A stretch of 44,172 bases of DNA, from the NCBI GenBank assembly GCA_035499655.1, contig DATJYL010000069.1, positions 1-44,172 on the forward strand, given 5' to 3'. Positions 1 through 44,172 of the stretch are shown here, in pieces (position 1 is the first letter of the stretch; the number at the start of each line of letters is the position of its first letter). Under the pieces are notes generated by a model, which searched no databases, was not told the DNA's origin, and worked only from the letters and a program-made list of their open reading frames with translations. Made by a program: the position numbers and the translations under genes. Source of the DNA: Pirellulales bacterium. Lineage in GTDB: Bacteria; Planctomycetota; Planctomycetia; Pirellulales; JADZDJ01.

Positions 1-2
1 TA

Positions 3-38
3 GGGGATGTCCCCTCAATCTGGCAATCTCGAAAGGAG
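3..38 (+). promoter_or_regulatory. csrA leader: possible CsrA-binding hairpin plus Shine-Dalgarno
   Basis: Positions 3-14 can form a four-base-pair G/C stem around an ATGT loop, and positions 3-10 match seven of eight bases of the core of the known CsrA target consensus (ARGGAUGU). A strong Shine-Dalgarno sequence (AAAGGAG, 32-38) sits six bases before the csrA ATG and itself contains GGA. In Enterobacteria CsrA is known to bind its own leader. Self-regulation here is inference, and the first GGA lies partly in the stem rather than in the loop, which weakens the case. The window starts at base 1, so the rest of the leader is not visible. Confidence 0.35.
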
Positions 39-44
39 TCTGCC

Positions 45-236
45 ATGCTGATTCTATCGCGCAAGCAGGGACAGTCGATTGTGATTGCCCAAGACATTGT
101 GGTGAACGTGGTCGACATTGGCCGTGGCCGGGTGCAAATTGGAGTTACGGCCCCTGCGCATTTGCCGATCCACCGAGAAGAAATTCATCGCCGCATTCGG
201 GAAGAGAGCAGAGAACAATTAGCGGTTAGCAATTAG
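45..236 (+). CDS. csrA: Carbon storage regulator CsrA
   Basis: This 63-residue protein has the whole CsrA fold: the MLILSRKQGQ start, the central beta strands ending in RVQIGVTAP, and the HREEIHRRI segment. The family's two RNA-contact residues, Leu4 and Arg44, are present. CsrA is a dimeric RNA-binding protein that binds GGA motifs in mRNA leaders and blocks translation or changes mRNA stability. The start is fixed by the AAAGGAG ribosome site six bases upstream. The final residues LAVSN lie inside one arm of an inverted repeat that also covers the stop codon, so the C-terminal tail appears to have been rewritten by a repeat. The neighbouring gene on the other strand converges on it. No flagellar gene is visible beside it, although the upstream side is cut off. 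Confidence 0.96.
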   Translation: MLILSRKQGQSIVIAQDIVVNVVDIGRGRVQIGVTAPAHLPIHREEIHRRIREESREQLAVSN

Positions 237-282
237 CCGATCATGGCAGCGTGGGTGCTTGCCAATCGCTAATCGCTAATTG
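216..282. repeat. Inverted repeat joining the 3' ends of csrA and its convergent neighbour
   Basis: Positions 216-230 (CAATTAGCGGTTAGC) pair with 268-282 (GCTAATCGCTAATTG) over 15 bases with a single G-T wobble. Further GCTAAT/ATTAGC words lie between the arms. The left arm encodes the last residues of CsrA and the right arm contains the stop codon of the gene at 276-707. The position suggests a bidirectional terminator or mRNA 3' stabiliser. The same words recur at 4315-4407, upstream of the PII gene. Confidence 0.75.
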
Positions 283-707
283 CCTGGACATGCCGAGCGG
301 TGAAAATGAATGTGCCGCCAACGGCCCCCGTCGCGCTGCCACACGCGCGTTTCCTGCATGGCCGTGGTGACGGGATTGCCATCAGGGCCAAGTTTCTGCG
401 TCAGCCGTACATAAGCCACGACGGCCGCATCTTCGCCGCAAAAAACCACATGCGGCGCTATCATCGTGGTGTTGCGCTGACCGCCGCCATTGGGCAAGTC
501 GAAATAAAACCGATGGAAAGACATGCCGTGGACCAAATACCCATGTGCCTCAGGCTCGAAGCACGTGAGTTGTGGGTGACAAAGTTCCTCGTACGTTTTC
601 CAATCGCCCGCCACGATAGCGTCGAGGAGTTTTTTATTGAGCGTTAGCAATTCGTCACGAGCGGACATGGCATGCACCGAAAAAAGCTGTGCGTGAGTTA
701 AGGACAA
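276..707 (-). CDS. CaMKII-association-domain / SnoaL-like (NTF2 fold) protein
   Basis: The 143-residue product carries the features of the calcium/calmodulin kinase II association domain in its stand-alone bacterial form: LLDAIVAGDWKTYEELC near the N-terminus, then LTCFEPEAHG, HGMSFHRFYFD, and the C-terminal WQRDGGRWRHIHFHRS strand. The family has an NTF2-like cone fold and usually oligomerises. The bacterial members have no settled function, although a ligand-binding or regulatory role is often suggested. The start used here lies six bases after the thyX stop, which fits translational coupling. An internal ATG at 668 (MSARDELL) is equally plausible and resembles the usual family start better. 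Neither has a clear ribosome site. Confidence 0.85.
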   Translation of the reverse strand: MSLTHAQLFSVHAMSARDELLTLNKKLLDAIVAGDWKTYEELCHPQLTCFEPEAHGYLVHGMSFHRFYFDLPNGGGQRNTTMIAPHVVFCGEDAAVVAYVRLTQKLGPDGNPVTTAMQETRVWQRDGGRWRHIHFHRSACPGN

Positions 708-713
708 TCTTGG

Positions 714-1622
714 TCAGGCGTTACTTTCCAGCAGCCCGAGCGAAATTAGTTTTTCCTGGCATTCGTCGCGCTCGCGGCAGCGATTCAGTCCGATCCAGGT
801 GGAATCTTGGACGGCCATAAAATCTTCGGCGGTTCCGCGCGCGCGGCCGGTGGCGGCCAAACGAGTCATCAATCGGACGATCAACTCTCGATCCAGCCGC
901 GTCAAAAACATGGCTTCCAGCCGGTAATCGACAAACGCTTCCCACACGAGCGGGAACAGCGGCTGCACAATTTGCTGGCCCATGGCCGTGGAATAGGCCC
1001 GAATTTCTTCCTGGGCGTGCGAATCCATCCGTAGCGCCAAAAAATGCAGCAGGTTGTGCAGATCGATTTTCCAATAGGCTTCGGTATAAGTCGATAGTGG
1101 CAAATCTTTTCGGGCTTGCTCGCGGGCCACGCCGGCGGCGATTCGCTCTTCGTACATACGCCGGGCATGGATTTGAAATTCGGCTTCGGTGGCCGAAAGC
1201 TTGGCGCCCGTTTCGGCGCTGACGGCTGTGCCGCTGCCTTGGCGATTGCCGGTGGCCTGCGAGCGCCACTGCGTCGGTTGCGTGGCCTGGGCGGCGTCGA
1301 TCGCCAGCGAATAGCGAGTGCTGTACTCGTTTACGTTGGCGGTGCGGTGGCGAATCCATTGCCGCCAGCAATCCATAGGGACACGCACCAAGAACTTGAT
1401 TTCCGCCATTTCGAACGGCGTGGTGTGCCGGTGCCGCATGAGATAACGAATGAGCCCACGGTCGTCGGAAACTTTGCGTGTGCCTTCGCCGTAACTTACA
1501 CGGGCCGCTTGAACGACGGCCGGATCGTCCCCCATGACGTCGACCAGGCAGACGAAGCCATCGTCTAGCACCGGGATTTTTTTCCAGCGAAGCTCGTCGG
1601 CGATGGCGGCGTTGTTGGGCAT
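714..1622 (-). CDS. thyX: Flavin-dependent thymidylate synthase ThyX
   Basis: ThyX makes dTMP from dUMP using methylenetetrahydrofolate, FAD and NADPH. The 302-residue protein contains the diagnostic ThyX motif at residues 91-103 (RHRTANVNEYSTR, family pattern RHRxxSxNxxSxR with Ser replaced by Ala at its first serine), preceded by RHRHTTPFEM at 63-72. The C-terminal half has the usual helical region with RxDxHAQEEIR-like residues. The start at 1622 (MPNNAAI) is chosen because the upstream extension to 1679 adds residues unlike the family. The insert between about residues 107 and 140 occurs in longer family members. It sits in a minus-strand run with the small gene upstream and the CaMKII-domain gene downstream. 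No thyA is visible in this window, but folD lies at 30 kb. Confidence 0.95.
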   Translation of the reverse strand: MPNNAAIADELRWKKIPVLDDGFVCLVDVMGDDPAVVQAARVSYGEGTRKVSDDRGLIRYLMRHRHTTPFEMAEIKFLVRVPMDCWRQWIRHRTANVNEYSTRYSLAIDAAQATQPTQWRSQATGNRQGSGTAVSAETGAKLSATEAEFQIHARRMYEERIAAGVAREQARKDLPLSTYTEAYWKIDLHNLLHFLALRMDSHAQEEIRAYSTAMGQQIVQPLFPLVWEAFVDYRLEAMFLTRLDRELIVRLMTRLAATGRARGTAEDFMAVQDSTWIGLNRCRERDECQEKLISLGLLESNA

Positions 1623-1675
1623 GGAAGAGGGTTCAGGAGTCAGGAGCTGTAGGAATGCAGAAAAAAGTGGGCGGT

Positions 1676-1939
1676 TCACTTTTGTTTGGCCAGTAGTTCT
1701 TCGAGCAGCTTGGCCAGCAGCGATGGGTTGTCTTTTTGCTGCAAGTTTTCGACGCGAGTGGAGGGTATCTTCAACTTTTCTAGCACTTTGGCGATGTCTT
1801 TCCAGCGCTTGGCCCGGGCTTTTCCCTCGGCCAAATACAGTTCAGTGACATGCTCGCCCAAGCGTTGCAGCAGGATGGCTTCCTGGTTGTTGTAATAGTT
1901 TTTGATGACTTTCTGCTGATATTTCGAGTAATTGGCCAT
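1676..1939 (-). CDS. Small conserved lysine-rich protein, unknown function
   Basis: An 87-residue protein is read from MANYSKYQQKVIKNYYNN to LLEELLAKQK. It is rich in lysine, leucine and glutamate and looks entirely helical, with an amphipathic centre (residues about 20-55) and a C-terminal leucine-rich helix. No catalytic motif, membrane segment or signal is seen. The overall look, including the YQQKVIKNYYNN start, matches a small protein I have seen annotated as hypothetical in planctomycetes, but I cannot name a function. A longer reading to 2047 is possible, but its first 36 residues are of arbitrary composition. It is 53 bases upstream of thyX on the same strand and may be co-transcribed. 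Confidence 0.75.
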   Translation of the reverse strand: MANYSKYQQKVIKNYYNNQEAILLQRLGEHVTELYLAEGKARAKRWKDIAKVLEKLKIPSTRVENLQQKDNPSLLAKLLEELLAKQK

Positions 1940-2141
1940 GGCTGTGAATCCGTTCAGAAAGGGCGTATGTGGGGGACCGCTGTCGTCGTCGAACCGCCGT
2001 TGAACGTAAGCAGTTGGGCGACGTTTCACAAGTGGGGGAGTGGCCAAGCTGCAATGCCGGTTGCAAATGGGTTATGCGGAAGCTCGAGAGCCACAATTTC
2101 GCCTTTCATGTTCCGCTGGCCGGCTTTACCATCGTGCTACA

Positions 2142-3767
2142 ATGTCAACCGGCGAACGCCATCCTCTGCTGACCGGCACGGTGATTACCAGCGTCGGCAC
2201 GCTTGCCAGCCGCGTGTTGGGATTGGTGCGCGACAGCGCTATAGCGGCGCTGTTTGGTCTGGCGGCCGGTGGGGTGCTGGATGCCCTGGTAATTGCCTTT
2301 CGCATTCCCAATTTGTTTCGGGCGCTGTTTGGTGAAGGCGCGCTCACGGCGAGTTATTTGCCGGTGTTCACGCAGGCTTTAGAAGAAAATCGCTCCAGTG
2401 GTTGGCAATTGTTCCGCGCCACGATGAAGTGGCTGGCGTTGCTGTTGTCGATTGTTACGCTCATCGTTGAATTAGGCATTGGCGTTTGGGCATGGTTGGC
2501 CAAGGACAATCCACATGTCCTGCTGCTGGCAGGGCTCACGGCGGCCCTGTTGCCCTATTTGATTTTGGTGTGCCTTATGGCGATTACTTCGGCTACATTG
2601 CAGGGGCTGGGACGATTTGGGGCACCGGCTTTCGCACCGGCGGCATTGAATGCGTGCTGGATTATCGGCGCGGTCTGCGTCGCTCCGCATGTTTCGAGCA
2701 ATCCGGTTGTTCAAGGCTACGCACTTGCCGCATGCATTCTCATCGGCGGAATTGCGCAATGGATGGTGCAGTGGCCGGCGCTGCGGGCTGAAGGTTTCAT
2801 GGTTAAGCCGGCGCTTCACGCCGATCACAAATTCGATTCCACGCTGGTTCAGTTACGGCGAATTCGCCTGGGCATGATTCCCACCACGCTGGCTTTAACC
2901 GTCACGCAGCTAAATACGCTCTCCGATAGCGTAGTGGCCTGGGCATTAGCCGCGCCGAAAAACGGGCCACACACCATCGCCTGGCTGGGAAATGTTGCAT
3001 ACCCCATGGAACAGGGCGCCGCAGCAGCGATTTATTTTGGCGAGCGATTGTATCAGTTCCCGCTGGGTTTGATCGGCATCGCCGCGGCGACCGTGGCATT
3101 TCCGCTGCTGGCGCAACATGCGGCCCGGGGCGATCGCGCGGCGTTGGCAGGCGATTTAACCCTGGGATTGCGGATGGTGCTGTTGGCTGCGGTACCCAGC
3201 GCAGTTGGCCTGGTTGTATTGGCCCAGCCGATTGCCCGATTGCTATTTGAACATGGCCGCTTTACCGCCGACGATTCTCAACGGGCTGCCGGCATGATCG
3301 CTGTATACGGCGCCGGCGTGTGGGCTTACTGTGCGCTGCCCGTGTTGGTGCGAGCATTTTATGCCGTGGGCGATCGGATCACGCCGTTGCGCGTGGCATT
3401 GGGGGCGGTCGGGTTGAATTTAGCGCTGGACTTCACGCTGATTTGGCCGCTGGCTGAAAAAGGATTGGCCGCTGCGACAGCCATATCTGCGGCGCTACAA
3501 GCGGGGGTTTTGACGATGCTATTTTCCAAATTTCACGTGCCGCTTGTCTGGCGAAGACTGACGGCCACTACCGTGCGATCCATCGTTGCGTCCGCGGCAA
3601 TGGCTGCGGTTAGTCTGCTGGTATTGCACAGCATTCCCTACCATGCCGGCGCGTGGAACGCCTGTCTGCGCGTTGTGGCGCCTATCATGGCCTGTGTTGC
3701 AGTTTATGGCGGAGTGTTGACAATGATCGGCCGCACGGAGTGGGGGGATTTGCTCAGGAGAAAATAG
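2142..3767 (+). CDS. murJ: Lipid II flippase MurJ (MviN family)
   Basis: MurJ moves the peptidoglycan precursor lipid II across the inner membrane. The 541-residue product begins with the family N-terminus (SVGTLASRVLGLVRDSAIAA) and is almost wholly hydrophobic, compatible with the usual 14 membrane helices. Family landmarks follow: FRIPNLFRALFGEGALTASY, PVFTQALEE, and the central DQxxAxxL-like replacement region with YQFPLGLIGIAAATVAFPLL. The charged loop GRFTADDSQRAAGMIAVYG near residues 380-400 is also typical. The start at 2142 removes an unlikely 34-residue N-terminal extension, though no strong ribosome site is visible. It is divergent from the small gene upstream and is followed by a probable terminator at 3790. 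Confidence 0.95.
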   Translation: MSTGERHPLLTGTVITSVGTLASRVLGLVRDSAIAALFGLAAGGVLDALVIAFRIPNLFRALFGEGALTASYLPVFTQALEENRSSGWQLFRATMKWLALLLSIVTLIVELGIGVWAWLAKDNPHVLLLAGLTAALLPYLILVCLMAITSATLQGLGRFGAPAFAPAALNACWIIGAVCVAPHVSSNPVVQGYALAACILIGGIAQWMVQWPALRAEGFMVKPALHADHKFDSTLVQLRRIRLGMIPTTLALTVTQLNTLSDSVVAWALAAPKNGPHTIAWLGNVAYPMEQGAAAAIYFGERLYQFPLGLIGIAAATVAFPLLAQHAARGDRAALAGDLTLGLRMVLLAAVPSAVGLVVLAQPIARLLFEHGRFTADDSQRAAGMIAVYGAGVWAYCALPVLVRAFYAVGDRITPLRVALGAVGLNLALDFTLIWPLAEKGLAAATAISAALQAGVLTMLFSKFHVPLVWRRLTATTVRSIVASAAMAAVSLLVLHSIPYHAGAWNACLRVVAPIMACVAVYGGVLTMIGRTEWGDLLRRK

Positions 3768-3789
3768 CGGCTCGTTGCCTCTCGATTGC

Positions 3790-3822
3790 CCAGGGAACAA
3801 TCATTGGCCTCCCTGGATTTTT
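3790..3822 (+). terminator. Probable rho-independent terminator after murJ
   Basis: CCAGGGA at 3790-3796 pairs perfectly with TCCCTGG at 3810-3816, giving a seven-base-pair stem with a 13-base loop, immediately followed by ATTTTT (3817-3822). It lies 22 bases after the murJ stop and 80 bases before the ferredoxin gene. The long loop and short T-run make it moderate rather than strong. Confidence 0.5.
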
Positions 3823-3904
3823 GATCCTACGGACACTAAATTAACAGTTCCGGTTAATCCCACGATTCTCACTCCTTGACTTCTGTTCCCCCTGACCTCT
3901 GCCA

Positions 3905-4306
3905 ATGCCCACAATCAACTTCGTTAACGAAAAGAAAGAAATCCAAGTTTCCGATGGCGCCAATCTGCGCAGCGAAGCATTGAAGGCCGGCGTCAATTTA
4001 TACTACGGTTTCAATGGTGTCGGGCAGTCGGCCAACAAACTATTCAACTGCCATGGCTTTGGCTTGTGCGGCACTTGCCGAGTGCTGATTACGCAGGGGA
4101 TGCAAAACGCGAATCCCATGACCGTGATGGAAAAGGTGAAATTCAAAACGCCGTTGCCCACGCCCATTCCCGATCCGCTGCCGTGTCTGGCATATATTGG
4201 CCATGAAGACACCATGCGATTGGCTTGTTGCGTGAAAGTTCACGGCGATATGACCGTGGTCACGAATCCGCCGGTTGACCTGTTCGGTGAGAATTTTTTT
4301 AGTTGA
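3905..4306 (+). CDS. 2Fe-2S ferredoxin (plant/adrenodoxin-like fold)
   Basis: This 133-residue protein has the [2Fe-2S] ferredoxin cysteine pattern: Cys49, Cys55 and Cys58 (C-x5-C-x2-C in NCHGFGLCGTC), with the fourth ligand at Cys108 or Cys109 in the RLACCVKVHGD segment. The N-terminal strand pair and the EALKAGVNLYYGFNG helix also fit. A linker of about 45 residues between the third and fourth cysteines (roughly 62-105, including PTPIPDPLPCLAYIG) is longer than in classical plant ferredoxins. It would carry low-potential electrons in the cytoplasm. Its partner is unknown. The ferredoxin-type sulfite reductase at 31.9 kb is one candidate in this window, but nothing links them beyond chemistry. 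Confidence 0.9.
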   Translation: MPTINFVNEKKEIQVSDGANLRSEALKAGVNLYYGFNGVGQSANKLFNCHGFGLCGTCRVLITQGMQNANPMTVMEKVKFKTPLPTPIPDPLPCLAYIGHEDTMRLACCVKVHGDMTVVTNPPVDLFGENFFS

Positions 4307-4314
4307 GAAGTAGA

Positions 4315-4407
4315 GCGATTAGCAAATGGCCAGCGGAATAAACGTTGTACATATCGGATATTGCTAATCGCGGGTTGTTGCCAGCTAATTGCTAGTCGCT
4401 AACTGCC
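4315..4407. repeat. GATTAGC-type inverted repeat cluster upstream of the PII gene
   Basis: GCGATTAGCAA at 4315-4325 is a perfect 11-base complement of TTGCTAATCGC at 4361-4371. A further degenerate copy (CTAATTGCTAGTCGCTAACTGCC) lies at 4385-4407. The words match those at 216-282 near csrA, so these two loci belong to one repeat family. It separates the ferredoxin gene from the PII gene and may act as a terminator or processing site. Confidence 0.7.
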
Positions 4408-4421
4408 AACCGCTTTTATTT

Positions 4422-4736
4422 GTGAAACAAATTGTCGCCATCGTCAAACCGTACTTAGCGGAAAAGGTGTTGGAGAGCCTGAAGCGTGCCCCTTTGGAGG
4501 CCGTCAGCGTCCGGGAGGTGAAAGGTTATGGCCGGCAAAAAAGCTATCTCGATCAATACGGCGACAGCGAATACTCGCTGGCTTTCTTATCCAAAGTCGA
4601 ACTGAATCTCTGGGTCGACGACGCCCGGGCCGAGGAAATCCTCCGCAAAATTGTGGAAGTCGCCCGCACCGGCCGCATGGGGGATGGCAAAATCTTCGTC
4701 TTGCCTGCCACGCAAGCAGAAACGATTGAGTTTTGA
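4422..4736 (+). CDS. glnB: PII-family nitrogen regulatory protein, C-terminally short
   Basis: PII trimers sense 2-oxoglutarate and ATP/ADP and control partners such as GlnE. Reading from the GTG at 4422 gives 104 residues starting KQIVAIVKPYL, aligned with the family start. EVKGYGRQKSY, the T-loop with SEYSLAF (the tyrosine equivalent to Tyr51), FLSKVEL (equivalent to Lys58) and the B-loop TGRMGDGKIFV (equivalent to Lys90) are all present. The protein then ends in ATQAETIEF, so the usual C-terminal arginines (R-x-R-T-G-E, which contact ATP phosphates) are missing. Neither other frame restores them. It faces glnE tail to tail, which supports a role in glutamine synthetase control. The gene symbol is given by family resemblance; a PII-like variant is possible. 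Confidence 0.85.
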   Translation: MKQIVAIVKPYLAEKVLESLKRAPLEAVSVREVKGYGRQKSYLDQYGDSEYSLAFLSKVELNLWVDDARAEEILRKIVEVARTGRMGDGKIFVLPATQAETIEF

Positions 4737-4802
4737 AGCGGGGAGAAGTGACACGTAAAGCGGCCGGAGAACGTCATGCGTACGGTTGCCGGTCGAGCTG
4801 TA

Positions 4803-4837
4803 GTAGGGTGGGTCGCGCTACGCTTGACCCACCCTAC
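4803..4837. repeat. Perfect 12-bp palindrome between glnB and glnE
   Basis: GTAGGGTGGGTC at 4803-4814 pairs without mismatch with GACCCACCCTAC at 4826-4837 around an 11-base loop. It lies 66 bases past the PII stop and 22 bases past the glnE stop, so each convergent transcript would end in the same hairpin. There is no clear T-run on either side. The sequence is of the repetitive palindrome type, and a mobile REP-like origin is possible. Confidence 0.75.
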
Positions 4838-4859
4838 GTAGTTGATCTTCGAATTTACT

Positions 4860-7800
4860 TTAAATCCCGCCGCCGCCGGTGCCGGCACCTTCGTGGGCGA
4901 AGATTTTTTCGAAGCGGGCGCGGTTTTCGCGGGTGAGCCTCTGGCAATCGAGCAGCATTTTTTCGCGGTCGGGGTATTCCAGCAGCCGGGCCAGTTTGAT
5001 TTGCTCTTCCGGATCGTCGGGCAAATCGTGCCGGGCCGTGGTGTTCATCAGGCGCAAGCGGCTAACCATCGCCAGCAGCACGCGGTAGCTAGTGCTGAAA
5101 AAGTCGAAATCTGCTTGCGAAATCGCGCCGATTTTTTCCAGTTTTTCCAAGGCGTCCAAGGTGGCGGGCGCGCGCACTTCCGGATGTTGGCCGCCGTGCT
5201 TCAGTTGCAGCATTTGGGCGACAAATTCCACGTCAACCAGACCGCCCGGCCCGCGCTTCAAGTTCGTGTGCTTGGCGGTGTGTTCCATGCGGTGGCGCAT
5301 GGAGCGGATTTCGTCGGCGTATTCAGGCTGCCAGGGCCGACGGTAGGCGCAATCGACCACGGCCTGCATGGCGGCGGCCGCTGCTTGCGATGAACCGTAC
5401 ACCACCCGCGCTTTACACAATGCCTGCCGCTCCCAAAGTTGCCCGCTGCCCGCGTCAAAGTAGCGGCGGAATTCAGCCAGCGAGGTCGCCAGGGCGCCGC
5501 TTTTTCCGGTGGGCCGAAGCCGGGGATCGATCTCGTAGAGCCGGCCGTGTGGCCCCAGTTGGCTGCCTGATTTAATCACGCGTTGACCCAGCTCGCTGAA
5601 AAAATGCTGGTTGGTGGTGGTCTCGCCGCTACGCTTGCTGCGACGTGCGTGAAACGTGCCGCCATCGGTCTCGTACAAAAACACCATGTCCAAATCGCTG
5701 TGATAGTTGATCTCGCAGCCGCCAAACTTGCCCATCGCCAGCACGATAAACTCTGACGGTTGTCCGGTCCGCTCGCCTTCGGGGATCATCGGCTCGCCCA
5801 ATTTGGCAGCCAGTTTTCCGTATTCGGTACGGGTAATAAGCCGCAGACAAACCTCGGCAATGTCAGCCAATGCACTGCACGTAGCCACAATGTCTTCCTT
5901 GCCCAAAATGTCTCGTACCCCTACCCGTAGCACCTGGGCATTTTTAAAGCTGTGCAAAATCAGTTCGAGATCTTCCGCTCCGTGCGCCAATTCATTGAGG
6001 TTGGCTTCCAGCGTTTGGTGCGAGGGGAGCTTATCGAGCACCAGGCTGTCCATCAGCTCGTCGATCATGCCTGGGTTGCTGATTAAAATGCTTGACAAGT
6101 ACGGGCTGGACGCACAGAGCTCGACGTACAAATGCAGCGACGGTGGATTGAAGCTAAACAACTCCCACAAGACCCCTTTACCGCCGAGGGAATCGCTGAC
6201 TTTGCTCAAGTTGACCAGCGTTTGGTCGGGGTCAGGGGTGGCGGCAATGGCCGGCAACAGCCGCGGGGCAATCGCCGCCAAAAAATGACGGCACCGCCGC
6301 GTGGACAAAAAGCGAATGCGCTCCTGCGATAGCGTCATCAGGTTTTGATAAGCCAATTGCGAGTCGTGGAATGGATAGCGTCCCAGCACGCCGGAAATGT
6401 AATCGGACTGCGGATCAGGATCGAGCACGAGATCGACCTCGGGCTCAGGGTGGTCTTCTTCGCCGAACGCATCATGCAACAAGTGGTCCAAAATCTTCCG
6501 GTTTAACACCGTGCGTTGTTTGTAATCGGCGGTGAAGGCGTCCAGCGCTGGACGTTCAGGCGTGTCGGTGTAGCCCATGCGAATCGCCAGCCGCCGCAAT
6601 TCCTGATTCGAAGTGGGGAGCAAATGCGTTTGCAAATCGAACATCAATTGAAGCCGATGTTCGGTTTTGCGCAGGAAGGCGTAGTTTTCCTCCAAGATGC
6701 CGCGTTCCTGCCAAGTGAGGCTACCGCCGTTTTCCAACATGGCAATGGCTTCCAACGTGTTGCCGGTGCGCAGCTCAGAGAAATCGCCGCCAGAAAGCAA
6801 TTGCAAAAACTGGATGGTGAATTCGATGTCACGGATGCCGCCATGGCCTGTTTTGACATTTCGCAAATCGGCCCCTTCCGATTTTACGTGCTGTTCGATC
6901 CGCCGCTTCAGCGCCTTGATGCCGGCAATGTCGGCCCTATTCAAATAGCGTCGATAAATCCACGGCTCCAATTGACGCAAAAACTCCTGGGCGAAATCCA
7001 AATCTCCCGCTGCCGCGCGGGCTTTCAAAAACGCCTGCCGTTCCCAGGTACGGCCCGATACATCGTAATAATGCAGCGCGCTTTCAAGGCTGGGTACCGT
7101 GGGGCCATGCTGTCCTTCGGGCCGTAGCCGCAAATCGACGCGATAAGCAGTTCCCAAATTGGTCGGTTCAATTAACAGCTTGATGATGTCGCGTGCCAGG
7201 CGGTCGAAAAATTCCACATTGGCGAGCGATCGCTGCCCGTCGGTAGCGCCATCCGCTTCGTACAGAAAAATCAAATCGATGTCGCTGGAATAATTCAATT
7301 CGTCGCCGCCCAGCTTGCCCATGGCTAGCAAGGCAAATCGAGATCGCTGCCCATCGGGCCGGCGGGGCACGCCGCGCTTTTGCTCCAGCGCGCTGCGGGC
7401 GAAACGAAAGGCCGCTTCTAAAATGGCGTCGGCCAGGTGGGAAATTTGGCTGGTCACAATTTCCAACCGCTGCCCACGGATGATGTCGCCATAGGCAATC
7501 CGCAACGTTTCGCGGCGCTTGAACCGCCGCAGGGCGGTCATCACGGCCTTCTCGTCGTTGAGCGCCGCCACTTCGGCACACAATTCATCGACAATCACGT
7601 TCCGCGCTACCGGCTGCCCTTCGGTCATGCGTAGCAGGTCGTAGGCTTCCGAATCGGTCACTAACAAATCGCTGAGATACTGACTGGTCGAGAAAATTTG
7701 CAACAAGATCGGCAACGCCTCACGATCGCGCTCAAACAGCGTGGCCAGCGACAAGGGATTCCGCACAGCCGCCACAAACCTGTCCAAGTTATTGAGCGCC

Positions 7801-8012
7801 ATGTCCGGGTCGCTGAGCCGCGGCAAGTGCTCGGCCAATTGATCGCACATGATGCCGAGCAAATCGAGCGGAATGCCGGACAGCGCCATCCGCACCAACG
7901 AGGCATGGGCCCGATCGACATCGTCCAATTTCCAAGCGCCCAGCCAGCGGCCGGCTTCTTGCGGATGATCGAGGTATTGGCGAAGTTGGTTGATGTCCAT
8001 GGAAAGTGCCAT
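4860..8012 (-). CDS. glnE: Bifunctional glutamine synthetase adenylyltransferase/deadenylase GlnE
   Basis: GlnE adds AMP to glutamine synthetase and removes it in response to PII and glutamine. The 1050-residue protein has two tandem nucleotidyltransferase halves. The first has GGDELNYSSDIDLIF with metal-binding Asp244 and Asp246, and the second has GGCEINYHSDLDMVF with Asp773 and Asp775. Each is followed by its helical domain (IRDIEFTIQFLQLL and LVDVEFVAQMLQL). It is about 100 residues longer than the E. coli enzyme. The start at 8012 (MALSMDINQLRQYL) avoids overlap with the divergent gene at 8114; 8000 is an alternative. It faces the PII gene tail to tail. No glnD or glnA is visible in this window. 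Confidence 0.95.
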   Translation of the reverse strand: MALSMDINQLRQYLDHPQEAGRWLGAWKLDDVDRAHASLVRMALSGIPLDLLGIMCDQLAEHLPRLSDPDMALNNLDRFVAAVRNPLSLATLFERDREALPILLQIFSTSQYLSDLLVTDSEAYDLLRMTEGQPVARNVIVDELCAEVAALNDEKAVMTALRRFKRRETLRIAYGDIIRGQRLEIVTSQISHLADAILEAAFRFARSALEQKRGVPRRPDGQRSRFALLAMGKLGGDELNYSSDIDLIFLYEADGATDGQRSLANVEFFDRLARDIIKLLIEPTNLGTAYRVDLRLRPEGQHGPTVPSLESALHYYDVSGRTWERQAFLKARAAAGDLDFAQEFLRQLEPWIYRRYLNRADIAGIKALKRRIEQHVKSEGADLRNVKTGHGGIRDIEFTIQFLQLLSGGDFSELRTGNTLEAIAMLENGGSLTWQERGILEENYAFLRKTEHRLQLMFDLQTHLLPTSNQELRRLAIRMGYTDTPERPALDAFTADYKQRTVLNRKILDHLLHDAFGEEDHPEPEVDLVLDPDPQSDYISGVLGRYPFHDSQLAYQNLMTLSQERIRFLSTRRCRHFLAAIAPRLLPAIAATPDPDQTLVNLSKVSDSLGGKGVLWELFSFNPPSLHLYVELCASSPYLSSILISNPGMIDELMDSLVLDKLPSHQTLEANLNELAHGAEDLELILHSFKNAQVLRVGVRDILGKEDIVATCSALADIAEVCLRLITRTEYGKLAAKLGEPMIPEGERTGQPSEFIVLAMGKFGGCEINYHSDLDMVFLYETDGGTFHARRSKRSGETTTNQHFFSELGQRVIKSGSQLGPHGRLYEIDPRLRPTGKSGALATSLAEFRRYFDAGSGQLWERQALCKARVVYGSSQAAAAAMQAVVDCAYRRPWQPEYADEIRSMRHRMEHTAKHTNLKRGPGGLVDVEFVAQMLQLKHGGQHPEVRAPATLDALEKLEKIGAISQADFDFFSTSYRVLLAMVSRLRLMNTTARHDLPDDPEEQIKLARLLEYPDREKMLLDCQRLTRENRARFEKIFAHEGAGTGGGGI

Positions 8013-8113
8013 TATGCACAAAAAACCGGAGGTAAATCCAGGACCGTCGGCACGGTGAAATTGGTATTCTGTGGTAGAATCTGGCCACCAGAGCTTGGGC
8101 TTCGATTGTAGTG

Positions 8114-8677
8114 ATGACGGAAAATGGGAATCGCGCAATGGACGATCAAGAACTGGAAAACCTGGAACCAGATCCGCGATTTCCCAGCGGCGCATGGACC
8201 GGTTTCTATTTGCAATACTGGCTGCCCGGCCGGCATGCGACAAACCTGCAACTAAGCTTCAGCGAGGGAAAATTAAGCGGTGAAGGGAAAGATCAGGTGG
8301 GGAGATACACCGTTGACGGCGGCTACGATCTGGAAACGGGCCAATGCCAGTGGACCAAACAGTATATTGGCCGGCACTGCATTGCGTACAAAGGCACGAA
8401 CGAAGGGCACGGAATTTGGGGCGTTTACGAATTGAATCAACTTTGGGGCTTGCTGACCGACCGAGGTGGCTTTCACATTTGGCCCGAGGGGTTCGATGCC
8501 GCCGACGCAGCTGATGCGGCCGACGAATCGGACGAAATTGAGAAAACTTTGCTGGAAGTGATGCGCAGCCAATCTGGAAATCGTACGCTTCGGTTTGTGT
8601 TTGCAGGCTTTTTGATTGTTATTATCGCGATCGCCGTCGGCCTGGGTTTTTTGCTGAAAATATTTTGGAAACCATAG
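8114..8677 (+). CDS. Tail-anchored beta-rich protein, unknown function
   Basis: The 187-residue product has a globular N-terminal part (about 20-115) with a strand-rich repeat: SGAWTGFYLQYW, LSFSEGKLSGEGKDQVGRYTVDGGYD, WTKQYIGRHCIAYKG and GHGIWGVYEL. This pattern resembles small lipocalin- or streptavidin-like barrels that I cannot name with confidence. An acidic linker with three Ala-Ala-Asp units follows near residue 130. A single hydrophobic helix at about 160-182 then ends four residues from the C-terminus, with only a short basic tail. This suggests a tail-anchored membrane protein with its barrel in the cytoplasm, since no signal peptide is present. A GTG at 8111 and an ATG at 8138 are alternative starts. 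It is divergent from glnE across about 100 bases. Confidence 0.75.
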   Translation: MTENGNRAMDDQELENLEPDPRFPSGAWTGFYLQYWLPGRHATNLQLSFSEGKLSGEGKDQVGRYTVDGGYDLETGQCQWTKQYIGRHCIAYKGTNEGHGIWGVYELNQLWGLLTDRGGFHIWPEGFDAADAADAADESDEIEKTLLEVMRSQSGNRTLRFVFAGFLIVIIAIAVGLGFLLKIFWKP

Positions 8678-8724
8678 TCCACTTGTGCGCGTAGTGTCAA
8701 ACACTCCGACTAAAGGATGAATTC

Positions 8725-9222
8725 ATGGTCAACGTTCAACGGATTACGCCGTTTTTGTGGTTCGACACGCAGGCCGAAGAGGCGGCCAAGTTTTATGTTT
8801 CGATCTTTCCCCATTCCAAAATCACCGCCACGACGCATTACAGCGAGGCGGGCCGCGATGTTCATCACAAACTGCCTGGCAGCGTGTTGACGGTGGGCTT
8901 TGAACTCGATGGGCTGCACTTCACGGCGCTGAACGGCGGGCCGCAATTTAAGTTTACGGAAGCCGTTTCGTTCGTCGTTCATTGCGAAACGCAGGCCGAA
9001 GTGGACCACTATTGGAGCAAACTCGGCGCCGACGGCGACCCCAAAGCCCAGCAATGCGGCTGGCTGAAAGATAAATACGGGTTGTCCTGGCAGATTGTGC
9101 CCAATGCCATGATTCAAATGCTCAGTGACCCGGACAAAACCAAATCGGGGCGGATCATGCAGGCCTTGATGCAGATGAAGAAGCTCGATATCACCAAGCT
9201 GCAGCAAGCCTTTGCAGGATAA
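8725..9222 (+). CDS. PhnB-like VOC-family protein (glyoxalase/dioxygenase superfamily fold)
   Basis: The 165-residue protein starts with the PhnB-type segment RITPFLWFDTQAEEAAKFYVSIFP and contains FTALNGGPQFKFTEAVSF, VDHYWSKL, and GWLKDKYGLSWQIVP, followed by the C-terminal repeat-like helix MQALMQMKKLDI. These are the landmarks of the '3-demethylubiquinone-9 3-methyltransferase'-named VOC family. That name is historical, and the true substrate of these proteins is not established. An AAGGA ribosome site lies before the ATG. The protein is cytoplasmic, soluble and probably dimeric. It stands between two unrelated genes on the same strand, so the context gives no clue to function. Confidence 0.9.
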   Translation: MVNVQRITPFLWFDTQAEEAAKFYVSIFPHSKITATTHYSEAGRDVHHKLPGSVLTVGFELDGLHFTALNGGPQFKFTEAVSFVVHCETQAEVDHYWSKLGADGDPKAQQCGWLKDKYGLSWQIVPNAMIQMLSDPDKTKSGRIMQALMQMKKLDITKLQQAFAG

Positions 9223-9437
9223 CTTGGTCGGAGGCGCAATGTTCTTCAAGATGGCATGAACGTGCGCCGATGAAGAAAATGGCGGAAACCCGAATCTAAA
9301 TGGGTTCCGTGGGTCTTGTAGAAAAGGTTCCCGCACCTTTTCTCGCGAGTTCAGACTCTTTTCGCGGCTCTAGTCCGGCGTTTTTACTTACTCGGGGGGA
9401 GCGGTTCTCAAGGATTGATCCTGGAGGATCGCGAGAC

Positions 9438-10433
9438 ATGCTAGCACGGATTTACCGCCGCGCTGCGCGAACGATGCGCCCGCTCTGGCTCAAAAACCGT
9501 TTAGCCGGGCGCTTTGACGAACAAAGCGTGCTGGTGCTAACTTCGTCGCCACGTTCGGGGAGTACTTTGCTGGGGCAGGTGTTGGCTTCGATTCCAGGGA
9601 CGTGCGTACTGTTTGAGCCGCTGCACTTGGATCGGGTGCCGGAGGCAAAGGCGGCCGGCTTTTCCTGGAGGACTTACGTTGAGCCGGACGTAAGTTGGCC
9701 CGCGGGAGAGGAGTTTTTGAGACGCGTGTTTTCCGGGAGGGTGATCAATAAATGGACCGCCAGCGAAATGACTTTTCGTGAAGCAACTAGAGCGAACAAG
9801 ATGATCGTTAAGTTTGTGCGAGCCAATCGGCTGCTCCCCTGGATGTGCCAAACATTTGAAATGCCCGCTCCCATTTTGTTGATTCGGCACCCCTGTGCGG
9901 TGATTGCTTCGCAGTTGAAATATGGTTGGAAGAATTCCAAACGATCTGTCGCGCCGCCTTACGTCACTGAATGCCCGCTCTTCAAGGCTACGCTTTCTAA
10001 GACGGGAGGCGACGAAGAGAACCTGGCTGCCTATTGGGCATTGGATCAGCTTCCGGCGTTGATGCAATCACCGCCTCATCCTTGGACCATAGTCACGTAC
10101 GAGGAACTGGTTTTGCGCCCCGTGCCGACGCTGACCAGGATCGTTCGACGATGGAACCTGGAGATCGATATTTCGGCCGCGCTGTCACGACTTAAAATTC
10201 CCTCCAGCATGGTCAGCAAGTCGGGCATTAGCGGTGTTACCGGATGGAAAAAGGACTTGTCGCCTTTCCAAATAGCAAGGATTCTCAGGATCACACAAGC
10301 GATGGGCCTGCAGTTTTATACGGCAGAAGAGGAAGCTGATTATAGCGCTTTGTACAGCCAGCAACTGGCCGAAGAATTACGTCGGGCCGGCACGACGGAA
10401 GACGGCCAAAATCAAGTCCGCCGCGCTGCCTAG
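9438..10433 (+). CDS. PAPS-dependent sulfotransferase-family protein
   Basis: The 331-residue product contains the sulfotransferase PAPS-binding loop at residues 35-46 (TSSPRSGSTLLG). The second phosphosulfate-binding element is LIRHPCAVIASQLKYGW near residue 155, where the arginine and serine would contact the 3'-phosphate. The family moves a sulfuryl group from PAPS to a hydroxyl or amine acceptor, and the acceptor cannot be read here. The start at 9438 is set by GGAGG about ten bases upstream; a longer frame from 9300 adds an unlikely 46-residue extension. There is no signal peptide. The gene is isolated, with no polysaccharide genes next to it. Confidence 0.85.
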   Translation: MLARIYRRAARTMRPLWLKNRLAGRFDEQSVLVLTSSPRSGSTLLGQVLASIPGTCVLFEPLHLDRVPEAKAAGFSWRTYVEPDVSWPAGEEFLRRVFSGRVINKWTASEMTFREATRANKMIVKFVRANRLLPWMCQTFEMPAPILLIRHPCAVIASQLKYGWKNSKRSVAPPYVTECPLFKATLSKTGGDEENLAAYWALDQLPALMQSPPHPWTIVTYEELVLRPVPTLTRIVRRWNLEIDISAALSRLKIPSSMVSKSGISGVTGWKKDLSPFQIARILRITQAMGLQFYTAEEEADYSALYSQQLAEELRRAGTTEDGQNQVRRAA

Positions 10434-10882
10434 GGAAGGCAAGCGTTCGTGCGTGACAATAAGTCTGGCAGAGAATTTTGCTGGACTCTTATGATTTCAG
10501 TCCACTTGTCGTGCTTGTCAGATTCCCGTGCTACAACGGCGCGATCGTCTCAGAAATCGTCTCAATTCGAGACTGCCCTTTCGGCATGAGCTAGGATTTA
10601 TTTAGGAAGCCTGTTTCTAGTGTGCCAACATCCCATCGAAGGTTGTATGGGTACAATAAAAGTGAAAAGTACTATTGTCTAATGTTTTGCGATGAAATTG
10701 CTGTCCAGCATCCCTCAAAAAGCGTCTGAAATGGTTACAGCAATTGTCGCAAATCTTTGACAGGCACGGCACTTGCAACTGTAAGGGGTATCAACGTCCG
10801 ACCCCTTTCAAGGCGCGATTATTTTTCTCATCTACGCTCATCGTGTGCGCTTAAATGGTGAGGCGGACAGAAGGAAAACGCC
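10434..10882. other. 449-base intergenic region upstream of the sigma factor gene
   Basis: I see no gene, tRNA or long repeat here. It contains a short palindrome (GTCTC, AATTC, GAGAC) at 10559-10573 with no T-run, several AT-rich tracts around 10620-10700, and the promoter candidate listed separately. A ribosome site (AAGGA) lies just before 10883. Confidence 0.6.
10757..10785 (+). promoter_or_regulatory. Possible housekeeping-type promoter for the sigma factor operon
   Basis: A perfect TTGACA (10757-10762) is followed after 17 bases by TGTAAG (10780-10785), four of six matches to the -10 consensus. It lies about 100 bases before the sigma gene start. No second -35/-10 set typical of autoregulated ECF promoters (GGAAC-type) was seen. 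Confidence 0.4.
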
Positions 10883-11638
10883 ATGTATAATGCTCGTGCT
10901 TTATCCCAGGGGGTATGGGCCAAACTTTACCCCCTAGGTTCGCCCGCTGCACCGCGAACCGCTTCCCGTCCGGAACGTATAAAAATGAGTAGTGCCATCG
11001 ACATACCATCGCAAACCGAAAATTCAGAAGCCTGGTCGCGGAAGTCCGACGAAGCGCTTCTGTTGGAGCATCGGTTGCGAGGGAGTCGTCGGGCTTTTGA
11101 GGAGTTAGTGCAACGTTACGAACGCGAACTTTATAGCTACCTGCGTCGCTATTTGAGCGACGCCACGCTGGCCGAGGACGTGTTCCAGGCGACGTTCCTG
11201 CAGCTACACTTGAAGGCCGAACAGTTTGAGGAAGGACGCAAAGTGCGTCCGTGGTTGTACACTATTGCCACGAATCAGGCGATCGATGCCCAGCGCCGCA
11301 ATCGGCGTCACAAGATGGTCAGCCTGGATCGGCGCGGTCACAGCCAGGAGTTGCAAGACAACGTGGGCTCGCTGCTCGATTTGCTCACCAGCAAGGAGCC
11401 GCAAGCCGCCGATAACTTAGAGACAGATGAACGTCGCCAATGGGTGCGCCAAGCCATTGCGCAATTGCCCGACGCCCTGCGGGAAGCGGTGTTGTTGGTA
11501 TACTATCAGGGAATGAAATATCGCGAGGCCGCTGAGGTGTTGGACATTCCGGTTGGAACCGTGAAGAGCCGGATGCACGCTGCCATTTTGAAGCTGAACG
11601 AAGCCTGGATTCAACATCATCCGAGCGAAGATGAGTAA
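10883..11638 (+). CDS. RNA polymerase sigma factor, sigma-70 family, ECF type
   Basis: This is a two-domain alternative sigma factor of 251 residues. Region 2 covers about residues 70-150: AFEELVQRYERELYSYLRRYL, the DVFQATFLQL acidic helix and the RPWLYTIATNQAIDAQRRN DNA-melting segment. Region 4 covers about 185-240, ending in the helix-turn-helix AAEVLDIPVGTVKSRMHAA. It has no region 1.1 or 3. The start at 10883 has a good ribosome site (AAGGA, seven bases). An internal ATG at 10985 (MSSAIDIP) gives a more typical length but no ribosome site. Its last eight bases overlap the next gene's start, so the two are translationally coupled and the neighbour is almost certainly its regulator. Confidence 0.93.
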   Translation: MYNARALSQGVWAKLYPLGSPAAPRTASRPERIKMSSAIDIPSQTENSEAWSRKSDEALLLEHRLRGSRRAFEELVQRYERELYSYLRRYLSDATLAEDVFQATFLQLHLKAEQFEEGRKVRPWLYTIATNQAIDAQRRNRRHKMVSLDRRGHSQELQDNVGSLLDLLTSKEPQAADNLETDERRQWVRQAIAQLPDALREAVLLVYYQGMKYREAAEVLDIPVGTVKSRMHAAILKLNEAWIQHHPSEDE

Positions 11639-12602
11639 TTCCATCCGCGAGCACTTGATTGGTTATTTGATTGGGGCCGCCGAGCCCGAGGAATGCTCGT
11701 TGGTGGAGCAGCAATTGGCGCAGGATGAATCGGCGCGCCGCGAATTGGAATTGCTGCGGTCAAGTTTGCATCCATTGGACAGTGACAGCGCGCACGAGGA
11801 ACCGCCCGCCGGGTTGGCGCAGCGTTGCTGCGATTACGTTTATTCTCGGACCGAGGTTTTGCCCGCCGCGCTGTCGGCAGCGGCTAGCGGCACCTCAACT
11901 AAGGCTACGCGGCGCTGGTCGCGGTTGGAGCTGGCGGTCGCCGGCGCCATAGCGGCAGCCGTGGCGGTGTTCCTGCTGCCGAAAATATATCAAAGCCAAA
12001 TCCAAGCTCAACTTTTGGCCTGCCAGAATAATTTGAAGGACATCGGCTTTGCCGCGGCAGATTATAGCCAGCATAACGGCGGGTACTATCCGGCCGTGCA
12101 ACCTGGCGACCGCATTAATGCCGTGGGGATGTGGGCCCCCACGTTGGTTACGCAACAATATATTCCGCCATCGGGCAAAACGATGATTTGTCCTTCGTCC
12201 ACAGACGCCGGCATTTCGAACTTTCACGTTCCGACGGTCGAGGAAGTGGAAGCTTTGGACGCTGCGCGCTTGGCACAAGAGTTACCGCAATTAAGTGGCA
12301 GCTACGGCGGCCCGGTCGGCTACATGCAAGATGGGAAATATAAATTGCCCCGCAATCAGGGTCGTTCAAATATGGCGGTATTTGCCGATCGCCCTGGAAA
12401 GAATGGCACCAATAGCCCCAATCACGGCAGCGGGCAAAATGTGTTGCGCGACGACGGGAGCGTGATCTATTTGACCACGCCAGAAATTGGCCCGAACGCC
12501 GATAACATCTACCTGAACCGCAACCACGAAGTAGCGCCCGGGGTGGATGAAGGGGACTCGGTGATCGGAGACAGCGCGCTAAAGTTACCGCCCTTGCCGT
12601 GA
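11631..12602 (+). CDS. Membrane anti-sigma-like protein with pseudopilin H-x9-DG domain
   Basis: The 323-residue protein starts inside the sigma gene. Residues 1-50 resemble a zinc-less anti-sigma domain (HLIGYLIGAAEPEECSLVEQQLAQD, then a leucine-rich helix). A basic stretch (KATRRWSR) and one membrane helix at about 99-119 follow. Residues after the helix mimic a planctomycete DUF1559 pseudopilin: CQNNLKDIGFAAADYSQHNGG at 131-151, then CPSS, and NHGSGQNVLRDDG at 264-276, where His265 and Asp275-Gly276 form an exact H-x9-DG motif. The N-terminal region would hold the sigma factor in the cytoplasm and the pilin-like part would face the periplasm. The prepilin cleavage motif (GFTLVE-type) is absent, so the helix should stay in the membrane. 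Confidence 0.8.
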   Translation: MSNSIREHLIGYLIGAAEPEECSLVEQQLAQDESARRELELLRSSLHPLDSDSAHEEPPAGLAQRCCDYVYSRTEVLPAALSAAASGTSTKATRRWSRLELAVAGAIAAAVAVFLLPKIYQSQIQAQLLACQNNLKDIGFAAADYSQHNGGYYPAVQPGDRINAVGMWAPTLVTQQYIPPSGKTMICPSSTDAGISNFHVPTVEEVEALDAARLAQELPQLSGSYGGPVGYMQDGKYKLPRNQGRSNMAVFADRPGKNGTNSPNHGSGQNVLRDDGSVIYLTTPEIGPNADNIYLNRNHEVAPGVDEGDSVIGDSALKLPPLP

Positions 12603-12939
12603 CGGAAATGTTGCTCATCTGCAACGCATCTGCCTGTTGGATGTGGGTTGCCGGCATCACGCGAAACGCCGTAGCTCTGATCCTTTCAGGCACGTCTTCT
12701 CGCTAAACTCTTGTGAGACTTCCGGTTGGGGGCGATCGAATATCTTTCGAAGCGTCCTCCGCTCGTTTGGCATCGCACCTGCATTAGACTCATATCACCT
12801 TCCTAACGGATCTCCTCCTGATCCACTTCTCCCGCGGCGGCGGAAAGGGCCCTCGTCCCCTCCGGCTTTTTTCGCCGCCCGTGGAGAAGGAAAGCCCCCG
12901 CGGTTTCAGCATTTTTAATCTCAACATGTTTTTTCCTTC
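12603..12939. other. 337-base intergenic region
   Basis: No gene or RNA is recognised here. The only structure seen is the imperfect inverted repeat at 12825-12890, listed separately. The base composition shifts to C-rich toward the right end. Confidence 0.6.
12825..12890. repeat. Imperfect inverted repeat after the anti-sigma gene
   Basis: ACTTCTCCCGCGGCGGCG at about 12825-12842 is nearly complementary to CGCCGCCCGTGGAGAAGG at about 12873-12890, with one bulge and one or two mismatches. The spacer contains a TTTTTT run. It is about 220 bases past the stop of the anti-sigma gene. It could be a decayed palindromic repeat or a distal terminator. Confidence 0.5.
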
Positions 12940-13821
12940 ATGCACGCCCGCGAGCTTATCGATCTAGCCGTTTTTGTAGCCGCGCAAGGACCTGTCCTGT
13001 TGGGTAGCGTGCGGCAAGTTCCCACGACGGCGCTGTCGCAGTATTGGACGGTGTCTAAGTGCCGATTGGATCGCTGGAACCGCACACTCCGCGAAGGGCA
13101 AGTTCCAGCCGCTGCTCGCCACGACGAACTAGCAACCGGTCGCGGTTTGCAAGCCGTGTGCGAAGAAATTCTCATTAGCGAAATGCTCACCCGCGTGTGG
13201 TCCAGCATTTTAACTGCGTTGGATTATGTCTCACAGAACAATGAAGCGCAACCTGTGGCCGCCAGCGTGCTGGCCGGGCATCTGGAAGCATCGAACCGGG
13301 TGCTGAGCCTGATTTCTTACAATCCCCAAGCCGCACTGAACAACGAAGGCGAGCTGAACCGCTTGCGCCGCCTGACCGAGCGATGGACCGATTTGCTGTT
13401 GGGCAGCCTGGGGTCGCTGATTCATGCACCTCAATTTGCTCACGATGCGGTCCGAGCGGAAGAATTTTCCCGCGACTTTGACCGTTCGCGTCAACCGCAC
13501 GTTCGATTACAAGCTTGGAATTTAATTTCGGCATCGTTGCGCAGCACGTTCGAGTCCCATTTGCATGGGGTTACGCCCAACGCCGATTTGAACAGCAGCA
13601 TTGCCGGGGCCGTTTTGGTTTGCTTTCCGGCGCATTTATTCGATTCCACAGGCGTTTATCATTCGCTTTGGAATCTGCGGTTATCGGCCATGACCAGTGA
13701 TACGCAAAACATGGTGGACCAACTCCTGGCGGCCGATTCTCCTGAAGAAGCATCAAAGCCCGGCTTCTCTTTGCCTAAGCTCCACAGAAGTGCGGGGACG
13801 CGTCATTCCAGGCTGGAATGA
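12940..13821 (+). CDS. Unrecognised helical protein
   Basis: This 293-residue protein matches no family I can name. It starts MHARELIDLAVFVAAQGP and is predicted by eye to be mostly helical. It has many leucine, alanine and arginine residues, no membrane segment, no signal peptide and no cysteine or histidine clusters. Two stretches, LDRWNRTLREGQVPAA near residue 44 and LNRLRRLTERWTDLLLGSLGSL near 148, look like amphipathic helices. Codon use resembles the neighbours, so it looks like a resident gene, probably conserved in planctomycetes. The ribosome site is weak. It converges on oppF with only ten bases between the stops. Confidence 0.7.
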   Translation: MHARELIDLAVFVAAQGPVLLGSVRQVPTTALSQYWTVSKCRLDRWNRTLREGQVPAAARHDELATGRGLQAVCEEILISEMLTRVWSSILTALDYVSQNNEAQPVAASVLAGHLEASNRVLSLISYNPQAALNNEGELNRLRRLTERWTDLLLGSLGSLIHAPQFAHDAVRAEEFSRDFDRSRQPHVRLQAWNLISASLRSTFESHLHGVTPNADLNSSIAGAVLVCFPAHLFDSTGVYHSLWNLRLSAMTSDTQNMVDQLLAADSPEEASKPGFSLPKLHRSAGTRHSRLE

Positions 13822-13831
13822 ATCAGGGCGT

Positions 13832-14902
13832 TTATTGCGCCAGGGTAGAATCGGCGTTCGTCCATTGTTTGGCCGCTATTTGTTCGCGAATAATCTGGCT
13901 GATTTGTGCGGCGTTTGAAGACCCTTGCTCCAGGGCCTGCTGTACGGCATGGCACCGCACCAGGTGTTCTTCTAAATTCAATTCTCGTGGAGGAGTCGTG
14001 CGGCACACGTCCATTGCCAATGGACAGCGTGGATGAAATCGGCAGCCCGGCGGCGGATTCATGGGGCTGGGCACGTCGCCTGGCAAAATTATCCGCTTGC
14101 GCCGGCGGCCCGGGTCCATCGACGGCACGCTCGAAAGCAGCGCATGCGTGTACGGATGCAGCGGATTGCGGTACAGCTCGCGGCAGGCGGCAAACTCGAC
14201 AATTTCGCCCAGGTACATTACCGCTACACGATCGCTGATGTATTCCACGACCGACAAATCGTGCGAGATGAACAAGTACGTCAGCTTCAACTCCTCGCGC
14301 AACTGCACCAACAGATTGATGATTTGCGATTGAATGGAAACATCGAGCGCTGAAATGGGCTCGTCTAGCACGATGAACCGGGGCTTGAGCGCCAGCGCGC
14401 GGGCGATGCTGATCCGTTGCCGCTGGCCGCCGGAAAATTCGTGCGGGTAGCGGTTCACGTAGCGGCGGTCGAGCCCGGTTTGTTCCAGCGCTTCGACCAC
14501 GTGGTCTAGCCGCTGACGGCGATTGCCCAGGCCGTGCACGATTAATCCTTCTTCAACAATGTTGCGGACCGTCATGCGCGGATTGAGCGAACCGTAAGGA
14601 TCTTGAAACACGATTTGCATATCGCGGCGCAGCGAACGTAATTCCGCGCCGCGCAATTGCGTGATGTCGCGGCCGTCGAAGCGAATGCGGCCCGCGGTGG
14701 GCTTGAGCAGTTTGAGCAGCGTGCGGCCAGCCGTGGTTTTACCGCAGCCGCTTTCGCCGACCAGGCCGAGCGTTTCTCCCTCGGCAATTTCAAACGAGAT
14801 GCCGTCCACCGCCCGCACGCGGCCTACCACGGTGCGAAACACTCCGCGCCGCACGGGAAAATGCTGCTGGAGTGCGTCAGCCTGGACTAAGGGTGTAGAC
14901 AT
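13832..14902 (-). CDS. oppF: Peptide ABC transporter ATP-binding protein (OppF/DppF type)
   Basis: This ATPase powers peptide import together with OppD. The 356-residue protein has Walker A ([13 protein letters not shown]) near residue 51, the Q-loop [12 protein letters not shown], the signature [15 protein letters not shown], Walker [13 protein letters not shown] and the switch His in FISHDLS. It ends with the oligopeptide-family C-terminal domain, where [12 protein letters not shown] and [14 protein letters not shown] supply the cysteine cluster that holds a [4Fe-4S] centre in some homologues. It begins three bases after the oppD stop, as the last gene of a five-gene minus-strand operon. 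The substrate is probably peptides or a related compound; it cannot be read more closely. Confidence 0.93.
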
Positions 14903-14905
14903 CGA

Positions 14906-15997
14906 TCAAAGTACTTTCTGCAATCCAAAATCTAATTGCCCGGCGTAGTGGCAGCGGGCGAAGTGGCCGGGGGTGATTTCGCGCAGCTCGGGTTCTTCCT
15001 GCACACATTTGCCGGCGTCGTTGAAGGGACAGCGGGGATGGAATTTGCAGCCACCGGGAAAATGCAGCGGACTAGGGACCATGCCTTTGATGGTGCGAAG
15101 GGGCTGGCGGTGTGAGGGCACCGCGGTGGCACCTGTCGCCTTCGAGGGATTTTCGCCGAATGGGACCCCCGGTCGTAGACCGGGGGCTAAATGAGAGGCA
15201 TCGCTTTTTGGGCGCGATTGGAACAGGCCGACGGTATACGGATGCAGCGGGCGGGCGAACAGTTCCCGTACCTGCGCGTATTCGACAACTTTGGAAGCGT
15301 ACATGACGGCCACGTCGTCGGCCATTTCGGCCACGATGCCCAGGTCGTGCGTGATGATCATGATGGACATGCCAAATTCGCGCTGCAGGGAGCGGAGGAG
15401 ATCGAGAATTTGGGCTTGAATGGTGACATCCAGGGCCGTGGTGGGCTCGTCGGCGATCAGCAGTTGCGGATTGCACGAGAGAGCCATGGCGATCATGGCC
15501 CGTTGCCGCATGCCGCCGGAAAATTGGTGAGGATATTCGTCTACGCGCTTTTCCGGCGCGGGGATGCCCACTTTGTGCAGCATGTCGATAGCCCGGCGAC
15601 GGGCTTCCGCGGCGTTTACTTTTTGATGCAGCCGCACGGCCTCGCTAATTTGCGCTCCGATGGTGAACACGGGATTGAGCGAGGTCATGGGCTCTTGAAA
15701 AATCATGGAGATTTTTCCACCCCGAACTTGCCGCATTTCCCGTTCCGACAATTCGGAAAGAATCAGTGGGCGGCCATTGTCGTGCATCACAATCCGCCCG
15801 CCGGCAATGCGCCCGGGGGATGAAACCAAGCGCATTACCGATAGCGCCGTGACGCTTTTTCCGCAGCCGCTTTCGCCGACCACGCCCAGCGTTTTGCCGC
15901 GTGGAATGGTGAGCGAAACATCGTCGACTGCGCGGACCACGCCTTCGTCGGTGTAAAACCAGGTGCGGAGGTTTTGAATTTCAACGAGGTTGGTCAC
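14906..15997 (-). CDS. oppD: Peptide ABC transporter ATP-binding protein (OppD/DppD type) with in-frame insert
   Basis: The 363-residue ATPase pairs with OppF. Walker A is GESGCGKS at 41-48, with the Q-loop [13 protein letters not shown], signature [15 protein letters not shown], Walker [13 protein letters not shown] and the switch His in IITHDLG. The C-terminal domain follows, with [14 protein letters not shown] and CKFHPRCPF. Between QSRPK and [10 protein letters not shown] there are about 30 extra residues (about 264-295), containing [16 protein letters not shown]. Homologues have only a short link there. The DNA encoding this insert contains a perfect 9-bp palindrome (15166-15186), so a repeat element has apparently inserted in frame. 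The surrounding motifs are intact, so function is probably kept. Confidence 0.93.
15166..15186. repeat. Palindromic repeat inside the oppD coding sequence
   Basis: CCCCCGGTC at 15166-15174 pairs perfectly with GACCGGGGG at 15178-15186 around a three-base loop. The palindrome encodes APGLRPG in OppD on the minus strand. It sits in the middle of an insert of about 95 bases absent from typical OppD genes. The CCCCCGGTCTACGACCGGGGG core looks like a planctomycete intergenic repeat I recall, but I could not verify this. Confidence 0.8.
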
Positions 15998-16048
15998 GTG
16001 TCACTGGTCCTTTGCCGTATGTCAGGTGCAAGCGGTGCGGTTCTCAAA

Positions 16049-16121
16049 TGGCCGTTAGTAGTCCGTTGTCAGTGGTCAGTTGCAATGTACATAACGACCG
16101 CGGACTATTGACCAATGGCCA
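16049..16121. repeat. Imperfect inverted repeat between oppC and oppD
   Basis: TGGCCGTTAGTAGTCCG at 16049-16065 is complementary to the segment 16101-16121 apart from a four-base insertion and one or two mismatches. GTCAGTGGTCAGT words lie between the arms. The right arm touches the oppC stop codon. The position within the operon suggests an mRNA processing or stabilising element rather than a full stop, because oppD and oppF have no visible promoter of their own. Confidence 0.55.
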
Positions 16122-16123
16122 CT

Positions 16124-17233
16124 TCATTTACCAGCCTCGCGGAGGCGGGGATCGGTTGCTTCTTGCAAGCCCTCGCCAATCAGATTGTAAGCCAGCACGG
16201 TGAGAAAAATCGCCAGACCGGGGAATAAAATCAGCCACCACATTTGCATGTTGGCGCGGCCTTCGGACAACAATTCGCCCCAACTGGGATTGGGCGGCGG
16301 CGGCCCGAAACCTAAGTAACTAAGAGCCGCTTCAATTAAAATCGCGCCGGCAATGCCGAACGTAATGGGGACCAGCACTGGGGCCAAAGCGTTCGGCAAA
16401 ATGTGCCTGAAAATAATCCGCCCCGGCCGCACCCCCAAGGCTCGGGCGGACATGACGAATTCCGATTCGCGGAGTTTGAGGAATTCGGCCCGCGCCAACC
16501 GGGCGATGCTGGTCCATTGCGTGCAACCAATGATGGCCATGGTGTGCCAGATGGTCGGCTGATCCACCAGGCTGACGAGCGCCAGAATCAACACCAGCGT
16601 GGGAATGCACAACACGACTTCGATCAGCCGGCTGATGGCGGAATCGATTGGGCCGCGAAAATACCCGGCTAGCGAACCCAGTACAATTCCGATGGAGCCG
16701 GCGATGCCCATCGACACAAAGCCCACCAACAGCGCGGTGCGCGTGCCATGCACCATGACGGCAAAGACATCGTAGCCGGTATCGGTGGTACCGAACAGAT
16801 TGAGGCTGCTGGGACTGCCTCCGATTGGGTTGCCGGGCTGATTATCCCATTCGTTTTTGCGCACGCGCCAGTATGGGTCTTGATAAATGAGGGGCCAAAC
16901 GGCCCAACTGTCGGGGTCTTTCTTTTTTAAATTTTCCGGATAAATCAGGCGGACTTGCGTGCGCAGATAGGGGTTCTCCCAATCGCTGTCGAAATAGCCC
17001 AGCGCGGGAAAATATATTTTGCCTTTGAATTTGCAGATCAGCGGCTTGGTGCCCACGATGGCCGGCGCAAAAATGCCGACCAGCGACAAAAAGCCGACGA
17101 AGATCAGAGCCAGCATGGCTAATTTTCGCTGTCGAAAGCGGCGCCAGGCTTCGGACCAGAAGCCGCGCGATTTGGCCGGCAAGGGCTGCAAGTTTTCGTC
17201 GACCCGCGGCGGCACAGTGGGAACGGTGGACAT
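16124..17233 (-). CDS. oppC: Peptide ABC transporter permease (OppC type, YejE-like periplasmic insert)
   Basis: This second permease subunit has 369 residues. It has a cytoplasmic N-terminal segment ending in SEAWRRFRQRKLAML, one membrane helix, a large external stretch, and then five helices. The EAA-type coupling loop EFLKLRESEFVMSARALGVRP and the LPNALAPVLVPITF region are typical of binding-protein-dependent permeases. The external stretch (about residues 60-155), with KPLICKFKGKIYFPALGYFDSDW and WAVWPLIYQDPYW, is much longer than in OppC or DppC and recalls the insert in YejE of the microcin C importer. It lies 75 bases downstream of oppB. Confidence 0.92.
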   Translation of the reverse strand: MSTVPTVPPRVDENLQPLPAKSRGFWSEAWRRFRQRKLAMLALIFVGFLSLVGIFAPAIVGTKPLICKFKGKIYFPALGYFDSDWENPYLRTQVRLIYPENLKKKDPDSWAVWPLIYQDPYWRVRKNEWDNQPGNPIGGSPSSLNLFGTTDTGYDVFAVMVHGTRTALLVGFVSMGIAGSIGIVLGSLAGYFRGPIDSAISRLIEVVLCIPTLVLILALVSLVDQPTIWHTMAIIGCTQWTSIARLARAEFLKLRESEFVMSARALGVRPGRIIFRHILPNALAPVLVPITFGIAGAILIEAALSYLGFGPPPPNPSWGELLSEGRANMQMWWLILFPGLAIFLTVLAYNLIGEGLQEATDPRLREAGK

Positions 17234-17308
17234 AGCGGCAGAAGAGTCGAAAAGTCAAAAAGGTAAAAGGGTCTAAAAGTCGGAGGACGGAAATTGAATG
17301 GCAGATGT

Positions 17309-18301
17309 TTATGAATATGTAACGCGGGGATCGACGACGGCGTATAAAATGTCGGCCAGTAGTTGGCCCAACAAAGTCAACACGGAAAACAACAGCACGA
17401 GGCCCATGATCGTGGGGTAGTCGTATTCCTGGATTGCTTCAAAAAACAACCGTCCCATGCCCGGCCAGGTGAAAATTTGCTCCAAGATAATCGCCCCGCT
17501 AAGCACCAGCGGCAGCTCCAAACCCAGCATGGTAACAAACGGAATCAGCGTGTTGCGGAAGGCGTGATGCACGATAACTCTGGCGCGCGACACGCCTTTG
17601 GCGCGGGCCGTGCGAATGTAATCTTGCCGGAGCACTTCCTGCATGTTGGCTTGGATGAAGCGGGTGTCGTACGCCAACGTGCCGTAGGTCAAGCAAATGG
17701 TGGGAAGCAGCGCGTGCTGGAATAAATCCCACGCCTGGCCCCAAAACGTGAAATTGTCGAAACCTTCGCTGGTCATGCCGTCGAGCGGCAATTCCAGCCA
17801 CGTGCCTTGCAGCTTGACAGCGAAGATCATCTGCAAATATAAGGCCGCCACAAATGCCGGCAGCGAGTAGAGCATGTACAGACTGACGCTGAGGGTGCGC
17901 TCGTCGAGCTTGCCGCCGCGGGCCGTGGCGTACAAGCCCATTGGCACGGCCAGTAAATAACCCAAAAGCAGCGAGGTGCCGGAGAGAAGCAGTGTGGGAC
18001 CAACGCGCTCGCCAATGACTTGCGTGACGGGTTGATAGCGCGAAAAGCTGTTTCCTAAATTCAGTTGCAGTACGTTGCCCAGCCAAGCGAAATAGGCCAC
18101 TGCCGCGGGCTTGTCGAGTCCATAAATCTTCTTCATTTGCTCCATGTCTTCGGCGCGAATTTTTTTACCCGGCGCCATACGTTCCATCCGGGCCAACAGC
18201 GGATCGCCGGGCATCCAGCGAATCAGCATGTAGACGAGAAACGTGACCGCCCAGAGCGTGAAGATTCCGAGAATCACACGGCGGATCAAATAGTTCCACA
18301 T
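17309..18301 (-). CDS. oppB: Peptide ABC transporter permease (OppB type)
   Basis: This first permease subunit has 330 residues. It begins MWNYLIRRVILGIFTLWAVTF, the characteristic OppB/DppB N-terminal helix, with IRWMPGDPLLARME next. Six membrane helices follow, with the coupling loop LRQDYIRTARAKGVSRARVIVHHAFRNTLIPFVTM before the last two. The fifth-helix region LSGAIILEQIFTWPGMGRLF is nearly invariant in the family, and the end DILYAVVDPRVTYS is also typical. The gene follows the binding-protein gene with a 160-base gap holding an inverted repeat. Confidence 0.94.
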   Translation of the reverse strand: MWNYLIRRVILGIFTLWAVTFLVYMLIRWMPGDPLLARMERMAPGKKIRAEDMEQMKKIYGLDKPAAVAYFAWLGNVLQLNLGNSFSRYQPVTQVIGERVGPTLLLSGTSLLLGYLLAVPMGLYATARGGKLDERTLSVSLYMLYSLPAFVAALYLQMIFAVKLQGTWLELPLDGMTSEGFDNFTFWGQAWDLFQHALLPTICLTYGTLAYDTRFIQANMQEVLRQDYIRTARAKGVSRARVIVHHAFRNTLIPFVTMLGLELPLVLSGAIILEQIFTWPGMGRLFFEAIQEYDYPTIMGLVLLFSVLTLLGQLLADILYAVVDPRVTYS

Positions 18302-18326
18302 GCGGCAATGAGCAATGACTAATGTT

Positions 18327-18429
18327 TAATGACGAATGACAATGGAATGACAAATGACCAAGCACCAATGACCAACGAGGGATGTTATACTGAATCCGTT
18401 GGTCATTCGACTTTCGTCATTCGTCATTG
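18327..18429. repeat. ATGAC-word inverted repeat between the binding-protein and permease genes
   Basis: The segment 18327-18361, made of repeated AATGACGAATGAC-type words, is largely complementary to 18399-18429 (TTGGTCATTCG followed by CGTCATTCGTCATTG). The longest exact block is AATGACGAATGAC. It lies in the 160-base gap between the end of the binding-protein gene and the start of oppB. A hairpin at this place in an importer operon can protect the binding-protein mRNA and lower permease expression, as in the malE-malF gap of E. coli. That role is inference here. Confidence 0.65.
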
Positions 18430-18463
18430 ATGCGGAAGCCATCGGGGAGGACAACGCGGTGGA

Positions 18464-20467
18464 CTATTGCGCTGTCATCCAAATACTATTGAACCCGGGA
18501 GAGTAATCGTACGGTCCGCGCGGGCTGAATTTATAGCCCCGGAGTTGTTTGTTGAAGCCGTAGAAGGCGCTGCGCCAATACAAGAACGTGCAGGGCTGAT
18601 CATGATAAATCAGCTCGTCGATTTTGGCGTAAATTTCCGCGCGTTTGGCGGGATCGAATTCTTCGATGCCTAGCTGAAACAGCTTGTCGACTTCGGGGTT
18701 TTTGTACGCCAAATAATTGCGGCCCTCGGGGGGCACCTCGGTGGAGGCCCACACGTTTTCGTCTTCGGCCGGATCGGTGCCGGTGCCCCAACCGCTGAAT
18801 TCCGCTTCGTACTCGCGCTTTAGCAGCTTTTCGAAAAAGCGCGTGCCTTCCATGGGCTTGATGTTGCAGGTAATGCCGAGCTGCTTCAAGTTGAATTGCA
18901 TGATTTCGCAAATTCGAATGCGTTCCGGATCGTTTTTTACAATCATGCTGAATTCAAATTTTACGCGCTGGCCATTCACCAGCTTGTCGCGGATGCCGTC
19001 GCCATCGCTGTCGACCCAACCGGCGTCGTCGAGCAGTTTTTCTGCCTTATCCAGGTCCTGTTCGTAGGGCTTTAGCGGCGTTTTCGGCGCGTACCAGGCT
19101 TCCGGATGAGCAGTGCCAGTGCATTGCTGACACAGGCCATATAGAGTTTTGTCGAGCAACTCGCGATAATCGAACGCATAGGACATGGCTTCGCGAACGT
19201 TGCGGTCGCGGAAGAAGGGAGCGGAATCGGAATCGTTGTTCCAGCCGAAGAAGAAATAGGTCCATTCGCTGCCGTAAACCTTCGTGTTTTTATTATAAAA
19301 TTCTGCGTCATTTGTCTGATTAGCCCATTGCGCTTGCTGAATTTCGTAATCGTCCAGAGAGCCGCGCTTCAGGTCCAAGAGCGCTGTGTTGGGATCTTCC
19401 TTGATGACAAACCGAATTTCGTCGAAGAACGGCTTTTGCCGCACTTGCTTGCCATTTTGCAGGTACCAATCGTCGCGGCGTTTAAACACAATTTCTTGAT
19501 TGCGAATGCGACTGGTCATGACGTAGGCGTTGCCGGAAACGGGGTGCAGTTCGGTCTGTTGATATTCGGGCGTTTGCAAGAGCTCCTCGAACGTCATGCC
19601 ATGGTCTAGCTTGTCGTACAGCGGTTTGAAAACGTGCTCGGGAATAATGCCGAAGTTCAAATATCCATCGCCCGTGGCGAGCGCCTGCTTGTGGAAATAG
19701 ACGACCGTGTAATCGTCGTAGGCGACCACGTCGCGCAGTTTGGCAGTGTCGGTGCGCATGGCGGGAATGGGAATTTTTTCGTTCATAATGGCGTGGAACG
19801 AAAAGGCGATATCGTGGGCAGTGATCGGTTTGCCGTCGGACCACGTGCAATCGCGCCGCAGAGTAACTTTGTCGATCAAATGATCCTTGCTGGATTGCCA
19901 ACGAACCACGGTATCGGCATCGCAATAATAGGGCTCCATCGTCCAGCAATAGGTGAGCACACCGTACATACTGAGCGGCAGGACAGTCGCTTCCATAATG
20001 GTGTCTTCCATAATGGGGTTACTGCTGTTGATATCGCCAATTAAATAACGCGTGACATGGGCGTGCTCGTCGGGCTGTTCGCTGCCGCTGGGCAAACGGC
20101 CCAGGGCGCTGATGATTTTGGCGTTATCGTCCGGACTGTTATTCTTGAGTGCCAGCGCTTGCGGGACGCTTACGAGCGGGGGATGCTTGGCTAAATCGTC
20201 GGCCAAGAGCTTCATGGAATCGTACACGGGTTTGTCGACCCACTCGACCGATTTGTCGAGTTCCGCCAAGGTGGCCGGAGGATGAAATGGCTGTTCGGAC
20301 TGGAAATTCCCGCTTTCGGCCGAAGAACCAGAAGAAGAAGTTGCGGTTGCGGCGTGAGCGTTGGATGTAAAAAACTGTGAGTGGCCGCCGTCGGTTGCTA
20401 AGAGGGCGCAAATCGCCAGAGCCAAGAATAAAACGAATCCAACAAACGATCCTCTTCGCTCCGTCAT
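18464..20467 (-). CDS. oppA: Extracellular solute-binding protein, family 5 (peptide type)
   Basis: The 667-residue product is the periplasmic binding protein of the importer. A signal peptide is visible: MTERRGSF, a hydrophobic core FVLFLALAICALLA, and a likely cleavage after SNAHA near residue 39. Family 5 landmarks include TWSDGKPITAHDIAFSF, VYFHKQ, NFGIIPEHVF, FFRDRNVREAMSYAFDYRELL, KAEKLLDDAGWVDSDGDGIRD and the C-terminal WRSAFYGFNKQLRGYKFSP. It is longer than typical OppA (about 540) because of an extra N-terminal region at about 45-170. The start at 20467 is chosen for the signal peptide; 20482 and 20503 are in frame upstream. It is the first gene of the operon, and its promoter should lie at 20468-20817. 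Confidence 0.9.
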   Translation of the reverse strand: MTERRGSFVGFVLFLALAICALLATDGGHSQFFTSNAHAATATSSSGSSAESGNFQSEQPFHPPATLAELDKSVEWVDKPVYDSMKLLADDLAKHPPLVSVPQALALKNNSPDDNAKIISALGRLPSGSEQPDEHAHVTRYLIGDINSSNPIMEDTIMEATVLPLSMYGVLTYCWTMEPYYCDADTVVRWQSSKDHLIDKVTLRRDCTWSDGKPITAHDIAFSFHAIMNEKIPIPAMRTDTAKLRDVVAYDDYTVVYFHKQALATGDGYLNFGIIPEHVFKPLYDKLDHGMTFEELLQTPEYQQTELHPVSGNAYVMTSRIRNQEIVFKRRDDWYLQNGKQVRQKPFFDEIRFVIKEDPNTALLDLKRGSLDDYEIQQAQWANQTNDAEFYNKNTKVYGSEWTYFFFGWNNDSDSAPFFRDRNVREAMSYAFDYRELLDKTLYGLCQQCTGTAHPEAWYAPKTPLKPYEQDLDKAEKLLDDAGWVDSDGDGIRDKLVNGQRVKFEFSMIVKNDPERIRICEIMQFNLKQLGITCNIKPMEGTRFFEKLLKREYEAEFSGWGTGTDPAEDENVWASTEVPPEGRNYLAYKNPEVDKLFQLGIEEFDPAKRAEIYAKIDELIYHDQPCTFLYWRSAFYGFNKQLRGYKFSPRGPYDYSPGFNSIWMTAQ

Positions 20468-20817
20468 GGTTCTATTTCCCATCCGTTTGGGCGCTGCAGG
20501 CAATGCTGGCAGTCAACACAAGCAACAATCGACTTGGCGGAAGCATTGAACCTCAGAACATTAACCGCATGCTAAACCGTGGCTTGGCCAGCGGTCAAGC
20601 ACGCTTAAGCGGTGTGCTGGCGTGAGAAGCCGTGTTGCTTGGATTGCCAAAACCCGCTAATGTTCCGCAGTTTAGGTGGCCGGAAGGCTGCGTGTCTGCG
20701 CGTTCAGCACCCGGAATCCGACGGAACCGCAAAACCGCTGGTTAGGCATTCCGTGCTCGAAGGCTTGGCCACAGCAGACACATAGGCACCCATCTCACAG
20801 GCGGATGAGGAACCGTT
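20468..20817. other. 350-base divergent regulatory region
   Basis: It separates the divergent starts of the peptide-binding protein and the large heme protein. I see no gene, RNA or strong palindrome. The right end has a purine-rich ribosome site (GGCGGATGAGGA) before the ATG at 20818. No confident -35/-10 pair was found for either direction. Confidence 0.5.
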
Positions 20818-23800
20818 ATGCAACCAGTTGATGCACGGAAGCATGCTGTTGGCGGATATCGGACGTGGTTCAAAGCTAGGGCGCTGTTGCCGCCATTGTC
20901 GTTGGCCTGGGCATGGTGGTTGAGCCTGTCGCTCCTGCCATACGTGCAACAAGCTTGCGCGCAGACCAAAAGTGATCTTAACGAGAATTCAAAATCTGCT
21001 GCCAAAGCCGATTTGAAAGCCGACTCTCAGCAGCAAGAAATGAAATGGATTTGGTCACCGGCCCAGCCCGTCGAAAAGAAAGTGCCGCCTGGGGCGTGCT
21101 ACTTCCGCAAGTCGTTTCCGTTGGGGCAGCCCGAAAGCGCCGAAGTGCAAATCTCCTGCGATAACGCCTACGAGCTGTATGTCAACGGGCGCCAAGTAGC
21201 CGAGGGAGACAACTGGCGAGTGATGAAATCGCATGACATTACCAAATTCCTTGTCGCAGGCCACAACACCGTGGCGATTAAAGCGACTGTCAAGGTGGAA
21301 GGCACTGCCGGCTTAGTGGCGCGCGTATTGGTAAAGGATATTGGGGGCACGTATGTGGCCTACAACACCGACGACACTTGGCGCACCAGTCTGCAGGAAT
21401 TTCCGCAATGGACGAAACATTCCTACGACGACAGCCAATGGCTTCCGGCCCGCGTGATTGGACCCTTGGGCCCCACGCGGCCGTGGCTGGACGATGTGCA
21501 AATGGCTGGCGGCGCTCCGGCCGGCCGGTTCGAAACGCTACCGGAATTTCGCGTCGAAACCGTGCTGTCGCCGGAGGATACCGGTTCGCTGCTCACCATG
21601 ACCTTCGATGAATTCGGCGATATTTTGGCCTCCAAAGAAGGCTCTGGAATTCTGCTATTCCACGAAATCAACCATAGCGGCAAGTTCGAAAAGCCCGTGG
21701 TATATGCCGATCAGATCACCAATTGCCAGGGATTGCTGGCGCTCAACGGACAAGTGTTCGCCGTGGGCAAAGGACCCGTCGGCCTGGGCCTGTATCGGCT
21801 GAGCGACTCCAACGGCGACCGCCGCGCCGATAAAGTCGACACGTTATTGAAGTTCACCGGCGATTCGGTCGAGCATGGTCCGCACGGTGTGGCGCTGGGG
21901 CTCGACGGGTTGTTGTACGTCATGCTGGGCAATCACACGCAAGTCGACAAGCAGATTGATGCCACGAGTCCGCTGCACGATTTCTACGAGGGCGATTTGC
22001 TTCCCAAATACGAAGATCCGCACGGTTACGCGGCCGGCATTAAGGCGCCTGGCGGCACCATTGTTCGAACCGACATTAACGGCAGCTTTGCGGAACTGTT
22101 TGCGGGCGGTTTCCGGAATTGCTACAGCCTGGCCTTTAATCGCACGGGCGAATTGTTCACGGCCGATTCCGACATGGAGTGGGACGAAGGCCTCCCGTGG
22201 TATCGGCCAACGCGCAGCTTGCACGTCACGCCCGGCGGCGAGTTTGGCTCGCGTAGCGGCTGGAGCGTGTGGCCCGATTACTATTTCGACGGCCTGCCTA
22301 CGATGACCGATACCGGCCGCGGCTCGCCAACGGGCATGGTGGTGTACGATCACATGACGTTCCCGCGCCGCTATCACGGCGCTTTGTTTGTGGGCGATTG
22401 GTCACGCGGTCGGATATTAGCGATTTACCCGCGGTCCAAAGACGGCACGTATCAAACCGATATGGAAACGTTTGCGGCCGGCAAGCCGCTGAACGTAACC
22501 GGCTTGGACGTCGGTCCTGACGGCGGGTTGTACTTTTGCACTGGCGGCCGCGCAACCGAAGGGGGCGTGTACCGCATTGTGTGGCGCGGCAAAGTTCCGG
22601 TCGAAGCCACTGCTTTAGGCCAAGGCATCGAGCAAGCCCTGCGTCAGCCGCAATTGAACAGCGCGTATGCCCGGCAGAAAATCGCGCTGCTGAAACAACA
22701 GTTGGGCGCCACGTGGGACGAGCAGCTTAGCACGATCGCCGAAAATCCCAGCACGACCAGCTTGGAAAGATGCCGGGCGTTGGATTTGATGCACTTGTTT
22801 GGGCCATTCCCTAGCGGAGCACAGTTAGCGCGACTTTCCAGCGATTCCGACGCGGCGATCCGGGCCAAGGCGGCCTTTTTGATGGGATTGCACTCCGACG
22901 CCGATACGCAGCTGAAGCTGATCCAGTTATTGCACGATCGCGATCCTGTGGTGCAGCGCATGGCTTGCGAAGCCCTGGTTCGAGCCGGGCAAAAGCCGAA
23001 GTACGAGGAACTGGCGCCGCTGCTAGGTAGTAGCCATCGGTATATTGCCTACGCTGCCACGCGGCTGCTGGAAACGCTTCCGGTCGAGGAGTATCGCACC
23101 GCCGTTCTCAGTACCGAGAACACGCGCACGTTTCTGCAGGGCGCGCTGGCTATGCTGATGATGGACCCTAGTCACGACCATTGCGTGGCCATTTTGCACC
23201 GCTGCGAAAGCATCATGGCGGGCTTCGTCAACGATCCGGATTTCCTCGACATGCTGCGCGTCATGCAGTTGTCGCTGTTGCGCGGGAATTTGCAGCCTGG
23301 CGACGTGCCAGAATTGCCGGAAACTATTGCCAAGGAATATCCGACTCGCAATGCCATAATGAATCGCGAGCTGGTACGGCTGGTCGTCTTTTTGCAAGGG
23401 AAGCCAGCCGCCTCGCGGATGCTGGAACAACTATCCGCTGACATTCCTGCTGCCGACAAGCTACAAGTGGCACTGTATGCGCGCTTTATGCCGGCTTGGT
23501 CCACATTGCAAAAATTGCAACTGATGAAGTTCTACGAAACCGCTCGGACGCTGCCCGGCGGACATAGTTTTGAAGGTTACATTGACAACGTCTCGCGCGA
23601 CTTTTTTGCCACCTTCACCCCGGAGGAACGGTCGATGGTGCTGGCCGACGGCGCCAAATGGCCCAGTTCGGCACTGGCGATGCTGGCGAAACTGCCGGAA
23701 GACGTTCCGGCGGAATCCATCGCCCAAATCATCTCGCTGGACAAGCAAATGGTGGGCGTGGAAGCGGAGGCGGCGCACAAGTTGGGCATTGGCATCGTAG

Positions 23801-24744
23801 CGGTGTTGGGGCGTTCGCATGATCCCCAAGCCAGCGCCTACCTTCGCGAAATTTATGAGAAATATCCCGAACGCCGCGGCCAAGTTGCCATGGCCTTAAC
23901 GCAAAATCCGAACCGCGACAACTGGCCGCTGTTGGTCGAATCGCTGCCGGTGGTGGAGGGTGCTTTCGCCCAGCAAGTGCTGATTACGCTGGCGCTCATC
24001 GATCAAACTCCCGACAAAGCGGAGCCGTACCGGCAAGTGATTCTGAGCGGGCTAAAGTTGGGCGAAAACGGCGGACTGAACGCCGTGAAGGTTCTGGAAA
24101 AATGGTCGGGCAAGCAAGTCAGCCAGCCCGACGACAAATGGGACGTGGCCTTGGCCGCATGGCAAAAATGGTTTGCCGAGACTTATCCCAACGAGCCCGA
24201 AGCCAAGCTTCCAGTTGAATCGGCCGAAAACAAATGGACCTACGAAGAATTGTACGCCTATCTGACCGGCCCGGACGGCTCGCACGGCGATGTGGAACTG
24301 GGGGGTAAAGTGTTCGCTAAAGCGCAGTGCATCAACTGTCATCGGTTTGGCCAGCGGGGCGACGGCGTTGGGCCCGATTTAACCACCGTCAGTCGACGCT
24401 TTCAGAAGAAGGAAATTTTGGAATCGATTTTGTTCCCTTCGCAAGTAATTTCCGATCAATACGCCAGCAAAACCATCCTCACGACCGATGGCCGCAGCGT
24501 TACCGGCTTAGCGGCGAAGCAGGACGATGGATCGATGGTTGTGCTGCAATCCAACTGCCAGAAAGTCACTATTGCTGCCGCCGACATTGACCAAATTCTG
24601 CCCTGCAAAATTTCCGTCATGCCCGAGGGCTTGCTCAACACCCTTTCGCTGGATGATATCGCCAATTTATTTGCCTTCTTAAATCACGCGCCCGGAGACA
24701 GCCTTACCAGCCGTGGCGCTGGCACCGTGGGCGACAAACGATAG
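20818..24744 (+). CDS. PVC-type multidomain dehydrogenase with C-terminal CxxCH heme domain
   Basis: This 1308-residue exported protein has four parts. A signal peptide (hydrophobic core LPPLSLAWAWWLSLSLLPYV, likely cut after AQACA near 48) comes first. Residues about 75-230 resemble a jelly-roll carbohydrate-binding module (CDNAYELYVNGRQVAEGDNW, HDITKFLVAGHNTVAIKA). About 240-600 is a sorbosone-dehydrogenase-like beta-propeller (GLLALNGQVFAVGKGPVG, LYRLSDSNGDRRAD, EHGPHGVALGLDG). About 620-1080 is a HEAT-like helical solenoid. The end is a cytochrome c domain with Cys1171, Cys1174 and His1175 (CINCH) and a candidate axial Met in ISVMPEGL. This architecture is a hallmark of planctomycetes and verrucomicrobia. 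The likely role is periplasmic oxidation of a sugar-like compound, passing electrons to the heme. The substrate is unknown. Confidence 0.92.
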   Translation: MQPVDARKHAVGGYRTWFKARALLPPLSLAWAWWLSLSLLPYVQQACAQTKSDLNENSKSAAKADLKADSQQQEMKWIWSPAQPVEKKVPPGACYFRKSFPLGQPESAEVQISCDNAYELYVNGRQVAEGDNWRVMKSHDITKFLVAGHNTVAIKATVKVEGTAGLVARVLVKDIGGTYVAYNTDDTWRTSLQEFPQWTKHSYDDSQWLPARVIGPLGPTRPWLDDVQMAGGAPAGRFETLPEFRVETVLSPEDTGSLLTMTFDEFGDILASKEGSGILLFHEINHSGKFEKPVVYADQITNCQGLLALNGQVFAVGKGPVGLGLYRLSDSNGDRRADKVDTLLKFTGDSVEHGPHGVALGLDGLLYVMLGNHTQVDKQIDATSPLHDFYEGDLLPKYEDPHGYAAGIKAPGGTIVRTDINGSFAELFAGGFRNCYSLAFNRTGELFTADSDMEWDEGLPWYRPTRSLHVTPGGEFGSRSGWSVWPDYYFDGLPTMTDTGRGSPTGMVVYDHMTFPRRYHGALFVGDWSRGRILAIYPRSKDGTYQTDMETFAAGKPLNVTGLDVGPDGGLYFCTGGRATEGGVYRIVWRGKVPVEATALGQGIEQALRQPQLNSAYARQKIALLKQQLGATWDEQLSTIAENPSTTSLERCRALDLMHLFGPFPSGAQLARLSSDSDAAIRAKAAFLMGLHSDADTQLKLIQLLHDRDPVVQRMACEALVRAGQKPKYEELAPLLGSSHRYIAYAATRLLETLPVEEYRTAVLSTENTRTFLQGALAMLMMDPSHDHCVAILHRCESIMAGFVNDPDFLDMLRVMQLSLLRGNLQPGDVPELPETIAKEYPTRNAIMNRELVRLVVFLQGKPAASRMLEQLSADIPAADKLQVALYARFMPAWSTLQKLQLMKFYETARTLPGGHSFEGYIDNVSRDFFATFTPEERSMVLADGAKWPSSALAMLAKLPEDVPAESIAQIISLDKQMVGVEAEAAHKLGIGIVAVLGRSHDPQASAYLREIYEKYPERRGQVAMALTQNPNRDNWPLLVESLPVVEGAFAQQVLITLALIDQTPDKAEPYRQVILSGLKLGENGGLNAVKVLEKWSGKQVSQPDDKWDVALAAWQKWFAETYPNEPEAKLPVESAENKWTYEELYAYLTGPDGSHGDVELGGKVFAKAQCINCHRFGQRGDGVGPDLTTVSRRFQKKEILESILFPSQVISDQYASKTILTTDGRSVTGLAAKQDDGSMVVLQSNCQKVTIAAADIDQILPCKISVMPEGLLNTLSLDDIANLFAFLNHAPGDSLTSRGAGTVGDKR

Positions 24745-24806
24745 AACTTGCGCGGCAACTTTATTGCAGTGCTTACCTTCGGCCGTAAGGCCGGGCGCGG
24801 AGACAA

Positions 24807-25841
24807 TCACCGTTTTTCCGCTAGCAGTTTTTCCACCTGCTGCGGCAGTTCCTCGCCGCGGGCGGAAATAGAAACGATTTTTCCGGCCCGATCGATCAGT
24901 AGCATGGTTGGCAGGGCCTCGATGGCAAACGGTTTGGTCATGGCCGCCCCATCCCAGCCTTGCTTGGCCGGATCGTCGTCGAACAGCGTGACCCAGGGGA
25001 GCTTCTTTTGCGTCAGAAAGTCGGTCAGTTTTTGTTTGTCGTCGTCCAAGCTAATGCCGACGACGTCGAAACCTTGATCGTGATATTTGTCGTACACTTG
25101 TTTCACGTCGGGGAGTTCCTCCACGCAGTGGGGACACCAGGTGGCCCAAAAATCGATGAGCACCACTTTGCCCCGATATTGATTCCAATCGAATTTCTCG
25201 CCGCCTAGCACGGTGCCTTTAATCGTAGGCGCCGTGTTCAGCAAATTCAACCGCGTGAGTCCGCCGTGTGCAATTTCCAGCGCCATTTGGGCTAACGGAC
25301 TGGGCTGCACGTCTTTAGCCGCTTTTTCCAAGGCCGTGTAAACCGATCGAGCCGAATCATACTCGCCGGCCATCACAAACACCTGCGCTGCGTCGGCGGA
25401 CAGTTGAACATTCGGTTCGTCCAACTTCGCATCCAACCGCTGGCAAATTTTTGAGGCCACCGGCGCGAAATCATACGCCTTGCCTTCCTGCCAAGCCTTC
25501 ACGTTGTCTTCCACTTGATTAATCAACGCTTCGAGTTCAGGATCGAGCTTGGCATGGGGGTTGTCCGCCTGGCCTGTGGAAGCGGTGGAACTATTTGGTG
25601 GCGCTTGATTACCGCTTTGCGTCGCGGGATTATTATCACCCTGATCTGACCCGATGCTCAATTTGGGAGGCGAGTTGGAAATTTCGCCCGATGGATGGCT
25701 GTTGCAACCCACTAAAAACATCGCGCCGCCGATGAGTAATCCCAAAATCGCCCGACCGTAAATGGTGGTAGCTTTGGCCGACGAGTTCATAAGCATCAGC
25801 CGCGGTGAATTGTTATTTGACAGCATTGTTTCGTTCTCCAT
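24807..25841 (-). CDS. TlpA-family thioredoxin-fold lipoprotein
   Basis: The 344-residue protein carries a lipoprotein signal (AILGLLIGGAMFLVGC with lipid-accepting Cys46 in the lipobox LVGC). A flexible Ser/Asn/Gln-rich linker and a helical region at about 95-195 follow. The C-terminal thioredoxin domain has GKVVLIDFWATWCPHC with catalytic Cys236 and Cys239, and VVGISLDDDKQKL, characteristic of the TlpA/ResA group. It probably reduces disulfides in the periplasm, for example in apocytochromes c; the heme protein gene ends 62 bases away on the opposite strand. Several in-frame ATGs (positions 1, 6, 16 and 18) make the exact start uncertain. The shorter ones give a more normal lipoprotein n-region. 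Confidence 0.92.
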   Translation of the reverse strand: MENETMLSNNNSPRLMLMNSSAKATTIYGRAILGLLIGGAMFLVGCNSHPSGEISNSPPKLSIGSDQGDNNPATQSGNQAPPNSSTASTGQADNPHAKLDPELEALINQVEDNVKAWQEGKAYDFAPVASKICQRLDAKLDEPNVQLSADAAQVFVMAGEYDSARSVYTALEKAAKDVQPSPLAQMALEIAHGGLTRLNLLNTAPTIKGTVLGGEKFDWNQYRGKVVLIDFWATWCPHCVEELPDVKQVYDKYHDQGFDVVGISLDDDKQKLTDFLTQKKLPWVTLFDDDPAKQGWDGAAMTKPFAIEALPTMLLIDRAGKIVSISARGEELPQQVEKLLAEKR

Positions 25842-26226
25842 GTTCGAAATGGGGAGATGTGCCCTTTCCAGCCATCACTTCCCTCCGCATACCAACCCCG
25901 GCGGAACTTGCCATCCTTCGGGGTTGGGGCAGAAAATTGTAAGCTCCGACCGCTGTCGTGGGCAGAGCAATTCCAGGTAAATCACGCTGTTTCCATAAGT
26001 GACTTCCAGCCGCGTATAGACTTGTGGCTACAAACATATCTGGCCTGTTATCGCACTGTCAGCGACATTGCCTCGTACAATCTTTGAGCGATACTATTAC
26101 GGTGGGTTTTCACCGCCCCCTTGCGGGTCGCGGCTAAACGAAGATTGGACGCTTAACTCTGCATTTTGACCTACACGGTCGGGCTAACCTGCGCCTGCCA
26201 CATACTGCTTACCGCCGAAGACTCCC
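25842..26226. other. 385-base divergent intergenic region
   Basis: It lies between the TlpA-like gene and the rhomboid gene. I see no gene or RNA. A small hairpin (CGGTG, GGTTTT, CACCG) occurs at about 26100-26115, without a T-run. No convincing promoter was located for either gene. Confidence 0.5.
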
Positions 26227-27135
26227 ATGGGTCTCTACGACCGCGATTATTACCGTGAAGATCGCCCCGGCATCCGTCTGGCCGCCGCCGCCAACTGGTC
26301 GGCCGTGGCCACGCTGATTGCCATTAACGTGGCGGTCGAAGTCGTAGGCTTCTTTCTGCCCACGAATCCAATTACAGGAAACTGGATCACACAACATTTA
26401 GGGCTCCAGCCCGATTTATTCCAGCATCCCTGGGATTTCTACCAGCTGCTCACCTATGGATTCGTGCACGATCCGTCCAGCATTTTTCACTTGCTATTCA
26501 ACATGATTGGCTTGTTTGTGTTTGGCGCAGAGGTGGAAACGGTTTACGGCAAGCGCGAGTTTTACAAGCTGTATCTGAGCCTGATTATCCTGTCCGGTTT
26601 GTTCTATGCGGTCATTACATCTGCCACACATTCCGAACATCCTGTCGTCGGCGCTTCCGGCGCCATTATGGGTGTGGCGGTAATTTTTGCGTGCCATTTT
26701 CCTCGCCGAACGCTCATACTGTTTCCTATTCCCATTCCTGTTCCGGCTGCGGTGTTCGTCGGCGCGTACATTCTTATCGATTTGCTCGGCACTCAAAGCC
26801 ACGAAAGCACGGTCGCCCACTGGGCGCATTTGGGTGGGGCGGCGTTTGGCTTTTTGTACTACCGCACCGGCTGGAGTTTGTTCCGGTTATGGCCGCGGGG
26901 TTGGTCAACGGGGTCGTTTAGCTTACCGCGGCGGGGGCCGAAATTGCGTGTCCATTCCGAACCCGATGAAGTCGAAGCACCTCCTGACGATTATCTCACG
27001 ACCGGCCGCATTCAGCAGCGTGTCGACCAACTGCTGGAAAAAATCAGCACTAGCGGCGAAAGCAGCCTGACGGCCGAAGAACGCCAATTCCTCGCCGACG
27101 CCAGCCGGCGGTATCAGCAGCAGCGGCGACGGTAA
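26227..27135 (+). CDS. Rhomboid-family intramembrane serine protease
   Basis: Rhomboids cleave membrane helices with a Ser-His dyad. The 302-residue protein has the catalytic GASGAIMGV with Ser144 and the partner His201 in AHWAHLGGAAFGF. The HxxxN element (HLLFNM) sits in an earlier helix and a six-helix core spans about 25-225. The N-terminus is a short basic/tyrosine-rich segment (GLYDRDYYREDRPG). The C-terminal tail (about 230-302) is soluble, with RIQQRVDQLLEKISTSGESSLTAEERQFL. This matches a tail seen in many bacterial rhomboids and looks like the short helical motif also found in DUF6576-type tails. The gene stands alone, so the substrate cannot be guessed. Confidence 0.93.
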   Translation: MGLYDRDYYREDRPGIRLAAAANWSAVATLIAINVAVEVVGFFLPTNPITGNWITQHLGLQPDLFQHPWDFYQLLTYGFVHDPSSIFHLLFNMIGLFVFGAEVETVYGKREFYKLYLSLIILSGLFYAVITSATHSEHPVVGASGAIMGVAVIFACHFPRRTLILFPIPIPVPAAVFVGAYILIDLLGTQSHESTVAHWAHLGGAAFGFLYYRTGWSLFRLWPRGWSTGSFSLPRRGPKLRVHSEPDEVEAPPDDYLTTGRIQQRVDQLLEKISTSGESSLTAEERQFLADASRRYQQQRRR

Positions 27136-27233
27136 GCGGCCTTTTGCCTGTTTGACCGCAGCCAAAAGCGGCAATTATACTGGAAAGAGCGAGTTTCTTG
27201 GGCGCTTCTTATCTCCGTAATCGGTGCGCAATC

Positions 27234-28157
27234 ATGCTGAATCGAAAGTTCTTCCGCCTTTCTTGTGCCGCGCTTTTTGTGGTTGTGATTTGCGCGCTGC
27301 AAGCCTTTGCTTCTGATCCACCGAAGGGGTATCGCAAACTGGGACCGGGCGTGGAAACGACGATACCGGCGGAGCCCAATCCGCAAGATACTGTTACCAC
27401 GCACGACATTGTGGAAATTCAATCGGCTGGCCAGCAACTCGATTGGAAGCCGGAAACGCAAAGCGCCAGCACGACGCTGCAATCGCTGACCAAAGAAATT
27501 CCCTTCCGCCGCGGCGTGTGGTATTTGGAGTTCAGCTTCAAGCCGCTGCGGATTATCAACATCGACATGCCGCTGGCCGACGGCAAAATGGACCGCCGCA
27601 TGGTATGGTACATGGTGTACCACGTGAAAAATTTGGGCCAGCATTTGGAAGCCGATCCGGACGGCGGCAAAAACCAAAGCCTGGCGGCGAATCAGCCGAT
27701 GACCGATCCGATTTATTTCCATCCGCAATTCGTGTTGGAAAGTCCGCAGTTCAAAAAGGCGTATCTTGACCGTGTCATGCCGCTGGCCGTGGACGCCATT
27801 GAAGCACGCGAAGATCCGCATCGCACGCTGCTCAATACCGTGCAAATGGGCGAGAAGCCGATTCCGCTGAGTACGGCCGACGACGACCACAGCGTGTGGG
27901 GCGTGGCCACGTGGGAATACATTGACCCTCGGATCGATTTTTTCAACATCTATGTGAAGGGACTCACCAACGCTTACCGGTTTGCTGATCCGCCGGGGGC
28001 CTACAAACAGGGTGATGTACCCGGCACGGGGCGACTTTACGCCCAAAAAACGCTGAAGCTGAATTTCTGGCGGCCGGGCGACGAACATGAGCCGGACAAG
28101 GAGGAAATTTACTTCGGCACACCGGGACAGATTGACCACGAGTGGGTTTTCCGGTAG
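27234..28157 (+). CDS. Exported protein of unknown function
   Basis: The 307-residue protein has a clear signal peptide: MLNRKFFR, a hydrophobic core LSCAALFVVVICALQ, and cleavage likely after AFA near residue 28. The mature part has no cysteine and no heme or metal motif. It has repeated strand-like segments (GVWYLEFSFKPLRIINIDMP, MVWYMVYHVKNLGQHL, YIDPRIDFFNIYVKGLTNAY) and an end in KLNFWRPGDEHEPDKEEIYFG. It looks like a soluble beta-sandwich protein of the periplasm, of a type I have seen only as hypothetical in planctomycetes. An upstream start at 27198 would bury the signal peptide behind 12 residues. It is the second gene after the rhomboid on the same strand. Confidence 0.8.
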   Translation: MLNRKFFRLSCAALFVVVICALQAFASDPPKGYRKLGPGVETTIPAEPNPQDTVTTHDIVEIQSAGQQLDWKPETQSASTTLQSLTKEIPFRRGVWYLEFSFKPLRIINIDMPLADGKMDRRMVWYMVYHVKNLGQHLEADPDGGKNQSLAANQPMTDPIYFHPQFVLESPQFKKAYLDRVMPLAVDAIEAREDPHRTLLNTVQMGEKPIPLSTADDDHSVWGVATWEYIDPRIDFFNIYVKGLTNAYRFADPPGAYKQGDVPGTGRLYAQKTLKLNFWRPGDEHEPDKEEIYFGTPGQIDHEWVFR

Positions 28158-28278
28158 AAAGTTAGATTCGTCAATTGGTCAACATTGGACATAGAACCAG
28201 GACCGCCGGTTTGCCGAGCGCCGCTTCTTGTCTCTATCTCCTACACCCTAATCCCTACCCTCTAATCCCTATTCCGCC

Positions 28279-28527
28279 ATGGCACATAAGAAGGGTCAAG
28301 GCTCCAGCCGCAATGGGCGAGATTCCGCCGGCCAACGCCGCGGCGTCAAGCGATATGCCGGCGAAGCGGTCATTGCGGGGAACATTATCATCCGGCAAGT
28401 AGGCAACACCTATCACCCCGGCCGTGGCGTGGGGCAAGGCAAAGATTTCACACTATTCGCCCTGGTTCCCGGCGTGGTGAAGTTCGACCGCAACGGTCGC
28501 CGGGTGAACGTGGTGGATGCGAATTAA
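28279..28527 (+). CDS. rpmA: 50S ribosomal protein L27
   Basis: This 82-residue L27 starts [20 protein letters not shown] and contains [38 protein letters not shown] and a short C-terminal segment ([13 protein letters not shown]). L27 sits at the peptidyl-transferase centre, where its N-terminal tail touches tRNA. The N-terminus starts directly at MAHKK, so no cleavable Firmicute-type extension is present. The usual partner rplU (L21) is not beside it, and obgE does not follow. A strong terminator closes the gene. The 120-base region upstream is C/T-rich with CCCTAATCCCTA-like words. Confidence 0.97.
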
Positions 28528-28606
28528 GTTTGTTGATTACTTTCGTAGTGCAATCGACCTGTTCGTGATCCATCCGCTTGCGGCTTAGCAAATCGAATAT
28601 GATAGG

Positions 28607-28631
28607 AGGACACCCATTGGTGTCCTTTTTT
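28607..28631 (+). terminator. Strong rho-independent terminator after rpmA
   Basis: AGGACACC (28607-28614) pairs perfectly with GGTGTCCT (28619-28626) around a four-base loop, followed by a run of T to 28631. It lies 80 bases past the rpmA stop and only ten bases before the start of the next gene on the same strand. That next gene must therefore either read through it or have its own promoter within this gap. Confidence 0.85.
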
Positions 28632-28641
28632 ATTGCGCAGC

Positions 28642-29475
28642 ATGAAAATCACCAGCACCGCCAATCCGCGCGTGAAAGCAGCCGCCAAGTTGCGCAACCC
28701 GCGGCAGCGCGCCGCACAGGGGCGGTTCATGATCAATGGCGTACGTGAAATTGGCCGGGCCTTAGACGGCGGAATGAAGCTGCAGGAAGTGTTTGTTTGC
28801 CTTGAGCAGTGCGACGGCGCCGAGTGCCAACGGTTGTTGCGGCGACTGGAAAAAACCGCCGCGGTCCAGTTTGAAGTCAGCCCGGCGGTTTACTCGGTGC
28901 TGGCTTATGGAAGCCGGGAAGAAGGGGTGCTGGCCGTGGCCGAAACGCCACAGCGCAATTTGAATGATTTGTGGCTGCCGGACAATCCGCTAGTGGCGGT
29001 GCTGGAAGGCGTGGAAAAACCGGGCAACCTGGGGGCGGTGTTGCGCAGCGCCGACGGAGCGGGTGTTTCCGCAGTGATTGTCGCCGGGGGGGGCGTTGAT
29101 CTTTACAATCCCAATGCCATCCGGGCCAGTTTGGGAGCCATTTTCACGCTGCCGGTGGTAGCGGCCAGCAGTGAGGAAACCATCGCCTGGCTGCGGACAC
29201 AAAATCTTAAGATTTTCGCCGCCCGAGTGGATGGGGCAGTCAATTATACCACCTGCGATTTTACCGGGCCATGTGCGGTGGTGTTGGGGAGCGAAGCGGC
29301 GGGGCTTTCGGATGCGTGGTGGAGCGATTCAAAACGTGGCGATTCAAGACCCGGCGATTCAATACGTGGCGACATTACGGCCATTCGCTTGCCGATGTGC
29401 GGGGCTGCTGACAGTTTGAACGTATCCGCCGCGGCCGCCGTGTTGTTTTACGAAGCGCTGCGGCAACGACGCTAG
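28642..29475 (+). CDS. TrmH/SpoU-family RNA 2'-O-methyltransferase
   Basis: This enzyme methylates ribose in rRNA or tRNA using S-adenosylmethionine and folds with a trefoil knot. The 277-residue protein starts with the SpoU substrate-binding domain (ITSTANPRVKAAAKLRNPRQR, GRFMINGVREI). The three SpoU motifs follow: VLEGVEKPGNLGAVLRSADGAG, CAVVLGSEAAGLS, and AIRLPMCGAADSLNVSAAAAVLFYEALRQ. Between motifs 2 and 3 there is a small in-frame repeat (DSKRGDSRPGDSIRGD, about residues 228-243) that homologues lack. The ATG at 28642 is preferred over a TTG at 28633. The exact RNA target cannot be read. A terminator of the gene upstream sits just before the start. Confidence 0.9.
   Translation: MKITSTANPRVKAAAKLRNPRQRAAQGRFMINGVREIGRALDGGMKLQEVFVCLEQCDGAECQRLLRRLEKTAAVQFEVSPAVYSVLAYGSREEGVLAVAETPQRNLNDLWLPDNPLVAVLEGVEKPGNLGAVLRSADGAGVSAVIVAGGGVDLYNPNAIRASLGAIFTLPVVAASSEETIAWLRTQNLKIFAARVDGAVNYTTCDFTGPCAVVLGSEAAGLSDAWWSDSKRGDSRPGDSIRGDITAIRLPMCGAADSLNVSAAAAVLFYEALRQRR
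29324..29375 (+). repeat. 15-bp in-frame tandem repeat within the SpoU methyltransferase gene
   Basis: Three consecutive 15-base units (29324-29338, 29339-29353, 29354-29368) share GCGATTCAA and then vary (AACGTG, GACCCG, TACGTG). A partial fourth (GCGACAT) starts at 29369. The length is a multiple of three, so copy changes preserve the frame. The repeat encodes Ser/Gly-Asp-Ser-x-Arg/Pro units in a surface linker between SpoU motifs 2 and 3. Confidence 0.85.
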
Positions 29476-29501
29476 GGCGATTGTCACATCGTTTTAGCGA
29501 G

Positions 29502-29557
29502 TGTAGTGATCGCTGTCTCCAGCGACCTGCAAGCGGCTGAGGACAGCCGCCGCTACA
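29502..29557. repeat. Inverted repeat between convergent genes (SpoU end and small membrane protein end)
   Basis: TGTAGTGATCGCTGTC (29502-29517) pairs with GACAGCCGCCGCTACA (29542-29557) over 16 positions with several mismatches or G-T pairs (TGTAG and GCTGTC blocks exact). The inner spacer contains GCGACCTGCAAGCGGCTGAGG. The repeat fills the gap between two convergent stop codons and could serve as a bidirectional terminator, but there is no clear T-run. Confidence 0.6.
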
Positions 29558-29586
29558 TTGAAGCGAAATGCACGCTAAGCGTCCTT

Positions 29587-29892
29587 TTATCGCCCGAAAA
29601 ACAATCCACAAATCAACAGGATGGCAACTGCCTCCCGATAATTGATCGCTCGAACAGGAAATAGATTTGAAATCAACCGGCCCCAAAATTCTTTGACAAA
29701 AAAACTGCCGATGAGGAGCATGACGGTATAACGCACAGCATCGATGGCACTGACAAACATTACGCCTTCGAAGGAAAGGCCTTTGGCCCGATCACTCAAA
29801 GCGAATAGGGCGACGCCGACGATGGCCAGGAACACAAACAGCAAGACGTTGAATTCCACGGTGATGGAGTTCTCACTTGAGTTTTCAGACAT
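29587..29892 (-). CDS. Small integral membrane protein, unknown function
   Basis: The 101-residue protein has a short polar N-terminus (MSENSSENSITVEFN) and about three hydrophobic stretches: VLLFVFLAIVGVALFAL (16-32), a middle one, YTVMLLIGSFFV (55-66), and a C-terminal one, AVAILLICGLFFGR (88-101). The loops carry basic residues (RAKG, WGRLISNLFPVR). No family is recognised, and no catalytic residues are seen. Its start codon is 70 bases from the folD stop on the same strand, so it may be co-transcribed downstream of folD, with no obvious link in function. Confidence 0.65.
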   Translation of the reverse strand: MSENSSENSITVEFNVLLFVFLAIVGVALFALSDRAKGLSFEGVMFVSAIDAVRYTVMLLIGSFFVKEFWGRLISNLFPVRAINYREAVAILLICGLFFGR

Positions 29893-29962
29893 GGTGACCT
29901 CGCTTGAAAGGAATTACATGAAAAGAGATCGAAACAACATGCCGTGCGGTCCTATCGCTGTT

Positions 29963-30847
29963 TTATTGGCCGTGATTGGCGATCTGGAGTTTGGCCGCTT
30001 TTAGCGTGTTTTCCAAGAGCATGGTGATCGTGAGTGGGCCGACGCCGCCGGGAACAGGCGTAATGGCGCCGGCCACTTGGCGCACGGCGTCAAAATCGAC
30101 ATCGCCGCACAGTTTGCCATCGACGCGGTTGATGCCCACGTCGATGACCGTCGCCCCGGGCCGAATCATATCGGCTTTGACGAACCGCGGTTGGCCGATG
30201 GCGGCAATGAGGATATCGGCCTGGCGCGTGATGTCGGGCAAATTGTGTGTACGGCTGTGGCAAATGGTGACTGTGGCATCGGCTCCGGCGCCGCGTTGCA
30301 CCAGCATTAGGGCGATAGGCTTGCCGACGATTTCGCTCCGGCCCAGCACCACCACATGCTTGCCGGCGGTTTCGATATGGTTGTGGACCAATAATTGTTG
30401 AATGCCCTGCGGAGTGCAGGGCAGAAACCGCGGACGGCCTTGGACCAGCCGGCCCACGTTTTCCGGGTGAAAGGCGTCGACATCTTTCAGCGGATGGACG
30501 GCGTCGAGAATGGCCTTTTCGTCGATTTGCTTGGGCAATGGAAGCTGCACCAAGATACCATGCACTGCATGCTCGCCAGAGACATTATTCAATTTGGCGA
30601 TCAGGTGCAGCAAGTCTCGCTGCGCGGCTTCGGCAGGCAGGCGGTGCAGCTGGCTGGCCATGCTCACGCGCTCGCAAGCTTGCCGCTTGTTGCGCACATA
30701 CACTTCGCTGGCCGGATTTTCGCCCACTAGGACCGCCGCCAAGCAGGGCGTGATTCCCGATTGCGCTTTGAACTGCGCCACCTGGGTTTGCAGCTTGACC
30801 TGTAATTTTGTGGCCAGTGCTTTGCCATCGAGCAGTTTAGCGGTCAT
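29963..30847 (-). CDS. folD: Bifunctional methylenetetrahydrofolate dehydrogenase/cyclohydrolase FolD
   Basis: FolD converts methylenetetrahydrofolate to methenyl- and then 10-formyl-tetrahydrofolate, using NADP. The 294-residue protein has the catalytic Tyr50 and Lys54 (SEVYVRNKRQACE), the VQLPLPKQIDEKAILDAV segment, the NADP-site motif VLGRSEIVGKPIALML and the C-terminal PGGVGPLTI. All match the family closely. Its product and substrate connect with ThyX at 1 kb, which consumes methylenetetrahydrofolate, though the genes are far apart. The gene is on the same strand as pgpA, separated by a large inverted repeat that makes co-transcription uncertain. Confidence 0.96.
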   Translation of the reverse strand: MTAKLLDGKALATKLQVKLQTQVAQFKAQSGITPCLAAVLVGENPASEVYVRNKRQACERVSMASQLHRLPAEAAQRDLLHLIAKLNNVSGEHAVHGILVQLPLPKQIDEKAILDAVHPLKDVDAFHPENVGRLVQGRPRFLPCTPQGIQQLLVHNHIETAGKHVVVLGRSEIVGKPIALMLVQRGAGADATVTICHSRTHNLPDITRQADILIAAIGQPRFVKADMIRPGATVIDVGINRVDGKLCGDVDFDAVRQVAGAITPVPGGVGPLTITMLLENTLKAAKLQIANHGQ

Positions 30848-30874
30848 TTAGCAAACCCTTTAGGCATCATTTGA

Positions 30875-31109
30875 ACTGCAGAGGACGCTGAGAAGAGCAG
30901 AGTCTAGAAACCACAGATGAACGCGGATAAACACAGATGAAGTCATTTAGAAAACCGGGCAATCATTGAATCCTGATTTCTTCAAATGCCCGCATTGAAC
31001 AATGGATTTTCGAATTGTCCGCTGCCAGCATTTCCAGTTTTATCTGTTTTCATCCGTGTTTATCTGTGGCTTCCTGTTTTCTGTGCGCTGCTCTCCGCGT
31101 CTCTGCGGT
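30875..31109. repeat. Large imperfect inverted repeat (about 65-base arms) between pgpA and folD
   Basis: Positions 30875-30940 are largely complementary to 31041-31109. Shared parts include GCAGAGG/CTCTGCG-type ends, GAGCAG/CTGCTC, and the block ACCACAGATGAACGCGGAT paired with the segment ending TTTATCTGTGGC. The arms flank an unrelated spacer of about 100 bases with no gene. The CACAGATGAACACGGAT-like words are found repetitively in several bacterial phyla, but I cannot verify copy number here. It fills the 270-base pgpA-folD gap almost completely and is probably a decayed mobile repeat. Confidence 0.75.
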
Positions 31110-31117
31110 GAATTATT

Positions 31118-31639
31118 TTACAGCCAACCAGCCCAAAGTATGGCGTGCAACACGAGGCAGGAGTAGACCCCGGCCGCCCAATCGTCAGCCATAATTCCCA
31201 GTCCCATGGGCAAGTATTCCAACTGTCGGGCAGGCGGCGGCTTGGTGATATCAAAAATGCGGAAGAGAACAAAGCCTGCCAGAAGAACCAAGGGACGTGA
31301 CAACGTATCGTGCGAAACAAGGAAGAAGGTGATGGGCATGGCGGCAATTTCATCCAGCACAACCATCTGTGGGTCTTTTGCGCCGCCGAGCAACCGAGCG
31401 GCCGTGGTACAGATGGGAACACCGACGATGCATACGGCAAGAACGGCGGTGGCCTGAAGCCAGACGTTTGGGATGAAACTAATGCCCCAGGCCAGCGGTA
31501 GGCCAAGCAGTGTGCCGAACGTTCCCGGGGCAAACGGGACACGGCCGATCCAAAAACCTGTCGCCAAAACAACCGCCGGGTGCCGCCAGACCAAGGCCGC
31601 AGGGGATTGGGAAACGCTGCTTTGTGACTGACGTTTCAT
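31118..31639 (-). CDS. pgpA: Phosphatidylglycerophosphatase A
   Basis: PgpA removes phosphate from phosphatidylglycerol phosphate in the inner membrane to make phosphatidylglycerol. The 173-residue protein has the family motifs VPFAPGTFGTLLG at 34-46, DPQMVVLDEIAAMP at 89-102 (acidic residues thought to bind Mg2+), and the C-terminal LGIMADDWAAGVYSCLV with the second acidic pair. Three or four hydrophobic helices surround them. The start (MKRQSQSSVSQS) adds about 15 polar residues before the core. It is divergent from the sulfite reductase gene over a 248-base region that contains a Fur-like box. Confidence 0.95.
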   Translation of the reverse strand: MKRQSQSSVSQSPAALVWRHPAVVLATGFWIGRVPFAPGTFGTLLGLPLAWGISFIPNVWLQATAVLAVCIVGVPICTTAARLLGGAKDPQMVVLDEIAAMPITFFLVSHDTLSRPLVLLAGFVLFRIFDITKPPPARQLEYLPMGLGIMADDWAAGVYSCLVLHAILWAGWL

Positions 31640-31694
31640 ATTCGTGAGATGGTAGATTGCTCTCGCTGCCCAGTCGGTGTAAGGTTATCATCGC

Positions 31695-31722
31695 TTGACC
31701 GCAAGCATCAAATGGTAATAAT
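31695..31722 (+). promoter_or_regulatory. Probable promoter of the sulfite reductase gene
   Basis: TTGACC (31695-31700, five of six to consensus) is followed after 16 bases by AATAAT (31717-31722, five of six to consensus). It would start transcription near 31730, leaving a leader of about 160 bases before the ATG at 31888. The spacing is one base shorter than ideal. Confidence 0.5.
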
Positions 31723-31727
31723 TATCA
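31713..31727. promoter_or_regulatory. Fur/PerR/Zur-type operator candidate overlapping the -10 element
   Basis: TGGTAATAATTATCA matches the 7-1-7 Fur-family consensus TGATAATNATTATCA at 13 of its 14 fixed positions. It overlaps the -10 element of the promoter above, where bound repressor would block transcription. The family regulates iron, zinc, manganese or peroxide genes. A siroheme and [4Fe-4S] reductase is a sensible iron-controlled target. A chance match in an AT-rich tract remains possible, and no Fur-family gene lies in this window. Confidence 0.5.
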
Positions 31728-31887
31728 TAATCTTACTAAACATTCGTCGATTGTTATCAATAGCATTGAAATCTGCCGGGAGACGGTGATTTTAGCTTGC
31801 CATTGAATCCATCATTCTTTTGGTATCTGCCTGACTGGCCGCAAAGTACAATTTCTCCAGCCCTTTCTTTTGCAGCCACTAGCCCAT

Positions 31888-33669
31888 ATGGCCGAACACG
31901 AACCCGCTCCTGCAAAGTTGTCCGCTGCTGAAAGCGTCAAGCTGAACAGCAATTATCTGCGCGGAACGATTGCCCAGGAGTTAGCCGAGCCCGGGGACAA
32001 ATTCAACAAGGATAACTCGGCGCTGCTGAAATTTCACGGCACGTATCAACAAGACGACCGTGAGAACCGCGTGAAGCAAGAGGGGGGCAAAAGCCTGCGG
32101 CAATATATTTTTATGGTCCGTTCGGCGATACCCGGCGGCAAACTTACGGCGGATCAATTGTTGGGCGAGCTAGATTTGTGCGACGAATTGGGCAACGGCA
32201 CGCTGCGCATCACCAGCCGACAAGGACTGCAATTGCATGGCATTCCAAAACGCAGTTTGCAGGAAACCATTCGGCGAATCAACGAAATCAAGCTTTCCAC
32301 ATTGGCCGCTTGCGGCGACGTGAAGCGCAACGTCATGTGTTGCCCCGCGCCACACTATGGCGATCCGGTGCATGCTGAAATGCAAACTTTGGCCGATCAA
32401 CTGGCTGTGCACTTTACTCCCCACACACAGGCCTACCACGAAATTTGGCTGCGCGATCTAGGCACCGGCGAAGAACAATATTTGGGCGGTAGCGGCACCA
32501 ACGGCCGTCATTCCGGCGAAACAACGGGCAACGGCCAGACCGAGATGGAACCCATTTATGGCCCCACGTATCTGCCCCGTAAATTCAAATTCGCTATTGG
32601 CTTGCCTGGCGATAATTGCGTCGATTTGTACGCCAATGACGTAGGCCTGATGGCCATTTGCCGGGACTGGCGGATTGTGGGTTACAACGTGCTGGTCGGC
32701 GGCGGGATGGGAGTGACCCCAAGTGCCGCTAAAACTTTTCCTGCCGTCGCCAAGCGGATGGCGTTCGTCGAGCCGCAACAGGTCATCGATGTGTGCATGG
32801 CCATTGTCAAGGTGCAGCGAGATTATGGCAACCGTGTCGACCGCAAAGTGGCCCGCTTAAAATACGTGATCGCCAACCACGGGCTAGATTGGTTCAAAGC
32901 TAAGGTTGAGGAATACTATGGTCAGCCACTGGCGGAACCCGACCCTGAAGACGTAGTCGGGTTTGACGATCACATGGGCTGGCATGAACAAGGCGACGGC
33001 CGTATGTTCTACGGATTGAACATTGAAAACGGCCGCATCAAAGACGACGAGCACATCCAGCTTAAAACCGCACTGCGCGAGGTGTGTCGCACGCTATGGC
33101 CCAGCATCCGGCTGACCGCGCACCAAAGCCTTTTGTTTTGCGACCTACCCTCCGAGGCACGTGGTTCATTGGAGGAGATTTTACGGCGGCATCACGTGCC
33201 GTTGACGGAAGAAATTTCCAACATCCGGCGGTGGTCGATGGCCTGCGTGGCCTTTCCGACGTGCGGCCTGGCGATTACCGAAAGCGAACGGGCGCTGCCG
33301 GGGATGATCGATCAACTGGAGATGGAATTGGCTAAGCTTGGTTTGTCTCGCGAAAACTTCACGCTCCGCATGACGGGCTGCCCCAACGGCTGCGCACGCC
33401 CTTACAATTGCGACATTGGTCTGGTCGGCAAAACCGTGGGCAAGTACACCGTGTTTGTGGGAGGACGGCTGCTGGGAGATCGGCTGAACTTTATCTACAA
33501 AGATTTAGTGCCGGCCGAAGAAGTGGTGTCGACGCTGGCACCACTGTTTGTATATTTCAAGCACGCGCGCCAGGAAGGGGAGACTTTTGGCGATTTTTGC
33601 CATCGCAAAGGGGCCGAGGACTTACGGGCTTGGACGGACCAATATGCGGCTCAAAGCACCGCGGTGTAA
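31888..33669 (+). CDS. sir: Assimilatory sulfite reductase (siroheme/4Fe-4S; ferredoxin-type)
   Basis: This 593-residue enzyme reduces sulfite to sulfide with six electrons. It has the two-fold repeated nitrite/sulfite reductase fold, the SiR-like start (KLNSNYLRGTIAQELAEP, FHGTYQQDDRENR) and ACGDVKRNVMCCPAP. The coupled siroheme and [4Fe-4S] centre is held by Cys453, Cys459, Cys498 and Cys502 (CVAFPTC and TGCPNGC). Motif spacing favours sulfite over nitrite reductase, but this is family inference. Electrons would come from a ferredoxin, or from a flavoprotein if it acts as a CysI-type subunit; no cysJ lies beside it. The ATG at 31888 is preferred over the TTG at 31870. Confidence 0.92.
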   Translation: MAEHEPAPAKLSAAESVKLNSNYLRGTIAQELAEPGDKFNKDNSALLKFHGTYQQDDRENRVKQEGGKSLRQYIFMVRSAIPGGKLTADQLLGELDLCDELGNGTLRITSRQGLQLHGIPKRSLQETIRRINEIKLSTLAACGDVKRNVMCCPAPHYGDPVHAEMQTLADQLAVHFTPHTQAYHEIWLRDLGTGEEQYLGGSGTNGRHSGETTGNGQTEMEPIYGPTYLPRKFKFAIGLPGDNCVDLYANDVGLMAICRDWRIVGYNVLVGGGMGVTPSAAKTFPAVAKRMAFVEPQQVIDVCMAIVKVQRDYGNRVDRKVARLKYVIANHGLDWFKAKVEEYYGQPLAEPDPEDVVGFDDHMGWHEQGDGRMFYGLNIENGRIKDDEHIQLKTALREVCRTLWPSIRLTAHQSLLFCDLPSEARGSLEEILRRHHVPLTEEISNIRRWSMACVAFPTCGLAITESERALPGMIDQLEMELAKLGLSRENFTLRMTGCPNGCARPYNCDIGLVGKTVGKYTVFVGGRLLGDRLNFIYKDLVPAEEVVSTLAPLFVYFKHARQEGETFGDFCHRKGAEDLRAWTDQYAAQSTAV

Positions 33670-33725
33670 AGTGAGCACACCGGAAACCCTATGAGCCTGT
33701 TCGCCGGGTTGTTAACATTACTGTT

Positions 33726-34310
33726 ATGGCGACCTATGGCGAAGTCTCTTGGGAGAGGATGATTCGGGCCGTGGAAAAAGTGCGCGAACGTTTGTTGCGA
33801 GCCACAGCGGCGTTAGAAAAAGCAGGCATTCCTTACGCAGTTGCCGGGGGGAACGCGGTGGCTGCGTGGGTGTCGCGTGTGGACGAAGCGGCCGTGCGAA
33901 ACACGCAAGATGTCGATATTCTGGTTCGCCGCGCCGATTTTCCCGCTGTCACGACTGCGTTGGAAGCGGCGGGGTTTTATCATGCGCACGTATTGGACGT
34001 CGAATCGTTTCTGGACAGCCCCACGGCGAAAGTGCGCGATGCCGTGCATATTTTGTTTGCCGGCGAGAAAGTGAAACCGGGTTACGAGACGCCGGCGGCG
34101 GAGATGACTGAATCGGAGCGGGGCAAAGATTTCCAGATGCTCCAGTTGGAAGCGCTGGTGCGCATGAAGCTGACGTCATTTCGTGATAAAGACCGCACTC
34201 ATTTGCGCGACATGATTGACGTCGGCTTGATCGATCAGAGCTGGCCGACACGTTTTCCCAACACGTTGGCCGTGCGATTGCAGCAGCTGTTAGATACGCC
34301 TGGCGGTTGA
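33726..34310 (+). CDS. Nucleotidyltransferase-fold protein
   Basis: The 194-residue protein has a minimal nucleotidyltransferase fold: a first helix with LEKAGIPYAVAGGNAVAAWV (glycine pair at 41-42), then RNTQDVDILVRRADF with the metal-binding pair Asp62 and Asp64. A third carboxylate may be Asp104 or Asp106, in the KVRDAVHILF strand (100-110). The domain resembles AbiEii/MNT-type or DUF6036 proteins, some of which act as toxins or tRNA modifiers. No partner gene of antitoxin type is seen, and the gene stands 56 bases after sir. Function is unassigned. The absence of a partner makes a toxin-antitoxin role weak. Confidence 0.75.
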   Translation: MATYGEVSWERMIRAVEKVRERLLRATAALEKAGIPYAVAGGNAVAAWVSRVDEAAVRNTQDVDILVRRADFPAVTTALEAAGFYHAHVLDVESFLDSPTAKVRDAVHILFAGEKVKPGYETPAAEMTESERGKDFQMLQLEALVRMKLTSFRDKDRTHLRDMIDVGLIDQSWPTRFPNTLAVRLQQLLDTPGG

Positions 34311-34371
34311 ATGCTTTGCGACAATCAGCGTCCGCCGACTATTTTTACCAACGTCCCGCTAGTAGAGCCGA

Positions 34372-36111
34372 TTACTCGTTCTTTGTTGTCGTATCGTTCG
34401 CTGTGGAACCGGCATTCTTTAGCGGCGGGGGCGCGGGGAGCTTTTTGGCCGACGAGTTGGCATCCGGCGGGGCGGATGATTCAGAGTCTTTCTTTTCGTC
34501 AATCACCTGCTTTTCTCGCCAGGGTTTTTTGCTCTCGTAGCTGCTCAATTCTTTTTTGAGTTGGGTGTTCACGTCTGCGTCGTCGCTGCCTAAGTCAACT
34601 GCCTTTTGCGACCATTGGCGGGCGGCGTCGAAATCGCCCGATTCGGCGTAACTGGCGGCCAGCGTGCTTAAAATATAGGCCTGTTTGTAATCGCTTTGCT
34701 TGGCGGCCTGCGTGCCCAATTCGATGGCGCGTTTACCGTTTCGTACATTGTCGTCGGGCGAAGTGGCCAGCACCCAGGCCAAATTATTGAGCACACCTAG
34801 ATCCTCCGGATTGATTTTCAGGGCCGATTCGTAATCGGCCACGGCCTCGGCGTGTTTGCCAACGCTCAAGTAAGCATCGGCCCGGCCGCGCAAGGCGGAT
34901 AAACTTTCCGGGTTGGCTGTCAACGCTTCGCTATAGGTGGCAATTGCCTTGCGCGGCTGCTTGTTGGCTTCGTAAAGCACGCCCAATTGATCGAGTAATT
35001 CCGGATTGTGAGGAGATTTTTTTAACAACGTCAGCGAGTCGTCGATGGCTTGCGCATAATCTTTCTCGGCCGTCGATAAAATGGCCCTTAATTCCAAGGC
35101 CGGGGCCCAGTCGGGAACATCTTTAAGGGCTTCATCTACATCGGCGCGGGCCGCCTTGGTGTCACCGGCTTGCTGATGCACCACAGCACGCAGTCGCAGC
35201 GTCTCAACGACATGCTCCAATTTGTCGGGTTCGTTTTTTACGGCGTGGTCGAGGTCATCCAGGGCTTCCTTGGTTTTCTTTTCAGCTGCGTAGACTTGCG
35301 CCCGATGCATGTACGGGGCGGCTGCATTGGGCAGCAGCTTAATTTCTTCGCTAAACGCATCGATGGCTTGGTCGTTTTGCTTGAGCGTGAACCAGGCCAG
35401 GCCACGGATTTCCTGCAATTCAGGATTGTCCGGGTCGGCTTTAGCGGCGGCGTCTAAATCGGCGGTCGCTTCCTGCACCTTGCCCGACAACAACAGGAAC
35501 ATGCCGCGTTGCCGCAACGCTTCCAAGTTATTGGGGGCGATTTTGAGCGCCTGGCTGAAATAATCGAGTTTTTTGTCCGGCTCGTCGCTCAAGTCGGCCA
35601 AGAGCACCAGCGCTTCGACCTGATCTTCCTGCTTATCTTTGGACAAATCTAGCGCTGTCTGTGCCGCTTTAAGCGCGGCCGCATGATCGCCCCCTGGAAG
35701 CTGCTGCAAACGGGCAATCATCAATTGGGCAGGCGCCAGTTGTGGATTGATTTTTAGCGCCTTTTCTAAATCGCCCATCGCCAAAATGCGCAACTGGGCC
35801 CAACCGGCTGGTTTATCCTGCACGATTTTTTTGGAGAGCACGCTGGCCCGTTCCAACAAGGTCCCTGTCAGCAGATTATTCGCGAATTCGGTGTTACTGG
35901 CATCCAGCCCCTTTTTCAAGGCGCTTTCGCACAAGTTGACAACTTGCGACAAATCATCCAGGCTTTCCGCGGCGAGTTTTTTATCGCTTGCAGAATCGAG
36001 ATCGTCCTGGCCAGCGTTTTCTGCCCGGGACACGCCTGTGCACCACAATGTCGTGCCGATGACTGCCACACTCAAGCAAATCAAACGCGAACTTGCAAAT
36101 CGGAACGACAT
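34372..36111 (-). CDS. Exported tetratricopeptide repeat protein
   Basis: The 579-residue product has a signal peptide (MSFRFASSRLICLSVAVIGTTLWCTGVSRA, cleavage near residue 30). From about residue 100 to 500 it is made of roughly ten TPR units, with repeated signatures such as LGVLYEANKQPRKAIATYSEAL, ADAYLSVGKHAEAVADYESALKINPE and NLAWVLATSPDDNVRNGKRAIELG. These form a helical scaffold that binds other proteins. The end is a charged, Pro/Asp/Ser-rich tail (SESSAPPDANSSAKKLPAPPP), which suggests a flexible anchor. It is periplasmic, or outer-membrane if lipidated, but there is no lipobox. The partner is unknown. Its gene follows epmA on the same strand across 222 bases. Confidence 0.9.
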   Translation of the reverse strand: MSFRFASSRLICLSVAVIGTTLWCTGVSRAENAGQDDLDSASDKKLAAESLDDLSQVVNLCESALKKGLDASNTEFANNLLTGTLLERASVLSKKIVQDKPAGWAQLRILAMGDLEKALKINPQLAPAQLMIARLQQLPGGDHAAALKAAQTALDLSKDKQEDQVEALVLLADLSDEPDKKLDYFSQALKIAPNNLEALRQRGMFLLLSGKVQEATADLDAAAKADPDNPELQEIRGLAWFTLKQNDQAIDAFSEEIKLLPNAAAPYMHRAQVYAAEKKTKEALDDLDHAVKNEPDKLEHVVETLRLRAVVHQQAGDTKAARADVDEALKDVPDWAPALELRAILSTAEKDYAQAIDDSLTLLKKSPHNPELLDQLGVLYEANKQPRKAIATYSEALTANPESLSALRGRADAYLSVGKHAEAVADYESALKINPEDLGVLNNLAWVLATSPDDNVRNGKRAIELGTQAAKQSDYKQAYILSTLAASYAESGDFDAARQWSQKAVDLGSDDADVNTQLKKELSSYESKKPWREKQVIDEKKDSESSAPPDANSSAKKLPAPPPLKNAGSTANDTTTKNE

Positions 36112-36333
36112 GGGACACTCCGTTGGGACTAAAGCGAAATATTCTCGCGACGGTTTCTGTAGACACTTCTATTATTACGTGTAACTGCCGCTGACGCTAT
36201 GCGAAGTTAACAGTGCCGAGAACAGCGTCAAACGACATTTGATAACAAAAATTACGAAAGTGCGGCGGATTGATATTCCAAACCAGCCCCCGGAAATCCG
36301 GCCGAAGAATTCAGTGCAAACTCATTTCTCGTT

Positions 36334-37371
36334 TTAAGCGCGGTCGATGGAAAATGCCAGCACTTCCGCCAGCGACTTCGCGCCGGCCGCCAGCATCACC
36401 AATCGATCAAAACCCAGCGCCACACCGGTACACGCTGGCAGTCCCGACTCCATCGCCGCCAGCAAACGACTTTCCTCCGGCAACGCCGGTTTGCCCTGCG
36501 CCACTCGGGCGGCATTGGCGGCGGCGTTGCGTCGCCGCAATTCGGCGGCGTCGAGCAGTTCGTGGTAGCCGTTGGCTAGTTCTACACCCCGCACATACAA
36601 CTCGAATCGCTCGGCCACCGCCGGGCTGGAGTATGGCGAGCGTATTTTACTCAACGAGACTTCGCCACTTCCCAACATTGAAGGTCTTTCATCAATTCGA
36701 ATTTTGGCCAGCGCCGCCTGGCTGGCCGGATAATCGTAGACAATGATCGGCGTCACCTGACCCAAATGCGGTTCCACGCATTCGGCCAACAGCACGTTCA
36801 GCCAACCGGCGCGATCATCTCCCAAACCGGCCGGCACGGCAATTCCGTTTTGCTTGGCCGCCATGGCCAATTCCGCCGTAGTGGCCGTGTGGGGATCGAT
36901 TCCCACATGCCGTTGAAAAGCCCCCGCAAAGCTTACTCGCTCCGCCTCTTGTAGACCGAGCAGTGTTTGGCACACTTCGGAGAGCAGCATCATGCCAGCG
37001 GCCATGTCGTCTCCCGCCCGATACCATTCCACCATCGTGAATTCCGGATTGTGCAGCAGGCCAACTTCACTGTTGCGGAAGGCCCGTGAGATTTGGTAAA
37101 TCGCCGTGGCCCCGGCGGCCAACAGGCGCTTCATGCCAAACTCGGGCGAGGTTTGCAGCCACAGACGTCGACCCACGTCCGGTGTTCGCGGATCGTCAGC
37201 CAAAACTGTCGACATTGGATCGAGATGCCGATCGATCGTTACGTCGGCCGACAGAATGGGCGTTTCAACTTCGAGAAATCCCTGCTCTGCAAAGAACTGC
37301 CGCACCCGCGCCAATAGTTCGGCCCGTAAACGAAGAGTGGCCAACGATGCGGTGGGAAGAAAATCGGACAT
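36334..37371 (-). CDS. epmA: EF-P beta-lysyl/lysyl-transferase EpmA (GenX/PoxA-like class II synthetase paralogue)
   Basis: EpmA attaches (R)-beta-lysine to a lysine of elongation factor P. The 345-residue protein has a class II lysyl-tRNA synthetase catalytic core without the anticodon-binding domain. It starts LRLRAELLARVRQFFAEQGFLEVETPIL, has motif 2 (AFRNSEVGLLHNPEFTMVEWYRAG, about 97-120) and ends with motif 3 (GVALGFDRLVMLAAG). The length is close to E. coli EpmA (325). Neither epmB nor efp is within this window, so whether lysine is first converted to beta-lysine is unknown. It precedes the TPR gene on the same strand. Confidence 0.9.
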   Translation of the reverse strand: MSDFLPTASLATLRLRAELLARVRQFFAEQGFLEVETPILSADVTIDRHLDPMSTVLADDPRTPDVGRRLWLQTSPEFGMKRLLAAGATAIYQISRAFRNSEVGLLHNPEFTMVEWYRAGDDMAAGMMLLSEVCQTLLGLQEAERVSFAGAFQRHVGIDPHTATTAELAMAAKQNGIAVPAGLGDDRAGWLNVLLAECVEPHLGQVTPIIVYDYPASQAALAKIRIDERPSMLGSGEVSLSKIRSPYSSPAVAERFELYVRGVELANGYHELLDAAELRRRNAAANAARVAQGKPALPEESRLLAAMESGLPACTGVALGFDRLVMLAAGAKSLAEVLAFSIDRA

Positions 37372-37476
37372 GGGGTAAGCATGCGGCCGGCGGCAGTTCT
37401 ACATGATGAGGCTGATGGGGCAAAGCAGCGATGGCTTGGTCAGCGGTAAGTAAGCAGGATGTGGCGCTGGATAGTA

Positions 37477-38274
37477 CTATTTCAACTCGATTATCTGTTG
37501 CACGGCCGGCTCGCCGTATTTTGCACTGCCGGTGTGAATGGTCACGTTGGACAATGGTTGGCAAATTCCAGCGCTATGTGTGTGACCACAATATACCGTT
37601 AGCTTCCGTTGCGGCGTGGCACGCATGATTTCCAAAATGGCGTCTCCCATTGCTTTGCAGGTGAAGTGCGGCAACCATTCGTCGTTGGATAATTGTCCTT
37701 CGTGCCAGCATGCCTCGCGCATGGGGGGCACGTGCGTCGCCAAAATGACCTCGGGAAACCGCGTCAAGGCAGCCGGCAATATCCGACGAATGTGCTTCGC
37801 GGACAGGTCGCCTAACTCCTTCAGTTTGGGCCAACGAAATTCCTTGGTTAGCGGCGCTAGCTCGGCGATCAGCCGGTAATCGTTCATCATCACGTACGAT
37901 TGCACATAATTCCCCAGTCGGGCATCGGCCCAACCGTCGTCGCCGATTAGTCCCACACTGCCTGTGAGCGTTACCACCTCCGACGCAGTCAAATAAACCA
38001 GCCGGGGATGGCGCCGCGAAAGGGCCGTTACCTCTGCCCGCACGCCGGCAATCGATCCACCGTAAAAATCGTGGTTGCCCAGGACAAAATAAATGGGCCG
38101 CTGCCAGACGTCGTCCAATCGTTCCAATAGCGGAACCACGCTGTGTGCTTCGCCAATATCGCCGGTCAGCAAAATTGCGTCGGCTTCGCGCGCGCGAACC
38201 AAGGACAAAAAGCGCGCTGTCTCGTCGTCAGCGAGAAAGTTCAAATGAATATCCGTCAACCAGACCAGTCGCAT
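37477..38274 (-). CDS. Calcineurin-like metallophosphoesterase
   Basis: The 265-residue protein has all five metal-binding motifs of the family: Asp8 and His10 (TDIH), GD with Asp39, GNHD with Asn67 and His68, a histidine in ILATHVPP, and GHTH with His231 and His233. It hydrolyses a phosphodiester or phosphomonoester with two metals. The substrate cannot be read from sequence. No signal peptide is seen, so it is cytoplasmic. It lies in a minus-strand group downstream of the alpha/beta hydrolase and lpxK; a role in lipid A precursor handling (as in LpxH) is only a possibility, and the LpxH family differs in its motifs. Confidence 0.88.
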   Translation of the reverse strand: MRLVWLTDIHLNFLADDETARFLSLVRAREADAILLTGDIGEAHSVVPLLERLDDVWQRPIYFVLGNHDFYGGSIAGVRAEVTALSRRHPRLVYLTASEVVTLTGSVGLIGDDGWADARLGNYVQSYVMMNDYRLIAELAPLTKEFRWPKLKELGDLSAKHIRRILPAALTRFPEVILATHVPPMREACWHEGQLSNDEWLPHFTCKAMGDAILEIMRATPQRKLTVYCGHTHSAGICQPLSNVTIHTGSAKYGEPAVQQIIELK

Positions 38275-38385
38275 GGATCAAGAGATTCGGGGTGTTAGGA
38301 ATCGAGCATTAAGAGTCAGAAATTGTGTCAATCCAGGCCAGCAATGTACTGTCCAGCCGGCGACTTGTCACCAGAAGGATTTAAT

Positions 38386-39162
38386 TCACACCACTCGCAA
38401 CCGTTCGCGTTCCAAGCGATCCACAATAAATTGCATTGCCGCCGGCGTCATCCGGTTGTAATACTCGAACCCGTGTCCGCCGCCGCTGGTTTCCAAATCG
38501 TAATCGTGGCCAATGCCGAGAGCGACCAATTTGGAATGCAACCGCTCGGCGCTTTCGTGCCAACGACGGTCGCTTGGGTCGCAGCAAAACCACACATGCC
38601 GCGGCCAATTGAGCGGGTGCACGTGGAGCGTGGCCGTATCTTGCCGAGCGGCTTCCTGGTCGACATACATTTGCGGGAGTGTTTCATCTCCTTCGTTCCA
38701 CCGCAAGTGATAATCGATAGCCGGCGAAATCGCCGCCGTCACCGGAAATATGCTGGGATGCTTGAAAGCCAGCCGCAGCGCGCCCTGGCCTCCCATGCTG
38801 GTGCCCAAGAGCGCAATTTGCGGCGGCGCTGCATTCCAAGCTGCGGCGACATACCGTAGCACGTTGTCCGTTACGTGCCGATGCGCGGTAATCTGCTCGT
38901 CAAACTCGGGGCAAATGCGGTCGGTCCACCAACTGCGACCGGTCAGGGGGGCGATCACGCGTAAGCCATGCCGGGCAAACTCCGCTGTAAAGGCGGGCTT
39001 GTCGCTCAGCCGATTCTGATGCACGCCGTGCAAATAGATCACTACAAAACCATGCGGATGCGGAGAGGATGGCTGAAACGCATCGCACGGCTTGCCCGCG
39101 ACAGAAACGGTTGACCATCCGGTAGCTTGCCCGGCTGATGCCAGTTCGGAGTGGTCTGTCAT
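38386..39162 (-). CDS. Alpha/beta-hydrolase (esterase or carboxylic-ester hydrolase type)
   Basis: The 258-residue protein has an alpha/beta hydrolase fold: the first strand and oxyanion region VVIYLHGVHQNRL, and the nucleophile elbow GTSMGGQGALRLAF with Ser122. A late His lies in GGGHGFEYYN near residue 238, and an acidic residue before it could complete the triad. Two aromatic patches (WPRHVWFCCDPSDRRWHES) sit near the active site. There is no signal peptide. It overlaps the lpxK stop by four bases (ATGA-type), so the two are translationally coupled. Its substrate is unknown. It could process a lipid or act on a polyketide or ester, but the coupling is the only clue. Confidence 0.85.
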   Translation of the reverse strand: MTDHSELASAGQATGWSTVSVAGKPCDAFQPSSPHPHGFVVIYLHGVHQNRLSDKPAFTAEFARHGLRVIAPLTGRSWWTDRICPEFDEQITAHRHVTDNVLRYVAAAWNAAPPQIALLGTSMGGQGALRLAFKHPSIFPVTAAISPAIDYHLRWNEGDETLPQMYVDQEAARQDTATLHVHPLNWPRHVWFCCDPSDRRWHESAERLHSKLVALGIGHDYDLETSGGGHGFEYYNRMTPAAMQFIVDRLERERLRVV

Positions 39163-40226
39163 TTTGGACTCGATACCAGGGGCAATAGTGTTTTTAATTT
39201 TGCTTCCAATGCATCCTGTCCGCGCAAAAATTCCAAACCCACTAGCACGGCTCGCAGCGGCCGGTCGCCCAATTTGTTCACGGGCAGCTTTACCAGGTCT
39301 TTATGCGTGCACACTGCAACATCTGCGCCGTGCAAAGCCGTCCAACGAGCCAACTCGTCCACCGTATTATTATTGTAAATAAAATGGTCGGGGAACTCTC
39401 GCCAGGCGACAACATTGCAGCCGCACTCGGCAAGCGTGTGGCGAAAACCCGCTGGATTCCCCAGCCCACAAAAAGCCGCCACCTGCCTACCCCGCAGCGC
39501 GCCCAGCGATTCTTCTTGTCCGTCGGCGGCCAGCAAACTGCGCGGGGCGTGGCGGCATTCGACCCAAGCGATTTGAGGCGCATAGCGCTCCACGATGCCG
39601 CGAATTCGGGCGCGCTCAACTTCATTTACCATGTCGGCCCGCGTGAGCACTGCCAGATTGGCCCGGCTCATTCCGGCGATCGGTTCGCGCAACATGCCGC
39701 GTGGAAAAACATGGCCGAAGCCGAAGGGCTCGAGCGCATCCAAAAGTACGATGTCCAAATCCCGCGCGATGCGGCGATGCTGAAAGGCGTCGTCGAGAAT
39801 AATCAGTTCGCTCTGAAATTCTCGGACCGCCAATCGAGCGGCAGCAACACGATCCGGATTTTGTAAATGAACCACGCCGGGTAACTTTTGCGCCAGCTCT
39901 TGGGCTTCGTCGTTCGGCGCGCCGTTGGAAGATTTGTATCCACGACTGACCAGGGCAATTTTAATGCCGCGGTTCAAAAACCATCGGGCGATCCATTCGA
40001 CCAGCGGCGTTTTGCCGGTCCCCCCCAGCGTCAGGTTTCCCACACTCACGACGGGGATGCCGATTTTTTGGCTTGCCTTTCGGCCGGATTCAAAGGCTTT
40101 ATTTCGACCTACCACTATCCAGGTGTAGAGAGATTCAGCCCAGCGCAACAGACCGCGCAGCAGGCTTGCCATCGGGCCACGCCGCCGACCGCTGACCAGT
40201 TCGCGAAAATCGACCGCATTGAGCAA
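39159..40226 (-). CDS. lpxK: Tetraacyldisaccharide 4'-kinase LpxK
   Basis: LpxK phosphorylates the lipid A precursor at the 4'-position on the inner membrane. The 355-residue protein has the family N-terminal helix ([22 protein letters not shown]) and the P-loop GGTGKTP at 68-74 in [55 protein letters not shown], and FPRGMLREP are all LpxK landmarks. This shows that the organism makes lipid A-like lipopolysaccharide. It ends in a four-base overlap with the alpha/beta hydrolase gene. It is divergent from the proline-rich gene upstream across about 180 bases. Confidence 0.95.
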
Positions 40227-40408
40227 GAAAAAAATCTCGCAGAAAATGAACGTAGAAACGCCACGAAACAGACTCGAATTCTAGCGGGTTGCCAATGCGT
40301 TCCAGAGGGCATTTACGAGGGGAGCAAATGCTTGCATTCACCGGCGGCGCAGCTAAATTTACTTAAAGGTGTGTTCTGTCGGTCGGCATCGGGGGATGAT
40401 CCGACAAA

Positions 40409-41524
40409 ATGAAAGGGTTTTTGAAGCTCATGGGTTTCCTGCGAAAAAATCCGGACAAAGCGGCTCCGTTGGGAGCCTTTGGTCCCGCCCCCCCCCAGGC
40501 CCCGCCGAAAACGCCGGCTCCTGGTGCCCCTAAAACTCCAAGCCCAGCGCCTGCCAAAACGCCGATCGCGCCGGCTCCAGCGGGCCCAGCCTCTGGGACA
40601 TCAAAAGCGCCCGTGCCTCCGGCGCCAGTTGCGCCCAAAGCGCGAGTGATGCCCGCTCCAGCTCCGCCGAAAGTCCCCGCGCCAAAGACCACTGCGCCCA
40701 AGCCTGTCGCGTCTCCCGCTCCGGCAGCGCCGCAAGTGCTGCCGCAGCCGCCCGCCTCCAAAACTGCGCAGCCAATCGTGCCCCAACCTCCGGTTCAAGC
40801 GACGCCCCCCGCCTCCTTGCCGGCTGCGCCCGCTCCCCATCTCGCAGTACCCGCTGCACCACTGCCAGTTAAACCCATTCTCTTTGAGCAGGCACCATCA
40901 CCCGCCATCGAGCCCCAAAAGTTCACTCGCATCGAAGCTGATCAACCATCCGATATCGAGCCGCCGCAGGCAACTCCTATCAAACTTGATGAACCAAGCA
41001 TCATCGAACCAGAGCTACCCGAGACGATGGAAGAGTCGGCTTCCTTCGAAGGCCAAATCGTAGCCGACGCACTCGTGGAAGATGTTGCCGTCGAAGATAT
41101 GGAGAATGCACTACCCCAAGTTGCAATCGAGATGGAAGCTGAATTACTTCCCGCCGAACGGACGCGTTTCCGCGCGGCGAAAAAAGCCTATTCGCCACTT
41201 TCGACTGCCGGCGAAGCGCTCTCCGAAATTGAAGCGGCTCCGAAAAATATCGGCGACTGGCTTCGCACCCGGCCGATATGGTTTTGGGCAGCGGTGGCGG
41301 CCGTGTGGTTGGTAGCGGCGGTCCTGTATGTGGCGCTTACACCCCACGGTCCCAGCCGCCAGGAACAAGAGTGGGAACGCCTGCGACAACTCTATATGCA
41401 AAGCCAGCCAGGCAAAAAAACTTCCGCCCCGGCCGGTAAAGCAGATCAACCTCCTGCGGCCGATCAAACCCCCGCGAAATCCGACGGCGCGCAAAAGAGT
41501 GCAGCCGATGCGCCCGCCAAGTGA
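40409..41524 (+). CDS. Proline/alanine-rich one-TM protein, unknown function
   Basis: The 371-residue product starts MKGFLKLMGFLRKN with no signal peptide. Residues about 18-165 are Pro/Ala/Lys-rich, a rigid extended stretch. An acidic region at about 170-230 and an Arg-containing segment ending KNIGDWLRTRPIW follow. One hydrophobic helix spans 290-311 (WFWAAVAAVWLVAAVLYVAL), and a charged C-terminal tail ends in PAK repeats. The layout is a long cytoplasmic proline tether and a short external tail, unlike TonB, which has its helix at the N-terminus. A nine-base C run lies at 40488-40496 in the proline region. The protein is not recognised. It could be a low-complexity scaffold or membrane spacer. 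Confidence 0.7.
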   Translation: MKGFLKLMGFLRKNPDKAAPLGAFGPAPPQAPPKTPAPGAPKTPSPAPAKTPIAPAPAGPASGTSKAPVPPAPVAPKARVMPAPAPPKVPAPKTTAPKPVASPAPAAPQVLPQPPASKTAQPIVPQPPVQATPPASLPAAPAPHLAVPAAPLPVKPILFEQAPSPAIEPQKFTRIEADQPSDIEPPQATPIKLDEPSIIEPELPETMEESASFEGQIVADALVEDVAVEDMENALPQVAIEMEAELLPAERTRFRAAKKAYSPLSTAGEALSEIEAAPKNIGDWLRTRPIWFWAAVAAVWLVAAVLYVALTPHGPSRQEQEWERLRQLYMQSQPGKKTSAPAGKADQPPAADQTPAKSDGAQKSAADAPAK

Positions 41525-41585
41525 TTCTTTGCAGCAATTCGGGGCACGGTTGAGGTGCAGTGCCAAACAAAACGGCGAATGTAGA

Positions 41586-41604
41586 CGCCTCTTTCCGAGA
41601 GACG
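41586..41604. repeat. Short hairpin after the proline-rich gene
   Basis: CGCCTCT (41586-41592) pairs with AGAGACG (41598-41604) with one mismatch around TTCCG. It lies between the stops of the proline-rich gene and the isocitrate dehydrogenase gene (convergent). The stem is short and there is no T-run, so this is a weak terminator or repeat candidate. Confidence 0.35.
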
Positions 41605-41642
41605 CTGCGTACAGCCGCTGTGTCTTATAGGTGAAAGCCCGC

Positions 41643-42749
41643 TTATCGCACCGGTTTCAGCTTGGCCACAATCGCCTCGGCCATTTCGCGCGTGCCAACG
41701 GCGGTGGGATCGTCGCGGTTGGGCTTCAAATCGTACGTGACACTTTTGCCTTCGGCGATGACGTCGGCCACGGCTTTTTCCAGGCGCTTGGCCGCGTCGG
41801 CTTCGCCCAAGTGTTCCAGCATCAGCATGCCGGAGAGAATGACCGCCGTCGGATTGACTTTGTTTTTGCCTTTGTACTTGGGCGCGCTGCCGTGCGTGGC
41901 TTCGAACACGGCCCCGTCCGGTCCGATGTTCGCGCCCGGCGCCACACCCAAACCGCCGACCAGGCCGGCCGCCAGGTCGCTGAGCACGTCGCCATATAAA
42001 TTCGGCAGCACCAGCACGTCGTACAACTCGGGCTTTTGCACCAACTGCATGCACATGTTGTCGACAATGCGGTCTTCAAATTCGATGTCCGGATACTTGG
42101 CCGCCACCTGCCGCGATACTTCCAGCCACAACCCGTCGCTGTATTTCATGATGTTTGCTTTGTGAACGCTGGTGACTTTCTTGCGGCCGTATTTACGGGC
42201 GTACTCAAACGCATACTTCACAATCCGCTCGGTGCCCGAAACGCTGATCGGCTTGATGGAAACGCCGGTTTCTTGTGGCCTCGTTTTGATTTTGTTGCCG
42301 GTCGATTTTTCGTTGATGAACTTGATGAGGTCGGCGGTTTCGGGCTTCCCTTTTTCGAACTCCACGCCGGCGTACAGGTCTTCGGTATTTTCGCGGACGA
42401 TGACCAAGTCGACCGGCACGCTTTCGAAGAAGCTGCGCACCCCTTTGTATTGCTTGCACGGTCGCACGCAGGCGTACAACCCCAGCGCCTGTCGCAAATA
42501 CACGTTGATGCTGCGAAAGCCGGTGCCCACCGGCGTGGTGATGGGCGCCTTCAGCGCACACTTGGTCCGCTTGACGCTTTCCATGGTGGCTTCCGGCAGC
42601 GGCGTGCCGGTGCGGGCCATGACATCGACGCCCGCCTCTTGCACATCCCAATTGATTTTGACGCCCGTGGCGTCGATGCATTTGCGGGCCGCCTCGGCCA
42701 ACTCCGGCCCGGTGCCGTCGCCCATGATTAACGTAACATCGTGTGCCAT
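41643..42749 (-). CDS. icd: Isocitrate dehydrogenase (isocitrate/isopropylmalate dehydrogenase family)
   Basis: The 368-residue protein oxidises isocitrate to 2-oxoglutarate, or a related substrate in the same family. It has [57 protein letters not shown] and [17 protein letters not shown]. The family normally uses Asp-Ile after HGTAP when it takes NAD, and Lys-Tyr when it takes NADP. Here Lys291-Tyr292 favours NADP, although many close homologues are annotated as NAD-dependent. The start at 42749 ([10 protein letters not shown]) is preferred, because the eight residues to 42773 are not conserved. The product, 2-oxoglutarate, is the signal read by the PII protein at 4.4 kb. Confidence 0.88.
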
Positions 42750-42932
42750 GATGGTTCTGCTTTCAGTTTTCAATTGCGCGCTGCCGCCGTCACTCCCTCG
42801 AAAAAATCGTACGAAATCTGCTCGTGAAAATTAACAAATGCAGCGCGGAGCGTCAACGAGGTCTGGCTAATACACAGCACGTAACATAATCAGCGTGCAG
42901 GAAGCACTATAAGTTGTCGTGGCTACTTCTGT

Positions 42933-43421
42933 TTATTTGTTGTCGGTCGGGGAACGATGTGGATCGACCATTAGAGTGAAGTAATTGATGTCCGTCCCCT
43001 CAAGTAGCTTTTCCACAATCTCGACAAACATTTTTTGCGATTGTTCCGGAGATAAATTATTGTACGGTCCCGTCTTAAATTCGAAGTAAGCTCGCTGGTG
43101 TTTGAGGTTCTCAGCCACCAGGCGAAATTTGCTCCACTGAGAACCGTAGTTATGTACTTCCTCCCACTGATAAGAACCAACGGCGATGGTTGAGAGAATC
43201 ATCGGAACGATAGCCCAATAGTCTCTCCAATCCTTTACCACAAGGAATTGGACGAAGATTGCCACCGGTGTCAACCAACTTGCAATCAACATCAGCCGTC
43301 GCATGAGAAGATAACGGCGCTGGTTAAAGGCCGACTTTGCTTCAAAATATTTGAGTTGAGGATCGAATCGCTCGTCTAAATAGTTGAAGTCTTTCATGAC
43401 ATATTCCATCTGATCAATCAC
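42933..43421 (-). CDS. DUF4231 / SLATT-type two-TM protein
   Basis: The 162-residue protein has two membrane helices (LMLIASWLTPVAIFVQFLV at 43-61 and YWAIVPMILSTIAVGSYQW at 68-86). Between its start and the helices lies the segment FDPQLKYFEAKSAFNQRRYLLMRR. The helices are followed by a cytoplasmic helical part with WSKFRLVAENLKHQRAYFEFKTGPY and FVEIVEKLLEGTDINYFTLM. This is the layout of the DUF4231 family of SLATT proteins, which are pore-like effectors proposed for phage defence and nucleotide-signalled systems. No nucleotide-synthesising or sensor gene is visible beside it, but the window ends 750 bases upstream. The region is visibly richer in A and T than its neighbours, which could mark transfer. 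A start at 43397 is possible. Confidence 0.8.
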   Translation of the reverse strand: MIDQMEYVMKDFNYLDERFDPQLKYFEAKSAFNQRRYLLMRRLMLIASWLTPVAIFVQFLVVKDWRDYWAIVPMILSTIAVGSYQWEEVHNYGSQWSKFRLVAENLKHQRAYFEFKTGPYNNLSPEQSQKMFVEIVEKLLEGTDINYFTLMVDPHRSPTDNK

Positions 43422-43473
43422 TAAGTTTTATCAATCTCATAAACTGGCGAAAAGAAGCCACATGTTCTATTTT

Positions 43474-44172
43474 TTATGATGATGGTTTGAATTTTTGTAT
43501 TGTCTGTTCCGCCGTTTTGTTGCGGTCCGGCTTCGCCGCGCTCGGATTTAATTCCCAGTGCTCACCGAAAAAGCCGGCGGTTTCGATTTTGCCTGGTTGC
43601 GTGATATCTGGCGGGGTGCGGATGTCGACAATGGCCCAATCGGGCAAGCGAGGCACTTGCCTGGCGTTGGAGGAATAATCGCTTTCACGGAAGGTGAAGC
43701 CGCTGTTCAGAACGACGTAACGATTGGGATTGAGCGGATTGGGATAAATTAGGACCGGGACATGATCGGCCGCCGAGAATTTTTTCTCGTCGGCCGTCAG
43801 GTTGTCGCCTTGCCAATGGATCGGTAGCTTGTCGTTGATGTGCTTGATCACCGCGTTGCTTTGCTCGTCGCCCCACAAGATTAAATTACTTACGGCAATA
43901 TCGTCGTCGGTCACGGCCGTGTCGTCCTTCACTCGAGCCTCACCGCGGAATTGGTTGCGCCATTGGCGGATGGCACGTTCCATTTCGGTTTGCACCCAAT
44001 GGTTGACTTCGGGGCGCCCGGACTTGCCGGTAGGCCGCACGATGATGAACGAATCCATGAACGCATCATCAATGGGCCCTTGCAGACCATGGCGTTTGAC
44101 TAAGTCGCGTGGGCCGAGTTCGCGCGCACCTAGCACCCAATTTCCTTGATCGTTTTTGTGCAAGTTGCACTG
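43474..44172 (-). CDS. C-terminal part of a prolyl-oligopeptidase (S9)-like hydrolase, truncated by the window edge
   Basis: The reading frame is open to the window edge; no start lies within it, and the gene continues upstream beyond base 44172. The visible 232 or so residues contain [97 protein letters not shown], and [11 protein letters not shown]. These match the C-terminal tail domain that follows the hydrolase domain in S9-type peptidases of planctomycetes, including the AGFFxExWxL end. The catalytic residues should lie in the missing part. It is on the same strand as the DUF4231 gene, which begins 52 bases after its stop. Confidence 0.8.

Follow-up and report, generated by a model that had tools for sequence, protein, structure and literature searches.

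The closest described counterparts of the gene pair analyzed here are RpoE-RseA, which has DegP in its regulon, and SigW-RsiW, in both of which an ECF sigma factor and a membrane anti-sigma factor with N-terminal anti-sigma helices are encoded in one operon. Further points of comparison are the DUF1559 or H-X9-DG pseudopilins (PF07596, TIGR04294) and PilA-PilS autoregulation in Pseudomonas, where a pilin in the inner membrane feeds a transcription circuit involving sigma54. DUF1559 is represented by 68 paralogues in Planctopirus limnophila, two of which are essential (PMC10632474). A sigma54 promoter driving an ECF sigma gene has a described precedent in HrpL (PMC8103513), which differs from the pair described below with respect to its type III secretion (hrp) regulon and the anti-sigma factor. 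ECF/anti-sigma pairs with varied sensor domains are known, and no anti-sigma factor with a pilin domain, and no pilin body acting as a sensor, was found in the literature searched (open-access; most subscription journals and several key ECF classification papers lie outside this scope).

We analyzed a 44,172-nucleotide contig from a Pirellulales bacterium (hereafter the window; "order" refers to Pirellulales and "class" to Planctomycetia). The gene pair that it carries resembles RpoE-RseA and SigW-RsiW in its operon arrangement, in its N-terminal anti-sigma helices and, judging from promoter-like sites, in predicted autoregulation and in HtrA/DegP as a predicted target (22/30 genomes). Unlike those systems, the pair has a pilin-type periplasmic part, two ABC transporter operons among its predicted targets, a sigma54-type promoter 5' of the sigma gene in this order, and no zinc motif. 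Whereas PilA-PilS divides the pilin and the sensor kinase between two proteins, here a pilin body is fused to an anti-sigma domain that would act on an ECF sigma factor. We think it likely that the pair, together with its proposed regulon, constitutes a cell-envelope stress switch composed of an ECF sigma factor and a membrane anti-sigma factor with a pilin-type sensor.

An ECF sigma gene and its neighbor form a conserved pair

The sigma gene extends from 10883 to 11638 on the + strand in its long form and overlaps by 8 bases an ORF on the same strand (11631–12602) that encodes a 323-residue anti-sigma/pilin chimera; the ORF coordinates confirm the overlap described in the original prediction. 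The sigma protein consists of Sigma-70 regions 2 and 4 only, both above threshold, as is characteristic of ECF factors: Sigma70_r2 (PF04542) was matched with 67 bits (E = 1.3e-18), Sigma70_r4_2 (PF08281) with 62 bits (E = 3.3e-17), and TIGR02937 with 110 bits against a cut-off of 42.9. Located 3' of the pair is an ORF of 293 amino acids (window positions 12940–13821) that has no Pfam match at E≤1e-5. An Rfam scan of the window found no RNA family.

Full-length homologues of the chimera are found throughout the order and also in further families of the class. A search of 97 order genomes recovered full-length relatives in most of the 20 families sampled, and of the 70 order loci read, 69 have the sigma gene 5' of the chimera gene and on its strand; the remaining locus begins at a contig end. 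A second set comprised 40 loci chosen because the class-set match was full-length (34 from other orders and 6 from one family of the same order), and the sigma gene is adjacent in all of them. The fusion of an anti-sigma domain to a pilin-like region beside an ECF sigma gene, for which a search of planctomycete genomes had been proposed, recurs across the class, with the two genes adjacent in 109 of 110 loci, and its position next to the sigma gene is that of class I anti-sigma factors. Among 149 genomes sampled over the phylum, those outside the class yielded no full-length fusion and only five weak partial matches. A well-sampled family within the class (f22) contains many DUF1559-like candidates and no full-length fusion. 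A collection of named genomes contained no relative for the window protein and one full-length relative when a second query was used. The window's genome is a draft of 244 contigs, which might suggest that two genes were joined by misassembly or by a wrong reading frame; however, the same full-length fusion is present in dozens of independent assemblies, single-contig genomes included, which refutes this explanation, and we give it virtually no credence.

The N-terminus resembles class I anti-sigma domains

Residues 1–71 of the chimera (11631–11843, + strand) correspond to a class I-type anti-sigma domain. An NCBIfam anti-sigma profile matches residues 9–131 of the window protein with an E-value of 9e-13, below the curated cut-off, and matches 65 of 68 orthologues at E≤0.01. 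To compare structures, we used an AlphaFold model built from the alignment of the 68 orthologues (pLDDT 91.5), in which residues 1–71 align by VIA with RsiW (Z = 7.0), RslA (Z = 6.6), and MucA (Z = 6.3) and adopt the three-to-four-helix N-terminal sigma-binding fold of class I anti-sigma factors (ASDI). The Hx3Cx2C motif of zinc-binding anti-sigma (ZAS) factors was found in 0 of 68 orthologues. The Pfam and NCBIfam matches, the conserved adjacency, and the model alignment agree with the original assignment of the pair as an ECF sigma factor with a membrane anti-sigma factor encoded next to it, and the N-terminal domain is predicted to bind the sigma factor.

The membrane helix and predicted periplasmic part are of pilin type

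The sole predicted membrane span of the chimera is a pilin-type alpha-1 helix (residues 96–148; 11916–12074, + strand), and the remainder (residues 149–323; 12075–12599, + strand) is the predicted periplasmic globular part of a pilin-derived sensor. When the window protein is considered alone, Pfam DUF1559 (PF07596) scores 15.6 bits over residues 130–155, which is below the gathering threshold of 23.3, and a PDB sequence search with this protein was likewise not decisive. DUF1559 is matched at E≤0.01 in 39 of the 68 orthologues (best 5.5e-9), with the H-X9-DG and GspG profiles matching 8 and 3 of them, respectively. Profile-profile comparison of residues 95–323 with the DUF1559 proteins of the same genome gave an E-value of 1.5e-15, and the profile of residues 160–323 alone still aligned at the H...DG end (E = 4e-5); the profile of the anti-sigma part (residues 1–90) gave no alignment with these proteins. 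By these orthologue matches and profile alignments, the likeness is more than chance. The original prediction had placed a DUF1559 segment beside the membrane helix, beginning at residue 130; the likeness itself stands, but it begins at about residue 96 and includes the helix.

The model supports the same conclusion, as residues 93/96 to approximately 300 align with type IV pilins beginning at residue 1 of the mature pilin, and the long alpha-1 helix (98–148) is followed by strands as in the type IV pilin/pseudopilin fold. The VIA Z-scores range from 3.1 to 5.9 (PilA4, 5.9; enterotoxigenic E. coli type IVb pilus, 4.6; gonococcal pilin, 4.2) and are modest taken singly, while the sequence profile agrees independently. 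A Foldseek comparison of the model to the PDB gave no match with E≤0.001; the structural claim rests on the VIA alignment and the sequence profile. Both accord with the proposal that a pilin fold was reused as the periplasmic part of the protein. A single-sequence fold of residues 95–323 reached a pLDDT of only 39 and was discarded.

With Trp96 assigned to position +1 of a mature pilin, an acidic residue occupies +5 in 68/68 orthologues (Asp in 65, Glu in 3), Pro occupies +22 in 66/68, and Cys occupies +36 in 60/68; the window protein has Glu, Pro, and Cys at these positions, in the same register as genuine DUF1559 pilins. This exact register, together with the pilin alignment, identifies the membrane helix as the pilin N-terminal helix. 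In addition to the alpha-1 register with its Pro +22 and Cys +36, the chimera shares with the DUF1559 pseudopilins a C-x-N-N-L-x-x-[IL]-G segment and a C-terminal H...NVLF-x-DG segment. It differs from them in scoring under the Pfam cut-off, in a spacing within the latter segment that is commonly x10, and in having mostly Asp at +5, where all 25 genuine pilins examined from the same genome have Glu.

A further difference between the chimera and the pseudopilins lies at the junction, where the anti-sigma domain occupies the place of the leader peptide and the prepilin cleavage site has been lost. The 25 DUF1559 proteins of the same genome have Gly (13) or Ala (12) at −1 and invariably Phe at +1, whereas the window protein has Arg and Trp at these positions. 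This confirms the earlier observation that a GFTLVE-type cleavage site is missing, with Gly retained at −1 in only 9 of 68 orthologues and Ala in 7, a minority that could in principle still be cleaved by prepilin peptidase.

Invariant residues in the predicted periplasmic part

The H-x9-DG motif of the window protein (His265...Asp275-Gly276; 12423–12458, + strand) falls in columns of the 68-orthologue alignment in which His is present in 68, Asp in 57, and Gly in 59 sequences. Although the residue numbering and spacing originally given for this motif are correct, the exact x9 spacing is unusual, being found in only 2 of 68 orthologues; x10 is commonest, and the window protein has a one-residue deletion in the H-DG stretch relative to most orthologues. 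The H...DG segment is homologous to the end of DUF1559, and the exact x9 count is a coincidence, a quirk of this lineage.

Asp253, His265, and Asp309 (12387–12389, 12423–12425, and 12555–12557), all predicted to be periplasmic, are invariant in the 68 diverse orthologues, and Asn296 and Gly304 are nearly so. The three invariant residues may form a metal or ligand site. This conservation bears on whether the pilin-derived part could be a passive membrane anchor and stable cap, with sensing taking place elsewhere, e.g., in a partner protein. RseA-like systems do depend on partner proteins, and no ligand site is known for the domain, but invariant residues of this kind would be needless for a mere anchor, and we consider this explanation quite improbable.

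Two promoter-like sites precede the sigma gene

A sigma54 (RpoN)-type −24/−12 site, GGCACGGCACTTGCA, lies at 10763–10777 on the + strand and is the only such match in the window. Its GG (−24) and GC (−12) are spaced 10 bp apart, and a site of this type occurs at a conserved position in 44 of 66 order loci, whereas the opposite strand has it in 1/66 and the number expected, judged from other windows, is 2.4; use as a promoter is predicted on this basis. The second set contains the site in 1 of 40 loci, and that locus is from the same order.

An unbiased scan of spaced word pairs upstream of the sigma gene returned GAA/AAC-N17/18-CGT/GTA, and a corresponding ECF-type promoter, GAAC-N16-CGTA, lies at 10956–10979 (+ strand), 5 nt before the ATG at 10985, where it is predicted to be autoregulatory. 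The GAAC-N16/17-CGTA form resembles known ECF promoters. The single GAAC-N16/18-CGT[AC] match in the window is not significant alone, and of 67 order loci, 59 have the pattern 5' of the sigma gene, mostly a few nucleotides before the start codon, versus 4 with it on the opposite strand; of the 53 loci in which a CGTA form lies near the start, 49 have an ATG within the next 8 nt. Both the sigma54-type and the ECF-type site were present in 5/5 held-out order loci, some of which are closely related to loci used in discovery. In the second set the ECF-type pattern occurs in 1 of 40 loci. As the motif is thus missing at the sigma locus in the class outside the order, autoregulation by a GAAC/CGTA site would be order-specific.

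The ATG at 10985, just after the ECF-type promoter, is probably a start of the sigma protein in addition to or instead of 10883, and would yield a short form of 217 aa. The long start at 10883 is preceded by a Shine-Dalgarno-like AGAAGG (10869–10874, + strand), and this sequence, the ATG, and the N-terminal extension are conserved within the window's family (three genomes) and are not general in the order. Because a conserved Shine-Dalgarno sequence and ATG exist at 10883 besides the start at 10985, two forms of the sigma protein are possible, and transcripts from the sigma54 and ECF promoters could encode different isoforms.

Several other features were observed in this region. Two G/C-rich inverted repeats (10780–10810 and 10905–10938) fall in the leader that separates the sigma54 site from the start of the sigma gene, and an inverted repeat, AATGTTTTGCGA / TCGCAAATCTTT, at 10681–10692 and 10747–10758 lies just 5' of the sigma54 site as a possible activator site. 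Across loci, the signal for a TAA-N19-TTA dyad 5' of this site was marginal, with 10 of 31 loci having it versus a shuffled maximum of 9. In about 15 order loci (e.g., L045 and L059), the stretch 5' of the sigma54 site shows strong similarity from one family to another and looks like the beginning of a divergently oriented coding sequence with the apparent peptide NAFFGLMLDN; such a gene does not adjoin the window's pair.

ECF-type sites recur upstream of htrA and two ABC transporter genes

The original prediction had called for the regulon promoter to be found, and a candidate is GAAC-N16/17-CGTA: sites common to the window's genome and a congener lie before htrA and two ABC ATPase genes as well as before the sigma gene itself. 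The motif is not enriched across the window's genome (36 sites versus 108 for a reversed control), and hence the regulon rests on cross-genome conservation, with single sites not taken as targets. Among 30 order genomes, the site precedes the HtrA/DegP gene in 22 (none on the opposite strand and none with the reversed motif; expected 0.06), with one such site in the window's genome; it precedes the gene for a DrrA/GldA-like ATPase (ABC1) in 23 (opposite strand 3, reversed motif 0, expected 0.35) and that for a LolD/DevA-like ATPase (ABC2) in 21 (opposite strand 0, reversed motif 6, expected 0.14). These counts are not independent trials, since the discovery genomes are included and the genomes are related; the excess of sites over expectation is large and spans many families. 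The htrA product is a Do-family protease, and ABC1 and ABC2 are adjoined by a permease-like ORF and an FtsX-like permease ORF, respectively, the permeases being named by inspection only. When 28 genomes were scanned with a leaderless-style pattern, the hits were the sigma genes, a recurrent near-identical sequence that most of the genomes contain and that is probably rRNA, and for the rest mostly chance-like sites; the pattern was set aside.

The recurring ECF-type sites point to an RpoE-like system for envelope stress that is autoregulated and has a sensor derived from a pilin, in which the sites would serve as promoters read by this sigma factor rather than by a paralogue. Planctomycete genomes encode many ECF factors with overlapping promoter preferences, and the ECF motif is missing at the sigma locus in the class outside the order, so the chimera could be as described while the htrA and ABC sites are read mainly by another ECF sigma factor of the same promoter preference. 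However, the site lies directly before the start codon of this sigma gene in most order loci, the typical position for autoregulation, and we judge a different reader to be unlikely.

None of the 29 DUF1559 pilin genes tested in the window's genome has an ECF-type site, a result that bears on what the sensor detects. Secretion or pilus state, as originally suggested, is a possible signal but finds no support in this result or in the predicted targets, which are HtrA/DegP and two ABC transporters. In one such scheme, the uncleaved pilin helix would dock with the secretion/pilus assembly machinery or the DUF1559 pseudopilin pool, and a change in that state would release the sigma factor. The acidic +5 residue, Pro +22, and the helix register are all retained despite loss of the cleavage site, the same genome is rich in DUF1559 genes (45 matches), and PilA acting on the PilS kinase in the membrane offers a parallel. 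Set against these points are the 0/29 result, the protease and transporters among the predicted targets, the occurrence of Asp rather than Glu at +5 in most orthologues, and family f22, with its many DUF1559-like candidates and no fusion. We therefore regard docking as conceivable, if doubtful. A fuller version, in which an unprocessed pseudopilin is the sensor and docks so that secretion traffic directly sets an envelope-stress sigma factor, with sigma54 priming the operon, strikes us as rather doubtful. The retained +5 acid leaves room for contact with pseudopilins, though nothing here favors such contact.

Discussion

In the envelope-stress switch that we prefer, the cytoplasmic N-terminal helices would hold the sigma factor, and a single membrane helix of pseudopilin origin would connect them to the periplasmic pilin-type sensor domain. 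An envelope signal that disturbs this domain would cause the anti-sigma factor to release the sigma factor, probably through regulated proteolysis or conformational change. The freed sigma factor would then transcribe its own operon, htrA/degP, and the two ABC transporter operons from GAAC-N16/17-CGTA promoters, and in this order the upstream sigma54 promoter could also supply the operon.

If this is correct, the chimera would add a new kind of sensor to those through which ECF sigma factors respond to the periplasm, one in which a pilin body has been reused for signaling by exchanging its leader peptide for an anti-sigma domain. It would link one branch of DUF1559, a very large and poorly understood planctomycete family, to a regulatory role with named candidate targets, and would provide this order, for which no such regulon was described in the literature searched, with an RpoE-like envelope-stress regulon that can be tested.
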